NCBI RefSeq assembly: GCF_004802635.2
Contig: NZ_CP046052.1
Location: 1,674,001 to 1,738,000 of the forward strand
Direction: 5' to 3'
From: Methylocystis heyeri
GTDB lineage: Bacteria > Pseudomonadota > Alphaproteobacteria > Rhizobiales > Beijerinckiaceae
DNA: 64,000 nucleotides
The position numbers and the translations under genes were made by a program. The notes below the pieces were generated by a model. That model saw only the letters and a program-made list of their open reading frames with translations, was not told the origin of the DNA and made no database searches. Numbering within the stretch: the first letter of the stretch is position 1; the number at the start of each line of letters is the position of its first letter. This document shows positions 1 through 64,000 of the stretch, in pieces.

Positions 1-2
1 GT

Positions 3-797
3 TCCGCCATTAATTTCCAGGCCGGGGCTGCGACCCGGTTTTCCGGCATTCTCACCGCGCTTTTCGTCGCGGCCGCCGTGCTCGCGCTGGCGCCGCTCGC
101 GCGCTTCGCGCCCAAGCCCGCCCTCGCCGCCCTGCTGCTGCTCACCGCGACGCGGCTCATCGACCTTCATCGTCTCGGCTATGCGATGAGGTCGACCCGC
201 GTCGACGCCAGCGTCATGGCGGTCACGTCGCTCAGCGCCATCGCCTTTGGACTGGACGAGGCGATATTGATCGGGGTCGCGCTTTCGATCCTGCTGTTCG
301 TTCCCCGAGCGGCGAGGCTCAGGGCGGTGGAGCTCGTGGTCGATAAAGACGAGGTCGTGCGCGAGCGTCGGCCCGCCGATCCTCCGAACGAAGGTTACGT
401 TCTCTATGATCTCGAGGGCGAACTATTCTTCGGCGCCGGCCCCGAACTCGAACGGACCCTCGAAAGCCTGATGGTCCGCGCGCGCGAACAAGGGCTTCGC
501 CATATCGTGCTGCGGCTCAAACGCGTGCGAAACCCCGACATGGTGAGCCTGGAGCATCTCGAACACTTCCTCAAGGAAACCCAGGCCGAGGGCGTCGCCG
601 TCTGGCTCGCCGGGCTCAAGCCCGATCTGGTCGAATGCTTCGCTCACCTCGGCTTTGCCGCGTGGGTCCCCAAAGAGCGCCTGTTCCAACAAGGCTCGGA
701 CGAAGATTCTGCGACGCTCGCGGCGATCCGCGGCGTGCGCGCAGCCTTGTCGGCGCAGCAAAGCGAACAGGAAGACAAGCTTCGCTATCTGGTGTGA
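3..797 (+). CDS. SulP-family anion transporter, C-terminal part (5' end outside window)
   Basis: The reading frame is open from base 3, so the start lies upstream of the window. About 264 codons are visible. The first ~100 residues are hydrophobic and match the last membrane segments of SulP/SLC26 permeases ('FSGILTAL', 'ALAALLLLTATRLID', 'EAILIGVALSILLFVPRAARL'). From about residue 130 there is a cytoplasmic STAS domain ('YVLYDLEGELFFGAGPELE'), the usual C-terminal domain of this family. The substrate (sulfate, bicarbonate or another anion) cannot be read from this part. Downstream is the composite repeat block, so nothing shows an operon partner. Family call firm, substrate unknown. Confidence 0.85.
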   Translation, partial: SAINFQAGAATRFSGILTALFVAAAVLALAPLARFAPKPALAALLLLTATRLIDLHRLGYAMRSTRVDASVMAVTSLSAIAFGLDEAILIGVALSILLFVPRAARLRAVELVVDKDEVVRERRPADPPNEGYVLYDLEGELFFGAGPELERTLESLMVRAREQGLRHIVLRLKRVRNPDMVSLEHLEHFLKETQAEGVAVWLAGLKPDLVECFAHLGFAAWVPKERLFQQGSDEDSATLAAIRGVRAALSAQQSEQEDKLRYLV

Positions 798-865
798 AGC
801 GAATAGCGTCCTCGGATGAAGAGACGCGAAGGGGCGCCCTGCCCCCTCGCGTCCAGGTTTTCTTT

Positions 866-1299
866 AGAGCGCATTCCGCAAAAGTTGGCGGACTTTTGCG
901 ACAAGAATGCGCTCCATGTATTGATTTTGCGCGATTTCTTATCGCTCGAACGATCATAAGGCGTCCTTTTGGACGCCCGTCATTCATGACGGGCTATAGG
1001 GCGTCCTTTTGGACGCCCGTCATTCATGACGGGCTATAGGGCGTCCTTTTGGACGCCCGTCATTCATGACGGGCTATAGGGCGTCCTTTTGGACGCCCGT
1101 CATTCATGACGGGCTATAGGGCGTCCTTTTGGACGCCCGTCATTCATGACGGGCTATAGGGCGTCCTTTTGGACGCCCGTCATTCATGACGGGCTATAGG
1201 GCGTCCTTTTGGACGCCCGTCATTCATGACGGGCTATAGGGCGTCCTTTTGGACGCCCGTCATTCATGACGGGCTATGGTCGAGCGGAAAGCGCGCTAG
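866..1299. repeat. Mosaic palindromic intergenic repeat, expanded copy
   Basis: The element starts with a long imperfect inverted repeat at 866-915 (arms 'gagcgcattccgcaaaagt' and 'acttttgcgacaagaatgcg'), then 'gcgatttcttatcgctcgaac', then a hairpin block, and ends with 'cgagcggaaagcgcgctag'. The same order of parts occurs at 36066-36178 with one hairpin, and its right half occurs at 49933-49990. Here the hairpin block is expanded into eight 40-bp units (961-1280). The right end overlaps the stop codon of the neighbouring minus-strand gene. Confidence 0.8.
961..1280. repeat. Eight head-to-tail 40-bp units, each with two hairpins
   Basis: Eight units of exactly 40 bp follow each other without spacers; the first seven are identical and the last differs only in its final bases. 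Each unit holds two perfect palindromes: GGCGTCC-TTTT-GGACGCC (read across the unit joint) and CCCGTCAT-TC-ATGACGGG. It is not a CRISPR array because no spacers separate the units. The transcript of either strand could fold into sixteen consecutive stem-loops between the SulP gene and the convergent secreted-protein gene. Confidence 0.95.
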
Positions 1300-3020
1300 C
1301 GATCGGCGCCGGTCCCGGGCGTGAACGACACGCCGCGATAGGCTTCCGCGAAGCCCGCGCTGCTGATCGTCTGGAAGCTTTCGCCCGCGGGCAGGGTCTG
1401 AGCCGCCAGATTGTCGGTGATCGTCACAAAACGGTTGGGATCGGCGCCCTGGTCGCCGCCGCCGCTCACCGTCGAAGTGACGGCCCAGATCGTCACCGTG
1501 CCGTCGCGATTGACGCGGCCGGTGAGGTTGCGAAGGCCGTCCGTCGCGGGCGCCCAAGGCAGATTGGTGGCAGCGTTATTGCCGGTCGGGTAGCCCGAAA
1601 CCGCGTAAGGCGCGCCGAGATCGAGGCCCTGCTGAAGCACATAGGCGAGAACCCAGGCGTTCTTGGTCTTGTCGAACACCCATTTCTGCAGCCCGGCCTT
1701 GGTCTGCTTGGCCGCGTCGGTATAGGTTCCGTTCGGACCCTGGGTGGAATCGAACTTGTTCGACCCATTGCCTTCGTCGGCCACGTAAAGCGTGGTCGGG
1801 TTTGCGAACCAGAGGCCGAAGGGGAAGACGTCCGTGGTGTTCTTCGCGATCGTCGTGTTGAAGCCGCTGAGCACGCACATATCGTTGGGCAGGCCGTTCG
1901 ACCCCTGCAATTGCAGCGCTGTGGTCGGGAGGCCGGCGTTCGGATTGGGCACGCCGACGCCCTTCGGACAGGCGAGAGGCTGGCCGTTCGAGTCTGTTCC
2001 GCTGGCGTCGACGAAATAGACCGTGTTGACGCCGTTGCCGCCGCTGCCCTTGGTGAAATAAACGACGTTATTGGAGACGGTCAGACCGCGGAAATTGTCG
2101 TCCTTGCCGAGCTTGTCCGCCTTGTCGCCCAACTGCGTGATGTTGAAACTGCCGACGGGCGTGGGCAGGCCGGGGTTCTGGGCGACCAGCGGCGTCGTAG
2201 CCTCGGTCAGGATTTGCGCGCCGGCGCCGAGCAGAATGCCATTCGGCTGCGGATTGGAGCCGTTGCCGGCGTTGCCCGAGGCATAGATGAGGTTGGAGGA
2301 AGGATTGTTCCGTCCATGGCCGCGGCGATCGTCCGAATGCGTCCAGCCGTCCGGATTGGGGACCAGGATCGCTGCGCGGCCGTTGTTGCCGCTGTAGGCG
2401 TTGGTGGCGGTGAAGTGGAAATTGCCGGTCTGGTCGAGATCGGCGACCACGCGGTAATAAGCGGCCGGAACCGGGTTGGTGGAATCGATCACGCCGGGCG
2501 TATTGGAGTTGGAGACATCCACCGCGTCGACCGGGGCATAATAGCCCATGAAGGTGACATGCTTCCCGTCGAGCGACAGGTTGAGCCCCACTTCGGATTT
2601 CGACGGGAAGCTCGTGACCATCTGGTCCGAATTGGAATTGACGCCGCGCTGAGAGCTGTTCGGCACTTCGATGGAGTTGATGCGCCAGGCCCAGGGCGTG
2701 TACTGATCCAGCACGATCTTCGCAGTGACGCCGAAGCTGCCGTCGACGAGCACATTGTTGAAGACCGCCGGATAGACGCCGTTAGCGGTCGCCTTCACGC
2801 AATTGGGCGCAACGCAATTCGGCGGCAGGGACTGGCCGACCGAGATATTGTTGGCGTTGTTGTCATAGACGACCCGGCTGACGAGCAGATTGCCGGGAAA
2901 CAGACGATGGTCGCCGTGGCCCTCGTCCGCAATAGCCGCGCCGCCAAAGCCGGCGATGGCGAAGGCCACCGTGGCGGCGGCCGTGCAGTTTGCTGAAATC
3001 GTTTCGCGCTTTTTGAGCAT
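1296..3020 (-). CDS. Secreted uncharacterised protein, beta-propeller-like
   Basis: 574 residues from the chosen ATG at 3020. An in-frame ATG exists at 3035, but the run GGGGGG lies between the two and is well placed as ribosome-binding site for the ATG at 3020. Residues 1-30 form a Sec signal peptide ending 'GGAAIA-DEGHGD'. The mature protein is rich in Asn, Gly and Ser with repeated strand-turn patterns ('NNVVYFTKG', 'NTVYFVDASG', 'TTLYVADEGNGSNKF'), suggesting a beta-propeller fold. I recognise no catalytic motif. The TAG stop lies inside the right end of the dispersed repeat. The long open frame on the opposite strand (1266-2996) is a shadow. Function unknown. Confidence 0.75.
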   Translation of the reverse strand: MLKKRETISANCTAAATVAFAIAGFGGAAIADEGHGDHRLFPGNLLVSRVVYDNNANNISVGQSLPPNCVAPNCVKATANGVYPAVFNNVLVDGSFGVTAKIVLDQYTPWAWRINSIEVPNSSQRGVNSNSDQMVTSFPSKSEVGLNLSLDGKHVTFMGYYAPVDAVDVSNSNTPGVIDSTNPVPAAYYRVVADLDQTGNFHFTATNAYSGNNGRAAILVPNPDGWTHSDDRRGHGRNNPSSNLIYASGNAGNGSNPQPNGILLGAGAQILTEATTPLVAQNPGLPTPVGSFNITQLGDKADKLGKDDNFRGLTVSNNVVYFTKGSGGNGVNTVYFVDASGTDSNGQPLACPKGVGVPNPNAGLPTTALQLQGSNGLPNDMCVLSGFNTTIAKNTTDVFPFGLWFANPTTLYVADEGNGSNKFDSTQGPNGTYTDAAKQTKAGLQKWVFDKTKNAWVLAYVLQQGLDLGAPYAVSGYPTGNNAATNLPWAPATDGLRNLTGRVNRDGTVTIWAVTSTVSGGGDQGADPNRFVTITDNLAAQTLPAGESFQTISSAGFAEAYRGVSFTPGTGADR

Positions 3021-3103
3021 AAAGCCCCCCTTCATTCGCCTGTGCTGTTTTGCGACAGGCTCAGGGCGGGCTCTATCCGGCGCCCGTGACAGGGGTGCGA
3101 AGA

Positions 3104-3152
3104 AAAAACTACAGAAAAAACCGTGCTGCGGCAGGCCTTTGCGCCTGCCGCA
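3104..3152 (-). terminator. Rho-independent terminator of pccA
   Basis: A perfect 10-bp stem (tgcggcaggc / gcctgccgca, 3127-3152) with a 6-nt loop lies just after the pccA stop codon. On the minus strand it is followed by a T-rich run (complement of 3104-3120, with two A6 tracts). This is a classic intrinsic terminator. Confidence 0.8.
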
Positions 3153-3173
3153 ACGAATAGAGGCGTCCGCTTT

Positions 3174-5183
3174 TCAGGCGAACTCCATGATCACGGCGTC
3201 GACGGCGAGGCTGTCGCCCGCCTTGGCGACGATTTTCTTGACGGTCACGTCGCGCTCGGCGCGCAGCACGTTCTCCATCTTCATCGCCTCGACCATGCAC
3301 AGCGCCTCGCCGGCCTTGACCTCCTGACCCTCGGCCACGTCGATGGTCTTGACGAGGCCCGGCATCGGGCAAAGCAGATGCTTGGAGACGCCGGCGTCCT
3401 TCTTCTTCGGCATGAAGGTGGCGAGTTCCGCTTCGCGAACCGTATAGACCCGCGCAGCGACGCTGACGCCCTGATGGGAAAGTTCATAGCCGTTGAGGAT
3501 CGCACGCGCCTGAACGAACACCGTGTGGCCGTCGACCGTGCCTTCGAACACCGGTTCGCCGGGCCGCCAGTCGGAGGACACGCGATGAGCGCGGTTGTCC
3601 CCTTGCGCGAATCGCACGATCAAAGCTTCGCCCTGGGATTCGATCGAAACGTCGAAACGCTGGTCGGCCAGCATGCATACGCGGTCGCGGGCGAAGCGAA
3701 CCGGCGCGCCATTGCGCAGCTGCCCGGAAATATTGCGCTTACGCTCGTTGCCGATGTGGTCCATCAGCGTCGCCACGGCGGCGAGGACATGCGCCAGTTC
3801 GCCCTGGGGCTCCGGCGCGACGAAGCCGCCCGCATATTCCTCGGCGATGAAGCCGGTCGAGAGTTTTCCCGACCGCCAGCGATCATGCATCATGAGCGAG
3901 GACAGGAAGGGAATATTGTGGCGGATGCCGTCGATCACGAAACGGTCGAGCGCGTCGGCCTGCGCCTGGATGGCGGCGAGACGATCCGGCCCATGGGTGA
4001 CCAGTTTGGCGATCATCGGATCGTAGTGAATAGAAATTTCGCGCCCTTCGGTGACGCCCGTGTCGTTGCGCACGGTGATTCCGTCGGCGCGCTTTTCCTC
4101 CGGCGGGCGGTATTTCACCAGACGGCCGATGGAGGGCAGGAAATTGCGCGTCGGATCTTCGGCGTAGATGCGGCTTTCCACCGCCCAGCCCTTGATCTTG
4201 ACCTCCTCCTGCCTGATCTGGAGCGGCTCGCCCGCGGCGACGCGGATCATCTGCTCGACGAGATCGATGCCGGTGATGAGTTCGGTCACCGGATGCTCGA
4301 CCTGCAAGCGGGTGTTCATCTCGAGGAAGTAGAAACTCTTGTCCTGCCCGGCGACGAACTCGACCGTTCCGGCCGAGTTGTAGTCCACGGCTTTCGCGAG
4401 CGCCACGGCCTGCGCGCCCATCGCAGCGCGGGTCTCTTCGTCGAGCAGCGGCGAAGGCGCTTCCTCGATGACCTTCTGGTTGCGGCGCTGGATCGAACAT
4501 TCACGCTCGTTGAGGTGAATGACATTGCCGAAGCTGTCGCCCAGCACCTGGATTTCGATGTGGCGCGGATTGACGATGAATTTTTCGATGAAGACGCGGT
4601 CGTCGCCGAAGGAGGACGCGGCTTCGGAGCGGGCGCGGTTGAAGCCTTCGACGACTTCGTCGGCCTTGTAGGCGACTCGCATGCCCTTGCCGCCGCCGCC
4701 GGCGGAGGCCTTCAGCATGACCGGATAGCCGATCTCATTGGCGATCTTGACCGCTTCCTCGCCGTCCTGAATCACGCCGAGATAGCCCGGCACGACATTG
4801 ACCTTGGCCTTGGAGGCGAATTTCTTCGATTCGATCTTGTCGCCCATCGCCTCGATGGCCCTGGGATTGGGGCCGATGAAGACGATATTGGCGTCCGCGA
4901 GCGCCTTGGCGAAAGCCGCGCGCTCCGAAAGGAAGCCGTAACCCGGATGCACCGCCTCGGCGCCCGTGATCTTGCAGGCCTCGATGATCTTGTCGATCAG
5001 CAGATAGGATTGGGCGGCGGGCGGCGGGCCGATATGAATCGCCTCGTCCGCCATTTCCACATGCAGCGCGTCGGCGTCCGCGTCCGAATAAACGGCTACC
5101 GTGGCGATGCCCATGCGACGGGCGGTCTTGATAATGCGGCAAGCGATCTCGCCGCGGTTGGCGATCAGTATTTTGCGAAACAT
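3174..5183 (-). CDS. pccA: Acetyl/propionyl-CoA carboxylase alpha subunit (biotin carboxylase + BCCP)
   Basis: 669 residues, normal for the family. It carries ATP-dependent carboxylation of biotin, for transfer to an acyl-CoA (usually propionyl-CoA, giving methylmalonyl-CoA). The N-terminal biotin carboxylase domain starts 'FRKILIANRGEIACRI'; the glycine-rich ATP loop 'ASAGGGGKGMR' lies near residue 165, and 'EMNTRLQVEHPVTE' near 300 is the catalytic region. The C-terminal ~70 residues are a biotinyl domain with the lysine in 'EAMKMENV'. The beta subunit is not adjacent. The gene lies 77 bp after clpP on the same strand and ends at a strong terminator. Propionyl specificity is the usual assignment for this architecture in alphaproteobacteria but is not proven here. 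Confidence 0.92.
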   Translation of the reverse strand: MFRKILIANRGEIACRIIKTARRMGIATVAVYSDADADALHVEMADEAIHIGPPPAAQSYLLIDKIIEACKITGAEAVHPGYGFLSERAAFAKALADANIVFIGPNPRAIEAMGDKIESKKFASKAKVNVVPGYLGVIQDGEEAVKIANEIGYPVMLKASAGGGGKGMRVAYKADEVVEGFNRARSEAASSFGDDRVFIEKFIVNPRHIEIQVLGDSFGNVIHLNERECSIQRRNQKVIEEAPSPLLDEETRAAMGAQAVALAKAVDYNSAGTVEFVAGQDKSFYFLEMNTRLQVEHPVTELITGIDLVEQMIRVAAGEPLQIRQEEVKIKGWAVESRIYAEDPTRNFLPSIGRLVKYRPPEEKRADGITVRNDTGVTEGREISIHYDPMIAKLVTHGPDRLAAIQAQADALDRFVIDGIRHNIPFLSSLMMHDRWRSGKLSTGFIAEEYAGGFVAPEPQGELAHVLAAVATLMDHIGNERKRNISGQLRNGAPVRFARDRVCMLADQRFDVSIESQGEALIVRFAQGDNRAHRVSSDWRPGEPVFEGTVDGHTVFVQARAILNGYELSHQGVSVAARVYTVREAELATFMPKKKDAGVSKHLLCPMPGLVKTIDVAEGQEVKAGEALCMVEAMKMENVLRAERDVTVKKIVAKAGDSLAVDAVIMEFA

Positions 5184-5260
5184 GCGCGCCCCAGATTAAA
5201 GCGTTTGACGCGCCCGCCTCCGCTCCCCCGGAAACTGGCGGGCGCCGGTTGTTGTTGTTT

Positions 5261-5893
5261 TTACTTTGCTTCGGCGTCGTCCTCGGGCCGCTTGGCCTGG
5301 ACGCTGTCGATAATGCCGAACGCCTGCGCCTCATCCGCGGTCATGAAGTGGTCGCGGTCGAGGGTCTTCTCGATGAGGTCGTATTCCTTGCCCGTATGCT
5401 TGACATAGATGTCGTTCAGGCGGCGCTTGATCTTCAAGATGTCTTCCGCATGACGCTGAATGTCGGAGGCCTGGCCCTGGAAGCCGCCCGAAGGCTGGTG
5501 CAGCATGACGCGGGCGTTGGGCAGAGCGAAGCGAAGCCCGGCCTCGCCCGCGCAGAGCAGCAGCGAACCCATGGAAGCCGCCTGCCCGACGCAGAGGGTC
5601 GAAACCTTCGGCTTGATGAATTGCATGGTGTCGTAGATGGCGAGGCCCGAAGTCACGACGCCGCCGGGCGAGTTGATATAAAGCGAAATTTCCTTCTTCG
5701 GGTTCTCGGACTCGAGGAAGAGCAGCTGCGCGATGATCACCGACGCCATGTGGTCTTCCACCTGGCCGGTCAGGAAAATGATGCGCTCGCGCAGCAGGCG
5801 CGAATAAATGTCGAAACCGCGTTCGCCCCGCGAGGTGTTCTCGATCACCTGCGGAATGAGATACTGGTTATACACTTCGATAGGATCGCGCAT
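5261..5893 (-). CDS. clpP: ATP-dependent Clp protease proteolytic subunit ClpP
   Basis: 210 residues, the normal ClpP length. It forms the barrel-shaped serine protease that works with ClpX or ClpA in the cytoplasm. The catalytic triad is visible: Ser107 in '[10 protein letters not shown]', His132 in 'MLHQPSGG', and the Asp of 'TLDRDHFM' near 180. '[17 protein letters not shown]' is the usual substrate-groove segment. The order tig then clpP on the same strand is the widespread arrangement; clpX does not follow, as pccA comes next. About 320 bp separate it from tig, so it may have its own promoter. Confidence 0.97.
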
Positions 5894-6216
5894 CTTCGGT
5901 GCCTTTCTCGCCCTTGGAGGGCCGCCGCCCCCGTTCAGGGCGCGGCAGTCCTGCCTCTAGTCATATTTCGTCCGGGCGGCAAGACGCAAAACCAGGACCA
6001 GCCGGGAAACGGGGAGGGGAAGACCCCCTCTATGGGGCGCCCCCGACTCACTTTCGCGGGGAAGTCGCCCCCCGGAAGGCGGGCGAGCGGGGAATATAAA
6101 GACGCAGAACAGGCTGCGCTTCACCTCACCCCGCCGCTTCGCGGCGACCCTCCCCCGTCTCGAGGGGAGGGAAAGCGCCTCACGCCCAATCGCCCGGTCT
6201 GGTCCGACCGAGCCGA
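5894..6216. other. Intergenic region between tig and clpP
   Basis: No gene is seen. Near the tig end it holds the 'ccgccgcttcgcggcgaccc' repeat (6125-6175), also found at 23006-23060. The rest is GC-rich without a clear promoter or terminator. Confidence 0.5.
6125..6175. repeat. Dispersed 'ccgcttcgcgg' palindromic repeat, copy 1
   Basis: The sequence 'ccccgccgcttcgcggcg' followed by 'accctccccc', a short CT/AG arm and 'gaaagcgcc' is almost the same as 23006-23060. Its core ccgcttcgcgg is a short palindrome. This kind of repeat is common between genes in GC-rich alphaproteobacteria. Confidence 0.7.
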
Positions 6217-7572
6217 TCAGGCCGCTTCGTCTTCGTCCTCGGCGAACAGCTCCTCGCGGGTGACGGTCTTGTCGGCGATCTTGATGACGCCGCTCAGATG
6301 GGCGACCACCCGCTCCTCATAGATCGGGGCTCGCAACTGGGCCAGGGCCGCTTCGTTGTTGCGGTAGAAGTCCCAAACCTGCTTTTCCTGGCCGGGGAAC
6401 TGCCGCGCCCGCTCGATGACGGCGTCGGTGAGGTCTTTTTCCTCGACCTTGACGCCTGCCCGCTGGCCGATTTCCGCCAAAACCAGTCCGAGGCGCACGC
6501 GCCGCTCGGCGATGGCGCGATATTCGGCGCGCAGCTCTTCCTCGCTCTTGCCTTCGTCGGTCGCGGTCTTGCCGGCCCGCTTGCGCTCGGCCTCGAACTC
6601 GCGCCAGATCGACTCGAATTCCTGGTCGACGAGGCCCTGCGGCAGCTCGAAGCTGTAGCGGACGTCGAGCGCATCCAGCAGGGCGCGCTTGAGCTTGTCC
6701 CGCGAGGCCTTGTCGAAGTCGGCTTCAATATTGCCGCGCACGGCCTCCTTGAAGGCGTCGAGCGTATCGAAGCCGTATTTCTTGGCGAACTCGTCGTCCA
6801 GCGCCTGGGCCTTGGGAGCCGCGACCGCCTTCACGACGACGTCGAACTCGGCTTCCTTGCCGGCGAGATTCTGCGCCGAGTAGTTCTCGGGGAAGGTCAC
6901 TTTCACGACGCGCTGATCGCCCGTCGCCGCGCCTTCGAGCTGCTCCTCGAAGCCCGGAATGAAGGTTCCGGAGCCGAGCACGAGATCGATGTCGCCGCCC
7001 GTGCCGCCCTCGAAGGGGACGCCGTCGAGCTTGCCGGCGAAATCGATGGTCACCTTGTCGCCTTTTTCAGCCTTGGCGCCCTCTTCCGCCTTGGGCTCGA
7101 ACTCGCGGATGCGCTCGGCGAGCTTCTCGATCGCCGACTGGACGTCCTCGTCGGTCACGGGAGCGACGGGCTTCTCCAGCGAGATGTCGTCCAGCACGCC
7201 GATTTCGAAGGTCGGCAGCGTCTCGAAAGAAACGACGAAGGAGAAATCGCCAGCCGCTTCGAGCGCCTTCTCGACTTCTTCCTGGGCCGGGAAATCGAGC
7301 TTCGGCTCCATGGCGACGCGCAACTGGTTTTCGTCGAGGATCTTGCGGTTGGCCTCGTTCACGGCCTCCTGCAGCACCTCGCCCATGAGGCTCTTTCCGT
7401 AGAGCTTCTTGAGGTGGGAAACCGGAGCCTTGCCCGGGCGGAAGCCCTTGATGTGAGCCTTGGCGCGCATCTCCTGGAGCTGCGTCTCGAGCTTGGCGGC
7501 CAGATCGCCCGCCGGCAACACAACCTTAAATTCCCTTTTCAAGCCCTCGGAAAGGGTTTGCGTCACTTGCAT
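6217..7572 (-). CDS. tig: Trigger factor (ribosome-associated chaperone, PPIase)
   Basis: 451 residues. It binds near the ribosome exit tunnel and helps nascent proteins fold. The ribosome-binding N-domain has the signature 'FRPGKAPVSHLKKLYGKS' (about residues 44-61), followed by an FKBP-type PPIase domain ('GDKVTIDFAGKLDGVPFEGG', about 155-175) and a helical C-domain ending in an acidic tail. I start at the ATG at 7572, which begins 'MQVTQTLSEGLKREF' like other trigger factors and has GGAAGG eight bases upstream; an in-frame ATG six codons earlier is less likely. tRNA-Leu lies upstream in the same direction and clpP downstream. Confidence 0.96.
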   Translation of the reverse strand: MQVTQTLSEGLKREFKVVLPAGDLAAKLETQLQEMRAKAHIKGFRPGKAPVSHLKKLYGKSLMGEVLQEAVNEANRKILDENQLRVAMEPKLDFPAQEEVEKALEAAGDFSFVVSFETLPTFEIGVLDDISLEKPVAPVTDEDVQSAIEKLAERIREFEPKAEEGAKAEKGDKVTIDFAGKLDGVPFEGGTGGDIDLVLGSGTFIPGFEEQLEGAATGDQRVVKVTFPENYSAQNLAGKEAEFDVVVKAVAAPKAQALDDEFAKKYGFDTLDAFKEAVRGNIEADFDKASRDKLKRALLDALDVRYSFELPQGLVDQEFESIWREFEAERKRAGKTATDEGKSEEELRAEYRAIAERRVRLGLVLAEIGQRAGVKVEEKDLTDAVIERARQFPGQEKQVWDFYRNNEAALAQLRAPIYEERVVAHLSGVIKIADKTVTREELFAEDEDEAA

Positions 7573-7783
7573 GTCATTCGCCTTCCGCAATAGCCCGCCG
7601 CTCGCGGCGGGGCGTTCCTGAGACGCCGTTGAGCGTCTGTTCTGGCGGCGCTTACGAGCGCCGAAGCCTCTCTGCGCGCATCGAGCGCGCGGAAATCACA
7701 TTAGCGAGCCTGGCCAAAGGCCTTCGGCAAGCCAGACGCCGGCCTTGCGGCTCGGGCCTCTCGATGACGCTTGCGCCGGGTTT

Positions 7784-7868
7784 TGGTGCGGGCGGAGGGA
7801 CTCGAACCCCCACGACTTGCGTCACCGGAACCTAAATCCGGCGCGTCTACCAGTTCCGCCACGCCCGC
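7784..7868 (-). tRNA. tRNA-Leu (anticodon UAG)
   Basis: The minus strand folds as an 85-nt class II tRNA with an encoded CCA end. The acceptor stem pairs GCGGGCG with CGCCCGC, the discriminator is A, the anticodon stem is CCGGA/TCCGG with loop TTTAGGT (anticodon TAG), there is a variable arm, and the T arm contains GGTTCGAGTCC. It sits upstream of tig on the same strand. Confidence 0.96.
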
Positions 7869-8092
7869 GACGGGAGGTCTTTCGACCATAACCCACGGTC
7901 GCCGGAAGGCTGAGCCCGCCGACGCGTCGCGCCGCTCTATAGCATGACGGATCGTCCGTGCAGCAGAAATTATGCGTAAAAGGGCTTCCCGGCGCACCAC
8001 CCCGACCGGGAGAGCGCGCCGGCGTCGCAAAACCGACGCGGGCGCGCTAGAATCGAACGGCTTGCCAGCCCCGAACCTCCGGACCTTGAAAA

Positions 8093-9430
8093 ATGCCAGC
8101 CTGCTCCCGGCGAAGCTTCATCCTCGGCGTCAGCGCCACCGTGCTTCCCCTGCCCGCTCGTTCCGAAGCGACGGCCGCGCCCAGGATTATCGAGGCGCGT
8201 CCGGCCAAGGCACAGCTTCTTGCGGCGCCGGCGCCGCCGAGCGACATCCTCGGCTTCGACGGGACCACGCCCGGCCCCCTGCTGCGCTACAAGCAGGGCG
8301 ACGCGCTTTTCGCGCGCCTCGTCAACAAGACCGACCTGCCGCTGACCCTGCACTGGCAGGGCATGAGAGGGGAAAACGCCATGGATGGCGCGGCGCCCCT
8401 CACCCAGGCGGCGGTCGCGCCCGGCGCCAGCTTCGACTACCGTCGTCCCCTGCCCGAACCAGGCCTGTTCTGCTACCGCCCCAGCGTTTATCCGCGCAGC
8501 GGCGAGCTTCTGGGACGCGGCCTGAAAGGGCTGCTGATCGTGGACGAGCCCTCCCCGCTGGAAAGCGACGCCGACATCGTGGTGGCGCTGGACGATTGGA
8601 AGCTCGATTCCGCTGGCGCGGTCGACAAGGATTTTTCAAAGGATTCCGGAACGGGCGAGGGCCAGATCGGAGCGGCCCTGACGGTCAACGGCTCTCCTTC
8701 CCTCGCCACCCACGAGGCCGCCCCCGGCGCGAGGGTGCGGCTGAGGCTGGCGAATCTCGCCAACGCCCGAATCATGATCCTGTCGTTCGAGGGCGTGAAG
8801 CCCTATGTCGTCGCGGTCGACAGCCAGCCCTGCGACGCCTTCGTTCCGGTTCGCGACAGCATTCCGGTCGCGCCCGGCGCCCGCTTTGAGCTGCTGTTCG
8901 ATCTTCCGGCCGAACCCGCCGGCAAGGCCCGGCTGATTCTGCGCGGCGCGGACGGACAGGATAAGGACTTGATGCGATTCGCGGCCAAGGGAGAAAAGCT
9001 TCCGCCGCGCCCGCCGATTCGCTCGCTGCCCGACAATCCCGCCCTGCCCCGCGAAATCAAGCTGCAACAGTCGAAGAAGGTCGATCTCGTCATCGCGCCC
9101 GACGGCGCGGGCTGGCGCCTCAACGGCGCGCCGTCCGGCGGTTATTCCGGCGATCCGCTGTTTCGGGTCAAGAGAGGCGCGCCGGTGACGCTCGGTTTCG
9201 ACAATCGCGCCAGGGTTCCTCTCGTCATGCATGTACACGGCCATGCGGTCCGCCTGCTGCATGATCTCGACGACGGCTGGGAGCCCTATTGGCGCAACGC
9301 CGTAGTCGCTCCGCCGGGCAAGACCAAACATGTCGCCTTCATCGCCGACAGTCCCGGAAAATGGGCGCTGCACGACGATATTCTCGACCATGAAGCGGCA
9401 GGCCTCGCGACATGGTTCGAGGTGACTTGA
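8093..9430 (+). CDS. Multicopper-oxidase-fold exported protein with degenerate copper sites
   Basis: 445 residues. The N-terminus 'SRRSFILG' is a Tat signal, so export in folded form is likely. The three-cupredoxin-domain plan of multicopper oxidases is recognisable, but the copper ligands are mostly missing: HxH of site 1 is HWQG (87-90); site 2 (normally WYHSH) reads CYRPS (127-131); site 3 keeps HVHGH (380-384) but has Leu at the first His position; and the HCH motif near the C-terminus is HDD (427-429), so the type-1 copper Cys is absent. The domain 'DHEAAGLATWFEV' still matches the family end. This resembles the FtsP/SufI group, which keeps the fold without copper. A structural or chaperone role is inferred; oxidase activity is unlikely. 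Confidence 0.8.
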   Translation: MPACSRRSFILGVSATVLPLPARSEATAAPRIIEARPAKAQLLAAPAPPSDILGFDGTTPGPLLRYKQGDALFARLVNKTDLPLTLHWQGMRGENAMDGAAPLTQAAVAPGASFDYRRPLPEPGLFCYRPSVYPRSGELLGRGLKGLLIVDEPSPLESDADIVVALDDWKLDSAGAVDKDFSKDSGTGEGQIGAALTVNGSPSLATHEAAPGARVRLRLANLANARIMILSFEGVKPYVVAVDSQPCDAFVPVRDSIPVAPGARFELLFDLPAEPAGKARLILRGADGQDKDLMRFAAKGEKLPPRPPIRSLPDNPALPREIKLQQSKKVDLVIAPDGAGWRLNGAPSGGYSGDPLFRVKRGAPVTLGFDNRARVPLVMHVHGHAVRLLHDLDDGWEPYWRNAVVAPPGKTKHVAFIADSPGKWALHDDILDHEAAGLATWFEVT

Positions 9431-9701
9431 AGCACGCTCCCGGCTACCGCGGCAATTCTTGAAGATAGGGGCGCAAACCGGCCGCCGCCGACAGCGCGAC
9501 GACGCGCGCCCACGGGCGTCGTTCCCCTGTTGATAAATCCAGTTCGCATAAAAGTTTAGCTATTCCAGCAGGATATTCCTAAGCGTTTAACCCTATTAAC
9601 AGCGTTAACAACACCTATCTTCCGTCGCATAATCCCAGCTGATCCCATGTAGAGTTCCGGGATTGAGACGTGGTGGCGACCCAAAAATCGGGCCCCATGA
9701 A

Positions 9702-10142
9702 ATGCCATTTCACTTAAATAGCGCAATGGTCGTAGAAGATGACGAAAGCCTGCGGGAAATGGTTACATTTATGCTATACCGTATGAATTTCAGATACGTG
9801 ATACCAGCAGAAAACGGAGAGGTCGCCTGGTCTCATCTCAAGAGATTCAGGGTCGACTTAATATTGAGCGACTGGAACATGGAGCCGACCAACGGGTTGG
9901 AGCTGCTGCAGCGGATCCATGATCATCCGGTAATTTCATGCCCTCGGTTTATACTTATGTCGGCAAACATATCCGAGGATTATTGGCGCAAGGCTCTCGA
10001 AGCCGGCGCCACGGACTTCCTCACCAAGCCCTTCAGCTGGCCTCAACTGCAGGAAATAGTTAACCTCGCGTTCAGCGACCCGCCGCGAGCGCGCACCAAC
10101 GTCGTTCCATTCCCGGTTCGCGCGCGCTATTCGAACGGCTGA
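9702..10142 (+). CDS. Single-domain response regulator (CheY-like)
   Basis: 146 residues, almost all receiver domain. The acidic pocket is 'VVEDDES', the phospho-acceptor Asp is in 'LILSDWNMEP', the conserved Thr/Ser in 'ILMSANI', and the Lys in 'FLTKPFSWPQL'. There is no output domain, so it should signal by protein contact, as CheY or DivK do. I use the ATG at 9702 ('MPFHLN'); a TTG-started extension from 9663 and a later ATG at 9726 are also possible. Its AT-rich upstream region (9540-9660) probably holds the promoter. A diguanylate cyclase follows on the other strand. No partner kinase is visible. Confidence 0.88.
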   Translation: MPFHLNSAMVVEDDESLREMVTFMLYRMNFRYVIPAENGEVAWSHLKRFRVDLILSDWNMEPTNGLELLQRIHDHPVISCPRFILMSANISEDYWRKALEAGATDFLTKPFSWPQLQEIVNLAFSDPPRARTNVVPFPVRARYSNG

Positions 10143-10201
10143 AGCAGCGCCACGCCGGCCGCGCGAGGCTTCCACTGCGCCGACCGGAAGGGCCGGCGCG
10201 T

Positions 10202-11398
10202 TCAGGCCGCGTTGGAGGGCGGAAAAGACCCGTCGACCGCGCCTCTGGACGCCCGCGATCCGCCGGAGCCCACATTCGGAGAAAGAAAAACGCGGTTCCT
10301 GCCTGCGGCCTTCGCCAGATAGAGGGCGGCGTCCGCAGCGCGCATGAGTTTCGAAAAATCCTGATTCGGATCATCCATGGCCGCGACGCCCACGCTGACG
10401 GTGACGAGACCGTCGGCGATGGAGGCGGCTTCCTCGGCGAAAACGCAGCGAATCCTGTCGGCTATCGACAAGGCGGTCGTTGGATCTGCGATCAGGAGCG
10501 CTGCGAACTCCTCTCCCCCCAGACGGGCGATGATATCTCCCTTGCGCAGATTGGCCGCCGCCACCCGGGCGAAGAGCGTCAGCGCGCGATCGCCTTCGGC
10601 ATGGCCGAAACGGTCGTTGACCGCCTTGAACCTGTCGAGATCGAAAGCGAGTAAAACCGGTATTTCGGTTCCTTGCGAACCCTTGATCACCCGCTCGGCG
10701 GCGAGGTCGAAAGCGCGACGATTGGCGAGGCCGGTGAGCGGATCGGTCAGGGCCGCGGTCTCCTGCCGCGCCGCGGCGCGGGCCTTTGAGAGCGCGAGCA
10801 GCATGAAGCCGAGAATGACGCCATAGCCCATGGCTTCGGCGGCCAGAAGCTTGACGATCGGAATGTCGAAGGGCGCCGTCGCCCCCTCATGGAACGGCAT
10901 GAAGAAGGAGCTGACTCCCAACAGTGCCTGAAACCCGCCATGCAGCGCCGCCAAAGCCGCCGTAGCCCGCGCCACCGGCAGACGCTCCTTGGCGTAGGAC
11001 GAAAGCTCGCAGGCGATGAGAAACGCATATGCGGCGACGATGGCGGCGCGCGCTTCAAAGCGGGCGACGGGCGTCGCCACAGCAAAACCCGCCAGCCAGA
11101 TCAAGCCGCCCGCCGCAGCCGCGATCTTGCGGATCGGCCGCTCCGCGAACACTCTGACCCCGCACCAGATCGCGCCCAGCGACCATAGACTGAGGGTCCC
11201 CGCGATCCAGGCGGAATGGAAGTCGAAAATATCGCGGACCGCGAACAGAGCCAGCGCAACGCTGCTGAGGAAATAGGAGACCGACCAGAAACGAAATTCC
11301 TCGGCTCGGTCCTCGCGCCACAGGAAGAGCATGAACACCGCGAGCACGGCGTAAAGGAAGGCGTTGAAAGCAAAAAGCGTCGGCAGCGTCATGCTCAT
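10202..11398 (-). CDS. Membrane-anchored diguanylate cyclase (GGDEF domain)
   Basis: 398 residues. The N-terminal half has about six to seven hydrophobic segments ('LFAFNAFLYAVLAVFMLFLW' and following), forming a membrane sensor. The C-terminal ~170 residues are a GGDEF domain that starts 'DPLTGLANRRAFD' and holds the active-site 'RLGGEEF', so c-di-GMP synthesis from two GTP is expected. 'FDLDRFKAVNDRFGHAEGD' supplies the metal Asp. No RxxD inhibitory site is visible five residues before GGEEF. The ATG at 11398 has GAGG upstream; 28 extra in-frame codons upstream look non-coding. It converges on the single-domain response regulator gene. Confidence 0.92.
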   Translation of the reverse strand: MSMTLPTLFAFNAFLYAVLAVFMLFLWREDRAEEFRFWSVSYFLSSVALALFAVRDIFDFHSAWIAGTLSLWSLGAIWCGVRVFAERPIRKIAAAAGGLIWLAGFAVATPVARFEARAAIVAAYAFLIACELSSYAKERLPVARATAALAALHGGFQALLGVSSFFMPFHEGATAPFDIPIVKLLAAEAMGYGVILGFMLLALSKARAAARQETAALTDPLTGLANRRAFDLAAERVIKGSQGTEIPVLLAFDLDRFKAVNDRFGHAEGDRALTLFARVAAANLRKGDIIARLGGEEFAALLIADPTTALSIADRIRCVFAEEAASIADGLVTVSVGVAAMDDPNQDFSKLMRAADAALYLAKAAGRNRVFLSPNVGSGGSRASRGAVDGSFPPSNAA

Positions 11399-11878
11399 TC
11401 CGATCCTCGCCAACTCCGCCGATTTGCGCCGCCGCCAACCGATCCCGCAGACCCGAGCCGCGCGACGGTTAAGTCCATGCATGAACTCGACAATATCCTA
11501 GTCCATAAAGGATAGCCTCCCCCGATCCTATTGTTAACAGAATGCACATGTTGAAGTTATTCATTCGCAAACGGATTCGGCGAAGCGCGGTCGATTTGCA
11601 GCGCCGCAACGCCCTCCGCCGATCTCCGGCGACGGTCCCTTTCGCAAGCCCATGTAAATTTTTGCGGTTGCGGCGATGTTTGCGCTCCGCCTGTGGCGGA
11701 TCGCCACGGGACAAGGCAGGAAAACCTGATATAAGATATCGTAGGCCGAGCTTTTTGGAGGCGCCTTCGCATCCTTGAAGCGAGCCCGTTCAGGGCGGAC
11801 GACGACTAGACGGGGCGCCGTGCTGCTTCAAAACCGCATAAAGCGGTTCTTCTGAGAAGAAAGAACAGGGAGAAAAAG
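11399..11878. other. Intergenic region, divergent promoters
   Basis: 480 bp separate the diguanylate cyclase from the HGGV-type membrane gene. It contains an AT-rich part (11515-11575), an inverted repeat gatataagatatc (~11728-11740) and a small hairpin aaccgc-ataaa-gcggtt (11829-11845) about 35 bp before the downstream start. No gene is supported. Confidence 0.5.
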
Positions 11879-12457
11879 ATGAACAGGAGATTCCTCGCCG
11901 CCCTGGCGTTCGCGACATTCGGGATGGCGGGCCAGGCCTTCGCCCATGGCGGCGTGAGCCTCGATCAAGGCCAGTGCATCATGAAGATCGGCCCCGACCA
12001 GATGACCTTCACCGGTTATCAGCCGCTCAAGTCCCGCGAGCAGTTCTGCGACGATATTCCCGACATCGGCCCGACCATCATCGTTCTCGACGCGCAGCAG
12101 GACGAATTGCGCGACATGGCGCTCGAGATCCGCATTCTCCGCAATGTCGGCCAGAAGGACGACAACGAGAATCTCGAAGCCAACACCGAAATCTACGTTC
12201 CGCCCAAGAAGTACAAGACCGGAACGCTGAACTTCGAATATAATTTCGCCACCAAGGGCAACTTCATCGGTCTCGTCAAGGCGCGCAGCGACGACGGCAC
12301 CAAGGAATATGTTTCGCGCTTCCCCTTCGCCGTCGGCGAAACGGGGGACAAGAACATCATGCTCGCGGCCTTCGGCGCTTTCATCGGCCTCGTGGCCTTC
12401 GGCCTTTATTACAAGCACGCCTTCCTGGACAAGAAAAAGGCCCAGCCCAAGGCGTAA
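11879..12457 (+). CDS. Conserved HGGV-type periplasmic protein with C-terminal membrane anchor
   Basis: 192 residues with a strong GGGAGA ribosome site nine bases before the ATG. Residues 1-22 are a signal peptide ending '[13 protein letters not shown]'; the mature N-terminus therefore starts with His. Two cysteines follow ('QCIMKIG', '[12 protein letters not shown]') and may form a disulfide. A hydrophobic helix near 160-180 ('[19 protein letters not shown]') followed by Lys-rich residues is a C-terminal anchor. I know this family only as conserved hypothetical proteins of proteobacteria; the N-terminal His with further His/Met could bind a metal, but this is speculation. It converges on lolD with a 3-bp gap. 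Confidence 0.75.
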
Positions 12458-12460
12458 GGC

Positions 12461-13144
12461 TCATTCGATCTCGATAAGCTGGCCGTCGCGTAAGGTTACG
12501 CGGCGGTCCATTTGTTTTGCGAGATCGAGATTATGCGTGGCGACGAGCGCGGCGAGGCCGCTGCCGCGGGCGAGCCGAAGGAGCGTGTCGAAGACATGTT
12601 CCGAAGTGCGCGGGTCGAGATTTCCCGTCGGCTCGTCGGCCAGAAGCAGGTCAGGCCCGTTGGCGACCGCGCGCGCTATCGCGACGCGCTGCTGCTCTCC
12701 GCCGGAAAGCTCCGCCGGACGATGGTCGGCGCGCGCACCAAGACGCAGATAATCGAGCAGCTGCTGGGCCCGGTCGGCTGCAATCTTTCGGTCCAGCCCA
12801 GCGATGATCTGGGGCAGGACCACGTTTTCGAGCGCGGTGAATTCCGGCAGGAGATGGTGGAACTGGTAGACGAAGCCGATGGCGACGCGGCGAAGGCGAG
12901 TTCTTTCGTCGTCGCTCATGCCGGACGTCGGCGCATTTTTGATGCTGACCTCTCCCTCGTCCGGGCGCTCCAGGAGGCCAGCGATATGGAGCAGGGTCGA
13001 TTTGCCGGCGCCCGAAGGCGCGATCAGCGCGACCGTCTGGCCCGCCTCCAGCGCCAAATCCGCATCGACGAGAATATCCAGCCGCGCGTCGCCTTCACGG
13101 TAATGGCGCGAGACCCGGTTCAATTTCAGGACGGGAGCGTTCAT
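12461..13144 (-). CDS. lolD: Lipoprotein-releasing ABC transporter ATPase LolD
   Basis: 227 residues. It powers release of outer-membrane lipoproteins from the inner membrane together with the LolC/E permease encoded just upstream. Walker A is '[11 protein letters not shown]', the signature '[14 protein letters not shown]', Walker B '[12 protein letters not shown]', and the H-loop '[10 protein letters not shown]'. The start at 13144 ('MNAPVLKL') lies 5 bp after the permease stop and is the expected N-terminus; an 18-codon upstream extension is in the permease frame overlap and is rejected. It is the last gene of a proS-lolC-lolD unit. Confidence 0.93.
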
Positions 13145-13149
13145 CTTCG

Positions 13150-14469
13150 TCACTCGCTGCGAAGCGCCTGTATGGGATCGAGCGAGGCGGCTTTCCACGC
13201 GGGATAGATCGAAGCCAGAATAGCCAGAGTCACCGTCATCCCGACGACCAGCATCACCTCGCGCGGCTCCACGATGGAAGGAAGCCGGGACAGGAAATAA
13301 AGCTCGGCGGGAAAAAGATTGGCGTCCAGCAGCTTGTTCAGCAGCAGCCGGATGGCGTCTAGGTTCTTGGCGATCAGCAGCCCCAGCAGAAATCCGACAA
13401 AGGCCCCCGTCGTGCCGATGGAGGCGCCGATGATGAGGAAGATGCGCAGGACCGACCCCCGAGTCGCGCCCATCGTGCGCAGGATGGCGATGTCCCTGGT
13501 CTTGTCCTTCACCAGCATGGTCAGGCCGGAAACGATGTTGAACGCCGCCACGATCACGATCAGCGTGAGGATGATGAAAAGTATGTTCTTCTCCACCTGG
13601 AGCGTGTCGAAGAAGGTCTTGTTCATCTGACGCCAGTCGGTGATGATCACCGGGCGCGTCACTTCCTTATCCACCGCCGCGCGAAAGGCGTCCATCGCCT
13701 CCGGATTGGCGACGAAGACCTCGACCGTCGTGACCTCATTGTCCTTGTTGAAGAAATTCTGCGCTTCCCGGAGCGGCAGATAGACGAAGAGATTGTCGAA
13801 TTCGGACATGCCGATCTGGAAGATCGCTGCGATCGGATAGGCCTTGATGCGGGGCGTCACGCCGAAAGGCGTCTGCGCGCCTTTCGCGCTGAGGAGGCTG
13901 ATCTTGTCCCCGACGCGCACGCCCAGCTTTTCGGCAAGGCGCTGCCCGATGGCGACGCCGCCGGCATTGTCGAAATTTTCAAAACTTCCATCGCGCAGAG
14001 TGCTGGCGACCCCCGGCAGTTTCAATAGGTCTTTGCCGCGCAGGCCCCGCGCCAGCACGCCGGTCTGGCCATAGGGGGTGGAAGCCCCGGCGGCGCCCTC
14101 GACCATAGGCGCAGCAAGCTCCACCCCGGGGATCTTGGAGAGGCTCGCGGCGACGCTCTCCCAATCGGTAAAAGGCGCGTCGATAGCCTGCACGAAGGCG
14201 TGGCCGTTGACCCCCAGGATCTTGTCCATCAGCTCGCGGTGGAACCCGTTCATCACCGACATCACGACGATGAGCGTCGCGACCCCCAGCGTGATGCCGA
14301 GGAAGGAGAAAACCGCGATCACCGAGACGAAGCCGCTCGAACGCCGCGCGCGAAGATAGCGCAAAGCGACGCTCCATTCGAAAACGGAAAACATCCGGCC
14401 TTCGCCCGAGCGCCCCTGCGCGGCTCCGCCCACAGCATGATCGCCTGCGGCCTCGGCCCCGTCGGTCAT
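13150..14469 (-). CDS. lolC: Lipoprotein-releasing system permease LolC/LolE
   Basis: 439 residues with the FtsX/MacB fold: one membrane segment near residues 45-70 ('[27 protein letters not shown]' region), a large periplasmic domain, and three segments in the last ~170 residues ('[22 protein letters not shown]', etc.). '[12 protein letters not shown]' is a typical LolC/E signature. Many alphaproteobacteria have one such permease acting as a homodimer with LolD. Its ATG overlaps the proS stop (ATGA at 14466-14469), which indicates translational coupling; a start at 14394 ('[14 protein letters not shown]') is an alternative that matches the usual family N-terminus better. Confidence 0.92.
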
Positions 14470-15809
14470 GCGCGCGCCGCCCGAACTGAAGCGACGATGC
14501 GCGCCACCGCGTCAGCCGGGGCCAGAAGCTCGCGCGCGCCGTCGCGGCGGCGCTTGACCTCGACCACGCCGTCGGCGAGCCCCTTGGGGCCGACCACCAC
14601 CTGCCAGGGCAGCCCGATCAGGTCGAGCGTCGCGAATTTGGCCCCGGGACGGTCGTCGCGGTCGTCATGGAGCACATCCAGCCCGGCATTCTCGAGTTGC
14701 TGGACCAGCTCCGCGCAGACCTTGCCGGTCGCGGGATCGCCCTGCTTGAGGTCGGCGACGCCGACATGGAAGGGCGCGACCTGTTCCGGCCAGATGATGC
14801 CGTTGTCGTCGTGGTTCGCCTCGATCAGCGCAGCGACGAGACGCGAGGGGCCGATGCCGTAGGAACCCATGGACAAAGTGATCTCCTTGCCGTCGGGGCC
14901 GTTGACCACCGCGCGCATCGGCTCGGAATATTTGGTTCCAAAGAAGAAAATATGGCCGACTTCGATCCCTCGCGCGGCCATTTTGGCTTCATCGGGCACG
15001 GCGTTATAGGCGGCCTCGTCATGCATCTCGCTGGTCGCGGCATAGAGGCTGGTCCATTTGCCGACCACCTCCTCCAGCGCCGCGGGGTTCTCGAAGTCGA
15101 TGTCGGCAGGCGGCGGCGCGAAGGTCAGAAAATCCTTGTGGCAGAACACCTCGCTCTCGCCGGTGTGGGCGAGAATGATGAATTCATGGGAGAGATTGCC
15201 GCCGATCGGCCCGGTTTCAGCCACCATAGGTATTGCGGTCAGCCCCATGCGCGCGAAGGTGCGAAGATAGGCGACGAACATCTTGTTGTAAGAATGGCGG
15301 CCGGCGACGGGGTCGAGATCGAAGGAATAGGCGTCCTTCATCAGGAACTCGCGCGAGCGCATGACGCCGAAGCGGGGGCGCACCTCGTCGCGGAATTTCC
15401 ACTGGATATGGAACAGGTTGAGCGGCAGGTCCTTGTATGAGCGGACATAGCCCCGGACGATCTCGGTGATCATCTCCTCATTGGTGGGGCCGAACAGCAT
15501 CTCGCGGTCGTGGCGGTCGGTGATGCGCAGCATCTCCTTGCCATAGGCGTCGTAGCGGCCCGATTCGCGCCACAGATCCGCCGACTGGATCGTCGGCATC
15601 AGCACTTCGACGGCCCCTGCCCGGGTCTGCTCCTCGCGAATGATGGCGTTGATCTTGTTGAGAACCCGCAGGCCCAGCGGCAGCCAGGCGTAAATGCCGG
15701 CCGACTCCTGCCGGATCAGGCCCGCCCGCAGCATCAGGCGGTGCGAGACGATCTCCGCCTCCTTGGGCGTTTCGCGCAGAATGGGAAGAAAATAGCGGGA
15801 GAGGCGCAT
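14466..15809 (-). CDS. proS: Prolyl-tRNA synthetase, short alphaproteobacterial type
   Basis: 447 residues. It charges tRNA-Pro in the cytoplasm. Class II motifs are visible: motif 1 around '[17 protein letters not shown]', motif 2 '[25 protein letters not shown]', and motif 3 '[16 protein letters not shown]'; an anticodon-binding domain follows. The length lacks the ~180-residue editing insertion of the E. coli type, as is normal in alphaproteobacteria. It is the first gene of a unit with lolC and lolD. A decayed copy of the dispersed hairpin repeat (about 15814-15845) lies just upstream of its ATG. Confidence 0.96.
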
Positions 15810-16235
15810 GGGCTGTCCTTTGGACGCCCGTCGCGGGCGACGGGGCCTGTCTGATCAAGCGAATCGGCTTTCGCGCCGGAAGCCCGGCGCAGCGGCGCCT
15901 GTTCAAACGCACCTAGCGCCAAAAGACAAGGGTTGCGGCGGGAGGGGGGTGGGGAGGTTCAGGGTTTGGGGTTGTGATCCTTTTCCATTCTCAGACCCGA
16001 GAGCGCCGTTTAGAAGCAGCCGTTCAGCGCGTACGTAAGAGCTATTGCCGCGCATATCGGAGCAGCGTCGCTCTCCTCCGAGTGCCTGGCCGGAAACCAC
16101 GGGCGCAGGCGGCTCCAAGCAAGCCCAACATATTTGGTTGGTTGCACGTGCTTGCCCCCCGACCTATCCTTACAGTCGAGAGCGGCCCAAACATCGGGAT
16201 CTTAGCAGCTACGTTAATGGGAGCCAAGAAAGCGG
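15810..16235. other. Intergenic region at the edge of the accessory island
   Basis: 426 bp. It starts with a variant of the hairpin repeat ('tgtcctttggacgcccgtcg' and 'cgggcgacgggg', 15814-15845). The middle is a G-rich stretch (~15935-15975). No gene is supported. It separates core genes from the two-gene unknown cassette. Confidence 0.5.
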
Positions 16236-16661
16236 ATGACAGAGAGGAACTACTTCCGCGGTGACCAGAAGGAAGCCATTACCGCGCCTGACCTTTCCAA
16301 GCAATGCGAATACGCAGACCACATTGTGAATGCGAGGGGCAAAAAAACGGCCTTTACCAGCGTATCTCTCGACCGCAACAAGATCGAGCCGTTTGGTGAG
16401 GTCGACTATCTCCTGTTACGTCAAAAGGCGGCAGCGGATGGTCACCAAATCATAGAACACGAGGACTTGGTAGCCGCGCTGCAAGCCTCCGCCTCATCCG
16501 AAGAGAAGGCCGCGCGTTTAAAGGCCCTCCAGGCGCTGCGTTACGCACGCATGCGAAAGGAAGGCCTCGTGCGATGGGCTTTCGACATAAGTGGTATTGC
16601 CCGCAAGGATATAGTGACTTGGGGCTTCCATCGCGTTCAACAATACTTCCAGCAGGTGTGA
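16236..16661 (+). CDS. Hypothetical protein, first gene of a two-gene cassette
   Basis: 141 residues, no signal peptide or membrane segment. I do not recognise the family. The N-terminal half has a mixed alpha/beta pattern ('KTAFTSVSLDRNKIEPFGEVDYLLLRQKA'), and the C-terminal half is helical and basic ('LRYARMRKEGLVRWAF'). The stop is followed after one base by the start of the next gene, so both are probably co-translated. GC content falls below that of the core genes around it, and an insertion sequence cluster follows directly, which suggests acquisition by transfer. A role in host-element conflict is possible from context only. Confidence 0.6.
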   Translation: MTERNYFRGDQKEAITAPDLSKQCEYADHIVNARGKKTAFTSVSLDRNKIEPFGEVDYLLLRQKAAADGHQIIEHEDLVAALQASASSEEKAARLKALQALRYARMRKEGLVRWAFDISGIARKDIVTWGFHRVQQYFQQV

Positions 16662-16662
16662 T

Positions 16663-17466
16663 ATGGATATATTGTTCTCGTGTAGGAATTGCATTCATAA
16701 CTCAAGCCAAACGCTCAATATTGGCAGAGGTATTGGTTTTTGTCTTCACCACAACTCAATAATTTGGAACTCATCGCGAACGACATGCAAGTATCACTAT
16801 AGAAGAGATCTTCCGTGGTTTGTAGTAGACGAGTCTAGAAATGAGCACGCAGCCGAATTTGCCGGATTCAGCGGACTCGTTGATTTGTATAACAAGGAAA
16901 ATCTCGATCGCATTTTTTACAGCGAACGTTTTGCTTGGGAGAGGAGCCAGTTTGACAGCATAACGAATGCACTAGCTCGTTATCATCAGAGCAGTAAGAA
17001 GTGGATTTTTATCGAAGCTTTCTCGGGCGGAGTCGACGGACGGCGTTCGGTAACGCAATCATGTTTGACACGCCGCTACATATCGATATGTAATACTTGG
17101 AGAAGCTCGTTCAGACTCACGCTCGACGTAGTTTCTCAACTCGCGGTTAGGCCCGAGTTCCGTCCTTCGGATTTCTACGAAGAAGGGGGAGGGCCTGAGG
17201 AAGCTCTTTGGGACGTTGTATTTTCAAAGCTGTCCCTTGTTCAGGAGTATGGATGGCATGCCGGGCTTGCTGACCTGCAGTGGATCACAGACTCCATAGA
17301 TTCACTGACAGAGTTAAGTTGGGAGCCAGTCCGCGTTCAGCTAGAGGATTCTATTCCGAGAATACTTGAGCTAATTTTTAAGCATGCTCGGGACAATAAC
17401 GGGTATTTTGAAACTGCACCCCTCGCGCCGGAAGATACTGCGATGGAAGCGCCGAACGAATACTAG
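16663..17466 (+). CDS. Hypothetical protein with N-terminal four-Cys motif
   Basis: 267 residues. The N-terminus carries four cysteines, C7-x2-C10, C27 and C42, with nearby histidines ('FCLHH', 'CKYHYRR'), consistent with a small zinc- or Fe-S-binding head. The rest is soluble, aromatic-rich and not recognised. The base composition is clearly AT-richer than its surroundings. It starts one base after the upstream gene and is probably co-translated. The IS5-family element is inserted in its stop codon: without it the sequence reads 'gaa tac TAA', with it 'gaa tac TAG', so the protein is unchanged. Function unknown. Confidence 0.6.
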   Translation: MDILFSCRNCIHNSSQTLNIGRGIGFCLHHNSIIWNSSRTTCKYHYRRDLPWFVVDESRNEHAAEFAGFSGLVDLYNKENLDRIFYSERFAWERSQFDSITNALARYHQSSKKWIFIEAFSGGVDGRRSVTQSCLTRRYISICNTWRSSFRLTLDVVSQLAVRPEFRPSDFYEEGGGPEEALWDVVFSKLSLVQEYGWHAGLADLQWITDSIDSLTELSWEPVRVQLEDSIPRILELIFKHARDNNGYFETAPLAPEDTAMEAPNEY

Positions 17467-17828
17467 GGTCCAGACCCATAATGTGCTTGGCGTAAAGAGC
17501 GGGTTGTGATTCAGGGCTTCCGAAAGGAAGCGCCGATGATTCCCGAACAATTCTGGCTGACAGATGCGCAGTTTTCGAAGATTGCGCCACATCTTCCCAC
17601 TGACACGCGCGGCAAGGCGCGGGTCGACGACCGCAGGGTCATCAGCGGCATCGTCCAAGTGCTCAAATCCGGCGGGCGCTGGGTCGACGCGCCGCCGGAA
17701 TACGGGCCCAAAAAGACACTTTATAATCGCTATGTCCGTTGGGCCGCCAAGGGCGTCTGGGTCGACTTGTTCCATGCACTCGCTCAAGCCGGCGGGCCGC
17801 CGACGGAAGTTCTCATCGACTCCTCGGC

Positions 17829-17836
17829 GGTGAAAG
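17829..17836. repeat. 8-bp target duplication of the IS66-family element (left)
   Basis: ggtgaaag stands directly before the left end and is repeated at 20340-20347 directly after the right end. Eight-base duplications are typical for the IS66 family. Confidence 0.92.
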
Positions 17837-17921
17837 GTAAGCGCCAAGGCAGCCCCGTGATGGCGGCGCATAGGTGGCCCAGCTATCAATAGCAGCACAA
17901 TTTGTACTGCTGTGAGCATCT

Positions 17922-18311
17922 ATGTCTGCGCCTATGCCTGGTGATAGAAGTTTCCAACTGATCGAAGCCGTGGTTGATCGTCTTGATGGCGCTCCGGTTT
18001 CTCGCCGTCGCCGGTGGTCTGACGAGTTCAAGGCACGAGCTGTTGCGGCGACACTGGATCCCGACGTGAATATTTCCGCGGCCGCGCGGGAGATGGGCAT
18101 TTCGCCGTCTCAGCTTTTTGGCTGGCGCCGGCAAGCGATGCGCGAAGGTGCGGTGACGGCCTCGCCTACCGCTTGCGCGAATCCGCCGGATGTCGAGGGC
18201 AGGTCTGCGCCAACGGTGGAAATCTCCGTCGGCGCCACAGTGATCCGCGTCAGCGCCGACATTGGCGAAGCCGATCTGCGTCGCGTGATCCGCGCGGTGC
18301 GCTCGGCATGA
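17922..18311 (+). CDS. tnpA: IS66 accessory protein TnpA (HTH, transposase helper)
   Basis: 129 residues. The N-terminal half is a helix-turn-helix DNA-binding domain ('RRRRWSDEFKARAVAATLDP' then 'AREMGISPSQLFGWRRQ'), typical for the first gene of IS66 elements. Its stop overlaps the tnpB start (ATGA at 18308-18311). Confidence 0.92.
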   Translation: MSAPMPGDRSFQLIEAVVDRLDGAPVSRRRRWSDEFKARAVAATLDPDVNISAAAREMGISPSQLFGWRRQAMREGAVTASPTACANPPDVEGRSAPTVEISVGATVIRVSADIGEADLRRVIRAVRSA

Positions 18312-18652
18312 TCGCGTCGGGCGTGAAAATCTATCTGGCCAGCCAACCGGTCGATTTTCGCAAAGGCCCGGACGGTTTGCTGTCGCTGGTGCGCGATGTC
18401 GGCGCCGACCCGTTCAACGGCGCGCTTTATGTGTTCCGGGCCAAGAGAGCCGATAGAATCAAGATCGTTTGGTTTGATGGGACCGGCGTGTGCCTGTTCT
18501 CGAAGCGATTGGAGGAATCGCAATTTTGCTGGCCGCGGATCGGGCCAAACCAGGTTCAACTCAATCATGCCCAGTTGATGGCGCTGGTTGACGGATTGGA
18601 TTGGAAACGGGTGCGTCCGGTCGACCTCAAACGCCCGGTCAGCGCCGGCTGA
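18308..18652 (+). CDS. tnpB: IS66 Orf2 protein TnpB
   Basis: 114 residues. It has the IS66 Orf2 signature 'YLASQPVDFRKGPDGLLSLV' and 'LYVFRAKRADRIKIVWFDG'. It is needed for IS66 transposition but its biochemical role is not clear. It is translationally coupled to tnpA. Confidence 0.94.
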   Translation: MIASGVKIYLASQPVDFRKGPDGLLSLVRDVGADPFNGALYVFRAKRADRIKIVWFDGTGVCLFSKRLEESQFCWPRIGPNQVQLNHAQLMALVDGLDWKRVRPVDLKRPVSAG

Positions 18653-18724
18653 ACGGTCGGAAAATCGGCATGATTACGTTGAAAACACGAGCGTTTCCAC
18701 TGGATCTGTGCTTTAATCATCCTA

Positions 18725-20317
18725 ATGAAAATGCTCGATTTTCCGCTTCCTGACGATGTTGACGCGCTGAAAGCGCTGGTCCGCGTCATGGCCGAAAAGG
18801 CGGCGCGCACAGAGGCGCTCGAAAGCGAAATCCGCGACCTCAAAGTCCTCAATGCGGCAGCTGACGAACGCATCGCCCGGCTGACTTCGATCCTCAAGGC
18901 GCTGGAGCGAAACCGCTTCGGCAAGCGCTCGGAAAAGCTGGGGGCTGCCGCGGCCGAACAGCAGGCCTTCGTGTTTGAGGAGATCCAGACCGGCATCGCC
19001 GAAATCAAGGCGGGGCTGGACAAAGCGGGCGGCTCGGCCAAACAAAAGCGGGCGCCGCGTCCGCGTAAGGCGTTCGCCTCTCATCTTGAACGGGTCGAGG
19101 TGGTGATCGAGCCCGAGGTACCCGCCGAACATCTGGGCAAGGAGAAGATCAAGATCGGCGAGGACGTTTGTGAACGCTTGGACGTCGAGCCGCCGCGCTT
19201 CCGGGTGATCGTCACCCGCCGCCCGAAATACGCCTTCAAAGACGTCGACGTCGATGGCGTCATCCAGGCGCCTGCTCCCGCGCGCATTATCGAGGGCGGC
19301 ATTCCCACCGAGGCCCTGTTGGCGATGATCGCCGTCTCCAAATACGCCGACGGCCTGCCGCTTTATAGGCAGGAAGGCATTTACGCCCGCGACGGGGTCG
19401 AGCTTGATCGTTCGCTGATGGCGCAATGGATGGGGCGGCTTGGCTTCGAACTGGAGCCGCTTTCGGACCATGTGCTGTGGCGGATCAAGCAGAGCCCGCG
19501 CGTCTTTGCCGACGAGACGACGTTGCCGACGCTGGAGCCCGGCGCCGGCAAGGCGAAGAAAGCCTATTTATGGGCCTACGCGAGAGACGATCGGCCCTTT
19601 GGCGGCGGCGATCCGCCGATGGTCGCCTACCGCTTCGAGGACAGCCGTTCCGGCGATTGCGCCTTGCGGCATCTGAAGGGGTATTACGGCATTCTGCAAG
19701 TCGATGGCTACGCCGCCTATCAGCGGCTGGCCGGGGCAGATCGCGGCGAGAAGGCTTTGCTCCTGGCCTGCTGCTGGGCGCATCTGCGCCGAAGATTTTA
19801 CGAACTGCATGTCGCCGGCAGCTCCAGCTTGGCCACCGCTACGGTCGAGCGGATGAAGGATCTCTGGTCGGTGGAAGACCAGGTTCGCGATCTGATGCCG
19901 GACGATAGGTTGGCGGCGCGCCGCCAATCCTCGGCTCCGATCGTCGCCGAATTGTTTGCGCGCTGGGAACGGGAGCTGGCGCTCATCTCGGGCAAATCCA
20001 AGCTCGCCGAACACATCCGCTACGCTTTGGGGCGCCGAGCCAGCTTGGAACTGTTCCTCGCCGACGGCCACGTCGAGATCGACTCCAATGTAGTCGAGCG
20101 GGCGATCCGGCCCCAGACCATTACAAGAAAGAATGCGCTCTTCGCCGGTTCCGACGGTGGTGGCCGGACGTGGGCAACTTTGGCGACCCTGCTGACCACC
20201 GCGAAAATGAACGGCGCCGATCCATTCGCCTGGCTCAAGCAAACCCTCGAGCGCATCGCCAACGGCTGGCCAAACCGCGACATCGAGGCTCTCATGCCCT
20301 GGAATTACGTCGCCTAA
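18725..20317 (+). CDS. tnpC: IS66 transposase TnpC (DDE)
   Basis: 530 residues. The N-terminus is a coiled coil ('DDVDALKALVRVMAEKAART'), followed by a zinc-binding/HTH part and the DDE transposase core: 'ADETTLPTLEPG' gives the first Asp, 'GILQVDGYAAYQRL' the second, and 'VEIDSNVVERAIRP' the region of the Glu. The C-terminus 'LMPWNYVA' is typical for the family. Full length. Confidence 0.95.
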   Translation: MKMLDFPLPDDVDALKALVRVMAEKAARTEALESEIRDLKVLNAAADERIARLTSILKALERNRFGKRSEKLGAAAAEQQAFVFEEIQTGIAEIKAGLDKAGGSAKQKRAPRPRKAFASHLERVEVVIEPEVPAEHLGKEKIKIGEDVCERLDVEPPRFRVIVTRRPKYAFKDVDVDGVIQAPAPARIIEGGIPTEALLAMIAVSKYADGLPLYRQEGIYARDGVELDRSLMAQWMGRLGFELEPLSDHVLWRIKQSPRVFADETTLPTLEPGAGKAKKAYLWAYARDDRPFGGGDPPMVAYRFEDSRSGDCALRHLKGYYGILQVDGYAAYQRLAGADRGEKALLLACCWAHLRRRFYELHVAGSSSLATATVERMKDLWSVEDQVRDLMPDDRLAARRQSSAPIVAELFARWERELALISGKSKLAEHIRYALGRRASLELFLADGHVEIDSNVVERAIRPQTITRKNALFAGSDGGGRTWATLATLLTTAKMNGADPFAWLKQTLERIANGWPNRDIEALMPWNYVA

Positions 20318-20339
20318 ACGGCCTCGGCTTTGCGCTTAC

Positions 20340-20347
20340 GGTGAAAG
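20340..20347. repeat. 8-bp target duplication of the IS66-family element (right)
   Basis: ggtgaaag, identical to 17829-17836. Confidence 0.92.
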
Positions 20348-20816
20348 CGCATCGCTCGGCCAGTGGCGGCAAAGGGGGGAGAAAAATCAGGCCATCGGCC
20401 GCTCGCGCGGAGGACGCACAACGAAAATCCACGCGTTGACCGACGCGCAGTGTCGACCCATCGCTTTCATGCTCACAGGCGGAAACGTCGCCGACTGCAC
20501 AGCGGGCGCGGAACTCCTTGCGCATCTTCCGCCTTGCGAAATCCTCCACGGCGACAAGGGATACGACAGCAACGCCATCCGCCGTAGGATCGAGGACGGC
20601 GGCGCACTGCCGAATATTCCGCCCAAGGCCAACCGCAAATGGAAGAACTGCTTTTCGCCGCTCCTCTATCGAAACCGCAACGCCATCGAGCGCATGTTCT
20701 GCCGTTTGAAGGATTTTAGACGCGTGGCGACGCGCTACGACAGAAACGCCGTCAATTTCCTCGCCGCCGTTTGCCTCGCTGCCACTGTCAGCTATTGGTT
20801 ATGAGTCTGGGCCCTA

Positions 20817-21111
20817 AGGCCGGCCCTTACCCGACGTCTGCGTCCGATTCCGTCATCTTAGCTTATTGCCGCCCGATGCGCGTAGAGAGTCACAGATTGC
20901 CGATGGCCTTCAAGTCGCTCCACAGCGACAACGTGATGAGAGTCTGCTCTTGGCGCTTAGTCTCGCCGAATTTCAACCAGACCACCGCCGGCTGGCAAGA
21001 ACGAGCGCCTATAACTGCCCTGCCCAGCAAACAGGCTCGGTCTCTGCCCTGCATCCACCTTAAGCGACGCCAGCCCGGACGACCGCCGCATGCCGCATGA
21101 CCTCGCGCCCC
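20817..21111. other. Non-coding spacer between IS copy 1 and the citE-like pseudogene
   Basis: About 295 bp. No supported gene. Its last ~85 bp (21027-21111) are an imperfect direct copy of the putA 5' region at 23114-23195. Confidence 0.5.
21027..21111. repeat. Direct repeat of the putA start region, copy A
   Basis: The core 'gcgacgccagcccggacg' plus 'accgcc' and then 'atgccgcatgacct' is identical to the sequence at the putA start (23150-23186); flanking bases such as 'gcaaac.ggctc' also match. Copy A carries a 3-base insertion before the atg and quickly loses the putA frame, so it is a non-coding fragment. Confidence 0.75.
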
Positions 21112-21812
21112 TCATCCCTTCACATTCTCAGCAAACAAAGCCTCGATTTCCCCAATCCTGCGATTGGTTGCGACCGTCCTTTTCGCTTGGGCCAGATGTA
21201 TTTCCGCTTCGAGCATCCCGCCCCAGGGGGCGGCGACGACAGCTTTTCCGATATTTTCCGGCAGATCGAAAATCTCGATGATCTTCTGATCCCGCGCCAC
21301 TTCAGCGGCACTTGGCCGAAATATGTTGTTGGCTATGCTTATCTGGGTGGGATGGATGAGAGTTTTGCCGTCGAAACCGAAACAGCGGCCTTGCTCGCAT
21401 TCCGCCTCGAACGCCTCTGTAATGGCTTTGTTTTCTTCTTCGCTTTTATCCTTGCCGACAAATTTATTATGGACGCCATCAAGGACCAGCAAATTATTGT
21501 CCCGCGCGGCTATCACCGCCTGAGCAAGAGCAAATTGAAGCGGCTCGCGTCCCGGCGCGTCGAGCGCCCTCATTTCCTTTTTGAGGTCGTTCGTGCCCAT
21601 GACCAAGGTCGTCAGACGCGAGCCCGGCTCGCTTCCGATGGCGGCGATTTTCGGGAGGTTTCCGTTAAAGCAGGTTGCGGTTTCCGCCATGACCCAAAGT
21701 TCGGTGCGCGGAGGGGCAGCGATGATAGCGGCGAGATAAGCGCGAACATCCCTCTCCGTATCGACCTTGGGCGCCAATATCGCGTGGGGGCCGACGGCTG
21801 CTGCATGTCTTA

Positions 21813-22650
21813 GGGCCCAGACTCATAACCAATAGGCGACAGTGGCAGCGAGGCAAACGGCGGCGAGGAAATTGACGGCGTTTCTGTCGTAGCGCGTCGC
21901 CACGCGTCTAAAATCCTTCAAACGGCAGAACATGCGCTCGATGGCGTTGCGGTTTCGATAGAGGAGCGGCGAAAAGCAGTTCTTCCATTTGCGGTTGGCC
22001 TTGGGCGGAATATTCGGCAGTGCGCCGCCGTCCTCGATCCTACGGCGGATGGCGTTGCTATCGTATCCCTTGTCGCCGTGGAGGACTTCGCAAGGCGGAA
22101 GATGGGCAAGAAGTTCCGCGCCCGCTGTGCAATCGGCGACGTTTCCGGCTGTGAGCATGAAAGCTATGGGTCGACATTGCGCGTCGGTCAGCGCGTGGAT
22201 TTTCGTTGTGCGTCCACCGCGCGAGCGGCCGATGGCCTGATTTTTCTCCCCCCTTTGCCGCCGCTGGCCGAGCGATGCGCTTTCACCGCCGAGGAGTCGA
22301 TGAGAACTTCCGTCGGCGGCCCGCCGGCTTGAGCGAGTGCATGGAACAAGTCGACCCAGACGCCCTTGGCGGCCCAACGGACATAGCGATTATAAAGTGT
22401 CTTTTTGGGCCCGTATTCCGGCGGTGCGTCGACCCAGCGCCCGCCGGATTTGAGCACTTGGACGATGCCGCTGATGACCCTGCGGTCGTCGACCCGCGCC
22501 TTGCCGCGCGTGTCAGTGGGAAGATGTGGCGCAATCTTCGAAAACTGCGCATCTGTCAGCCAGAATTGTTCGGGAATCATCGGCGCTTCCTTTCGGAAGC
22601 CCTGAATCACAACCCGCTCTTTACGCCAAGCACTTTATGGGTCTGGACCC
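21813..22650 (-). mobile_element. IS5-family (IS427-like) element, copy 2, intact
   Basis: 838 bp with the same inverted ends as copy 1, flanked by TA (21811-21812 and 22651-22652). It lies in opposite orientation to copy 1, about 1 kb away. It interrupts the citE-like gene. Confidence 0.93.
21823..22580 (-). CDS. IS5-family transposase (two overlapping frames, programmed frameshift)
   Basis: The first frame starts at 22580 ('MIPEQFWLTDAQF'), runs through 'VWVDLFHALAQAGG' and 'VLIDSSAVKAHRSASGGKG', and stops at 22188. The second frame covers the catalytic end ('LHGDKGYDSNAIRRRIE', 'RNRNAIERMFCRLKDFRR') to 21823. A frameshift at the A/G-rich site around 22240-22260 would give the full DDE transposase of ~250 residues. 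Two-frame organisation is normal in this IS group. Confidence 0.9.
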
Positions 22651-23005
22651 TAAATCTTCCGGACCCCATTCCGTGCTCAGGGCGTTACACCGAACTATAA
22701 CTGTGCGGTATCCAAAGCTGCCTCTTTTAATCGCTTCCATGATATGGCCGCGAGCCCTCACCTTGTTGTGAGGCGAGGTTGAATCCTCGAGGTCGAGAAT
22801 AACGCCATCCGCCTGACTGGTAAGCGCCTTCTCGATTTTCTGGGGATCTGTGCCCGGCACATAGATGACGCTGCGAAGGATCGGAAAATTGTCGCTCATG
22901 GCGGAGGCTCGTTCCACCACAGGGAAATCACGGGCAGAGGAATTTGGTTGCGTTCCACCGGCAACAATGCAGGCGCGTGATGCATCGCTGCCAGTGCGGG
23001 GAGAA

Positions 23006-23060
23006 ATCACCCGACCCCGCCGCTTCGCGGCGACCCTCCCCCTCAAGTGGAGGGTAAGCG
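23006..23060. repeat. Dispersed 'ccgcttcgcgg' palindromic repeat, copy 2
   Basis: Closely matches 6125-6175 ('ccccgccgcttcgcggcg', 'accctccccct', 'agggtaagcgcc'). It lies in the 270-bp spacer between the divergent citE-like pseudogene and putA. Confidence 0.7.
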
Positions 23061-23113
23061 CCCTTCGCCAGATCGCCGTGGCCGTGCAATCGGAGCTTTT
23101 GGATCTATGGCAG

Positions 23114-23195
23114 GGCAAACTGGCTCCGAGGCCCTATATCCATCTTGAGCGACGCCAGCCCGGACGACCGCCATGCCGCATGACCTCCCGCCCTT
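23114..23195. repeat. Direct repeat of the putA start region, copy B
   Basis: This copy contains the putA start codon. It matches copy A at 21027-21111 and stands in the same orientation, so the citE-like gene with its IS element lies between the two copies. Confidence 0.75.
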
Positions 23196-26100
23196 TTCCG
23201 CCCCCTATGCGCCGCCGGATGAAGAACTCGCCGCAGTTCTGCTGGCGGGCGCACCCAAGCCCTCCCTGGCCGCCGAAACGCAAAGGCTAGGGCGCGAGCT
23301 TCTCTCCGCCATGAGGGCGGCGCACAGCGACATCGGAGGCGTGGAAGATTTCCTGCATGAATTCTCGCTCTCCTCCCGCGAAGGCCTCGCCGTCATGGCG
23401 CTGGCGGAATCGCTGCTGCGCGTGCCCGACGACGCCACATTGGACCGCCTTTTGGCCGACCGGCTTTCGGCGGGCGAGTTCGACCGCCACAAGGCCCATT
23501 CCGAAACGCTGCTGACGCAAGCCTGCGCCTTCGCGCTCGGCCTTTCGACCAGGCTCATCGCGGCGGAGGAATCTCCGAGCGCCATCGCAGCCGATCTCGC
23601 GCGGCGCCTCGGCGCTCCGGCCCTGCGCCTCGCCGCTCGGCAGGCGATGCGGGTCATGGGCTCGCATTTCGTCTTCGGCGAAACCATTGACGCGGCGCTG
23701 GAGCGCGCGCGCGGACGTGGACTGCATTCTTTCGATATGCTGGGAGAGGCGGCGCGCATGGCCGAGGATGCGGAGCGCTATTTTAGCGCCTACGCCGAAG
23801 CCATAAGGGCGATAGGCGCCAGCGACGCGGCGAGAGACGCCGGCATATCCGTCAAGCTTTCCGCCCTGCATCCGCGCTATGAGGCGATCTCGCGCGAGCG
23901 CGTGCTCAAGGAGCTGACACCCCGCCTGCTGGAGTTGGCGCGGCTCGCCAAATCGGAAGGCGTCCAGCTGACGGTCGACGCCGAAGAAGCCGACCGGCTG
24001 GAGCTATCGCTCGAAGTCTTCGCCCGCGCGCTCAGCGATGGCTCTCTTGTCGGATGGAACGGATTCGGCCTCGCCGTGCAGGCCTATCAAAAGCGCGCGG
24101 CGGCCGTAATCGATTACGCCGCGGCACTGGCGGAAAGCCGCTCACGCCGCCTCAATGTGAGGCTGGTCAAGGGCGCCTATTGGGACAGCGAGATCAAGCG
24201 TGCGCAGGAACGGGGCCTTCCCGATTATCCGGTGTTCACGCGCAAGGCGATGACCGATATCAATTATCTCGCCTGCGCCAGACGGCTTTTCGATGCGCCG
24301 CGGCTCTACCCTCAATTTGCGACCCACAACGCGCTCACGGTGGCGTCGATCCTCGCCGAAGCGGATCGCCGGCCTTTCGAGTTCCAGCGCCTGCACGGCA
24401 TGGGCGAGGCGCTATCCGAAGCGACGCGGGAGCGTTTCGCCATTCCATGGCGGGTCTATGCGCCGGTAGGGCCGCATCGCGATCTGCTGGCCTATCTGGT
24501 GCGCCGCTTGATCGAGAACGGGGCCAATTCCTCCTTCGTCGCCCGCGCGGCCGACCCGGCCACCCCGCCGGAAGTTCTGCTCGCAGACCCCTATGAGCTG
24601 ATCGCCTCGCCCAAAGAGACGCGCAATCGCCGGCTGCGCGCCCCGGCCGATATCTACCGGCCCCTGCGCGCCAATTCCAAGGGCGTTGAATTTGGCGAGC
24701 GCGCCGGTCTCGACGCCCTGCTGACCGAAATCGAAATCGCGCGCAAGCTGCGCCCGACCGCCCTGCCCTCGCAGCCCTCGCATAAGGAGAGGCGCGCCTG
24801 CCGCTCGCCCATCGACGGCAAGGAGATCGGCTCCGTGATCGATAGCGACGGGAAATCGATCGAGGCCGCGATGGCCGCAGCCCAACATTCCTTCGATAGC
24901 TGGGCGGCTACCAGCGTCGTGGCCAGAGCCTGGGTTCTCGACCGCACCGCCGACCTCATCGAAGCCCGCCGCGCATCTTTCATCGCCCTTCTGCAGGAAG
25001 AGGCCGGCAAAACGCTGGACGATGCCCTTGGCGAGGTGCGCGAGGCCGCCGACCTCTGCCGCTATTACGCGGCGCAGGCGCGCGAGCTTTGCACTGAAAC
25101 CGCGCTTCCCGGCCCCACCGGCGAAGCGAGCAGCCTGCGCCGCTGCGGGCGCGGCGTCTTCGTCTGCGTCTCGCCCTGGAATTTCCCTCTGGCCATTTTT
25201 ATTGGGCAGGTCGCGGCGGCGCTTGCAGCCGGCAACAGCGCCATCGCCAAACCGGCCGAGCAGACCCCGCTCGTCGCCTTTGAGGCCGTCAGCCTGCTGC
25301 ATGAGGCCGGCGTCCCCCAGGACGTCCTGCAATTTGCCCCGGGCGGCGGCGATGTCGGCGCCGCTCTGGTCGAACATCCCTGCTGCGCGGGCGTGGTTTT
25401 CACGGGCTCCCTGGAAGTCGCCAAATCCATCAACAGAGCGCTGGCGCAAAAGCCGGGCGCTATCGTTCCGCTGATCGCCGAGACCGGGGGGGTCAACGCC
25501 ATGATCGTGGACTCCACCGCCCTGCCCGAGACGGTCGCCGACGACGTACTGACCTCCGCCTTCCGCTCCGCCGGACAGCGCTGTTCGGCCTTGCGCGTCC
25601 TCTGCCTTCAGGAGGAAATCGCCGGCGGCTGCACGGAGCTTATCGCCGGCGCCGCGGCGCAATTGCGCATCGGCGATCCGCGGGATTTGGGCGTGCATTT
25701 AGGACCGGTCATCGACGCCGAAGCGAAGGAGCGGCTCGAGGCCTATCTTGCCGGCTGCGCGGCGCGGGGACGCATCATCTATGCGGGCGAGGCGCCCGCG
25801 GCGGGCTGTTTCGTCGCGCCGCACATCGTGCGGCTCGATCGCCTCGAAGATCTAAAGGAGGAAGTTTTCGGCCCGGTGCTGCATGTCGTGCGCTGGCGCG
25901 CGGAAGCATTCGACGCGCTGGTCGAGGCGATCGCGAGACGGGGATCCGGCCTGACGATGGGATTGGAGACGCGCATCGAGCGACGCCGGCACGCGCTCGG
26001 CGCCATGGCTCCCGCCGGCAATATTTACGTCAACCGCAACATGATCGGCGCCGCGGTCGGCGGCCAGCCCTTCGGCGGGTTCGGCCTTTCCGGAACCGGA

Positions 26101-26211
26101 CCGAAAGCCGGCGGTCCCGATTATCTGCGCCGATTCATGCGCGAGATAACAGTGACGGTGAACACCGCCGCAGCCGGCGGCGACGCCGGGCTCATGGCGA
26201 TGGAGGATTGA
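23173..26211 (+). CDS. putA: Bifunctional proline dehydrogenase / glutamate-semialdehyde dehydrogenase PutA
   Basis: 1012 residues. It oxidises proline to glutamate in two steps, passing electrons through FAD to the quinone pool and then reducing NAD+. The FAD-dependent PRODH barrel spans roughly 60-480 ('RLVKGAYWDSEIKRAQ', 'QFATHNALTV', 'LHGMGEALSE'). The aldehyde dehydrogenase domain spans about 520-1000: 'SPWNFPLAIFIGQ', 'AETGGVNAMIVD' and the nucleophile in 'SAFRSAGQRCSALRVL'. There is no N-terminal ribbon-helix-helix domain, so it should not repress its own gene. It is shorter than the E. coli trifunctional form. No good Shine-Dalgarno is seen before the ATG; an upstream copy of this start region exists at 21027-21111. 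Confidence 0.95.
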   Translation: MPHDLPPFSAPYAPPDEELAAVLLAGAPKPSLAAETQRLGRELLSAMRAAHSDIGGVEDFLHEFSLSSREGLAVMALAESLLRVPDDATLDRLLADRLSAGEFDRHKAHSETLLTQACAFALGLSTRLIAAEESPSAIAADLARRLGAPALRLAARQAMRVMGSHFVFGETIDAALERARGRGLHSFDMLGEAARMAEDAERYFSAYAEAIRAIGASDAARDAGISVKLSALHPRYEAISRERVLKELTPRLLELARLAKSEGVQLTVDAEEADRLELSLEVFARALSDGSLVGWNGFGLAVQAYQKRAAAVIDYAAALAESRSRRLNVRLVKGAYWDSEIKRAQERGLPDYPVFTRKAMTDINYLACARRLFDAPRLYPQFATHNALTVASILAEADRRPFEFQRLHGMGEALSEATRERFAIPWRVYAPVGPHRDLLAYLVRRLIENGANSSFVARAADPATPPEVLLADPYELIASPKETRNRRLRAPADIYRPLRANSKGVEFGERAGLDALLTEIEIARKLRPTALPSQPSHKERRACRSPIDGKEIGSVIDSDGKSIEAAMAAAQHSFDSWAATSVVARAWVLDRTADLIEARRASFIALLQEEAGKTLDDALGEVREAADLCRYYAAQARELCTETALPGPTGEASSLRRCGRGVFVCVSPWNFPLAIFIGQVAAALAAGNSAIAKPAEQTPLVAFEAVSLLHEAGVPQDVLQFAPGGGDVGAALVEHPCCAGVVFTGSLEVAKSINRALAQKPGAIVPLIAETGGVNAMIVDSTALPETVADDVLTSAFRSAGQRCSALRVLCLQEEIAGGCTELIAGAAAQLRIGDPRDLGVHLGPVIDAEAKERLEAYLAGCAARGRIIYAGEAPAAGCFVAPHIVRLDRLEDLKEEVFGPVLHVVRWRAEAFDALVEAIARRGSGLTMGLETRIERRRHALGAMAPAGNIYVNRNMIGAAVGGQPFGGFGLSGTGPKAGGPDYLRRFMREITVTVNTAAAGGDAGLMAMED

Positions 26212-26287
26212 AGGGGGATACAGCGCAAGCTGCAAGGTAAATTTTGAAGATCTTTTCTTGAGTTTTGCACGCCATTAGCGCCCGCAC

Positions 26288-26749
26288 TCATAGAATACTT
26301 GGCTTGATGTCTTGAGATTTGTATAGAGGATGCCCGGGACGGCCGCTATTTAATCTAACTAAATAATGCGGCGCTTTGATGAAAGAAAGTACAGATTCGT
26401 CTCGCATTCTGTACCCGCCGTCGTCGCCCCATGCGCAAACGATAAGCGAGGCTTCATCCTGGAGCTTCCTTAGCCACTCGTCGTTTTCAGGGCCAATAGG
26501 ATCATTAACTTTTTTGATAACAGATTTATCAACTGACCGATATGCGAATAAATTACCTATTAACAGTCCCCCATAGCCCCATCTTTCTGCATATTTAATA
26601 CAAACGCGAGAAGTATTATCATCTTGATCCGCATCAGCTGTTGATGGGTTTAAGCACACGAACAAAACGAACCGCTTCGATTCATCCCAAACCCGCCGCA
26701 GTTCGTATCGGTATCGTCCACAAGCTGAAATAGTTGCCGACTTTTTCAA
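26288..26749 (-). CDS. DUF1643 domain protein
   Basis: 153 residues. The family signature is clear: 'FVLFVCLNPSTADADQDDNTS' region, then 'AERWGYGGLLIGNLFAYRSVD' region and 'IVCAWGDDGG'. The biochemical function of DUF1643 is unknown; members are frequent on mobile elements and phages. The gene is markedly AT-richer than its neighbours, which suggests recent transfer. It stands alone between putA and a small secreted-protein gene on the same strand. Confidence 0.85.
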   Translation of the reverse strand: MKKSATISACGRYRYELRRVWDESKRFVLFVCLNPSTADADQDDNTSRVCIKYAERWGYGGLLIGNLFAYRSVDKSVIKKVNDPIGPENDEWLRKLQDEASLIVCAWGDDGGYRMRDESVLSFIKAPHYLVRLNSGRPGHPLYKSQDIKPSIL

Positions 26750-26845
26750 GCGTTACCCTTTCAGAAACTGCATCAGCGCCAGAACGCGGGTCGCGTCTTG
26801 TAGCACTTGCGCCATAATACTGGAGGGAAGTGCGATAAGAATCCC

Positions 26846-27253
26846 TCACCGCGGGGCGCCGGCGTTGGCGCGTTCGATCTCCTTGAGCCGGACGCCGTAG
26901 CGCAGGTCGCCGCGCCACTGTCTCAGCCGCGTGAAATCTTTGGGGTCGTGGCCGAGCCGCGGCTCGCCGGTGAAGACGACCAGGCCGCCGTCGGTGACGA
27001 TGACGTCGCCGCTGCGCAAGGTCTCGTCGCTCAAAAAATCGCGGACGGGCGCGCCGCCCTGGACGACGGCCGGCCTGCGGGGCTTTATCAGGCGGCTTCG
27101 CGCCTCGGCGGCGAAAGACTCATATTCCTGACGCGACCGCTCGACACGCGCCCGCCAGGCGGAAAGCTGCGCGGCGAAATCCTCGGCCTCCGCCGGATGG
27201 GCGTAAAGACCGGGGCCGAGCATGAGCGCGACGGCGAGAACAAAGCGGCGCAT
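26846..27253 (-). CDS. Small secreted protein, 'TLRxGD' family member 1
   Basis: 135 residues from the ATG at 27253 ('MRRFVLAVALMLGPGLYAHPAEA' region is a signal peptide). The mature part has a basic helix ('AWRARVERSRQEYESFAAEA') and a C-terminal segment 'LSDETLRSGDVIVTDGGL' followed by 'VVFTGEPRLGHDPKDFTRL'. This segment matches the C-terminal segments of the two secreted paralogues at 46043-46720 and 47060-47692, so it is a divergent member of the same family. It overlaps the end of nothing; the dihydroorotase ends 90 bp upstream on the same strand. Function unknown. Confidence 0.65.
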   Translation of the reverse strand: MRRFVLAVALMLGPGLYAHPAEAEDFAAQLSAWRARVERSRQEYESFAAEARSRLIKPRRPAVVQGGAPVRDFLSDETLRSGDVIVTDGGLVVFTGEPRLGHDPKDFTRLRQWRGDLRYGVRLKEIERANAGAPR

Positions 27254-27342
27254 GCAGATCAACGCGCAAGGCGCGGAATGGTTGCCCTCGAGCTTTGCGA
27301 GCGCTTCATTTTCCTTCGCCCGCCAGGACGCGGAATCGATCG

Positions 27343-28668
27343 TTACAGCGCCGCGTGAAACCTCACCGGAGCTCCGGTCGCCGGCGTCGTCAGCTCTCCC
27401 TGCCACATCACGCGCGCCCCGCGGACGAAAGTCCCCACCGGCCAGCCCAGGACTTCCCTGCCGTCGTAAGGGGTCCAGCCGCAGCGCGAGGCGATCCAGT
27501 CGTTGCGGATGGTCTCGCGCCGCTTCATGTCGATGACGGTGAGATCGGCGTCATAGCCGACCGCAATGCGCCCCTTGGCCGCGACGCCGAAGAGTCGGGC
27601 GGGCCCCGCGCTGGTGAGGTCCGCCAGCCGCAAGAGCGACATCCGCCCGGCGTTGACGTGATCGAGCATGATCGGCACGAGCGTCTGAACGCCGGTCATG
27701 CCGGATGGGCTCTGCGGATAAGGCTTCGCCTTTTCCTCCAGAGTGTGGGGCGCGTGATCGGAGCCGAGCACATCCACGACGCCCTGATCCACCCCCCGCC
27801 ATAGCCCGTCGCGATGGCGGCTGGCGCGAACCGGCGGATTCATCTGCGCCAGCGTCCCGATGCGGGCGTAATCGTCGCTGGTCATGGTGAGATGATGCGG
27901 CGTGGCTTCCACGCTCGCGATGTCCTTATGCCGGGAGAGAAGCGCAATCTCCTCCTCGGTGGAGACATGCAGCACATGGATCAGCGCGCGTTTCTCCCTC
28001 GCAATCGAAAGCAGGCGCTCGGTCGAGCGCATTGCGGTGGCCTCGTCGCGCCAGACCGGATGGGACGAGGGATCGCCCGGAACGCGCAGATGCTCGCGCT
28101 CCTTCAGCCGGAATTCGTCCTCGCTGTGAAAAGCGGCGCGCCGCCTCGTATGGGAGAGAATGCTGGCGATCCCTTCGTCGTCGGCCACCAGCAGCGAGCC
28201 GGTCGAGGAGCCCATGAACACCTTGATTCCCGCGGCGCCCGGCTGACGCTCCAACTCGGGAATGTCTTTGGCGTTGTCATGCGTGCCCCCGACCCAGAAG
28301 GCGAAATCGCAATGCATTCTTCCACGCGCGCGGGCGACCTTGTCGGAAATGTCGGAAGCGGTCGTGGTGAGGGGATTGGTGTTCGGCATTTCGAACACCG
28401 CCGTCACGCCGCCGAGCGCCGCGGCGCGCGAACCCGTTTCCAGGTCTTCCTTGTGAACGGGACCGGGCTCGCGGAAATGGACCTGTGTGTCGATGACTCC
28501 CGGCAGAATATGCAGGCCCCTGCAGTCGATGCGCTCTCCGGCGCTCGCCCCGCCGAGAGCGCCGATCTCGGCGATTCTGCCGTCCGAAACGGCGACGTCG
28601 CGCTGCGTCTCGCCGTCATGGTTGACGAGCGTCGCGCCCCAAAGGATGGTGTCGAAAGTTCTTGCCAT
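27343..28668 (-). CDS. pyrC: Dihydroorotase (amidohydrolase)
   Basis: 441 residues from the ATG at 28668 ('MARTFDTILWGATLVNHDG'). It closes carbamoyl-aspartate to dihydroorotate in pyrimidine synthesis. The metal-binding motif is 'GVIDTQVHFREPG' (HxH replaced as QVHFRE, as in this subfamily), with 'MPNTNPLTT', 'HVLHVSTEEE', 'ATPHHLTM' and the catalytic Asp in 'LGSDHAPHTLEEK'. A longer frame to 28746 overlaps the divergent ygfZ leader and is not needed. Allantoinase-like or hydantoinase-like activity is possible because these families are close; no pyrimidine gene is adjacent. Confidence 0.85.
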   Translation of the reverse strand: MARTFDTILWGATLVNHDGETQRDVAVSDGRIAEIGALGGASAGERIDCRGLHILPGVIDTQVHFREPGPVHKEDLETGSRAAALGGVTAVFEMPNTNPLTTTASDISDKVARARGRMHCDFAFWVGGTHDNAKDIPELERQPGAAGIKVFMGSSTGSLLVADDEGIASILSHTRRRAAFHSEDEFRLKEREHLRVPGDPSSHPVWRDEATAMRSTERLLSIAREKRALIHVLHVSTEEEIALLSRHKDIASVEATPHHLTMTSDDYARIGTLAQMNPPVRASRHRDGLWRGVDQGVVDVLGSDHAPHTLEEKAKPYPQSPSGMTGVQTLVPIMLDHVNAGRMSLLRLADLTSAGPARLFGVAAKGRIAVGYDADLTVIDMKRRETIRNDWIASRCGWTPYDGREVLGWPVGTFVRGARVMWQGELTTPATGAPVRFHAAL

Positions 28669-28832
28669 ATATGGCGCCTCGCTTGCAGCGTGCGTTGGAG
28701 AAACATACCTCTTGGGACAAATCGTCCATCGCGACGCCGGAAACAAGAGAGTTTTCTTTCGCTTTCGTACAGGCGGGGAACACTCTCGTTACACTGGGCG
28801 GCGCATTCAGGGCGCTGATGGAGTTAGCCACA

Positions 28833-29672
28833 ATGTCGGCAATCATTCTCGAGGATCGCGGCGTCGTCGAGGTCGGGGGACCGGATGCGGCGAAGTTCCT
28901 GCACAATCTCGTAACCAACGATATCGCCAAGCTTCTTCCCGGCCAAGCGAGGTTCTGCGCCCTTCTCGCGCCGCAGGGCAAGATCCTGTTCGATTTCCTG
29001 GTCTTCGCAGTCGGTGAGGGAGAGGATCGCCGCTATCTGCTGGATTGCCCGCTCGCTCTCGTCGGCGATCTCGTCAAGCGGCTGGGAATGTACAAGCTCC
29101 GCGCCAATGTGACCGTCACGCCCCGCAGCGGCGAACTCGTAAGCTACGCTTTCCTTGCCGCCGAGAAGCCGCAGGCGGAAGCGGTCGCTCTCGCGGAGGA
29201 CCCGCGTTCGGAGCGGTTGGGCTGGCGCGCTCTTGCGCAGCAGGGCGCCATCCCCGCCTCCGGGGGGCGCGCGGATTACGACGCCGCGCGGGTTGCGGCG
29301 GGAATTCCCGAAGGCGGGCTCGACTTCGCCTATGGCGACGCTTTTCCCCACGAGGCCAATATGGACCTCATCGCCGGGGTCGATTTCACCAAGGGGTGCT
29401 ATGTCGGCCAGGAAGTCGTTTCCCGCACCAAGCATCGCAATCTCGCGAGGAAGCGCGTGGCGCCGTACCGCACCAGCCAAGGTCAGGCTCCCGCGCCGGG
29501 TGCGGCCGTGCGCGCGGGGGAAATCGATATCGGCCTCACCGGCTCGCACAGCGGCGAGATCGGCCTTGCGCTGATACGGCTGGATAAGCTGGCGGACGCC
29601 GCCGCCGCCGGGATCGCTACCACGGCGGAAGGCGTAAGCCTGGAGTTTGCGGCGCCTTCCGGAGCTTCGTGA
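28833..29672 (+). CDS. ygfZ: Folate-binding Fe-S cluster repair protein YgfZ
   Basis: 279 residues. It is related to the T-protein of glycine cleavage and helps maintain some Fe-S enzymes through tetrahydrofolate. The hallmark 'KGCYVGQEVVSR' with Cys189 is complete. I use the ATG at 28833 ('MSAIILEDRG'), which has GGAG upstream; the open frame extends back to 28662 but there it overlaps the divergent dihydroorotase start. The 165-bp spacer to that gene probably holds both promoters. Confidence 0.9.
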   Translation: MSAIILEDRGVVEVGGPDAAKFLHNLVTNDIAKLLPGQARFCALLAPQGKILFDFLVFAVGEGEDRRYLLDCPLALVGDLVKRLGMYKLRANVTVTPRSGELVSYAFLAAEKPQAEAVALAEDPRSERLGWRALAQQGAIPASGGRADYDAARVAAGIPEGGLDFAYGDAFPHEANMDLIAGVDFTKGCYVGQEVVSRTKHRNLARKRVAPYRTSQGQAPAPGAAVRAGEIDIGLTGSHSGEIGLALIRLDKLADAAAAGIATTAEGVSLEFAAPSGAS

Positions 29673-29714
29673 CAGACGCCGGGAGCGCGCCCTACCCGCA
29701 CGAGTCCGGGCGGA

Positions 29715-30089
29715 TCAATCGCCGCGATAGACGCATCCTTCGAAGCAACTGTCGCGGAAGATTCCGACCTCGCAAAGCCCAGGCGCGAAAGGCGCGAGAT
29801 CGCGCCAGACGTAAACGCACAGATTCTCGAGCGTCGGCTTGCCCAGCCCTTCGAGATCGTTCAGGAAGGAATGGTCGAGCTTCTCGCGTAATTCGGCGAG
29901 ACGGCGGCCCAGACGGCCGAGATCCATGACCCACTGTTCTTCGGGATGGCGCTCGCCGCGCAGCGTCACCCGCACGCGGAACGAATGTCCGTGCAGGTTG
30001 CGGTATTTGCCGCCGGTAGGATGCTCCGGGTCGTACAGCGCATGCGCCGCCTCGAAATAGAACTCCCGGAAAACCTCGAAACTCGCCAC
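29715..30089 (-). CDS. queD: 6-carboxytetrahydropterin synthase-like QueD
   Basis: 124 residues from a GTG at 30089 that lies two bases after the queE stop. QueD turns dihydroneopterin triphosphate into 6-carboxytetrahydropterin for queuosine/7-deazaguanine synthesis. The zinc ligands are present: His16 in 'FEAAHALYD', His33 and His35 in 'NLHGHSF'; 'DLGRLGRRLAE' and 'LDHSFLND' carry the conserved Asp and His. The catalytic Cys normally found in 'HKCxRLHGH' is not there: the sequence is 'GGKYRNLHGH'. A different catalytic path or a different pterin product is therefore possible. Pairing with queE supports the queuosine role. Confidence 0.82.
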   Translation of the reverse strand: MASFEVFREFYFEAAHALYDPEHPTGGKYRNLHGHSFRVRVTLRGERHPEEQWVMDLGRLGRRLAELREKLDHSFLNDLEGLGKPTLENLCVYVWRDLAPFAPGLCEVGIFRDSCFEGCVYRGD

Positions 30090-30091
30090 GT

Positions 30092-30724
30092 CTACTTCAC
30101 CCCGATGGTCTTGTGGGTTTGAACGGACAGCCGCCAGCGCGGATGCGCGAGGCAATAGTCTACCGCGGCTTTCGTATTGCGCAGAATTTCCGGCCCGTCC
30201 ATGGGTTGGATCAGAAAATGCGCGAAATCCAGGCCTTCGAACAGTTCCGGTTCCGCTCCGGGCTGCGGATAAACCAGCTTCAGCTCCTGCCCCCGGGTTT
30301 GGGCCAGGGGCGCGCCCGCCTTCGGCGAAACGCAGATCCAGTCGATTGTTTCCGGCGCCGGCAGCGTTCCGTTGGTCTCCATGGCGATTTCGAAGCCCTG
30401 TCGATGCAACGCGTCGATCAGAGGCGCATCCGTCTGCAGCATGGGTTCGCCTCCGGTCAACACGACGAAACGCCTGTCGCGGGAAGGCCCCCAAAGCCGG
30501 GCCAGCATTTCGGCGAGTTCTTCAGCCGTGCGGAACTTGCCGCCGTTTTCGCCGTCGACGCCGATAAAATCAGTGTCGCAGAACCGACAGCCCGCAGCTG
30601 CGCGATCGTCCTCCCGCCCGCTCCACAGATTGCACCCGGCGAATCGACAAAAGACCGCCGGGCGGCCGGCCTGAAGCCCTTCGCCCTGCAGAGTGTAGAA
30701 CGCCTCCTTTACCGCGTAAGCCAT
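30092..30724 (-). CDS. queE: 7-carboxy-7-deazaguanine synthase QueE (radical SAM)
   Basis: 210 residues. It rearranges 6-carboxytetrahydropterin to 7-carboxy-7-deazaguanine using a 4Fe-4S cluster, SAM and Mg2+. The cluster cysteines are C31, C46 and C49 (C-x14-C-x2-C), the extended spacing known from some QueE enzymes. 'TLQGEGLQAGRPAVFCRF' and 'LTGGEPMLQTD' are the other signatures. I start at 30724 ('MAYAVKEAFYTLQGEG'); the frame is open further upstream but that part is low-complexity and not conserved in type. queD follows directly, so the two form an operon. Confidence 0.93.
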   Translation of the reverse strand: MAYAVKEAFYTLQGEGLQAGRPAVFCRFAGCNLWSGREDDRAAAGCRFCDTDFIGVDGENGGKFRTAEELAEMLARLWGPSRDRRFVVLTGGEPMLQTDAPLIDALHRQGFEIAMETNGTLPAPETIDWICVSPKAGAPLAQTRGQELKLVYPQPGAEPELFEGLDFAHFLIQPMDGPEILRNTKAAVDYCLAHPRWRLSVQTHKTIGVK

Positions 30725-30827
30725 TCGCGCTCGCCCTGATGGCGCATCGGCGCCCCGGGCCCATTTTCGCAAAAGGCGCCGGATTTTGCGATCTGAATCA
30801 CTCTTCTCTCTCGGGGGGAGGAAAGCG

Positions 30828-31211
30828 CTAGCCGCGCTTGGGCTGCTCCTTGTCCTTCTCGTCGGGCTCGGCCGGCGGACGCGGCCGCGCATCGAAGCGG
30901 CGAATATAGGCCACTATGTCCTCGATCTCCTTACGCGTGAGGCTCATGTCGGGCATCTTCGGATGCGGATCGGCAAGAAAATTCCGCAGCTGCTTATCGT
31001 CCGGCCGCCGCTGAGCGATGTCGGCGAAAGGGGGTGCGTCGGCGTTGGCGCTCTGCTGATCCGCCGAAACGACATGGCAGGCGGCGCACCAGCGCTTGGC
31101 GATCACGGCGCCGTGGGCCGCGTCGCCCGCAGCCAGCGCCGGAGAACCCCAGCAAAAGCCCGCGGCAAGAACCACGACCAGACGAGCGGGACGGCGACGC
31201 GGGAGAATCAT
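30828..31211 (-). CDS. Periplasmic c-type cytochrome (class I, monoheme)
   Basis: 127 residues with AAGGA at good distance before the ATG at 31211. Residues 1-28 are a signal peptide ('LVVVLAAGFCWGSPALA-AGD'). The heme site is 'CAACH' (42-46), and 'MPDM' near 92-95 offers the axial Met. The tail is charged and Pro-rich ('RPRPPAEPDEKDKEQPKRG'). It should carry electrons in the periplasm; no oxidase or dehydrogenase partner is adjacent. Confidence 0.9.
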   Translation of the reverse strand: MILPRRRPARLVVVLAAGFCWGSPALAAGDAAHGAVIAKRWCAACHVVSADQQSANADAPPFADIAQRRPDDKQLRNFLADPHPKMPDMSLTRKEIEDIVAYIRRFDARPRPPAEPDEKDKEQPKRG

Positions 31212-31696
31212 GAGCACATCCTTCTCAGCGTTTCTTTGCTTTTCAGCGCGGTCCCCCGCCCGCTTGAACGCGATTCGGCAGACCCCCGGAAGTAAATCAC
31301 AGAGCATCCGCCCCGGAAAGAATCGGGGTCGCCCCGCGACGCGTCATCGCGACGCACGACACACGCGCCCGAAACGGTCCTTCTTCGGGTTTCGGCAAGC
31401 GGTGAAAAGCTTGATCGGAGCCGTGGGCGCCGCTTCGCACGCGCAAAAATGTGATCCTCTTGCAACAGTGACGGACATAAATCGCAGGACTCGTGAATCG
31501 CAACGTCAAGCCCCTTTTCAGCCATAAACACCGCGCTAAGGTCATTGTGTCACAAGGTCAAACGCCAAAGCGGAGACGCCCCCTGGGAAGGTCCGATTCC
31601 AGGAGGAAGGGCGAGTTTTTTCCAAGTTCCGGCCGGTTGCGGCCCAGTATTGTGCAGCGCGTGCGGCGAAGGTCGCGTGGGGAAGTCGAGTCGATA
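31212..31696. other. Intergenic region upstream of the ExoR-like gene
   Basis: 485 bp between the divergent cytochrome c and exoR-like genes. The open frame from 31493 is upstream extension of the Sel1 gene without clear coding character. Promoters of both genes should lie here; I see no defined operator. Confidence 0.45.
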
Positions 31697-32581
31697 ATGG
31701 TCAGGTTTCTCTCAGCCGAACTACACGCGCGACGCAACGTCCGGCGGCGCATCATGCTCAGCGGCGCATGCGGCTTGTGCGCGGCCTTCGCGCTGGGAGC
31801 TTTCTCCGCGCCCGCGCCCGCGCTGGACTCTGCGGAACAGCGCATGACTTCGCCCACCGCCCAGCTGCCCATGTTCAAGGATCCCCAGACCGCGCTGCGC
31901 GCTGGGATCGAGAGCTATCACTCGGGCGCGCGCAGCGCCTCGGTGGAAGCCTTGCGCTATGCCGCCGACGGCGGCGAATCCCTCGCCCAGTGGAAGCTCG
32001 CAAAGATGTACGCCGACGGCGACGGCGTGACGCGCGACGACCGCAAGGCTTTCGATTACTTCTCCAGGATCGTCGAGCATTTCACCGACGACGATCCCGA
32101 TCCGAGCCTGCGTTCCGCCGCCTCCTCGGCTTTCGTCGCCGTGGGACTTTATCTTCGCGAGGGCATAGCGAGCGCCAAGGTGCCCGCCGACCCAGAGCGC
32201 GCTTTCGACCTGTTCCGCTATGCAGCGACCTTCTTCAGGAGCGCGGACGCCCAGTATAACGTCGCTCGCATGTATCTCGAGGGATACGGCGTCAAGAAGG
32301 ACCTGCGCCAGGGCGTGAGCTGGCTGGACCTCGCTGCGCGCAAGGGCCATGTCCAGGCGGAGGCGCTGCTCGGACAGCTCATGTTCACGGGCGTCGCGGG
32401 AGGCGTGGGGCAGCGGCCGCGCGGATTGATGTATCTGACGCTGGCGCGCGAGGCCGCGAGCGGCTCGTCCTCGGACCAGTGGATCATCGACTCTCACGAC
32501 AAGGCCCTGGCCTCGGCCTCCGAGGCGGAGCGCAAGGCCGCCGTGGCGATGCTGGAAAGCTATCTCAAGCGGCGCGAGTGA
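31697..32581 (+). CDS. exoR: ExoR-like periplasmic Sel1-repeat regulator
   Basis: 294 residues from the ATG at 31697. After a basic start there is a signal/anchor segment ('MLSGACGLCAAFALGAFSAPAPA'). The mature protein is built of Sel1 repeats: 'EALRYAADGGESLAQWKLAKMYADGDGV', 'DAQYNVARMYLEGYGVKKD', 'WLDLAARKGHVQAEALLGQLMF'. The order of repeats and linking segments ('ADPERAFDLFRYAATFFRSADAQ' region, 'RGLMYLTLAREA') follows rhizobial ExoR, which in the periplasm holds the ExoS/ChvG sensor kinase inactive and thereby controls exopolysaccharide and motility genes. The assignment rests on my recollection of that pattern; a different Sel1 protein remains possible. Confidence 0.75.
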   Translation: MVRFLSAELHARRNVRRRIMLSGACGLCAAFALGAFSAPAPALDSAEQRMTSPTAQLPMFKDPQTALRAGIESYHSGARSASVEALRYAADGGESLAQWKLAKMYADGDGVTRDDRKAFDYFSRIVEHFTDDDPDPSLRSAASSAFVAVGLYLREGIASAKVPADPERAFDLFRYAATFFRSADAQYNVARMYLEGYGVKKDLRQGVSWLDLAARKGHVQAEALLGQLMFTGVAGGVGQRPRGLMYLTLAREAASGSSSDQWIIDSHDKALASASEAERKAAVAMLESYLKRRE

Positions 32582-32676
32582 AGGAAAACATTCTTCTGCG
32601 GGGCAGCGTTCTCTGGACAGCGCTAGAAGAAACTCGCAGTAGTTGGACATCCGCCCACGACCGCATGATTTTCGCC

Positions 32677-32801
32677 CGTCATTGCGAGCGAAGCGAAGCA
32701 ATCCAGAGCCGCGCCAGCGCCATTTTATAATCAGGCCTGGCGGAAAATACCTCAAACAATTTATCTGGATTGCTTCGTCGCTTACGCTACTCGCAATGAC
32801 G
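32677..32801. repeat. Inverted 'CGTCATTGCGAGCGAAGCGA' repeat, copy 1
   Basis: The left arm starts cgtcattgcgagcgaagcga and continues agcaatccagag; the right arm ends tggattgcttcgtcgc ... tcgcaatgacg. Similar pairs occur at 54579-54658 and 63764-63860. All lie between genes. This is a widespread type of non-autonomous palindromic repeat in alphaproteobacteria. Confidence 0.85.
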
Positions 32802-32865
32802 CCCCTGCCCCTTGGTTTGGAGAGTCGCAAGCACCGCCTTGGTTTTTTCTGGCGCTGCGTAAAAT

Positions 32866-32897
32866 AAAAAAAGCCCCGCCGCGGCGGGGCTTTTTAT
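32866..32897. terminator. Bidirectional intrinsic terminator after hemA
   Basis: aaaaaaagccccgccgcggc followed by ggggctttttatttt: an 8-9 bp GC stem with A-run on one side and T-run on the other, 14 bp after the hemA stop codon on the minus strand. Confidence 0.9.
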
Positions 32898-32910
32898 TTT
32901 CTCCAACCGC

Positions 32911-34194
32911 TTACTGCGCCGCCAGCTTGATTTCCGGATAGGTGCAGCGATCCCCGTTCTTGTCGACGTGGAGATGCTCCGGCGGCTCGACGAAAGGAAT
33001 GCCGAGCGTGTGCCAGACATCCACCATCGCCTCCACGAGAGAGGCTATGTGCTCGTGGGTGTGGCGCGGCGTCGGGGTGATGCGGAGCCGCTCCGACCCC
33101 TTGGCGACGGTCGGGTAATTGATGGGCTGGATGTAAATGTAATGACGATCCAGCAGCATGTCGCTGGCCGCCTTGCAGAGCTGCGCATCGCGCACCATCA
33201 CGGGCACGATATGCGAGCCGTTCTCGAGCACCGGCAGGCCGGCGGCAGCGAGAGCATGCTTGGTGATATGGGCGGCGCGCTGATGCGCCGTCCGCAGATC
33301 GGGCCGCGCCTTGAGCAGGCGCACGGCGGCGCAGGCCGCGGCGGCCACCGCCGGCGGCAGGGCCGTGGTGAATATGAAAGAGGGAGCGTAGCCGCGAATG
33401 GCGTCGATGAGGTCGGCGTCGCCGGCGATATAGCCGCCCAGCGTGCCGAATCCCTTGGCCAGCGTCCCTTCGATCACGTCGATCTTGTTCATGACGCCGG
33501 CGAGTTCGCAAATGCCGCCGCCGCGCGCGCCGTACATTCCGACCGCGTGAACCTCGTCGATATAGGTCATCGCGCCGTAACGCTCGGCGAGGGCGGCGAT
33601 TTCCGCCACCGGCGCGATATTGCCGTTCATCGAATAAAGGCTCTCGAAAACGATCAGCTTGGGGCGGTCGCCCGCCGCCTGGAGCAGCTCTTCGAGATGG
33701 GCGAGATCGTTGTGCCGGAAAATCTTGGTCTCGGCGCGGGAGCGCTTCACGCCCTCGATCATCGAATTGTGGTTGGAGGCGTCGGAGAGAATCAGGCAAC
33801 CCGGCAGCAGGCCGGCGATGGTCGAAATGGCCGCGAGGTTGGAAATCCAGCCCGAGGTGAACACCAGCGCCGCTTCCTTGCCGTGCAGATCGGCCAACTC
33901 GCGTTCCAGCTCGACGATGGCGTGGCTGGTGCCGGAGATATTGCGCGTTCCGCCGGCTCCGGCGCCGACCTTGCCTGCGGTCTCGATCATCGCGGCGATG
34001 ACCTCCGGGTGCTGACCCATGCCGAGGTAATCATTCGAGCACCAGACCGTCACGTCTTCCGTTTGCCCGTCCGGGCGGTGCCAGACCGCCTGCGGGAAGG
34101 TTTCGACGTCGCGTTCGAGATGGGCGAAGACACGGTAGCGCCGTTCGGAGCGAAGACGGGAGACAGCTGCCTGGAAGTAGCGCCGATAAACCAT
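32911..34194 (-). CDS. hemA: 5-Aminolevulinate synthase
   Basis: 427 residues. It condenses glycine and succinyl-CoA to 5-aminolevulinate, the first step of tetrapyrrole synthesis in alphaproteobacteria (C4 path). It is a PLP enzyme: the Schiff-base lysine is Lys247 in '[11 protein letters not shown]', with '[12 protein letters not shown]', '[12 protein letters not shown]' and '[11 protein letters not shown]' as fold markers. I start at 34194 ('[11 protein letters not shown]'), which has GAGGA eight bases upstream; seven further codons to 34215 are unlikely. It ends at a strong terminator. Confidence 0.96.
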
Positions 34195-34510
34195 GCCAAA
34201 GTCCTCACTGAGCACGCTTGCGGGTGCGATTCCTGCGCCCCTTGGCCTTTCAGCGCGTTCGGCTGGAACAGAGTCGAGCGCGCTTCGAGCGTCGTTGATC
34301 GGGCTTGTTCTTTTCCAAAGACCGCATGGCGGTCTTTGAGAACAGCCGCTGGCCTCAGCGCGCCGGGGATGCGCTCTGGACCCGGACAGGCTGACGGTCT
34401 CCCCAGACGTTCAAGCTCTGTCCGAAACATTACATAACCGATCCCGATCAAGAATGCGAGGGCCCTCACATCGTCCCGGCCGGGCAGGTTGTCGCAGAGA
34501 TAACGATAAC
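34195..34510. other. hemA upstream region
   Basis: About 316 bp between hemA and the M20 peptidase gene. A perfect 9-bp hairpin aaagaccgc-atg-gcggtcttt lies at 34316-34336; it could end transcription of the upstream peptidase gene or act in the hemA leader. No FNR-type box (TTGAT-N4-ATCAA) is seen. Confidence 0.5.
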
Positions 34511-35896
34511 TTAAGCCGCGAGGGCTGCCAGAACCCGGGCCCAGGATCGCGCGCCCTTGTGGAACGAGGTGAAGGAGTATTTCTCGTTGGGCGAATGAAT
34601 GCGGTCGTCTTCCAGAGCAAAGCCGACCATCAGCGCATCCATGTCGAGATCGCGCTTGAAGGCCCCGACGATCGGAATCGATCCCCCGCAGCCGGTGAGA
34701 GCGGTCTCGACGCCCCATTCCTCGTCCAGCGCCTGACGCGCCCGCTTGAGCGCCTCCGAACCGAACGGCAGGTTGAGCGCGCCGGACGCCCCCTGCGAAA
34801 CGAACTCCGCCTTGACGTCGGCTGGCAGGCGCTCGCGCACGAAGGCGCGGAAGCGCTCCAGTATTTTGGTTGGATCCTGCGTCCCGACCAGGCGGAAGGA
34901 GAATTTCGCGCTCGCCTGCGCCGGCAGGACGGTCTTGGTTCCCCTGCCGGTGTAGCCGCCGACGATCCCGTTGACGTCGCATGTGGGACGCGCCCAGATC
35001 TGCTCCATGACGCTACGGCCTGCCTCGCCGCCGACCGTCGTCAGGCCGATTCCCTCCAGGAAGGCTTTTTCGTCGAAATCGAGCGACCGCCACTGCGAGG
35101 CTATGTCCTCAGGCAACGCAGGCACGCCGTCGTAAAAGCCGGGAAGCGCGACTTTTCCTTCCTCGTCGTGCAGATCGGCGATTATTTTCGCGAGCACGTG
35201 GATCGGATTGACGACAGGCCCGCCGAACATGCCCGAATGCAGATCGTGGCTCGCCCCGCGAAGAATCACTTCTTCCTGCGCCAGGCCGCGAAGCATGATG
35301 GTGATGGCGGGCGTGCGGGCGTTCCACATGCCGGTGTCGCACACGAGGGCGAGCGCGGGTTTCGACAATTCGGCCTTGTGCTGTTGCAGAAACTCCGGCA
35401 ACGAAGGCGAGCCCGTCTCTTCTTCGCCTTCGAAGAGGAAGGTCACGGCGCATGGCAGGCCGCCGTTCGCCTCGTAAGCGCGACAGGCCTCGACGAAGGT
35501 CATCAACTGGCCCTTGTCGTCAGAAGCCCCGCGGGCGACGATTTCCTGCCCCTCTTTGCCTTCCTGCAGCCTCGGCTCGAAGGGATCGGTGGTCCAGAGC
35601 TCCAGCGGATCGGCGGGCTGCACGTCATAATGGCCGTAGAACAGCACATGAGGCGCGTCCTTGCGCTTGGCAGGAGCGTGTCCGACGACGATAGGATGTC
35701 CCGGCGTGGGCCTGACTTCGGCCTGATATCCGAGGCTCTGGAGCTCGCCGGCGAGCCAGCCGGCCGCGCGAAGGCATTCGCCGGTGTAGGCGGGATCGGT
35801 CGAAACCGATTTTATGCGCAGGAAATCGAACAGACGCTCCTTCGAAGCGTCGATGCCTTTGTCGATGGTGGCGAGAACGGCGTCCAGCGTGGCCAT
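34511..35896 (-). CDS. M20 family metallo-dipeptidase
   Basis: 461 residues with GGGAGA before the ATG at 35896. It should hydrolyse dipeptides or acylated amino acids in the cytoplasm with two zinc ions. Zinc ligands are visible: His89 and Asp91-region in 'FYGHYDVQP', Asp126/127 in 'RGASDDKGQ', the catalytic/ligand Glu cluster 158-160 in 'LFEGEEETGS', and the last His in 'DDRIHSPNEKYS'. The dimerisation 'lid' domain is between. The length and 'ARGASDDKGQLMTFVEA' type pattern point to the carnosine-dipeptidase-like/DapE-related group. The frame continues upstream to 36838 but that part is not coding in style. Confidence 0.9.
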   Translation of the reverse strand: MATLDAVLATIDKGIDASKERLFDFLRIKSVSTDPAYTGECLRAAGWLAGELQSLGYQAEVRPTPGHPIVVGHAPAKRKDAPHVLFYGHYDVQPADPLELWTTDPFEPRLQEGKEGQEIVARGASDDKGQLMTFVEACRAYEANGGLPCAVTFLFEGEEETGSPSLPEFLQQHKAELSKPALALVCDTGMWNARTPAITIMLRGLAQEEVILRGASHDLHSGMFGGPVVNPIHVLAKIIADLHDEEGKVALPGFYDGVPALPEDIASQWRSLDFDEKAFLEGIGLTTVGGEAGRSVMEQIWARPTCDVNGIVGGYTGRGTKTVLPAQASAKFSFRLVGTQDPTKILERFRAFVRERLPADVKAEFVSQGASGALNLPFGSEALKRARQALDEEWGVETALTGCGGSIPIVGAFKRDLDMDALMVGFALEDDRIHSPNEKYSFTSFHKGARSWARVLAALAA

Positions 35897-36065
35897 AAAG
35901 AAGCTCTCCCTTTGGACCGTGACGTTAAAGCAAAACTGGTTAAAAGGCGCGAGCCTTCCGAGCCGAATAATAGAGCGTCGCCTGCTTGGCAAAGGCGCCG
36001 CTCGGACGCATTTGCGCACACGTTGGCGTACTTTTGCGATACGAGTGCGCCCGGCCCTATGATCT

Positions 36066-36178
36066 GAGCGCATTCCGCAAAAGTTGACAGGCTTTTGCGA
36101 TAGGAATGCGCTCCTGCACGGATATGGAGCGATTTCTTGTCGACCGGACGTTTCCGTCCGGTCGGAAAGCGCTCTAAG
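36066..36178. repeat. Mosaic palindromic intergenic repeat, single-unit copy
   Basis: Same order as at 866-1299: inverted repeat with arms gagcgcattccgcaaaagt / cttttgcgataggaatgcg, then gcgatttcttgtcgac, one hairpin (ccggacg-ttt-cgtccgg), and ending gtcggaaagcgctcta. This gives the unexpanded form of the element. A decayed half-copy (ttggcgtacttttgcgatac) lies just before at about 36020-36050. Confidence 0.85.
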
Positions 36179-36271
36179 AGGATACATAGCGCTTGAGGCC
36201 GAGACCCGCAGGTCTATATCCCCGACCTGCGGGGCGCGACGGCGCTCTTTTCCAGCAAAGCGAGACATGAG

Positions 36272-36757
36272 ATGACCATTAAGGCCGGCGACAGAATTCC
36301 CGACGTGACTTTCGCGACCATGGGCGAAAACGGCCCCCAGCCGATCAAATCCGCAGACTATTTCAAGGGCCGCAAGGTCGTTCTGTTTTCGGTCCCCGGC
36401 GCCTTCACGCCCACCTGCTCCAAAACCCATTTGCCGGGTTTCGTCGCAAAGGTCGACGCCATAAAGGCGCGCGGCGTTGATAGAGTGGCCGTCGTCGCCG
36501 TCAACGACGCCTTCGTGCTCGACGCCTGGCTTGAGGCGAGCAACGCCAAGGGCAAGGTCGACGGTCTCGCCGACGGCTCCGCCAATTTCGCGAAGGAAAC
36601 CGGAACCGAACTCGATCTCGGAGCCGCCGGCTTGGGGCTGCGCTCCAAGCGCTACGCCGCGCTGATCGACGACGGCGTGGTGAAGTGGATCGATATCGAG
36701 GACAATTCGAGTTGCGCCACCGTTTCGAGCGCGGAATCGGCGCTCGGAAAGCTGTGA
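36272..36757 (+). CDS. Peroxiredoxin (Prx5/hybrid type)
   Basis: 161 residues, cytoplasmic. It reduces hydrogen and alkyl peroxides. The peroxidatic Cys49 lies in 'PGAFTPTCSKTHLPGF', the hallmark of the Prx5 group. A second cysteine in 'DNSSCATVSSAE' near the C-terminus may resolve the disulfide; glutathione/glutaredoxin is the usual reductant. Single gene downstream of the mosaic repeat. Confidence 0.93.
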   Translation: MTIKAGDRIPDVTFATMGENGPQPIKSADYFKGRKVVLFSVPGAFTPTCSKTHLPGFVAKVDAIKARGVDRVAVVAVNDAFVLDAWLEASNAKGKVDGLADGSANFAKETGTELDLGAAGLGLRSKRYAALIDDGVVKWIDIEDNSSCATVSSAESALGKL

Positions 36758-36818
36758 TATCGACTTACGGCGGCGCCTTCGGGCGCCGCGGGCCCTTGGA
36801 GAGGCGGTCCCCCTCCGG

Positions 36819-37358
36819 CTATCCCGCCTTACCTTCATCCTCTCTCTTGGTCGTCAACCCGAAGCTGAAGCCCTTGTCGATCTTGGAGATTTCGTCGGCG
36901 AGCCTGGCGGAAAGCGTCGGGACGTCCTCCTTCGAGAACAGCGCGTGACGCATGAGGTTTTCCGCATAGGTCTGCCGGCTCTTATATTGGCTGTAGAAGG
37001 CGTAGTTCAGTGCGGCGACGCCGGTCACCGTCGTCTGCACGACGGCTGATTTGATCCATTCCTGTCTTTCGGTCACGTCGCCGAAGACGACGGAGAGCGA
37101 AGGCCAAAACAATACGAGAAGCGAAGTGACGAGCGAGAGCCAAAAGAAGGTCTTGTTCAGAATCCCATAGCTTCGCGCCTTGATGTAGAGATCGTAGAGC
37201 AACAGAAAGCGCTCTTCGGCGCGACGCTTTTGGACCGGATCCGTCTCCGTGTCGACGGCATAGCGCGCATATTTGATCAATAGCTGCGCGGTCATTTGGT
37301 TGGGCTTGTAAATTTCGTGAAAAGCCGCCTCTCGATCTGGAAAACCGCGGTCCGACAT
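36819..37358 (-). CDS. Two-TM SLATT-like membrane protein
   Basis: 179 residues. A helical cytoplasmic N-terminus ('YARYAVDTETDPVQKRRAEERFLLLYDLY' region) is followed by two membrane helices: 'FFWLSLVTSLLVLFWPSLSVVF' region near 85-110 and 'VVQTTVTGVAALNYAFYSQYKSR' region near 125-145, then a short cytoplasmic tail. This plan resembles SLATT/DUF4231 proteins, membrane effectors linked to nucleotide-signalling defence systems. No SMODS or SLOG partner is adjacent, so the role is uncertain. Confidence 0.6.
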   Translation of the reverse strand: MSDRGFPDREAAFHEIYKPNQMTAQLLIKYARYAVDTETDPVQKRRAEERFLLLYDLYIKARSYGILNKTFFWLSLVTSLLVLFWPSLSVVFGDVTERQEWIKSAVVQTTVTGVAALNYAFYSQYKSRQTYAENLMRHALFSKEDVPTLSARLADEISKIDKGFSFGLTTKREDEGKAG

Positions 37359-37710
37359 CTCACGTCTCCTTTGCTACGATTTAAACAAGATCGCTTCGTG
37401 CTCTGCGGAAACGATCGCCGCAAAAATCCCTGGCCGGCATCGAGGCCTCGGTCTTTATAAAGCGCCCCACGATACTTGCCTTCGGTTGGGGCGCAAACCG
37501 GCTAAAAAGCTTCTGCTTCTTAAACCCGAAGAGCCGGCTCTGTTGCAAACATCTTGATTTTTGCTCCCATTACAATGGCTGCGCCGGCAATCCGACCAGG
37601 ATGAGAAGGCCTCACCGTCGCGACCGCGTAGGTTGCGAGGCATGGTCGCTTCGTCATAATCAGACTTTGCTCCAAAGCGGGAAGACTTCTCAATTTCCGC
37701 CTTACACTTA
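37359..37710. other. Spacer with possible IS6-type end remnant
   Basis: 352 bp without a supported gene. The sequence ggctctgttgcaaa (37537-37550) matches the typical terminal inverted repeat start of IS6-family elements, but no transposase or second end is found. The neighbouring open frames show no recognisable domain. Confidence 0.4.
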
Positions 37711-38394
37711 TTAAGATTTTTGTGACATGAACAAAGGGGTGTCGCCACTTCTTACGCGTGGACGCCAATTTGGAGGCAACTGCATTTCTATCCAGGCCTG
37801 CTGAAAAACACGCTGATTAGATTCGAGCGCACCCGGAGGAATATGTGGAGTGTTACCGTCGAAGGCGATAACGTCCCAAGGTCTGGGGTTTACGCTTTGT
37901 CTATTCCTATTGGCCAGCGTCAACAACTCCGTTTTATAAATACGGCCATTATCGATCCGGTGCGCATCAAGGATTGATTCCATAATATCTTCACCTGTCA
38001 AATCAATAAAAGTAGCAGCTGCACTAGAAACGCATACCAATCGTAAACAAATAAAACGTTCTTCTTTCAAACTATCTAGTGCGTATCTTATGTCAGAGTG
38101 CAGTTTCGTGTCGAGACCGCTATAGGTTGATCGACCAATTTCGACTCGTGATGAAATGAGATTGATCCTGTTGACGTCGAGAATAGTCGCCCCCCAACGT
38201 ACAAAGCTACCTGCCGCGCCGTCAACAAAGTTTGCAAACGGACGGATTGGTTCTGCAACGCCGTCGCGCTGCCAATTATAGTAAGATTCGCGCTTGTCGC
38301 CGGAGGCGTAAGCAACCACGGCGTTCTGTTGTTCTTTATTCAATGAGCCGAGAATTCGCGGCGGAATACCGTTCCATGTTAATAGCGCAGTCAT
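37711..38394 (-). CDS. Hypothetical protein in AT-rich patch
   Basis: 227 residues, no signal peptide or membrane segment. Not recognised. The C-terminal part ('PWDVIAFDGNTPHIPPG' followed by 'QRVFQQAWIEMQ') recalls the late strand of cupin-type or 2-oxoglutarate oxygenases with its His and Arg, but the upstream HxD motif is not evident, so this is weak. Its base composition is clearly lower in GC than the core, and it sits beside the SLATT-like gene, together forming a small probably acquired patch. Confidence 0.55.
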   Translation of the reverse strand: MTALLTWNGIPPRILGSLNKEQQNAVVAYASGDKRESYYNWQRDGVAEPIRPFANFVDGAAGSFVRWGATILDVNRINLISSRVEIGRSTYSGLDTKLHSDIRYALDSLKEERFICLRLVCVSSAAATFIDLTGEDIMESILDAHRIDNGRIYKTELLTLANRNRQSVNPRPWDVIAFDGNTPHIPPGALESNQRVFQQAWIEMQLPPNWRPRVRSGDTPLFMSQKS

Positions 38395-38674
38395 TTTGTG
38401 TCCCGTGCGCCTTTCGGAGCGTCTGCACTCATCGCCTTTCCCTGATCAACCACTCATCCCTGACCAAACGGGCTAAAGCTTCGCATTTTTTATCTCGGCG
38501 CCCGCCGTGCAGGGAATAGGCTTCCAGCCTTCCTATTTTTTCAGAGAGAAAATCATGGGCCTCAGCCTTCAACGAGAGGCCTGCCGAAGGCCGTGACCCC
38601 AGCGGTCTCTCAAAAGGGCGTGCTTTTTCGGGAAAGACTCGCGTCGCAAAAATCTTGGATTTTGCAACACGCGC

Positions 38675-38848
38675 TCAATCGGGATGATGGCTGTCGTCGT
38701 CGCCTGAGGCGTAATAGCTGGCGTCATGCTGAGTAAGGCCTCCGTCGCTTCGGCGTTCGGGCGTTCGCCAGAACACGAACCAGAGGACGCCTCCCACGAT
38801 GAAGAGGCCAAGAAACGCGCCCAAAGTGCTTCCTAACCATACGGACAC
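38675..38848 (-). CDS. Small single-TM protein (57 aa, GTG start)
   Basis: A 57-codon frame from GTG at 38848, with AGGAGA eight bases upstream. One membrane helix ('LGAFLGLFIVGGVLWFVFW') spans residues 9-27, followed by a polar tail rich in Asp, His and Tyr ('HDASYYASGDDDSHHPD'). The good ribosome site and coherent topology make it likely to be real. Unknown function. Confidence 0.6.
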   Translation of the reverse strand: MSVWLGSTLGAFLGLFIVGGVLWFVFWRTPERRSDGGLTQHDASYYASGDDDSHHPD

Positions 38849-39014
38849 GTCTAAATCTCCTGTGTGAAAAGTTCCAAAAGTCTTGAATTTTACACCGGAG
38901 CAGAGCGTGAGCGCCTACGCCGCTCCTACAACTGAACTACTAATCGCCACCGTCACGACATATCGACGAGGCGCCGCTGCATGATCGGCGCACTCGTCAT
39001 TCCCGCGGACTGGC

Positions 39015-40208
39015 TTACTTCGCCAGCGCCGCGACGCCCGGCAGCTCCTTGCCTTCCAGCCACTCCAGAAAGGCGCCGCCGGCGGTCGAGACATAAGTGA
39101 ATTCGGCCGCCGCGCCGGCCTGATTGAGCGCCGAGACCGTGTCTCCCCCGCCCGCGACCGAGAGCAGCTTGCCCTCGCGGGTGAGGCGCGCGGCCGTCTG
39201 CGCCACGGCGCTGGTGCCCTCGTCGAAAGGCGGCAGCTCGAAGGCGCCGAAGGGGCCGTTCCAGACCAGGGTTTTGGTCTTGGCGAGCAGGCTTTCGACA
39301 TGGGCGACCGTCTTGGGGCCGACATCGAGAATCATGTCGTCGGCGCCGACGTGGTCGACGGTCACGAAATGCGCGGGGGCGTGGGCCTCGAATTTCTGCG
39401 CGACGGTCACATCCTCGGGAAGGACGATCTCGCATCCCGCGGACTTGGCTTTTGCTATGATGTCGCGGGCGGTATCCAGCAGATCCTTCTCGCACAGCGA
39501 TTTGCCGACCGCCTTGCCCTGAGCGGCAAGAAATGTGTTGGCCATGCCGCCGCCGATGACGAGATAATCGACCTTGGCCACGAGATTGCCGAGCAGATCG
39601 AGCTTGGTCGAAATCTTGGCCCCGCCCACGACCGCCAGCACCGGGCGCTGGGGCTTGCCCAGCGCCTTCTCCAGCGCCTCCAGCTCGGCCTGCATGGCGC
39701 GCCCGGCAAAAGACGGAAGCTTATGCGCGAGGCCCTCGGTGGAGGCATGGGCGCGATGGGCCGCGGAAAAGGCGTCGTTGACATAGATGTCGCCGTTTTT
39801 CGCCAGCTCGTCGGCGAAACCCGCGTCGTTCTTCTCCTCGCCCTTGTGGAAGCGCGTGTTCTCCAGCAGAGCGACGTCGCCGTTCTTCATCGCCGCGACG
39901 GTCTCGGCCGCAGGGGCGCCGATGCAATCCGCCGCGAAAGCGACGCTGCGTCCGAGCAGCTCCTCGAGCGCGCCGGCGACAGGACGCAGGGAGTCTTCCT
40001 CGTTCGGCGCGCCCTTGGGCCGGCCGAAATGCGCGAGCAGGACGACTTTGCCGCCCTTGTCGGCGATTTCCCGGATCGTCGGCAGCACCCGCTCGATGCG
40101 GGTGGCGTCGGCGACGCGGCCGTTTTCCATCGGCACGTTGAGATCGACGCGCAGCAGCACGCGCTTGCCTTTGACGTCTATGTCGTCGAGGGTTTTGAAA
40201 GAGCTCAT
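39015..40208 (-). CDS. pgk: Phosphoglycerate kinase
   Basis: 397 residues. It interconverts 1,3-bisphosphoglycerate + ADP with 3-phosphoglycerate + ATP. The N-terminal signature '[18 protein letters not shown]' and the glycine-rich '[15 protein letters not shown]' are typical; '[19 protein letters not shown]' is the hinge part. The ATG at 40208 overlaps the stop of the frameshifted small gene upstream (ATGA), which points to translational coupling. gap lies 550 bp upstream on the same strand, the usual gap-pgk order of alphaproteobacteria. Confidence 0.97.
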
Positions 40209-40566
40209 TTCGGGGCTTTCTCTGTCGCTTTTTCTATTGGCGCCGGCGTCTTGTTTATGGAGTTCGCAATTACGAATCCTGCGCCCCACGTCGTGATAAT
40301 TGCGGCGATCAGCATCCGCCACGTCGGGAGGCTCGAAGCACGGCCTTTAATTTCAGCAAGTTCGATTTGCGCCTTATCGAGGTCAACCTGCTTTGCGCCG
40401 GCGGCTCTGACTTCGGTGACTTCGACCCATCGATCTGAAGTTTGGTTAAGTCCGCTTGCTTAGCGCCAGTCGATAATGTCTCTATGATTTTTGGCTCAAG
40501 GCGGGTGAGTATCGCCTCAATGCGATCGACCTTTTCTTCCAGCTTGCCGACGCGCTGCTCGAGCAT
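40205..40566 (-). pseudogene. Small coiled-coil/TM protein gene with apparent frameshift, overlapping pgk
   Basis: A good start (GGAGGATCCC-ATG, 40566) opens a coiled coil 'MLEQRVGKLEEKVDRIEAIL' and 'RLEPKIIETLSTGAKQADL'. After about 40435 the coding sense passes to another frame, which reads 'VEVTEVRAAGAKQVDL', '[19 protein letters not shown]', a membrane helix '[18 protein letters not shown]' and stops in the ATGA overlap with pgk. The two halves together match the usual plan of a small coiled-coil protein with one C-terminal TM helix. Either a frameshift mutation or, less likely, a programmed frameshift. Confidence 0.65.
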
Positions 40567-40627
40567 GGGATCCTCCGGTCCGCCACCGCCGGTATCGTCG
40601 GCGGCGCCTGCACGAATAGGAACGCAG

Positions 40628-40726
40628 TCAAGACAAATTCGGAAAAGCCGGATCGACGATATCGACTAATTCGTCCAGCGCATCGTCGTCGGCCAAGCCG
40701 TTAGTGCGGCGGAAGCCGTCGTCCAT
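40628..40726 (-). CDS. Short acidic ORF (32 aa) between gap and pgk
   Basis: A 32-codon frame from ATG at 40726 with GGAGG eight bases upstream. The peptide is acidic ('LADDDALDELVDIVDPAFPN'). It lies 29 bp after the gap stop codon. The ribosome site is better than that of many annotated genes, but the small size keeps it tentative. Confidence 0.4.
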   Translation of the reverse strand: MDDGFRRTNGLADDDALDELVDIVDPAFPNLS

Positions 40727-40755
40727 GGTGTTGACCTCCGCCGCGCATCAAAGTT

Positions 40756-41763
40756 TTATATCACATTCCCGATTGCGACCGCAGTATCCGTCATGCGGGC
40801 CGAGAAACCCCACTCATTGTCGTACCAGGACAGGATCGACACGAGATTGCCGTCGAGGACCTTGGTCTGATCCATGTGGAAGGTGGAAGAAGCCGGATTG
40901 TGGTTGAAATCCGAGGAGACCAGCTTCTCGGTCGTGTAGTCGAGCACGCCTTTCAGCGGCCCTTCCGCCGCCGCCTTGATCGCGGCGTTGACCTCGTCCT
41001 TCGTGGTCGGGCGTTTGGCGACGAATTTGAGATCGACCGCCGAGACATTCGGGGTCGGCACGCGGATTGCGAAGCCGTCGAGGCGCCCGTTGAGCTCCGG
41101 CAGCACGAGGCCGACCGCCTTGGCGGCGCCGGTCGAGGTCGGGATCATGGAGAGAGCCGCGGCGCGGGCGCGATAGAGGTCCTTGTGCAGCGTGTCCAGC
41201 GTCGGCTGGTCGCCGGTGTAGGAGTGAATCGTCGTCATGATCCCCTTGTCGATGCCGATCGCGTCATGCAGCACCTTGGCGACGGGGGCCAGACAATTGG
41301 TGGTGCAGGAGGCGTTGGAGATGACAAGATGCTCCTTGGCGATCTTCTGATGGTTCACGCCGTAAACCACGGTGAGGTCGGCGCCGTCGCCCGGAGCCGA
41401 AACCAGCACGCGCTTTGCGCCGGCGTCGAGCAGCATCTTGGCTTTCTCGCGCGCGGTGAACAGGCCGGTGCATTCCAGCGCAACGTCGATCTGAAAATCC
41501 TTATAGGGCAGTTCCGCCGGGTTCTTGATGGCGGTGACCTTGATCGGGCCGCGACCTGCGTCGATCGTGTCGCCCGAAACCGTGACGGTATGCGGGAAGC
41601 GGCCATGGACCGAGTCGTAGCGCAACAGATGCGCGTTGGTTTCGACCGGGCCGAGATCGTTGATGGCCACGACTTCGATGTCCGTGCGCCCGGACTCGAC
41701 GATATAGCGCAGGACATTGCGCCCGATGCGTCCAAATCCGTTGATCGCGACTCTCACGGCCAT
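40756..41763 (-). CDS. gap: Glyceraldehyde-3-phosphate dehydrogenase, type I
   Basis: 335 residues. NAD(P)-dependent oxidation of glyceraldehyde-3-phosphate to 1,3-bisphosphoglycerate. The Rossmann start is '[15 protein letters not shown]', the catalytic Cys153 lies in '[12 protein letters not shown]', and '[15 protein letters not shown]' and '[13 protein letters not shown]' are standard. Upstream of pgk on the same strand; a small acidic ORF and a frameshifted small gene lie between them. Confidence 0.97.
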
Positions 41764-42111
41764 GGGAATATCTCCTGATGGTGAGCCGCCGACGAGGCTG
41801 CGGCGGCCGAGCGCCCGGAACCGCCGAACTCGGCGGACGACGGGTCTGGGCGGAGAGATAACATCTGCCGCCCCTCTGTCAACGCGACGACAACGCGCGC
41901 AGGAGGCGTCGCGCCTTGGGATTGGGGCGTTTCATGCTACCAAACGGGCTGCGCCGAATCGCCGGAAGCGATTCAGCCGGCGCGCTCTCCGGCGGGAAAT
42001 CGCGCCGATTTTTGACAGGAACGCATTCTCATCGCAAAAGCCTGTCAGCTTTTGCGCCGATGCGCGGGCAAGAAGCCGCGCGGCGCGCCGCCCAAGGAAA
42101 GATCGCCGCCG
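41764..42111. other. Divergent promoter region gap / DUF4164-zapA
   Basis: 348 bp. It contains a partial mosaic-repeat hairpin (about 42018-42060, 'cgcattctcatcgcaaaag' and 'cttttgcgccgatgcg'). No gene is seen. Confidence 0.5.
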
Positions 42112-42432
42112 ATGACGCCATCACCTCCGCCAGACGACCCGCTGTCGCCCGGGCTCGGGGCCGCGCTCTCCCGTCTCGGAAAAGCGCTCGAGGCGCTGGA
42201 GCTCGCCGTTGCGAAGCGGCTGGAGGATGAAATGACCCTCGCCGATCTCGAGGAGGAGCTCGCCGTGATGCAGGACGACCGCAGCCGCCTGGCGCTCGAC
42301 CTCGACGCCGCCCTTGCGCGCGCGATAACGGTCGAGAAGAACCGCGACGAAGTGGTGCGCCGCATCGATCGCGCCAGCGCGAGCGTCGCCGCGGTGCTGG
42401 GCGTGGAGCCGCCGCGCGGCGACCGGGAATAA
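42112..42432 (+). CDS. DUF4164 coiled-coil protein
   Basis: 106 residues from the ATG at 42112, with AGGA upstream. After a Pro-rich start it is a single long helix ('LSRLGKALEALELAVAKRLE', 'LADLEEELAVMQDDRSRLAL'), matching DUF4164, which in Rhizobiales is coded directly before zapA. zapA starts two bases after its stop. A role in cell division with ZapA is a context inference. Confidence 0.85.
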   Translation: MTPSPPPDDPLSPGLGAALSRLGKALEALELAVAKRLEDEMTLADLEEELAVMQDDRSRLALDLDAALARAITVEKNRDEVVRRIDRASASVAAVLGVEPPRGDRE

Positions 42433-42434
42433 CC

Positions 42435-42839
42435 ATGGCGCTCGCAATCGTCACCATCGCCGGACGCACCTACCGCATGGGGTGCGACGAGGGCCAGGAA
42501 AAGCGGCTGGAGGAGTTGGCCGCGCTGGTCGACGGCAAGATCGCCGCAATGAAGGGTAGCTTCGGCGAAATCGGGGACCAGCGCATCGTCGTGATGGCGG
42601 CGCTTCAGATCGCCGACGAAGCGGCCGACGCGCGCGACCGCGTCGCCGCCCTCGAAGCCGAACTCGCCTCCGCCCGCGCCCATGTCGCAAGCGCGCAGGC
42701 CAGGGAAAGCGCTCTGGAGACGCGCCTGGAGCAGGCGCTCGGCGACGCCGCCGGGCGAATCGAGCAGCTGGTCAGGGACCTCTCGCGCGCAGAATCGAAC
42801 GAAGACTCCGCCGAGATCGGCCTGCCGAGCGATTTTTGA
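42435..42839 (+). CDS. zapA: Cell division protein ZapA
   Basis: 134 residues. ZapA bundles FtsZ filaments at the Z-ring. The N-terminal domain 'VTIAGRTYRMGCDEGQEKRL' and 'IVVMAALQIADEA' is the family signature, followed by a coiled-coil tail. Co-transcribed with the DUF4164 gene. The space downstream, where 6S RNA often lies in relatives, is only 107 bp here and shows no 6S-like fold. Confidence 0.92.
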   Translation: MALAIVTIAGRTYRMGCDEGQEKRLEELAALVDGKIAAMKGSFGEIGDQRIVVMAALQIADEAADARDRVAALEAELASARAHVASAQARESALETRLEQALGDAAGRIEQLVRDLSRAESNEDSAEIGLPSDF

Positions 42840-42874
42840 CCGTTCAAGGCGCGTCAGGGCGACGTCAATGAGAT

Positions 42875-42915
42875 CCGGAGCGCGTTCGACTGCGTTTGAA
42901 CCGAACGCGCTCCGG
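42875..42915. other. Perfect 14-bp stem-loop after zapA
   Basis: ccggagcgcgttcg pairs exactly with cgaacgcgctccgg around a 13-nt loop. There is no T-run on either side, so it is not a classic terminator, but its place between convergent genes suggests a role in transcript ends. Confidence 0.7.
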
Positions 42916-42946
42916 CGCGCTTCCGTCGATTATACTGGATTGGGCT

Positions 42947-43534
42947 TCAGCGCGTGACGCCCCAGTTTTCGACGCTCTGGTCGCGCTTTGCGCGCTCCAG
43001 CCGATCGGCGAGATTCTCGAGCTGATCGTGGCGATTCTGCGCGATTTCGGCCTCGGCCCCGTCCTTGAGAATCGAATCCTTGAGCGCCTGCGTCGCCTGG
43101 CGGCCGATTTCCTGAATCCACTGATTCACATTCAGCAGGAACTGGCGCTTGCGGTCGGCCTGCTGCTCTTTGGGCGCCATGTCGTCGTTTTCGAGGGCGA
43201 TTTCTTTTTTGGTCGCCTCGATATCGGAGTCGAGCGAAGTCTGCTTCTGCTCGAGCGCCGCGATCTGTTCCGGCTTGGCGTTCTCGCCCTTCGCCTTGTC
43301 CAGGGCGGCAGTAGTTTCTTTCTTCGCCTTTTCCAGATTCTCGAGGCCGTTTTCGAGCCATCTCGCCTGGATCTTCAACAGGTCGTCCCTGCCCGAATTG
43401 CCGCCGAGCGGGAAGTTGTTGGGCAAAGGAAAATAAGGCCCGAGCTTGGCGGCCTGCGCGGGCGCGGCGGCGAAGGCGCCGAGCAAGAGGACGGCGGAAA
43501 GCGAAAGCGCTGGCAGGCGGTTCCAGGACGACAT
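42947..43534 (-). CDS. Secreted coiled-coil protein, unknown
   Basis: 195 residues. Signal peptide 'LSLSAVLLLGAFAAAPAQA-AKLG' (about 1-28). The mature part is almost entirely charged helix ('LENLEKAKKETTAALDKAKGE', heptad-like), then 'DRKRQFLLNVNQWIQEIGRQ'. No Cys. It is probably a periplasmic coiled coil. I do not recognise the family, and no neighbour helps. Confidence 0.7.
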   Translation of the reverse strand: MSSWNRLPALSLSAVLLLGAFAAAPAQAAKLGPYFPLPNNFPLGGNSGRDDLLKIQARWLENGLENLEKAKKETTAALDKAKGENAKPEQIAALEQKQTSLDSDIEATKKEIALENDDMAPKEQQADRKRQFLLNVNQWIQEIGRQATQALKDSILKDGAEAEIAQNRHDQLENLADRLERAKRDQSVENWGVTR

Positions 43535-43653
43535 TTTTTACTCCCCTCGACGCCGGCGTGTTATCCGCCGCCCCGAAAAGAGGCGGTCCGAGCCGGCTTG
43601 TTGGCGCACAAATTGAGCCATCGCCACGCTTCTGGCAAGTGCGGGATTTGGCG

Positions 43654-43989
43654 TCAGAAGCAGCGCACCTGCGCCTCGGCCTGGGCTCGTCGCAACTCGT
43701 CGAGCCGGTCTCGCGCCGTAGCGGTGTTGCGGAACATGCTTCCGATCTGCCCGGCCTGCTGGGAGATGCTCGCGACGGTCTCCGCCGCCACATATTTCTC
43801 ATAAGGAATGATGGTCGCGATGACGTCAATCGAACAGGAACACTGATCGAGAGCTTGGCGACTGTCTCCATTCGCCTTCATGCAGGCGAAAACATAATCG
43901 GCCCGCGCCGATGTCGGGTAGTCGTTGAGGTCGGCGGCCATAGCGGGCGGCGCCGCCACGGCGAAGAGGATGACGAGACGTTTTCGCAT
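43654..43989 (-). CDS. Small secreted Cys-containing protein
   Basis: 111 residues from the ATG at 43989 ('MRKRLVILFAVAAPPAMA-ADLNDYPTS', signal peptide). The mature part has cysteines in 'YVFACMKANGD', 'LDQCSCSIDVIA' and the C-terminal 'VRCF', suggesting two disulfides. Proteins with this 'PTSARADYVFACM...CSCSID' plan are met near quinoprotein and cytochrome genes in methylotrophs, as I recall, but no such partner is adjacent here. Function unknown. Confidence 0.65.
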   Translation of the reverse strand: MRKRLVILFAVAAPPAMAADLNDYPTSARADYVFACMKANGDSRQALDQCSCSIDVIATIIPYEKYVAAETVASISQQAGQIGSMFRNTATARDRLDELRRAQAEAQVRCF

Positions 43990-44097
43990 TGAGGCGCGAT
44001 CCATTCGGAGTGCGGCTGCAAATTCCTACAGCGCGAGGCCTCTTCGAACAAGCGGGCCTCCTCTCGGCGGCGCCGGAATTGACCCCGGGGCAAATGA

Positions 44098-44110
44098 TGT
44101 ATATACCCCT
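44098..44110. promoter_or_regulatory. Operator-like site A before the MarR gene
   Basis: tgtatatacccct, with the palindromic core gtatatac, lies 6 bp before the marR start. The same 13-mer in opposite orientation occurs at 44597-44609 before the next gene. Confidence 0.65.
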
Positions 44111-44116
44111 ATTGTC

Positions 44117-44581
44117 ATGGCGACCGATCTCGACCCATCCGAACTCCGTGCATGTGCGCAAAGCTGCGCCGCGGCGAATGTGCGCCGGACCAGCCGCACA
44201 CTGAATCGCCACTATGGCCAGTTCCTGGCGCAAGCCGGACTCGAACCCACCCAATATTCTCTGCTGGTGGCCTGCTCGCTGGCCAGGAGCATAACCGTCA
44301 GCAGGCTTGCGGAGGCTCTCGCCATCGAGCGCAGCGCGCTCGCGCGCAACCTCGGCGTCATGGAGAAAGCCGGCCTTGTTCGCGTCGTCCCGGGAGAGGA
44401 TCGGCGAACCCGGCTCGTGACCCTCACAGAGACCGGGGCGCACAAGCTCGCTGAAGCCCTGCCCTTATGGCGCAAGGCGCAAGCCACGGTGGAAAACAGA
44501 TTCGGCGCCGATCGGCTGCGCGAACTCCTTTCCGAGCTTCGCGCCCTCGCCCGGGAGCCCGATGAATCACCGGGCGCGTAA
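44117..44581 (+). CDS. MarR-family transcriptional regulator
   Basis: 154 residues. Winged-helix fold with 'GLEPTQYSLLVACSLARSI', recognition helix region 'VSRLAEALAIERSALARNL' and wing 'VRVVPGEDRRTRLVTLTETG'. MarR proteins act as dimers on short palindromes, often beside their own gene. Identical inverted sites stand 6 bp before this gene and 3 bp before the next gene, so it probably represses both itself and the Fe-S/SCP2 gene. N-terminal cysteines ('LRACAQSCAAA') could be redox-sensing; this is speculative. Confidence 0.88.
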   Translation: MATDLDPSELRACAQSCAAANVRRTSRTLNRHYGQFLAQAGLEPTQYSLLVACSLARSITVSRLAEALAIERSALARNLGVMEKAGLVRVVPGEDRRTRLVTLTETGAHKLAEALPLWRKAQATVENRFGADRLRELLSELRALAREPDESPGA

Positions 44582-44596
44582 TCCTTTCGCAGCAAA

Positions 44597-44609
44597 AGGG
44601 GTATATACA
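44597..44609. promoter_or_regulatory. Operator-like site B before the Fe-S/SCP2 gene
   Basis: aggggtatataca is the exact inverse complement of site A (44098-44110). It lies between marR and the next start codon at 44613, where bound regulator could block translation initiation or a promoter. Confidence 0.65.
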
Positions 44610-44612
44610 CAA

Positions 44613-45911
44613 ATGAGAGCGCTTCTGCGATCCTCACAAGCCAGCCTCCCGCCCGGCGCCGCCGGCCTCCGCGAACTCGCGCTCGCCATGGGCGCCGACG
44701 ACGCCGGGGTCGTCTCGCTCGGCGAGCCCGCACTGGACGAACAGAGGGCCGGGATTCTTCGCCTTTTTCCTTTCGCCAAGTCGCTGGTGTCTTTCGTCGT
44801 CAGGATGAATCGGGCGAATATTCGCAGCCCTGCGCGCTCGGTCGCCAATCTCGAATTCCATCACGCCGGCGACGAATGCGACGAAGTCGCCCGCGCCATC
44901 GTGCGCGCGCTGGAGGACAAGGGTCGCCAGGCCGGATTTCCTTCGATGGGTTTTCCGATGGAAGCGGACAACTGGCCCGGAAAAATATGGGTGATCTCCC
45001 ATAAGCCGATCGCCGTCGCCGCGGGGCTTGGCCATATGGGCCTGCATCGCAACGTCATTCACCCGAAATTCGGCAATTTCATCCTGCTCGGAACGGTGGC
45101 CGTCGATGTGGAAAGCGAAGCGCCCGCGCGCCCTCTGGAGACCAACCCTTGCCTTTCCTGCAAGCTATGCGTCGCAGCCTGCCCCACCGGCGCCATAGCG
45201 CCCGACGGACATTTCGATTTTTCGGCCTGCTACACGCATAATTATCGCGAATTCATGGGCGGCTTCGCCGATTGGACCGAAACCGTCGCCGGGGCTGGAA
45301 ATGCGAAAAACTACCGCGCCAGGGTGCGCGACTCCGAGACCGTTTCGATGTGGCAGAGCCTCGCTTTCGGGCCCAACTACAAGGCGGCCTATTGCCTCGC
45401 CGTCTGCCCCGCGGGCGAGGACGTGATCGGGGCCTATCGCGACGACAAGAAGGGGTTTCTCGAGACCTTCCTCGATCCGCTTCAGGGCAAGCGCGAAACC
45501 GTCTATGTGATCCCCGGATCCGACGCCGAAAGCTATGTCGCGAGGCGCTTCCCACACAAAGCCGCCAAGCGCGTCGGCTCGGGCCTGCGTCCGACCAATG
45601 TCGATAATTTTCTGGGTTTTCTTCCCGCGCTCTTCCAACGCGGACAGGCCGGGAAGCTCAACGCCTCGTATCATTTCATTTTCACGGGGGAGAGCCGGCG
45701 ACGCGCGACGGTCGTGATCGCAGACAGGAAACTCCGAATCATCGACGGCCTTGCTGGAGCGCCAGACCTCACGGTTACGGCCGACGCCGCCACATGGATC
45801 GCATGTTTGAGAAAAGAGGCGAGCCTGCCGCTGGCGATGCTGCGCTTCAAGATCAGGCTGCGCGGCGATCCTCGTCTGCTTCTCGCTTTTGGACGCTGTT
45901 TTCCGGCATAG
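44613..45911 (+). CDS. 4Fe-4S ferredoxin-type protein fused to SCP2 domain
   Basis: 432 residues from the ATG at 44613. The N-terminal part resembles QueG-like/reductive dehalogenase-type proteins ('GAAGLRELALAMGADDAGVVS', 'LGHMGLHRNVIHPKFG'). Cluster cysteines are in 'NPCLSCKLCVAACPTGAI' and 'AAYCLAVCPAGED', with 'FSACYTHNYREF' in between. The last ~95 residues ('FIFTGESRRRATVVIADRKL' to 'LLLAFGRCFPA') are a sterol-carrier-protein-2-type lipid pocket. The combination suggests redox chemistry on a hydrophobic substrate, but the substrate is unknown. Probable target of the upstream MarR regulator. Confidence 0.82.
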   Translation: MRALLRSSQASLPPGAAGLRELALAMGADDAGVVSLGEPALDEQRAGILRLFPFAKSLVSFVVRMNRANIRSPARSVANLEFHHAGDECDEVARAIVRALEDKGRQAGFPSMGFPMEADNWPGKIWVISHKPIAVAAGLGHMGLHRNVIHPKFGNFILLGTVAVDVESEAPARPLETNPCLSCKLCVAACPTGAIAPDGHFDFSACYTHNYREFMGGFADWTETVAGAGNAKNYRARVRDSETVSMWQSLAFGPNYKAAYCLAVCPAGEDVIGAYRDDKKGFLETFLDPLQGKRETVYVIPGSDAESYVARRFPHKAAKRVGSGLRPTNVDNFLGFLPALFQRGQAGKLNASYHFIFTGESRRRATVVIADRKLRIIDGLAGAPDLTVTADAATWIACLRKEASLPLAMLRFKIRLRGDPRLLLAFGRCFPA

Positions 45912-46042
45912 GGGCGAAACAGCCTCCACGCAGCCTTGAGCGTTTCCAGCCGAAGCGGATGCCGGTTCGGCGTGGGAAACGCGTCAAAAGAAAAACTTGG
46001 AGTGCTTTCATGTTTCCGCGAAAGATGAAGGCGCTCCAAGCG

Positions 46043-46720
46043 TCAATGCGACATCGCTTCTTGATCCCGGGCGCTGGAAAACAGGCTGCGCGCCGCCGCC
46101 TCGTCTGCGCGGATCTTCATGGCGTTCTCGATGGCCTGCAGCGAATTGAGTCGAGCGCCTTTGACGCCGCGGGCGTCGACCAGGGCCAGAAAATCGCCGG
46201 GCTTGTGCGGGCATCCGCTGCTACCCTGGTATATGCGCAGGCCCTCGGCGGTCGCGATCGCATCTCCGGCGCGCAAGGTAGCGTCGTGCAGCAGCGCCTC
46301 GGCCTCGCCGGGATCGGCGCCCTGCGGCGGTTGATCGTAGCAAAAGCCCTTCTTGATCGGACCGGCCGCCGACACGTCGTCGCTATCCTTGCTGGCCAGG
46401 GACTGGGGCCTTTTGGAATATTTCTTCTGCGGCGCTTTTTGTTTCGGCGACGCTTTCAGATATTCGAGGCTCGACCGCACTTCCCGTCGCCTCGGCCGCT
46501 CCAGGCGCCTCGAAGCCGCGCGAGGCTCCGCCCCCCACTGCTGGCCGCCGCCGCCGAAGGCCCCGAACAGGTCTTCGAGAAAGCCGGCCTGAGCGTCGAT
46601 CTGGCCGCCCAACAGGAGAAACGCCGACAACGTCAGGGCCTGAAGACATCGTCTCCACGGTGAACGGCTCAAATGAGAAACGCATCTTACTAAAGTATTC
46701 TTAGAATATAAGGCTTTCAT
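46043..46720 (-). CDS. Secreted protein, 'TLRxGD' family member 2 (tandem paralogue)
   Basis: 225 residues from the ATG at 46720 (GGGAGAG upstream). A signal peptide ends 'GGQIDAQA-GFLEDLFGAFGGG'; after a basic, Arg/Lys-rich linker comes the conserved C-terminal domain: 'IKKGFCYDQPPQGADPGEAE', 'LLHDATLRAGDAIATAEGL', 'SGCPHKPGDFLALVDARGVK'. Two Cys there may form a disulfide. The gene at 47060-47692 is a close paralogue and the one at 26846-27253 a distant one. The promoter region is also duplicated. Function unknown. Confidence 0.72.
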   Translation of the reverse strand: MKALYSKNTLVRCVSHLSRSPWRRCLQALTLSAFLLLGGQIDAQAGFLEDLFGAFGGGGQQWGAEPRAASRRLERPRRREVRSSLEYLKASPKQKAPQKKYSKRPQSLASKDSDDVSAAGPIKKGFCYDQPPQGADPGEAEALLHDATLRAGDAIATAEGLRIYQGSSGCPHKPGDFLALVDARGVKGARLNSLQAIENAMKIRADEAAARSLFSSARDQEAMSH

Positions 46721-47059
46721 GGCAGTCTCTCCCAGCCACGACTGCGGAGAATACTTAGTCTTAGTTACACCGTAATTGACGAAGCCAGTCAAATCGGCGC
46801 CTGCTCGCTCTCTCAGTGTATTGTTCGGGCGAAAACAAGCGCTTGAACGCTAAAATACGAGACGACGCCAATTCCCGCTCGAAAATGTTTTTGCCGGTAG
46901 GCCTGTTCGACGGCGGGATTGACACGCAGCGCGAGCTGAGGCGAAGCTCTATTCAGCCTGGCGCGCCCCTGTCATTCGGGGAATGGCAAGGGAACGCGGC
47001 GGTCTTGGCGCGCAACACGTTTTGGGGCTCTGGAGAGAGTTGACCGAGACCGACCGGCC
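46721..47059. other. Duplicated upstream region of the tandem secreted-protein pair
   Basis: The ~100 bp upstream of the 46720 start (46721-46815) match the region upstream of 47692 (47693-47785), including 'attgacgaagccagtcaaat' and 'cggcgc'. The duplication therefore included the promoter. No other gene is seen. Confidence 0.7.
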
Positions 47060-47692
47060 TCAGCGGGACATCGCCTCTCTATCCTTGGCGCTGAAGAGAA
47101 GGCTGTGAACGTGCCCGCCGTCGAGGCGGGTCTTCATGGCGTTCTCGATGGCGAGCAGCGAGTTGCGCTGAGAGCCCTTGACGCTCCGGGAGTCGACGAG
47201 CGCGAGGAAGTCGTCCGTCTTGTGCGGGCACCCGCCGCCGCCCTGAAAAACCCGCAGGCCCTCGGCGGTCACGATGGTGTCTCCGACGCGCAGGGTCGTG
47301 TCGTGCAGCAAAGCCTCTGCCTCGCCGGGATCGACGCCCTGCGGCGGCTTGTCGTAGCAGAAGCCCTTCTTGATCGGTCCCGAGCCCGCCACCTTGTTCT
47401 CTCCACCCTTGCGGCCAGCCGCGCGGCGCCGGGAATTCGACGCCTTGGGCAGATAATCCAGGCTCGATTTATAGGCGCGCTGCCGAGGCCGCTCCACGCT
47501 CGGCGCCTCGACGGCCCGTTGCTGGCCTCCACCGGCGCCGAAGGCCCCGAAGAACTCTTCGAGAAAGCCGGCCTGCGCCTCGATCTGGCAGCCCAACAGG
47601 ATGAACGCGGCCAAGGGCAGCGCCCTCACGACACGCGCCGACGAACAGCAAAGGGATTTGATTACCAAATTGTTAGTATACGACAGTTCCAT
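47060..47692 (-). CDS. Secreted protein, 'TLRxGD' family member 3 (tandem paralogue)
   Basis: 210 residues from the ATG at 47692. Signal peptide ends 'LLGCQIEAQA-GFLEEFFGAFGAG' (the Cys in 'LLGCQIEA' could also make a lipoprotein box, but the match is poor). The C-terminal domain follows the paralogue: 'IKKGFCYDKPPQGVDPGEAE', 'LLHDTTLRVGDTIVTAEGL', 'GGCPHKTDDFLALVDSRSVK'. The basic linker between is variable. It lies upstream of member 2 on the same strand, separated by 339 bp. Function unknown. Confidence 0.72.
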   Translation of the reverse strand: MELSYTNNLVIKSLCCSSARVVRALPLAAFILLGCQIEAQAGFLEEFFGAFGAGGGQQRAVEAPSVERPRQRAYKSSLDYLPKASNSRRRAAGRKGGENKVAGSGPIKKGFCYDKPPQGVDPGEAEALLHDTTLRVGDTIVTAEGLRVFQGGGGCPHKTDDFLALVDSRSVKGSQRNSLLAIENAMKTRLDGGHVHSLLFSAKDREAMSR

Positions 47693-48104
47693 GTCAGTCT
47701 CTCGCACCCACGACTGCGGAATATACTTAGTCTCAGTTACGCCATAATTGACGAAGCCAGTCAAATCGGCGCACCCACGCTTTTCAGCGCACTCTTCGGA
47801 TAAAAACAAGGGCTTGACTGAAAAAGCGGGAGACGCGCCGAATCTGTCCTCGCAATTTTTTTTCACGACGGGCGCTCGCACGCCTGTACAGGGGCGGAAC
47901 TAGCGCGCTTCCCGTGAAAATCGACGGGTTTTCGCGATAAGAACTGCAAATTCCCCTGACGACGCCGTTCAGGTGGGAGGCGCCGACAAGCGCGCCCCAA
48001 AAAGAAGGCGAAGCGGTTCACGGCAAGAACAGCATGGTTAATCGTTCGCTTTGATGTGTGTTCCACCGGGCTTGGACGAACACGCGCCATGATGAGCCCG
48101 CCTC
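47693..48104. other. Intergenic region upstream of the tandem pair
   Basis: 412 bp. The first ~95 bp are the duplicated promoter region. A mosaic-repeat hairpin variant (gtgaaaatcgacgggttttc, gcgataagaa) lies at about 47911-47945. No gene is supported. Confidence 0.5.
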
Positions 48105-49688
48105 TCAATCGGCTTCGGCGCAGGATTCGAGCCGCCCCGCCGCCAAGCGCGCCGCTTCCGCGCCGGACAGGATGGCGCCATTGAATCCGTGCTCCCCGCC
48201 AAAGGCCGAGGAGAGATAGAGCCCCCCGACCGGAGTCCGCGGCGTGCGGGGGAAGCCGGCGACGATGGGGTCTTCGGGAGGCAGGGGCTCAAAGCCGTAA
48301 ACGGCTCCATCCGGCGTATTGAGATAACCCGCCATCGAATGGGCGTTGAGCATCATCCGATCCGTCACGAGGGACGAAAATCCGGGATAGTCTCTCTCGA
48401 GCGCGTCCTGGAAGGCGTCGAGCCAGCGCTCGCGCCGCTCCCCTGCATCCTCGCGGGTGACGTTGCGCCAGTTGTCGAGACGATCGAGGCCGAGCACGCT
48501 GACCAGAATCGGCGGGTCGTCCCAAAGGCCAGAATCGACCGCAGTGAAATTGGCGACGGAATAGAGCGGCAGGGCGCCGTTCTCCGGATCGCCGCCCATA
48601 GCCCCCGCCCCGTCGCCATATTGAGAGAAGCGCGTGAGCGATTGCGGCAGCACGATCGAAGAATAGTCCTTGAGGCCAACCGTCTCCGGCTTCGCCTTCA
48701 GACCGAAATTGGCGCAGAACAGAGAGGTGGAAAGCGGCCTCGCGCCAAACTCGGCTTCCATCAGTTCGCGCGCTTGCGCCGGCAGCAGATCGCCCGCGAC
48801 CGCCGGAGAGCAATTGGCCATGACCACGCGCGCGTCGAGCGTTTCTTCATCCTCGCCGCTCTTGCGCGCCACATGGCGCACGCGGGCGACGTGGCCTTCC
48901 GAGTCGGTTTCGATCGCGGTCGCGAGCCGGCCCAGACGAACCACCCCTCCCGCCTTGGTTATGGCCTTGGCCAGCTTGAGACTGAGCTGGCGCGAGCCGC
49001 CCTTGATATAGACCCCTCCGGAGGCGATGTTCGCGCCCTGCGCCAGGGCGTAATAAATCCACCAGGTCCGCGCCGGATCGTCGCCGAAATAGAGAAGATT
49101 GGCGCCGAGCGCGCATTTGAGCGCCTCCGCTCCGCCAAAGTCCCGCTCGAAAACCTCGTCGAGCGAATCCTGCCAGCCGCGCGCGGCCGGTTCGATCTCC
49201 CAAAGAGCCTTGGCGAATTTGGCCACCGAGCCGGTCTCGCGCGCCTGCCTGATCGTCCAGAGCGAATCGTGGATCTGTTCGACCTCGTTGAGAAAGCTCT
49301 TGATGGCCTGGCTCTTGTCGGGAAAACGCGACGCCAGGGCGTCATAGGCGGCGTCGAAGCCGGCCGGCAGAGCGAAATTTTCACCTACCGGGCCGCCCCG
49401 CACATTATGCAGCGGCCCGGTGGGCCGCCATTCGATCTCGTCCAGGATTCCGAGTTCGCTCAATACGCCGTGCTTCGGATCGCGCGGGTTTCGCGCATCC
49501 GAGGTCTGGTGAAGCGAGGATTCGACTGTGAGATTGCCGACCCTGTAGACGGAGGCGGCTCCTCCCAGGCTGAAGTTGCGCTCCAGCAGACAGACGCTAT
49601 AGCCGCGCTTTGCGAGCAGCGCGCCGGCGGTGAGCCCGCCCAGCCCCGAGCCGATCACCACGGCGTCGAATTTCTTTCCTGTCGTCAT
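48105..49688 (-). CDS. Phytoene desaturase/CrtI-like FAD oxidoreductase
   Basis: 527 residues from the ATG at 49688. FAD-binding Rossmann motif 'DAVVIGSGLGGLTAGALLAKRG' near the N-terminus followed by 'LLERNFSLGGAAS'. The C-terminal flavin part is 'GGLYLSSAFGGEHGFNGAILSG'. The overall plan is that of the CrtI/carotenoid isomerase/retinol saturase superfamily. No carotenoid gene (crtB, crtE) is adjacent, so the substrate, carotenoid or other polyene/lipid, stays open. The single gene sits between repeat-containing spacers. Confidence 0.85.
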   Translation of the reverse strand: MTTGKKFDAVVIGSGLGGLTAGALLAKRGYSVCLLERNFSLGGAASVYRVGNLTVESSLHQTSDARNPRDPKHGVLSELGILDEIEWRPTGPLHNVRGGPVGENFALPAGFDAAYDALASRFPDKSQAIKSFLNEVEQIHDSLWTIRQARETGSVAKFAKALWEIEPAARGWQDSLDEVFERDFGGAEALKCALGANLLYFGDDPARTWWIYYALAQGANIASGGVYIKGGSRQLSLKLAKAITKAGGVVRLGRLATAIETDSEGHVARVRHVARKSGEDEETLDARVVMANCSPAVAGDLLPAQARELMEAEFGARPLSTSLFCANFGLKAKPETVGLKDYSSIVLPQSLTRFSQYGDGAGAMGGDPENGALPLYSVANFTAVDSGLWDDPPILVSVLGLDRLDNWRNVTREDAGERRERWLDAFQDALERDYPGFSSLVTDRMMLNAHSMAGYLNTPDGAVYGFEPLPPEDPIVAGFPRTPRTPVGGLYLSSAFGGEHGFNGAILSGAEAARLAAGRLESCAEAD

Positions 49689-49932
49689 CGGGATCCCCGG
49701 AATTTCCGCCGCAGCGATTCGCGGAAAAAAGTTTCTGACTTTTTCGATAAGAATTGGTTCAGTTCGACGATATGGCGCGCTCGCCCGCCGCTCGCATGAT
49801 CCAGAAAGTCTTATATCCCACATCGCGCCGCCATCGGCCGTGGCGGGCGAAAGAAAGCGCCTCATGCGGGAAAAAGACCGCCAGGCGGCGGCGCGGCTCT
49901 AATCGCGTGACCGCATCGCACGAACGGTCAAA

Positions 49933-49990
49933 GGGCGTCCTTTTGGACGCTCGTCGCATGACGGGCTATGCCGAGCGGAAAGCGCGCTAG
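49933..49990. repeat. Mosaic palindromic repeat, right-half copy
   Basis: gggcgtccttttggacgctcg then tcgcatgacgggctatgc and cgagcggaaagcgcgctag: one hairpin unit plus the terminal segment of the 866-1299 element. As there, the end overlaps the stop codon of the adjacent minus-strand gene. Confidence 0.85.
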
Positions 49991-50724
49991 AAAGCCATGC
50001 CCGGATCGGCCGCCGGAGCCGCTTCGGCCGGAGCCGCTGGCTTTTTCTTCCTCGGGCGCTTGGGTTTCTCGGCTGGGGGAGTCTCGCTTTGAGCGGGATC
50101 GAGGGCCGGATCCATCTTCAAGCTTTCGCCGAACACCGGTTCATCGGCCGGACCGATAGGCTGGGCCTCGACGGCGGCCGGCGCTGCGGGCTCCACCTTG
50201 CGCGCGCGCCCGCTCCGCTTGTTGGGTTCCGGGGCCGCGGCGGGAGCCGGCGCCGGAGCAGCCGTCGGCGGCTGCTGCGCGACCACTTCCTTGCCGCCCT
50301 TACAATCCACCAGCCACACGTCGTAAACCGGGTGCTCGACGCCATGGAGACCGGGGCTGGCCGCAAACATCCAGCCGGAGAACACCCGCTTGATCTCGGG
50401 CTTGGCCTCGGTTTTGGAGTCGCGCTTCTGCTCGGGCTTGGTCGCCTGCTCGTCTATTTCGACGAAACTGGTGGTTTGCGGCGTTTCGGTCTGCGGGCGC
50501 GTGTTGCAGACCTTTGCGGTCACCTGAAGCGACCCGAACTGCACCGTTTCGTCGATGGCCACGTCAAAATTGATGATGCGCCCTGTCGTCTTGTCGAGAC
50601 CGGCGAAAATCGCCGTCGGGTGGCGGATGGGATCGGCCGAGACCGGAAAGGCCGCCAACGCGAAAAGCGCGCCGACGACTGGTCTGCGCCGAAGGAAGGA
50701 CAAGCCGTAAGGAAAGAGCATCAC
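49987..50724 (-). CDS. DUF2155 domain protein, exported
   Basis: 245 residues. Signal peptide 'VVGALFALAAFPVSA-DPIRHP'. The conserved domain has 'KTTGRIINFDVAIDETVQFG', 'VTAKVCNTRP', 'FSGWMFAASPGLHGVEHPVYDVWLVDC' segment, the hallmark of DUF2155, found across alphaproteobacteria with unknown function. Two Cys may pair. The C-terminal third is Pro/Ala/Lys-rich and disordered ('AEKPKRPRKKKPAAPAEA'). It is linked to the NDUFA12 gene upstream on the same strand, an arrangement common in Rhizobiales. Confidence 0.9.
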   Translation of the reverse strand: MMLFPYGLSFLRRRPVVGALFALAAFPVSADPIRHPTAIFAGLDKTTGRIINFDVAIDETVQFGSLQVTAKVCNTRPQTETPQTTSFVEIDEQATKPEQKRDSKTEAKPEIKRVFSGWMFAASPGLHGVEHPVYDVWLVDCKGGKEVVAQQPPTAAPAPAPAAAPEPNKRSGRARKVEPAAPAAVEAQPIGPADEPVFGESLKMDPALDPAQSETPPAEKPKRPRKKKPAAPAEAAPAADPGMAF

Positions 50725-50835
50725 ATCTCCGCGCCGCTGAAACCGCGACAGAAAGAATTGGTCACGCTACAGAAGATGCACGCGAGAAAGGCGATTTGGT
50801 GTTCGAGACGCCCGCGGGCGGCGGACCGCCGCCTC

Positions 50836-51243
50836 TCAGCCTTCGGGACGCCAGGCGTTGTAGTCCCCATAGGCCGGCGGCCGCTGGCCGGAGCTCAGGA
50901 TCGATCCCGGCGGACGATAGGCCTGGGCGGCGCCGGTCTTGTTCTCCTGGAAGGGGAGCTGCCATTCCTTCGGCTTGTAGTCTTCCTGCGTCGGGGGCGT
51001 GTCCACCGTATGATGCAGCCAGCCATACCAGCCGGTCGGCGTCCCGGAGCCCTCGGCGTAGCCCTTGTAGATCACCCAGCGGCGCTCGAAGCCGAGCGCC
51101 GGGTCGATCTTCCCGCCTCTGGTGCGGTAGTAGACGTTGCCGAATTCGTCCTCGCCGACGCGCTCGCCATAGAGCAGCGTCCACAGGCCCGTGCTGAGCG
51201 TGGCTCGGTTCCACCATGTGAAGAGACGAACGATAAAAGACAT
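50836..51243 (-). CDS. NADH:ubiquinone oxidoreductase accessory subunit NDUFA12-type
   Basis: 135 residues. It is the bacterial version of the B17.2 subunit of complex I, found in alphaproteobacteria. Signature: 'GERVGEDEFGNVYYRTRGGK', 'FERRWVIYKGYAEGSGTPTGW' region and 'GWLHHTVDTPPTQ'. It binds the peripheral arm at the inner membrane. Distant from the nuo operon, as is usual. Upstream of the DUF2155 gene by 111 bp. Confidence 0.95.
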   Translation of the reverse strand: MSFIVRLFTWWNRATLSTGLWTLLYGERVGEDEFGNVYYRTRGGKIDPALGFERRWVIYKGYAEGSGTPTGWYGWLHHTVDTPPTQEDYKPKEWQLPFQENKTGAAQAYRPPGSILSSGQRPPAYGDYNAWRPEG

Positions 51244-51321
51244 GCGCGTCGTGTCCTGTGAGTTCTGCGGCCCTTATCGCGTTTGACGGGCGCGATGTCC
51301 AGCGCCGTGAAACCAGCCGGC

Positions 51322-52359
51322 TTATTTTGGCGAGATGGTCAGGGTTGCGCGCGCGGCCCAGCCCGCCGCGCGGTTCTCGGTGGCGAATTCTCCATATCCC
51401 TTGAAATGGACAGCGGCCTGATAGGCCGGCCCAACGGGAAAATTGTACCCGAGCTGCGCGCCGAGTCCGGCGACTCGCGACCTGAAACACCCGACTTCAT
51501 CGCCTGGGCCGCCGTCGCAGCTCACCTGATTGTAGAGATAACCCACCGGCCCCACGAAAAGATGCTCGGTGAGGTGTTTCGACGCGCCGACGTCGAGATG
51601 GAAGTCCACCCCGCTTCGGTATTCGGTGGTCGGATTGATGAGATTATAGGTGAAGCCTGCGACTGCGGAAAATTCAACGCCGCTGACGCTGTCGGAATAG
51701 GTATAGCCTCCGCCGGCGTCGACGGCGCCATGGCCGATCCCGAGATTCGCCAACCTCTTTTTATCATAGGCGCCCACGGGCGCGTTGCCGGTGGCGTAGA
51801 CCATGAAATTGTGGACACCCCGATTCCAGAACAGCGTCGCCTGGGGAGAAAGATCGCCGCCGCCGGTCACCGAGTCGCCGAAGCTCAAGGGCGGAATTGG
51901 GTTCGGCGCTCCCATCGCGCCGAATGCAGTGTCGGTTTCGGTCGCCGTGGCGTGACCTACGACGCCGGTGACGCTGAGAGCGGCGCTGGCGTCCAGCGCC
52001 GGCAAGGAAAAGCCATAGCTCGGCGTGATGTTGATCTGATTTGTCACGCTCCCGGAATTGGAGGTGACGTCGCCGAGCTGGGTCCCGTCGAGCGCGCCGA
52101 TGCGGCTGAGCCTCGCCGCGGAAATGCTGGAGCCGGCGTAGCCGGTGCTGTGAAGACCATAGATCGTCACCGACCAGCCCGGCTGGTTGGGGATGGCCGA
52201 GAAGCTGTCATAGGTTCCCGGCGTCCAGAAGCTGGAACCGCTTTCATCCCCGAGAGCGGGAGCCGCAGCGCCGCCCGCAAGCGCCAGCCCGGCGAGCTGG
52301 CCGCCCAGGAGAAGCGCCCGTCGCGCGTAACGAACAACCCCTCCTCCCCTCCGCCGCAT
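51322..52359 (-). CDS. Outer-membrane transporter-like protein (phenol MetA pathway family)
   Basis: 345 residues from the ATG at 52359 (seven more codons to 52380 possible). Signal peptide 'LGGQLAGLALAGGAAAPALG'. The mature protein has alternating amphipathic strands with aromatic girdles ('GWSVTIYGLHSTGYAGSS', 'GVHNFMVYATGNAPVGAYD', 'AAVHFKGYGEFATENRAAGW'), ending in a beta-strand 'ARATLTISPK'. This fits the MetA-pathway/SphA-like outer-membrane family. The substrate is unknown. It is followed downstream by NDUFA12 and preceded by the beta-propeller gene. Confidence 0.75.
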   Translation of the reverse strand: MRRRGGGVVRYARRALLLGGQLAGLALAGGAAAPALGDESGSSFWTPGTYDSFSAIPNQPGWSVTIYGLHSTGYAGSSISAARLSRIGALDGTQLGDVTSNSGSVTNQINITPSYGFSLPALDASAALSVTGVVGHATATETDTAFGAMGAPNPIPPLSFGDSVTGGGDLSPQATLFWNRGVHNFMVYATGNAPVGAYDKKRLANLGIGHGAVDAGGGYTYSDSVSGVEFSAVAGFTYNLINPTTEYRSGVDFHLDVGASKHLTEHLFVGPVGYLYNQVSCDGGPGDEVGCFRSRVAGLGAQLGYNFPVGPAYQAAVHFKGYGEFATENRAAGWAARATLTISPK

Positions 52360-52453
52360 CGGCCCGCCCTCAAATCGCAAAAGCCCGGCGACTCATGCAG
52401 AATGCGCCCTCCGAGGTTCGCGCATCCAAATGCGCGCGGCAAGGGCGACGGCG

Positions 52454-53398
52454 CTAATTGGCGACACGCACGAAGGCTCCGAAAGCGCGCGGTCCGTCGC
52501 CGGTGGGAGCTTTGGCGACGATATTCAGCGTCGCTGCGTCGATCGACCATAATTCGTTGGAGAACCAGTTGGTGACGTAAATAAAGGCCCCGTCGCGGCT
52601 CGCCGCCACGCTCTCGGGATATTCCCCGACCTTCACCACGCCCAGCGGCTTCAAGCTTTGGGCGTCGAAGACGCTGACGCTCTCGTCATATTGATTCGCG
52701 GCGAAGGCGCGGCCCCTGGCGAGTGCGACGCTATAGGGATGACTGCCGACCGCCACATTCGCGATCAGCCTGCGCTCGATGAGGTCGACGACGCTCACGT
52801 CGTTCGATTCGACATTGGCGCTATAGGCCCGCCTGCCCTCGGCGTCGATGGTCACGCCGTAGGGGTGCCGCCCCACGGGCACGACGGCGAGCCGGGCGAG
52901 GCTCCGGGCGTCGAAAACAACGAGGGCGTTGTCGTCGCGCGCCGCAGCCACGAGCAGCTTTCCGTCGGGCGTCGCGGCGAGGCCTGCGGGCATTGCGCCG
53001 ATCTCGGCGCGGCGGATCGCCTCGGTCGCCGCGTCGATCTCGATCAGATCGCGCCCATACATGTCGGCGACATAAATTCGCCGCCCGTCCGGCGAGACCG
53101 CGACGCCGAGAGGCCCGCCGCCGAGTTCGATCTTCTTGACGACGCGCCGCTCGGCGGCGTCGACGACGGTCAGAAAATGCCCTTCGGGACTGGTGACATA
53201 AACGCGGGAGCCGTCCGGGCTCGCAGCGACGCCGGCCGGCTTGCCGCCGATGGGCAGGGTCGCCAGCGGCTTCATCGCCGAAAGCTCGACGATGGTCAGA
53301 TTGTCGCCGGTCTGGTTGGTCACGAAGGCTTCGTCCGCCAAGGCCGGCGCGGCGGCGAGGCCGATGAGCGCCGAAGCGCCGAGAAGCCGCCCGATCAT
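52454..53398 (-). CDS. Periplasmic YVTN-type beta-propeller protein
   Basis: 314 residues. Signal peptide 'LLGASALIGLAAAPALA-DEAFV'. About seven propeller repeats follow, each with 'GGKPAGVAASPDGSRVYVT', 'GGGPLGVAVSPDGRRIYVA', 'VGRHPYGVTIDAEGRRAYSA' style. Such proteins occur in periplasmic PQQ/quinoprotein catabolic clusters. Its ATG overlaps the stop of the SRPBCC gene upstream (ATGA at 53395-53398), so both are co-translated. The function is unknown. Confidence 0.88.
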   Translation of the reverse strand: MIGRLLGASALIGLAAAPALADEAFVTNQTGDNLTIVELSAMKPLATLPIGGKPAGVAASPDGSRVYVTSPEGHFLTVVDAAERRVVKKIELGGGPLGVAVSPDGRRIYVADMYGRDLIEIDAATEAIRRAEIGAMPAGLAATPDGKLLVAAARDDNALVVFDARSLARLAVVPVGRHPYGVTIDAEGRRAYSANVESNDVSVVDLIERRLIANVAVGSHPYSVALARGRAFAANQYDESVSVFDAQSLKPLGVVKVGEYPESVAASRDGAFIYVTNWFSNELWSIDAATLNIVAKAPTGDGPRAFGAFVRVAN

Positions 53399-53955
53399 CG
53401 CCGCTCGACCCTGGCTTTCAAATTTGCGAGCCCGCTCCTGAAAAGATCCGTCACCGCCTGAACGGCGATTTCGTCGGTGAATTGCTCGGGCGGATTGCCG
53501 CCGGGAAAGGCGCGATAGAAACGGCTCTTCCACTCGACCAGAGACCCGGCGCCCGCGGGAGAAACCTTCAGCGTCGCGGATAGATTGCCGACCGGCAGAA
53601 CCTTGATGTCGACATGCTCCATCAGATAGCGCAGCGACATGGCGGATTCGTCATATTGCACGAGGCGTTCGTCGATCGCGGCGCCGTTCGCCAGAAACAG
53701 GCGCCGTTTTCCAGTTTCCGGCGTATTGCCGCCCTCGCCTTCCGATCTGACGACGCCCGGCAGCCAGCTCGCATCCTGGAAATCGCCCACCACCGCCCAG
53801 ACCCTGGCCGGAGGAGCGTCGATCTCGATGGCCTCGATCACTTTTTGCGGCGTGGCCCCGTGGCCGAAAGCCGCAAGCGGCGTCAGCGCCGCGAGAGCAA
53901 TGGCCAGAACCCACGCAAAACGTAAAGGAGACCGAAGTCTCTGCTGGGCCGTCAT
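53395..53955 (-). CDS. Exported SRPBCC-fold protein 1
   Basis: 186 residues from the ATG at 53955. Signal peptide 'FAWVLAIALAALTPLAAFG-HGATP'. The rest is an SRPBCC/polyketide-cyclase-like lipid-binding fold: 'IEAIEIDAPPARVWAVVGDF', 'ASWLPGVVRSEGEGGNTPET', 'SLVEWKSRFYRAFPGGNPPE'. It is a paralogue of the gene at 54683-55225 (about half of positions alike by eye). It is translationally coupled to the beta-propeller gene. A role in binding or handling a hydrophobic periplasmic compound is inferred. Confidence 0.85.
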   Translation of the reverse strand: MTAQQRLRSPLRFAWVLAIALAALTPLAAFGHGATPQKVIEAIEIDAPPARVWAVVGDFQDASWLPGVVRSEGEGGNTPETGKRRLFLANGAAIDERLVQYDESAMSLRYLMEHVDIKVLPVGNLSATLKVSPAGAGSLVEWKSRFYRAFPGGNPPEQFTDEIAVQAVTDLFRSGLANLKARVERR

Positions 53956-53973
53956 GGCCGGGACATTGTGAAT

Positions 53974-54154
53974 CCCCTCTCCCCGCGCTCGCGGGCAGAG
54001 GGTTAGGGTGAGGGGCCGGGGCAAAAAACACGAGAGGAAAATATTGCCCGCGCCTCTTAGAGCACAATCGCACTCGGGCTTTGGACGCGATGGGCCGGAC
54101 GAAAAAATGCCCAAGCCCCTCACCCCTGCCCTCTCCCCGCCCGCGGGGAGAGGG
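53974..54154. repeat. Inverted pair of 'ccctctccccgc' REP-like sequences
   Basis: 53974-54015 reads cccctctccccgcgctcgcg then ggcagagggttagggtgagg; 54117-54154 reads cccctcacccctgccctctc then cccgcccgcggggagaggga, which is its inverse. This is a REP-like pair with short palindromic cores. Confidence 0.75.
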
Positions 54155-54578
54155 AGCCTGTTCCCCTCGGTTCGTACTAAGTTGCGCGTTGCCGCTGCGC
54201 TAACGCGCGCCCGCGCAAAACACGAGAACCTTCTATATTGCAGGCGTATTCCGAGGATTTCGCCATTGCTCGGCGCGGATGGCCGGGACAAGCCCGGCCA
54301 TGACGGGGTTGGCGACTTTCGAGATATGTGCATGCCTTAGCCCGCCAAGGAGGGACTGCGCCCTTCGCCCTGGCGTCGAGAGGCCAGCGCGGCGGCGCTC
54401 GCGATCGTGCGGCCGTATTCCTGCGGCCGATCGGAGCCGCTCCCGATTAGTAAGCGGCGACGCGTTCTTATCGCAAGTGCTTATAGGCTTTCGCGAAAAC
54501 CTCTCGGGCGAGAAGCAATCCGGACTGCGCTCCGGAATGCTTCCCCCTCCTAAGCACAGCTTTCGGCAGATTGGTTCG

Positions 54579-54658
54579 CGTCATCGCGAGCGCAGCGAAG
54601 CGATCCAGAGCCACGCCAACGGCTGGATCGCCACGTCGCTACGCTCCTCGCGATGACG
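54579..54658. repeat. Inverted 'CGTCATCGCGAGCGCAGCGA' repeat, copy 2
   Basis: Left arm cgtcatcgcgagcgcagcga, agcgatccagag; right arm tggatcgccacgtcgc, tcgcgatgacg. Same family as 32677-32801 and 63764-63860. Confidence 0.85.
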
Positions 54659-54682
54659 GCGAGAATCGGCCACAAAGCCTTC

Positions 54683-55225
54683 TTACTTGCCTTCGGCCTT
54701 GGCCTTCAGCGCCGCGAGGCCGCTGGTGTAGATGCCGCCGACCGCCTTGAGGGCGGCCTCGTCCGAGAGTTCCGGCGGCGGATCGTTGTTCATGAAGCCG
54801 CGATAGAAGGCGCCCTTCCATTCCACCGTGGACTTGCCGCCGTCGGCGGGCGTGACCGTGATGGTGGAGGAATAGTTGTTGACGGGCAGAACCTTGGGGT
54901 CCACCTGATCGATCTTGTAGGAGAGCGACATCGCGGCGGCGTCGTATTTGGTCAGGGACTCGTCGATGGTCCCGCCGTTGCTGAGCGTGAGCTTGCGCTT
55001 GGCCTGCTCCGGCGTATTGCCGCCGGTCGCCTCGGTCTTGGCGACGCCCGGCAGCCAGTTGATGTCGCCGAAATTGCCGACGATCTCCCAGACCTTGGCG
55101 GGCGGAGCGTCGATCTCGATCTTTTCCACGACCTTCTGGCGCGAGGGACCGTGGGCGAGTGCGATTGCGGGAACGAGCGACAGGGCCGCAGCGAGGAAAG
55201 CGCGGCGCGGGGCGACGAAAGACAT
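54683..55225 (-). CDS. Exported SRPBCC-fold protein 2
   Basis: 180 residues from the ATG at 55225. Signal peptide 'RRAFLAAALSLVPAIALA-HGPSR'. SRPBCC fold markers as in protein 1: 'EKIEIDAPPAKVWEIVGNF', 'INWLPGVAKTEATGGNTPE', 'STVEWKGAFYRGFMNNDPP'. It arose with 53395-53955 by duplication, but the two are now separated by 727 bp of repeats. Probably a periplasmic lipid- or cofactor-binding protein. Confidence 0.85.
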   Translation of the reverse strand: MSFVAPRRAFLAAALSLVPAIALAHGPSRQKVVEKIEIDAPPAKVWEIVGNFGDINWLPGVAKTEATGGNTPEQAKRKLTLSNGGTIDESLTKYDAAAMSLSYKIDQVDPKVLPVNNYSSTITVTPADGGKSTVEWKGAFYRGFMNNDPPPELSDEAALKAVGGIYTSGLAALKAKAEGK

Positions 55226-55445
55226 TGATGGGTCTCCAAAGATAGAGAGCTTGTCGCCGCCGGCGGCGGCTCCGGGGCGACATAAAATCGCACCTGAAGC
55301 TCCCGTCAAGGCAAAGCGTCGGCTGAAGGCCCGGCGCCGGCCCTCAAAGCGCAAAATTCATCCACAGGCGCCTCTTGCCGAATCCCTGGAGCAAGACCAC
55401 CATGCTGCAGCGCATTTGAAGAGTTTTCCCCACTATCCACTATTT

Positions 55446-55461
55446 TAGCAATATATAGAGA
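55446..55461. promoter_or_regulatory. NrdR-like box 1
   Basis: tagcaatatatagaga: the core CAATATATAG matches the NrdR consensus core (CwATATaTwG) in all positions. Box 2 lies 31 bp downstream, three helical turns, the usual spacing for NrdR. Confidence 0.75.
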
Positions 55462-55476
55462 TCCGAAACTTTTTGG

Positions 55477-55492
55477 TCACTATATCTTGACG
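55477..55492. promoter_or_regulatory. NrdR-like box 2
   Basis: tcactatatcttgacg: the core CTATATCTTG matches the NrdR consensus core in nine of ten positions. Centre-to-centre distance to box 1 is 31 bp. Confidence 0.7.
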
Positions 55493-55721
55493 ACAGAGAC
55501 CGGTTCACGCAGTTTGCGGGGGTCCTCGTGACGAAGCGGAGCAGAGTCGGAAACAATCCCAGCCGGACGGGTCGAACCCGCCGCTTTGCCACAAGCCCAT
55601 CAGCCGTAATGCGTTTCGTTCAGAAGCGTTCCACCGGAACGCCGGTCCGGCCCTCCTGCAAGAGCGGCCGCTAGCCGGCGTCCCTCGGCGCGCTCCCACG
55701 CGCGAACCCAGATTTGAGGAA

Positions 55722-58700
55722 TTGAGCCATATGAAGATCGAGCGCCGCTTCACCGCCGCCGGCCAGTCTCCTTACGCGTCGATCGAGTTCCGCACGACGA
55801 AAAGCGAGATCAGGAACCCGGATGGATCGGTGGTGTTCTCGCTCGACGGCATCGAGGTCCCGGCGGGCTGGAGCCAGGTCGCCGCCGACGTGCTGGCGCA
55901 AAAATACTTCCGCAAGGCGGGCGTGCCGGCCCGGCTCAAGCGGATCGAGGAAAATTCGATCCCCTCTTTCCTGTGGCGCTCCACGGCCGACGCGGAGGCG
56001 CTCGCCGCCCTGCCCAAGGACCAGCGCTATGTCTGCGAAACCACGGCGCAGCAGGTGTTCGACCGGCTGGCCGGGGCCTGGACCTATTGGGGCTGGAAGG
56101 GCGGCTATTTCGACAGCGAGGAAGACGCCCAGGCCTTCATGGACGAGCTGCGCTACATGCTGGCGAGACAAATGGCCGCGCCCAACTCGCCGCAATGGTT
56201 CAACACCGGCCTGCACTGGGCCTATGGCGTCGACGGCCCCGGCCAGGGCCATTTTTATGTGGATTTCGCCAGCGGCAAGCTGGTGAGGTCGAAGAGCGCC
56301 TATGAGCATCCGCAGCCGCACGCCTGCTTCATCCAGTCGGTGGAAGACGATCTCGTCAACGACGGCGGCATCATGGATCTGTGGGTGCGCGAGGCCCGCC
56401 TGTTCAAATACGGCTCCGGCACCGGCTCCAACTTCTCCCGGCTGCGCGGCGAAAACGAAAAGCTCTCTGGCGGCGGCGCCTCCTCGGGGCTGATGTCCTT
56501 CCTCAAGATCGGCGATCGCGCCGCGGGCGCGATCAAATCCGGCGGCACCACCCGCCGCGCCGCCAAAATGGTGGTGGTGGACGTCGATCACCCCGACGTC
56601 GAGGCCTTCATCGACTGGAAGGTGAAGGAGGAGGAAAAAGTCGCCTCGCTCGTCGCCGGCTCCAAGATCGTCAAGAAGCACCTCAAGGCGATCCTGCGCG
56701 CCTGCGTGAACTGCGAAGGCGCCAACGACGATTGCTTCAACCCCGAGAAAAACCCCGCGCTCAAGCGCGAGATCAAGCTGGCCCGCCGCGAAGACGTGCC
56801 GGACAATTTCATCAAGCGCATCATCCAATTCGCCCGCCAGGGCTATAAGGACATCGCCTTTGAAACTTTCGACACCGATTGGGACAGCGAGGCCTATCTC
56901 ACCGTCTCGGGCCAGAACTCCAACAACACGGTGCGCGTCACCGACGACTTTTTGCGCGCGGTTGAGGAGGATAAAGACTGGGCGCTGATCCGCCGGCTCG
57001 ACGGCAAGACCGCCAAGACGGTCAAGGCCAAAGACCTCTGGGAGAAGATCGGCTACGCCGCCTGGGCTTCCGCCGATCCCGGCATTCAGTTCCACACCAC
57101 CATCAACGACTGGCACACCTGCCCGGCCGGCGGCCCGATCCGCGCCTCCAATCCGTGCTCGGAATATATGTTCCTCGACGACACGGCCTGTAACCTCGCC
57201 TCGCTCAACCTGCTGCAGTTCCGCGACGAGGCCACCAAGCAGATCGACATCGCAGCCTATGAGCACGCGGTGCGGCTATGGACCGTGGTGCTGGAAATCT
57301 CGGTGCTGATGGCGCAGTTCCCCTCGCGCGAGATCGCCCAGCTTTCCTATGACTACCGCACGCTCGGCCTCGGCTACGCCAATGTCGGCGGGCTGCTGAT
57401 GTCCTCCGGCATCGCCTATGACAGCGCGCAAGGCCGCGCCATCACCGGCGCGCTGTCGGCGATCATGACCGGCGTCGCCTACGCCACATCGGCGGAAATG
57501 GCCAGGGAGCTCGGCCCCTTCGCGCGCTTCATGGAAAACCGCGAGGCCATGCTGCGCGTCATCCGCAACCATCGCCGCGCCGCGCTCGGCGAGCATAGCG
57601 GCTATGAAAAGCTCTCCATCGCCCCGGTGCCGCTCGACATCGCCGCCTGCCCCGACAAGGCGCTGAACGAGGCCGCCGCCCGCGCCTGGGAGAACGCGCT
57701 GCGCCAGGGCGAGCTTCACGGCTATCGCAATGCGCAGGTTTCCGTCGTCGCGCCCACCGGCACCATCGGCCTCGTCATGGATTGCGACACCACCGGCATA
57801 GAGCCCGATTTCGCGCTGGTGAAGTTCAAGAAGCTGGCCGGCGGCGGCTATCTCAAGATCGTCAACCGCGCCGTGCCCGAGGCCTTGCGCACGCTCGGCT
57901 ATAACGAGGCGGAGATCGCCGATATCGAGGCCTATGCGGTCGGCCATGCCAGCCTTTCCAATGCGCCGGCGATCAACACGACGAGCCTGCGCGCGCGCGG
58001 CTTCACCGATGAAAAACTCCAGGTGGTGGAAAAGGCGCTCGCCGGCGCCTTCGACATCAAATTCGTCTTCAACAAATGGACTCTCGGCGCCGATTTCCTC
58101 AGCTCTGCGCTGAGGGTTTCTCCCGCCGCGCTCGACGACAAGAATTTCGATCTGCTTTCGCATCTCGGGTTCTCGCGCGCGGAGATCGAAGCCGCCAACG
58201 TCCATATTTGCGGCGCGATGACGCTGGAGGGCGCGCCCTTCCTCAAGCGCGAGCATTATGCCGTGTTCGACTGCGCCAACCCGTGCGGGCGCACCGGAAA
58301 GCGCTATCTCTCGGTCGAATCGCATATCCGCATGATGGCGGCGGCGCAGCCCTTCATCTCGGGCGCGATCTCCAAGACCATCAACATGCCCAATGAGGCA
58401 ACGATCGAGGATTGCGAGCAGTCCTATCTCTTGTCCTGGCGCCTCGCGCTCAAGGCCAATGCGCTTTATCGCGACGGCTCAAAGCTTTCGCAGCCGCTTT
58501 CGGCGCAGCTCATAGCGGGTGATGAAGAAGACGAAGACGCCGGCGACAAGGTCGAGCAGCTGATCGCGGCCAGCGTGCCGGCGCGCGCGGCGCAGGTGGC
58601 CGAACGCGTCGTCGAGCGCATCGTCCATCAGCTGGTGCGCGAGCGCGAAAAGCTGCCCGATCGCCGCAAGGGCTACACCCAGAAGGCCGCAGTCGGGGGA

Positions 58701-59435
58701 CATAAGGTCTATCTGCGCACCGGCGAATATGGCGACGGACGCCTCGGCGAAATCTTCATCGACATGCACAAGGAGGGCGCCGCCTTCCGCAGCCTGATGA
58801 ACAATTTCGCCATCGCCATTTCTCTCGGCCTGCAATATGGCGTGCCGCTCGAAGAATATGTCGACGCCTTCACCTTCACCCGCTTCGAGCCCGCCGGCCC
58901 GGTGCAAGGCAACGACATGATCAAGAACGCGACCTCGATTCTCGATTATGTGTTCCGCGAGCTTGCGGTCTCTTATCTCGGCCGCAACGATCTCGCCCAT
59001 GTCTCGCCCGACGACATCGGCCATGACGTGCTCGGCAAGGGCGAGCATGAGGGCAAGGCGCCGGAAGCCGCCTCCGTCGTCTCGCGCGGGCTGCTGCGCA
59101 ACAAGGCCGACCGGCTGACGCTGGTGAACCGCGCCGATGCGACGCCGCCGATGGCCCATGCTTCCAGCGGCGCCCTGGCGCTGAAATCGGAGCTCGCCCG
59201 TGAGATCGAAGAATCCACTAACCCTTTTGATGATGATAACGATCCCACGACGGGAGGCTTAGCTTTCTCGAGGGACGTCGAGTGGAGCAAACCCTCGCTT
59301 AGTGCGAGGAGAGATCAGGCTCGTATGAAGGGTTACGTTGGCGAAGCCTGCCCGGAATGTGGTAACTTTACGCTGGTTCGTAATGGCACATGCCTGAAAT
59401 GCGATACATGCGGGGGAACGACCGGCTGCTCCTGA
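55722..59435 (+). CDS. nrdJ: B12-dependent (class II) ribonucleotide reductase, with exchanged C-terminal tail
   Basis: 1237 residues. It makes deoxyribonucleotides with adenosylcobalamin as radical source. The catalytic barrel shows '[16 protein letters not shown]', '[18 protein letters not shown]', '[20 protein letters not shown]' and '[20 protein letters not shown]'. The C-terminal zinc-ribbon tail with the redox-active Cys pair is '[20 protein letters not shown]' plus 'TCGG'. From about 59210 the codon use changes: the last ~75 codons ('[15 protein letters not shown]', '[12 protein letters not shown]') are AT-richer than the rest. A second, GC-rich copy of the last 36 codons lies at 60359-60469. 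The gene is therefore intact but its tail was replaced when a cargo module inserted. Two NrdR-like boxes lie upstream. Confidence 0.95.
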
Positions 59436-59451
59436 TGCGGAGGAGCCGGCA

Positions 59452-60126
59452 GTGTCACACCCCACCGACTATAAAGTCGCTCCCAAAAGCTTTGCGCGTC
59501 TCGCAGCAGACGCCGAGTCCTTGCGGAAATTACTCGGGGCTGACCATCGCCCCGAGTTCAAGGTGTGGCAAGCAATTGAGTTCTTAGAAAGAACGGAGTT
59601 ACCCAACAAAGGCGTTTTGACGGTTCACACATTTAATGCTCCGCTTGGCTACGCGCCCGCTAGAGTGAAATACAAACCTCTGCGTCTCTTCATTGATCGA
59701 GATGTGAAGGAAGCAGCGCTTCTTGGTTTCCCGTTCGAAAAATACGTTGTCGCCCATGAAATAGCCCACATAGTAGAGCACGATAACACTGCGAAAGCTT
59801 TTTCTTCCAGCGAAGCCGAACGCCTCAAGGCTTGGCCAAAAGAAGAGTTAGCTGAATGGCAGGCAGACACCTTCGCTGATAACCTACTAGTGCCATGGAA
59901 ATATTTGTTTTCTTTTCGTTTCGATATTAACGCCATCGCGTCCGCCTGCAACGTCGAGCGGAAAGTGGTGGAACGCCAGATCGCCGCATTGAAGGCTGAG
60001 AAGCGATATGTTTGTCAGGAGTGCCCGAAATGCGGCTGCTTTACGCTGGCGCGCAAAGGTAATGCGCTAAAATGTGAAACTTGCGGAAATGAGTTGGATA
60101 CCCCTAACGCTGGAGGAGTTCGATGA
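59452..60126 (+). CDS. ImmA/IrrE-like metallopeptidase with NrdJ-type zinc ribbon
   Basis: 224 residues. The zinc-peptidase motif is 'HEIAH' at 102-106, and the third ligand is probably Glu135 in 'EWQADTFADNLLVP', the typical ImmA/IrrE (COG2856) arrangement. There is no N-terminal HTH domain. The C-terminus carries four cysteines in the pattern CPKCG (191-195) and KCETCG (207-212) which, with the residues between them, matches the NrdJ tail ribbon in 15 of 22 positions. The gene is AT-richer than the core and starts 17 bp after the exchanged nrdJ stop. Its ATG/TGA overlap with the next gene (60123-60126) shows coupling. ImmA-like enzymes usually cleave repressors or antitoxins; the target here is unknown. 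Confidence 0.85.
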   Translation: MSHPTDYKVAPKSFARLAADAESLRKLLGADHRPEFKVWQAIEFLERTELPNKGVLTVHTFNAPLGYAPARVKYKPLRLFIDRDVKEAALLGFPFEKYVVAHEIAHIVEHDNTAKAFSSSEAERLKAWPKEELAEWQADTFADNLLVPWKYLFSFRFDINAIASACNVERKVVERQIAALKAEKRYVCQECPKCGCFTLARKGNALKCETCGNELDTPNAGGVR

Positions 60127-60326
60127 AGCAGCCAGGACTTGATGATCGCCATAGAGACAAAGACGGTCAAATCCATCGCAAAAGAAGTGATACTCTTGTC
60201 GGTACGCTAAGGAAGATTTACGGTGAAGGGTTTGCAAAAGACTTTAGGTCTGATGCTCAACTCAAAACGGTCCTTAAAAAAGAGCAGGTATCGTCTCTCG
60301 ACGAATTGCTGAAGAACAAACCTTAG
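60123..60326 (+). CDS. Small basic protein of the nrdJ-inserted module
   Basis: 67 residues, overlapping the peptidase stop by 4 bp. 'DKDGQIHRKRSDTLVGTLRK' and 'IYGEGFAKDFRSDAQLKTVL' match a small protein family I recall from Rhizobiales as hypothetical proteins ('NTLVxTLRxxYGxxFA'). It is helical and basic and has no known domain. Coupling with the peptidase suggests it is a partner, substrate or antitoxin-like protein, as in many ImmA-type pairs. Confidence 0.7.
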   Translation: MKQPGLDDRHRDKDGQIHRKRSDTLVGTLRKIYGEGFAKDFRSDAQLKTVLKKEQVSSLDELLKNKP

Positions 60327-60331
60327 ATTAG

Positions 60332-60469
60332 GCGCGAGCTGATCAAGCCGAAGAGCGGATGAAGGGCTATGTCGGCGAAGCCTGCCCCGAATGCGCGAAT
60401 TTTACCCTGGTGCGCAACGGGACGTGCCTGAAGTGCGAGACCTGCGGCAGCACGACGGGGTGTAATTGA
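60332..60469 (+). pseudogene. Orphan native nrdJ 3' end
   Basis: The frame from 60332 reads '[20 protein letters not shown]' and then '[19 protein letters not shown]' to a TGA at 60467. It is the GC-rich original NrdJ tail: 31 or more of 36 residues equal those of the tail now attached to nrdJ (59325-59435). The length of both tails from the shared Met is exactly 37 codons including stop. It has no ribosome site of its own and is out of contact with the rest of nrdJ. Confidence 0.92.
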
Positions 60470-60600
60470 GGGGGCAAGCGTGCGGCCAAGCAAGACGTCT
60501 GATTGCTTGGCTTATCGAACTGCGGGACAAGGGGATCGGGCCGACGCTCGATCCCGAGACATACGAGGCGACCGCGGGCGGGAGGGCATAAGACGTCAAG

Positions 60601-61857
60601 TCATCTAAATACCTTAAGTCCTAGCGCCTTGTAGATCCGAGTTGATTGTGCAAACAACATCAAGACATCAGCTCTCCCGAGGGGTCGACGATGCGATACA
60701 GCGTTTCTAATCTGACACAACTGCCGAAGCGCTAAACAGAAAAACTCCTTATTTCCAAAAATAGCTCCGAACGCGTCACTCCAGTTGTTTTTTTGTGCAA
60801 TAATGCTCTCCAAATGCGAGAAGTCAGCGTAATGTATTAGTCCATAAACGGACCGCCCGTCTTGGCGATCCTTCGCCTGAAGAGCTTGCCATTCGTCCCG
60901 GAGCTTAGGTGGAACACGCCTCTTGACCCAAGCATCACCATCCAGCGCAGATAGTTTTGCTTCGATAGCATACCGTAAAGATAGCTCTAAGTTAGTAAGC
61001 ACCTCGTTGTGTCGGGGATCCAATACAGCACCCGGATCGCCATCTTCTATTGCGACAGGCAGAGGAGCGACAGCGAATTCAAATTGAAATCCGGCCGCGC
61101 ATATTACATCGCCGTATTCCTCGCGGGGAAAAGCAATCAGCCCTGGATGCAATCCGGCTTCGACGGCCGCAGCATCGCGGGCTTCCGCATCCGCGCTTTC
61201 GTCCGCTTCGATCCCAAAACCGAGTTCCTCTCGGAATAATTCAGCGACCGGTTCATCAAAAGGCTGACTATAATGCGCGGCATCGCTAATGCGGGCCAAG
61301 CGGGCGAATCCAGTGACCGAAATCCCCAGCGCCCCCTCCAGTGCCCAAGGTCGGTTGAAAGCTCCCAATTTTCCGGCAATCCTACTCTCCCATAAACTTC
61401 TCCCCGTTTCGGCTGAAAAGGGCGCAATTGCAAGGGAGGCTGCGCGGGAGTATTTCGATAACGCCTCTACTTCTGGACAAATATAGGTTCCAAATTGCTT
61501 GGCCGACGTCGATAGCCGCTCCATTTCCTTCAGATGAGCAGACGCAAGATTTGATATGTTCGCGAACCTCTCTACTTCTGGGATAACAGGGGCTTGGAAT
61601 TGCTTAGCAAATGCCGATAAGCGATCCATTTCTTTAAGATGTGCAGACGCAATATCCGCCATCTTCGTCAGCCCCTCTAATTCTGGCATAACAGGGGGGC
61701 TGAATTGCTTCACCAGCGCCGATAAGCGTTCTATTTCATTGAGATGGGTAGAGTTCATAGAACCTAGCAGTGGATTGATCGCTGACTTGTTAATCAGTCG
61801 GAGCGAGTCACTGCCGTCTAAAGGTGAGCCGATTTTTGGGATAACGTCGTCGGACAT
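60601..61857 (-). CDS. Swt1-like HEPN protein with three 35-residue repeats
   Basis: About 418 residues from the ATG at 61857 (two more codons to 61863). Three consecutive helical repeats of exactly 35 residues start at His40, His75 and His110 (each 'HLxExxRLSAxxKQF' ... 'PExE'), a pattern that fits a coiled-coil rod. The middle is not recognised. The C-terminal ~130 residues resemble the HEPN_Swt1 domain and end with 'CQIRNAVSHRRPLGRADV', which contains the HEPN RNase motif R-x4-H (Arg386, His391). HEPN proteins of this kind are commonly RNases in defence or toxin systems. It converges on the nrdJ module. No obvious antitoxin is adjacent. Confidence 0.72.
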   Translation of the reverse strand: MSDDVIPKIGSPLDGSDSLRLINKSAINPLLGSMNSTHLNEIERLSALVKQFSPPVMPELEGLTKMADIASAHLKEMDRLSAFAKQFQAPVIPEVERFANISNLASAHLKEMERLSTSAKQFGTYICPEVEALSKYSRAASLAIAPFSAETGRSLWESRIAGKLGAFNRPWALEGALGISVTGFARLARISDAAHYSQPFDEPVAELFREELGFGIEADESADAEARDAAAVEAGLHPGLIAFPREEYGDVICAAGFQFEFAVAPLPVAIEDGDPGAVLDPRHNEVLTNLELSLRYAIEAKLSALDGDAWVKRRVPPKLRDEWQALQAKDRQDGRSVYGLIHYADFSHLESIIAQKNNWSDAFGAIFGNKEFFCLALRQLCQIRNAVSHRRPLGRADVLMLFAQSTRIYKALGLKVFR

Positions 61858-61963
61858 CTGCACCGCGCTGGTCGGAATGGCGAAGCCAGATAACCATGGC
61901 TGCGCACGATGGCAACAAAGTACCTCTCGGTGAAATGTTGCTTCTCTTCACACCTTCGCCTCC

Positions 61964-62737
61964 CTACACCCCCGTCAAACACACCAGCTTAACCTCCGGC
62001 CGGGAGGCGATGAGCAGCGTCGTCTGGCGGAAATGCAATTTTCCGCGCAACGGATGGGTAAAACAGCGTTCTCCGCCTTCGCGGCCGAGCACATCCTGAT
62101 CGCGCCAAAGCGAAGCAAACAGCGCGCTTTGATCCGAGAGGCGGTCGACCAGCGCGCCCATCGCCGGATCATTGGGGCGGCGGTTGAAATCGGCGCGAAA
62201 CTCAGCCGCAAGACGCCGCGCGCGCTCGGCCCAATCGCCGATGAGGCGCGGGGCGAGCGGCGAAAGAAACACGAAAGCGAGCAGGTTGCGCTCGGATGAA
62301 GCCTCATCGAGCCAGCCGGTGAAGAGATCGGCGGCGGCCCCATTCCAGGCCCGCGCCGTCCAGACCGCGTCGAGCAGATAGGCCGGCCCGGCAAATTGTG
62401 CAGGCAGCTCCAGCAATTCTGCGGGCAGATCGGGCAGGGCCGCAGCCGGGGCGCTGGGATCGCGTTTTCCCGCAAGATCGAACAGCGAGGCCCGTTCCGC
62501 CGGGGTGAGGCTCAACGCCTTCGCTATGCGCGACAGCGCCGCGACGGAGGCGTTCACCTCCCTGCCTTGTTCGAGCCAGGTGACCCAGGTCACGCTGATC
62601 CCGGCTGCTTCGGCCAGTTCCTCCCGCCGCATTCCGGGCGTGCGGCGACGCGTTGCAGCCCCGGCCGGGGGCGACATGCGCTCACGATGGGCGCGAAGAA
62701 AAGCGCCGAGCAGGCGCCAGCGGTCGGTTCTCTCCAT
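61964..62737 (-). CDS. HTH regulator with MmyB-like ligand domain
   Basis: 257 residues from the ATG at 62737. The N-terminus is a Cro/C1-type HTH ('GMRREELAEAAGISVTWVTW', 'LEQGREVNASVAALSRIAKA'). The rest is an MmyB-like domain ('ARAWNGAAADLFTGW', 'RARRLAAEFRADFNRRPNDP'), which in relatives binds fatty-acid-like ligands. It is divergent from the methyltransferase gene and probably controls it; a short inverted repeat ATTAT-accagg-ATAAT (62745-62760) lies just upstream. Confidence 0.88.
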   Translation of the reverse strand: MERTDRWRLLGAFLRAHRERMSPPAGAATRRRTPGMRREELAEAAGISVTWVTWLEQGREVNASVAALSRIAKALSLTPAERASLFDLAGKRDPSAPAAALPDLPAELLELPAQFAGPAYLLDAVWTARAWNGAAADLFTGWLDEASSERNLLAFVFLSPLAPRLIGDWAERARRLAAEFRADFNRRPNDPAMGALVDRLSDQSALFASLWRDQDVLGREGGERCFTHPLRGKLHFRQTTLLIASRPEVKLVCLTGV

Positions 62738-62744
62738 GGCGCTT

Positions 62745-62760
62745 ATTATACCAGGATAAT
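62745..62760. promoter_or_regulatory. Possible operator between HTH regulator and methyltransferase
   Basis: ATTAT-ACCAGG-ATAAT, an AT-rich inverted repeat in the 90-bp spacer of two divergent genes, 8 bp before the regulator start. The only AT-rich block there, so it may also be the -10 region. Confidence 0.45.
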
Positions 62761-62827
62761 CGCTCATCTTTTACCGGTAGAAATTCCGGCCATCATGGCG
62801 GGAGAAACCCTTTTCACGGAGCCGATC

Positions 62828-63595
62828 ATGACCCGCCAAAGCCAGACCGAAGTCGTCGCCAGCCAATTCGGACCGCGCGCAGAGGCCTATCTCGCCAGCG
62901 CCGTTCACGCCTCCGGCCAGGACCTCGATTCTTTGGAGCAGCGCGTCGGGCCGCGCCCGGAGGCGATCGCGCTCGACATGGGTTGCGGCGGCGGCCATGT
63001 GAGTTTTCGGCTGGCCCCTTTGGTGAAGAAAGTCGTCGCCTATGACCTCTCCCCCGACATGCTGGCGACTGTGACGGAGGAAGCCCTGCGTCGCGGGCTG
63101 CAGAACATCGTGACCAAACAGGGCGCGGCGGAAGACCTGCCCTGCCCTTCGGAATCATTCGATGTAGCCGCGACCCGCTTTTCCGCCCATCATTGGCGCG
63201 ATCTGCCCGCCGGCCTCGTGCAGATGCACCGCGTGTTGAAACCCGGCGGCATGGCGATCTTCATCGACACCATCGCGCCCGAAGACCCGCTGCTCGACAC
63301 CTGGTTGCAAGCCCTCGAATTGCTGCGCGACCCCTCCCATGTGCGCAATCCCTCGCTTGACGACTGGCGCGCCATGCTGGCGAAGGCGGGATTTTTCGTG
63401 GAGGAGACGACACAATTTCGCATCCGCCTGGAGTTTGCCTCCTGGGTCTCGCGCATGAACACGCCGGCGGTTCATGTCGAGGCGATACGCTCGCTGCAAC
63501 GGCGCGCGCCGGCGGAGGTGGTGGATTATTTTGTCATCGAGGCGGATGGCAGTTTTGAGCTGGACACAGCAATGATCGTGGCGATGAAGGAATAA
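62828..63595 (+). CDS. Class I SAM-dependent methyltransferase
   Basis: 255 residues from the ATG at 62828 with GGAG six bases upstream; an ATG at 62795 is an alternative. The SAM-binding motif I is 'ALDMGCGGGHVSF', motif II region 'VVAYDLSPDMLA', then 'AEDLPCPSESFDVAATRFSA' and 'HRVLKPGGMAIFIDTI', typical of UbiE/Methyltransf_11 small-molecule enzymes. The substrate is unknown. Paired divergently with the MmyB-type regulator, an arrangement frequent for such enzymes. Confidence 0.9.
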   Translation: MTRQSQTEVVASQFGPRAEAYLASAVHASGQDLDSLEQRVGPRPEAIALDMGCGGGHVSFRLAPLVKKVVAYDLSPDMLATVTEEALRRGLQNIVTKQGAAEDLPCPSESFDVAATRFSAHHWRDLPAGLVQMHRVLKPGGMAIFIDTIAPEDPLLDTWLQALELLRDPSHVRNPSLDDWRAMLAKAGFFVEETTQFRIRLEFASWVSRMNTPAVHVEAIRSLQRRAPAEVVDYFVIEADGSFELDTAMIVAMKE

Positions 63596-63763
63596 TATGG
63601 TTTTGAGGGAATCGCGCCGCCTTCATCCTGAGGCGCTTTTGCAGACCGCAAAGAGCCTCGAAGGATGTTTTAGGAACCGCGGCGGCCCGCCCTTCGAGAC
63701 GCCCGCTCCGCGGGCTCCTCAGGGCGGGGGAGTTGGTTTCCCGACCCCGCCTTTCGCCCACAA

Positions 63764-63860
63764 CGTCATCGCGAGGAGCGCAAGCGACGAAGCAGTCCAG
63801 AACCATGTTAATCCCCCTGGATCGCCACCCGCTTCGCTTTTCGCTCGCGGTCGCGATGAC
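63764..63860. repeat. Inverted 'CGTCATCGCGAGG' repeat, copy 3
   Basis: Left arm cgtcatcgcgaggagcgcaa then gcgacgaagcagtccag; right arm tggatcgccacccgcttc, ending tcgcgatgac. The same family as 32677-32801 and 54579-54658. Upstream, 63620-63720 holds another palindromic type ('gagcctcgaaggatg', 'cccttcgagacgcccgctcc'). Confidence 0.8.
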
Positions 63861-63882
63861 TGCGAGCCCAATGGAAACCCGC

Positions 63883-64000
63883 ATGAAAAAAACCTTCGCT
63901 CTTCTTTTCTTGTTCTCCATGCCGCATGCGGCGGAAGCCCGCGAGCTCTGCACCGTCTTCGCCGACGCCGAGACGGGAAAGGTCTTCTTCAAGCGCGGCG
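63883..64000 (+). CDS. Start of a class D beta-lactamase-like protein (3' end outside window)
   Basis: 39 codons are visible from the ATG at 63883; an in-frame ATG at 63871 is an alternative. 'MKKTFALLFLFSMPHAAEA' is a signal peptide. The mature start 'RELCTVFADAETGKVFFKRG' matches the first strand of OXA-type class D beta-lactamases, which precedes the STFK active site. The active site is beyond the window, so the call is tentative. Confidence 0.6.
   Translation, partial: MKKTFALLFLFSMPHAAEARELCTVFADAETGKVFFKRG

Follow-up and report, generated by a model that had tools for sequence, protein, structure and literature searches.

Why does the nrdJ gene of Methylocystis heyeri, which encodes a class II ribonucleotide reductase, end twice, once at its own stop codon and once more downstream, with genes for a metalloprotease and a small protein in between? 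The features concerned (Table 1) lie in the window, by which we mean the whole stretch of 64,000 nucleotides that was analysed. A sequence-only reading of the window had proposed that a mobile module uses nrdJ as its target and carries a replacement for the tail that it displaces, so that the enzyme stays functional. The answer we favour, with reasonable though not full confidence, is a compact mobile cassette lacking a recombinase, composed of an nrdJ end and an M78 protease, that takes over the C-terminus of NrdJ.

Table 1. Features around the 3' end of nrdJ, in coordinates of the window
Feature	Position	Strand	Basis or remark
nrdJ, class II (B12-dependent) ribonucleotide reductase, 1237 aa	55722..59435	+	native to ~59198
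Foreign, probably cassette-borne nrdJ 3' end (linker, zinc-ribbon tail and stop)	59199..59435	+	GC3 change point, linker similarity
Working tail copy, 37 codons with stop	59325..59435	+	repeat; identity to congeneric tails
GGAGGAG, Shine-Dalgarno-like, just past the nrdJ stop	59439..59445	+	sequence
M78 (ImmA/IrrE-like) metalloprotease, 224 aa, GTG start, HEIAH	59452..60126	+	motifs, profile matches
C-terminal zinc ribbon of the protease, NrdJ-tail-like	~60001..60093	+	similarity to NrdJ tail
Small protein, 67 aa	60123..60326	+	ORF; overlaps protease by 4 bp
Displaced native nrdJ tail (relic)	60347..60469	+	identity to congeneric nrdJ tails

The two ends of nrdJ

The product of nrdJ scores 2286.7 bits against the PRK07562 equivalog model and matches the families PF02867, PF08471 and TSCPD. 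A search of the whole genome found one nrdJ copy, plus the displaced tail and the zinc ribbon of the protease, so that a second full nrdJ downstream, to which the extra tail might have belonged, is rejected. The same genome gave no NrdB or NrdD match, and since no other reductase class was found, nrdJ may fairly be called essential.

GC3 along nrdJ falls from 0.83 to 0.55, with the switch placed 78 codons before the stop (change-point fit, 2dlnL 17.8), close to the last ~75 codons that the sequence-only reading had described as AT-richer than the rest. The native tail that it saw orphaned downstream is confirmed as well: 59322-59428 and 60356-60462 form a direct repeat of 107 nt (79% identical, spacing 1034), and it is the displaced copy that is closest to congeners. 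Measured on the last 96 coding bases, mean identity to 31 congeneric nrdJ tails, which share 84.2% among themselves, is 84.5% for the displaced tail and 74.8% for the working one (the 31 include L031, L060 and L251, where an M78 gene stands behind nrdJ and the tail looks native). The displaced tail also matches nrdJ of another genome (G022, locus L167) at 95.7% identity along 116 bp. The six tails nearest to the working tail include no congener, and an AT-rich end shared by the relatives, which the earlier reading had considered, is thus not what the comparison gives. Because the displaced copy is closer to congeneric tails and GC3 switches within nrdJ, the working 3' end in the window is, on sequence grounds, of outside origin and the displaced copy native.

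The top five of 143 linker matches for the window (L053, L054, L242, L056 and L061) are all protease loci, four of them in genera other than that of the window and one (L053) in the same genus; by nrdJ body, L053, L054, L242 and L056 rank 41, 8, 87 and 46 of 143 against the window. The four best linker matches of L061 are non-protease loci, native loci are found among the linker matches of L053 and L056, and the mean linker score is 40.9 among ten cassette loci versus 30.0 between cassette loci and natives. A local partial duplication of the nrdJ 3' end, with one copy diverging and unrelated genes between, would account for two tail copies at 79% identity; the working linker and tail, however, are of foreign type and have their nearest matches at protease loci, mostly in other genera, while the displaced copy is native. 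We reject this explanation on the tail identities and linker matches, and give it next to no weight.

The tail had also been called recoded; it is better described as foreign and AT-richer, its protein sequence being ordinary. The residues are likewise ordinary in the working tails at the ten cassette loci compared, apart from one rare residue in L241. The last residue (N) of the displaced tail in the window is absent from 144 working tails, and residues unseen in these 144 are present in the displaced tails of three out of four cases. As the displaced tails carry such residues and the working tails are ordinary, the working tail looks constrained and the relic tail does not. The displaced copy in the window begins only ~12 bp ahead of the tail, and that of L054 not much earlier; since both start barely upstream of the tail, the native linkers of these two loci are gone.

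Recurrence, junctions and coupling to the protease

We looked for the protease in 298 family genomes; other family loci were picked via nrdJ matches, independently of the protease. It lies directly behind nrdJ at 12 of the 13 loci fetched for it (nrdJ was not found at L062, one of the loci so fetched). A nearly complete displaced tail is present at 4 of 136 nrdJ loci: the window and L054, L055 and L059, which, unlike the window, came from loci fetched for the protease. Displaced tails thus recur in three further genera of the family, and the form is compact in all four loci. Identity to congeneric tails is 83.5% for the displaced versus 73.3% for the working tail in L054 (means, n = 8), 81.0% versus 73.9% in L059 (means, n = 21) and 83.3% versus 75.0% in L055 (n = 1), where the displaced tail is closest to genus g1 and not to the sole congener.

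At two more loci, L061 and L053, an apparent displaced tail is fused in frame to the protease. In L061, GC3 is 76 in the protease tail, 39 in the working tail and 86 in the nrdJ body, and the protease tail is 89% and the working tail 75% identical to nrdJ of L113 (from another genus, no congener being in the comparison); in our reading, the native tail of L061 was displaced and then captured as part of the protease. A similar and apparently older capture may have taken place in L053; support is weaker there, as the fused tail is no closer to congeners than the working tail (73.8% and 72.4%).

Two same-genus pairs with and without the insert show where the foreign DNA begins and ends. L059 and L090 are alike up to GATALKAE, where L059 turns foreign; past the protease its native linker takes up again at ~GQAESLVTALPFAK, and no more than ~12 bp is missing. 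In the second pair, L055 and L100, the shared sequence extends through GATALKG.L.E, and nothing is missing where the native end takes up again, with 3-4 bp overlapping. Judging from these alignments, L059 and L055 are insertions, not replacements. Change points lie 63-78 codons before the stop in the window, L054, L055, L056, L058, L059, L061, L065 and L242, and further out in L053 (159 codons), L057 (97), L240 (109) and L241 (128); in L060, L063 and L064 no change point is substantial, and a weak one (92 codons, 2dlnL 10.4) occurs even in L090, the control with an uninterrupted nrdJ. Because the junction of L056 seems to lie further along the linker, the integration site would be a tolerant linker region and not one fixed core; a single fixed site is weakened by this locus and by junctions that vary by codons. 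Entry by homologous recombination at the tail, which the sequence-only reading had suggested, is disfavoured, as the junction lies in the variable linker ~78 codons before the stop and not at the tail repeat.

The foreign end goes together with the protease. With the 95th percentile of other loci as threshold, the last 75 codons show a larger GC3 deficit at 12 of 16 zinc-ribbon protease loci and at 5 of the 116 others (p 2.8e-10 by Fisher test and 1.3e-6 by Mann-Whitney; the loci are related and the p-values only a guide), and at ten of the 16 it is above the largest of the 116. The test excludes broken or fused ends, duplicates and loci with too little sequence or too little of the nrdJ body, as well as 11 loci whose M78 gene is of another type (10 with deltas of -7 to 11, and L244 with 13). 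A clear drop is absent at four of the 16 (L053, L060, L063 and L064), and the deficits of L057 and L240 fall inside the range of other loci. The tails of L060 and L063 look native; therefore the protease can sit there without tail exchange. With its layout found in other genera, the same-genus pairs and this link between foreign end and protease, the exchange model of the earlier reading has gained support.

Other cargo at the site behaves differently: the GC3 deficit is alike at 34 loci with other low-GC cargo versus 74 without (p 0.27), that is, other low-GC genes leave the nrdJ tail native. Low-GC DNA occupies the first kilobase after nrdJ at 49 of 125 loci (39 of 113 without the protease-fetched loci). 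We scanned 50 of the 85 low-GC ORFs within ~2.6 kb of the nrdJ end (protease homologues and ORFs judged spurious were omitted), and the matches listed include SIR2, STAND-type ATPases, a Pycsar cyclase and effector, OLD, TIR and HipA-like proteins. By analogy, the nrdJ 3' end resembles core defence hotspots. Turnover at such a hotspot, in which homologous recombination swapped the nrdJ 3' end along with the following genes of a donor and the foreign tail is a recombination tract, would fit this frequent low-GC DNA with varied defence-type genes, the recombinase not found nearby, and the occurrence of nrdJ on plasmids too. A replacement, however, would not leave a native linker and tail downstream, as seen in L055 and L059, and tail exchange is missing from the 34 loci with other low-GC cargo. 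We therefore consider turnover unlikely, though it is the strongest competitor of a mobile cassette.

Several other observations concern the site. Similar HNH-like genes stand 7-12 bp behind nrdJ in two genera (L071 in G012, and L117), and SIR2 genes are found at L070 and L166. In the window, a low-GC HEPN_Swt1 gene (60601-61863, minus strand; PF18731, 27.6 bits; PADLOC PDC-M34B) contains three 105-nt repeats at 61454-61768 and has relatives on plasmids. L069 (G020) has an nrdJ tail with an internal deletion and a frame change, followed by a low-GC gene. Plasmid-borne nrdJ copies (L260 on pRX1, L261 and L262) occur in Methylocapsa, Methylobacterium and Bosea; of the three compared as possible donors of the cassette tail, none is clearly close to the cassette linkers.

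That no integrase is visible, as noted earlier, holds: the tail copies enclose nothing but the protease and the 67-aa gene, and the nearest match to PF00589, the tyrosine family being the one searched, is ~81 kb away in the genome. A remnant of a larger integrase-bearing element, with nrdJ as attachment site and the integrase lost, is suggested by the geometry shared with e14 in icd (in-frame insertion, supplied C-terminus, displaced segment). We think it improbable, more so than hotspot turnover, given the distance of that match, the compact form at the four loci with displaced tails and the missing long shared core (the junctions share 3-4 bp in L055 and nothing clear in L059). Among phage records the protease has one weak match (30% identity, in an unannotated record), and among plasmid records none.

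M78 matches adjoin nrdJ in at least 5 of 121 cases in 80 family genomes, window included. Across 397 genomes of the order there were 30 matches to the protease model; 14 of these loci (window included) have an nrdJ tail or body, and some of the 14 carry other M78 types without the ribbon. Outside the order, there are three matches at E 1e-12 in 385 genomes of the class, besides the window's own and G046. Three single loci may be added. At L245 (G668), in another family of the order, an M78 gene of another type stands between nrdJ and a displaced tail. At L183 (G453) an M78 match at a contig start is followed downstream by a stretch resembling the tail (89% over 28 aa); nrdJ may lie across the contig end, and this is possibly a further displaced tail. 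At L029 (G026), the reading frame of nrdJ continues into an M78 protease that seems to have no N-terminal part, which is either a natural fusion or an assembly error.

The protease, its zinc ribbon and the proposed mechanism

The M78 family is recognized by HExxH plus a downstream acidic ligand. In 15 aligned protease sequences (window included) HExxH, a further H and E-x-QA are invariant, among them H102, E103, H106 and E135, and so are three cysteines of the C-terminal zinc ribbon. The protease in the window scores 20.8 bits against PF06114 (M78) for a cut-off of 22 (21.4, or 22 with neighbouring stretches), and matches the PADLOC capP model (E 1.1e-9); its predicted structure is poor (mean pLDDT 42.4). 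Its neighbours are nrdJ, the gene for the 67-aa protein and the HEPN gene. The two genes between the tails had been described as coupled, for an ImmA/IrrE-like metallopeptidase and a small protein, and the ORFs and their overlap bear this out. A homologue of the 67-aa protein, 73% identical, is at the same position in L054, and profile searches gave no family match for it. Relatives of the 67-aa protein also occur directly behind nrdJ with no protease between (L268 in G138 and L272 in G116), and near TIR genes on two of three plasmids inspected.

The ribbon of the protease is 58% identical to the NrdJ tail (E 1.2e-6) and matches positions 1171-1217 of PRK07562 (E 3.2e-5); the tail motif thus occurs a third time, in diverged form, at the C-terminus of the protease, which the earlier reading did not mention. 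Of the M78 ORFs that could be scored, 7 of 12 beside nrdJ have a zinc ribbon and none of the 22 at other places (p 1.5e-4; 26 of the 60 loci gave no score), a comparison biased by half of its loci having been drawn with a model of the M78 part of the ribbon proteases.

Tail fragments were found on four viral contigs, three of which hold nrdJ body sequence. The fourth, L174 (5.4 kb), holds no nrdJ body that we could find, and the open frame at 4751-5212, beside a terminase gene, encodes a dATP/dGTP pyrophosphohydrolase (PF04447, 5.8e-14) ending in an NrdJ-tail-like zinc ribbon that is 64% identical to the tail in the window; L174 is accordingly rejected as a phage nrdJ end. The pyrophosphohydrolase has relatives in 102 phage records. 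Because this phage enzyme, too, ends in such a ribbon, the NrdJ-like ribbon may be a portable docking module of dNTP metabolism, as its occurrence suggests.

We propose that the cassette would consist of an nrdJ linker, zinc-ribbon tail and stop, followed by an M78 protease with an NrdJ-like zinc ribbon and sometimes by a small gene. It would enter the variable linker of nrdJ in frame, in the mapped cases mostly shortly after the GATALK motif. The resident nrdJ would be cut, the cassette would supply the working C-terminus so that the reductase keeps functioning, and the native end would be pushed behind the cassette. There it may decay (window, L054 and L059), stay nearly intact (L055) or become fused to the protease (L061 and probably L053).

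The protease begins with GTG at the 17th base past the nrdJ stop, and since GGAGGAG sits between stop and start, we infer that the protease is translated through the nrdJ message. We likewise infer that the cassette would be retained as if holding a hostage, because it contains the C-terminus of the only reductase found and a deletion would remove it. The protease itself is probably an accessory protein of defence or stress, read as defence-type because the same spot carries many defence-type genes. A more specific and tentative idea, which we rate as rather unlikely, is that protease and NrdJ tail form a matched pair: the ribbon would be a captured tail serving as integrated decoy or docking domain, and the protease would sense phage interference with the reductase or police NrdJ. 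The tail motif on at least two other proteins (the protease and the dNTP hydrolase) fits a docking role and raises the odds of a matched pair slightly. If the protease polices NrdJ, the cassette tail would be the resistant version, and the whole a natural cleave-and-rescue element held in place by the only reductase.

Comparison with known systems

A cassette of ~1 kb that repeatedly takes over the C-terminus of a ribonucleotide reductase, and would be expressed through nrdJ, suggests how a defence-type gene could become fixed by joining an essential gene. The natural series of intact, decayed and captured displaced tails may be useful for reconstructing the process, and in Hyphomicrobiales the nrdJ 3' end may be worth searching for new defence genes. 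A literature search, with most subscription journals outside its coverage, found no earlier report of a protease cassette at an nrdJ end.

The protease has the HExxH M78 core of CapP and other M78 regulatory proteases. In CBASS CapH-CapP systems an adjacent XRE repressor and a cyclase are expected; the protease in the window has neither adjacent, and carries the C-terminal NrdJ-like zinc ribbon. The phage pyrophosphohydrolase of L174 shares an NrdJ-tail-like ribbon with the protease, but is a nucleotide hydrolase on a viral contig. Synthetic cleave-and-rescue elements are cassettes that combine a version of an essential gene with an effector. The nrdJ cassette makes the same pairing, but an attack of its protease on native NrdJ is hypothetical. 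The zinc ribbon discussed in PMC4009431 is that of NrdR.

The core defence hotspots (cDHS) of Pseudomonas aeruginosa are described, in the part of the source consulted, as conserved genes flanking variable defence genes with no obvious single mobilising mechanism (PMC10250203). Here, too, a core gene, nrdJ, flanks variable defence-type cargo, but a single class of cargo supplants the end of that gene. The closest parallel in geometry is e14 in icd of E. coli, a prophage with a putative integrase, where, according to the sections on e14 in PMC11148124, the C-terminus is kept upstream and a 165-bp segment (icdC) lies beyond the element. Both are in-frame insertions in the 3' part of the target with a replaced C-terminus and a displaced native 3' segment. 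The nrdJ cassette differs in its size (~1 kb), in the recombinase not being found, in a junction that varies within the linker, and in a cargo protein that bears the target's own tail domain. The exchange of gene ends is thus known from integrase-bearing elements such as e14, and nrdJ presents a variant of it with which no mobility enzyme was found.
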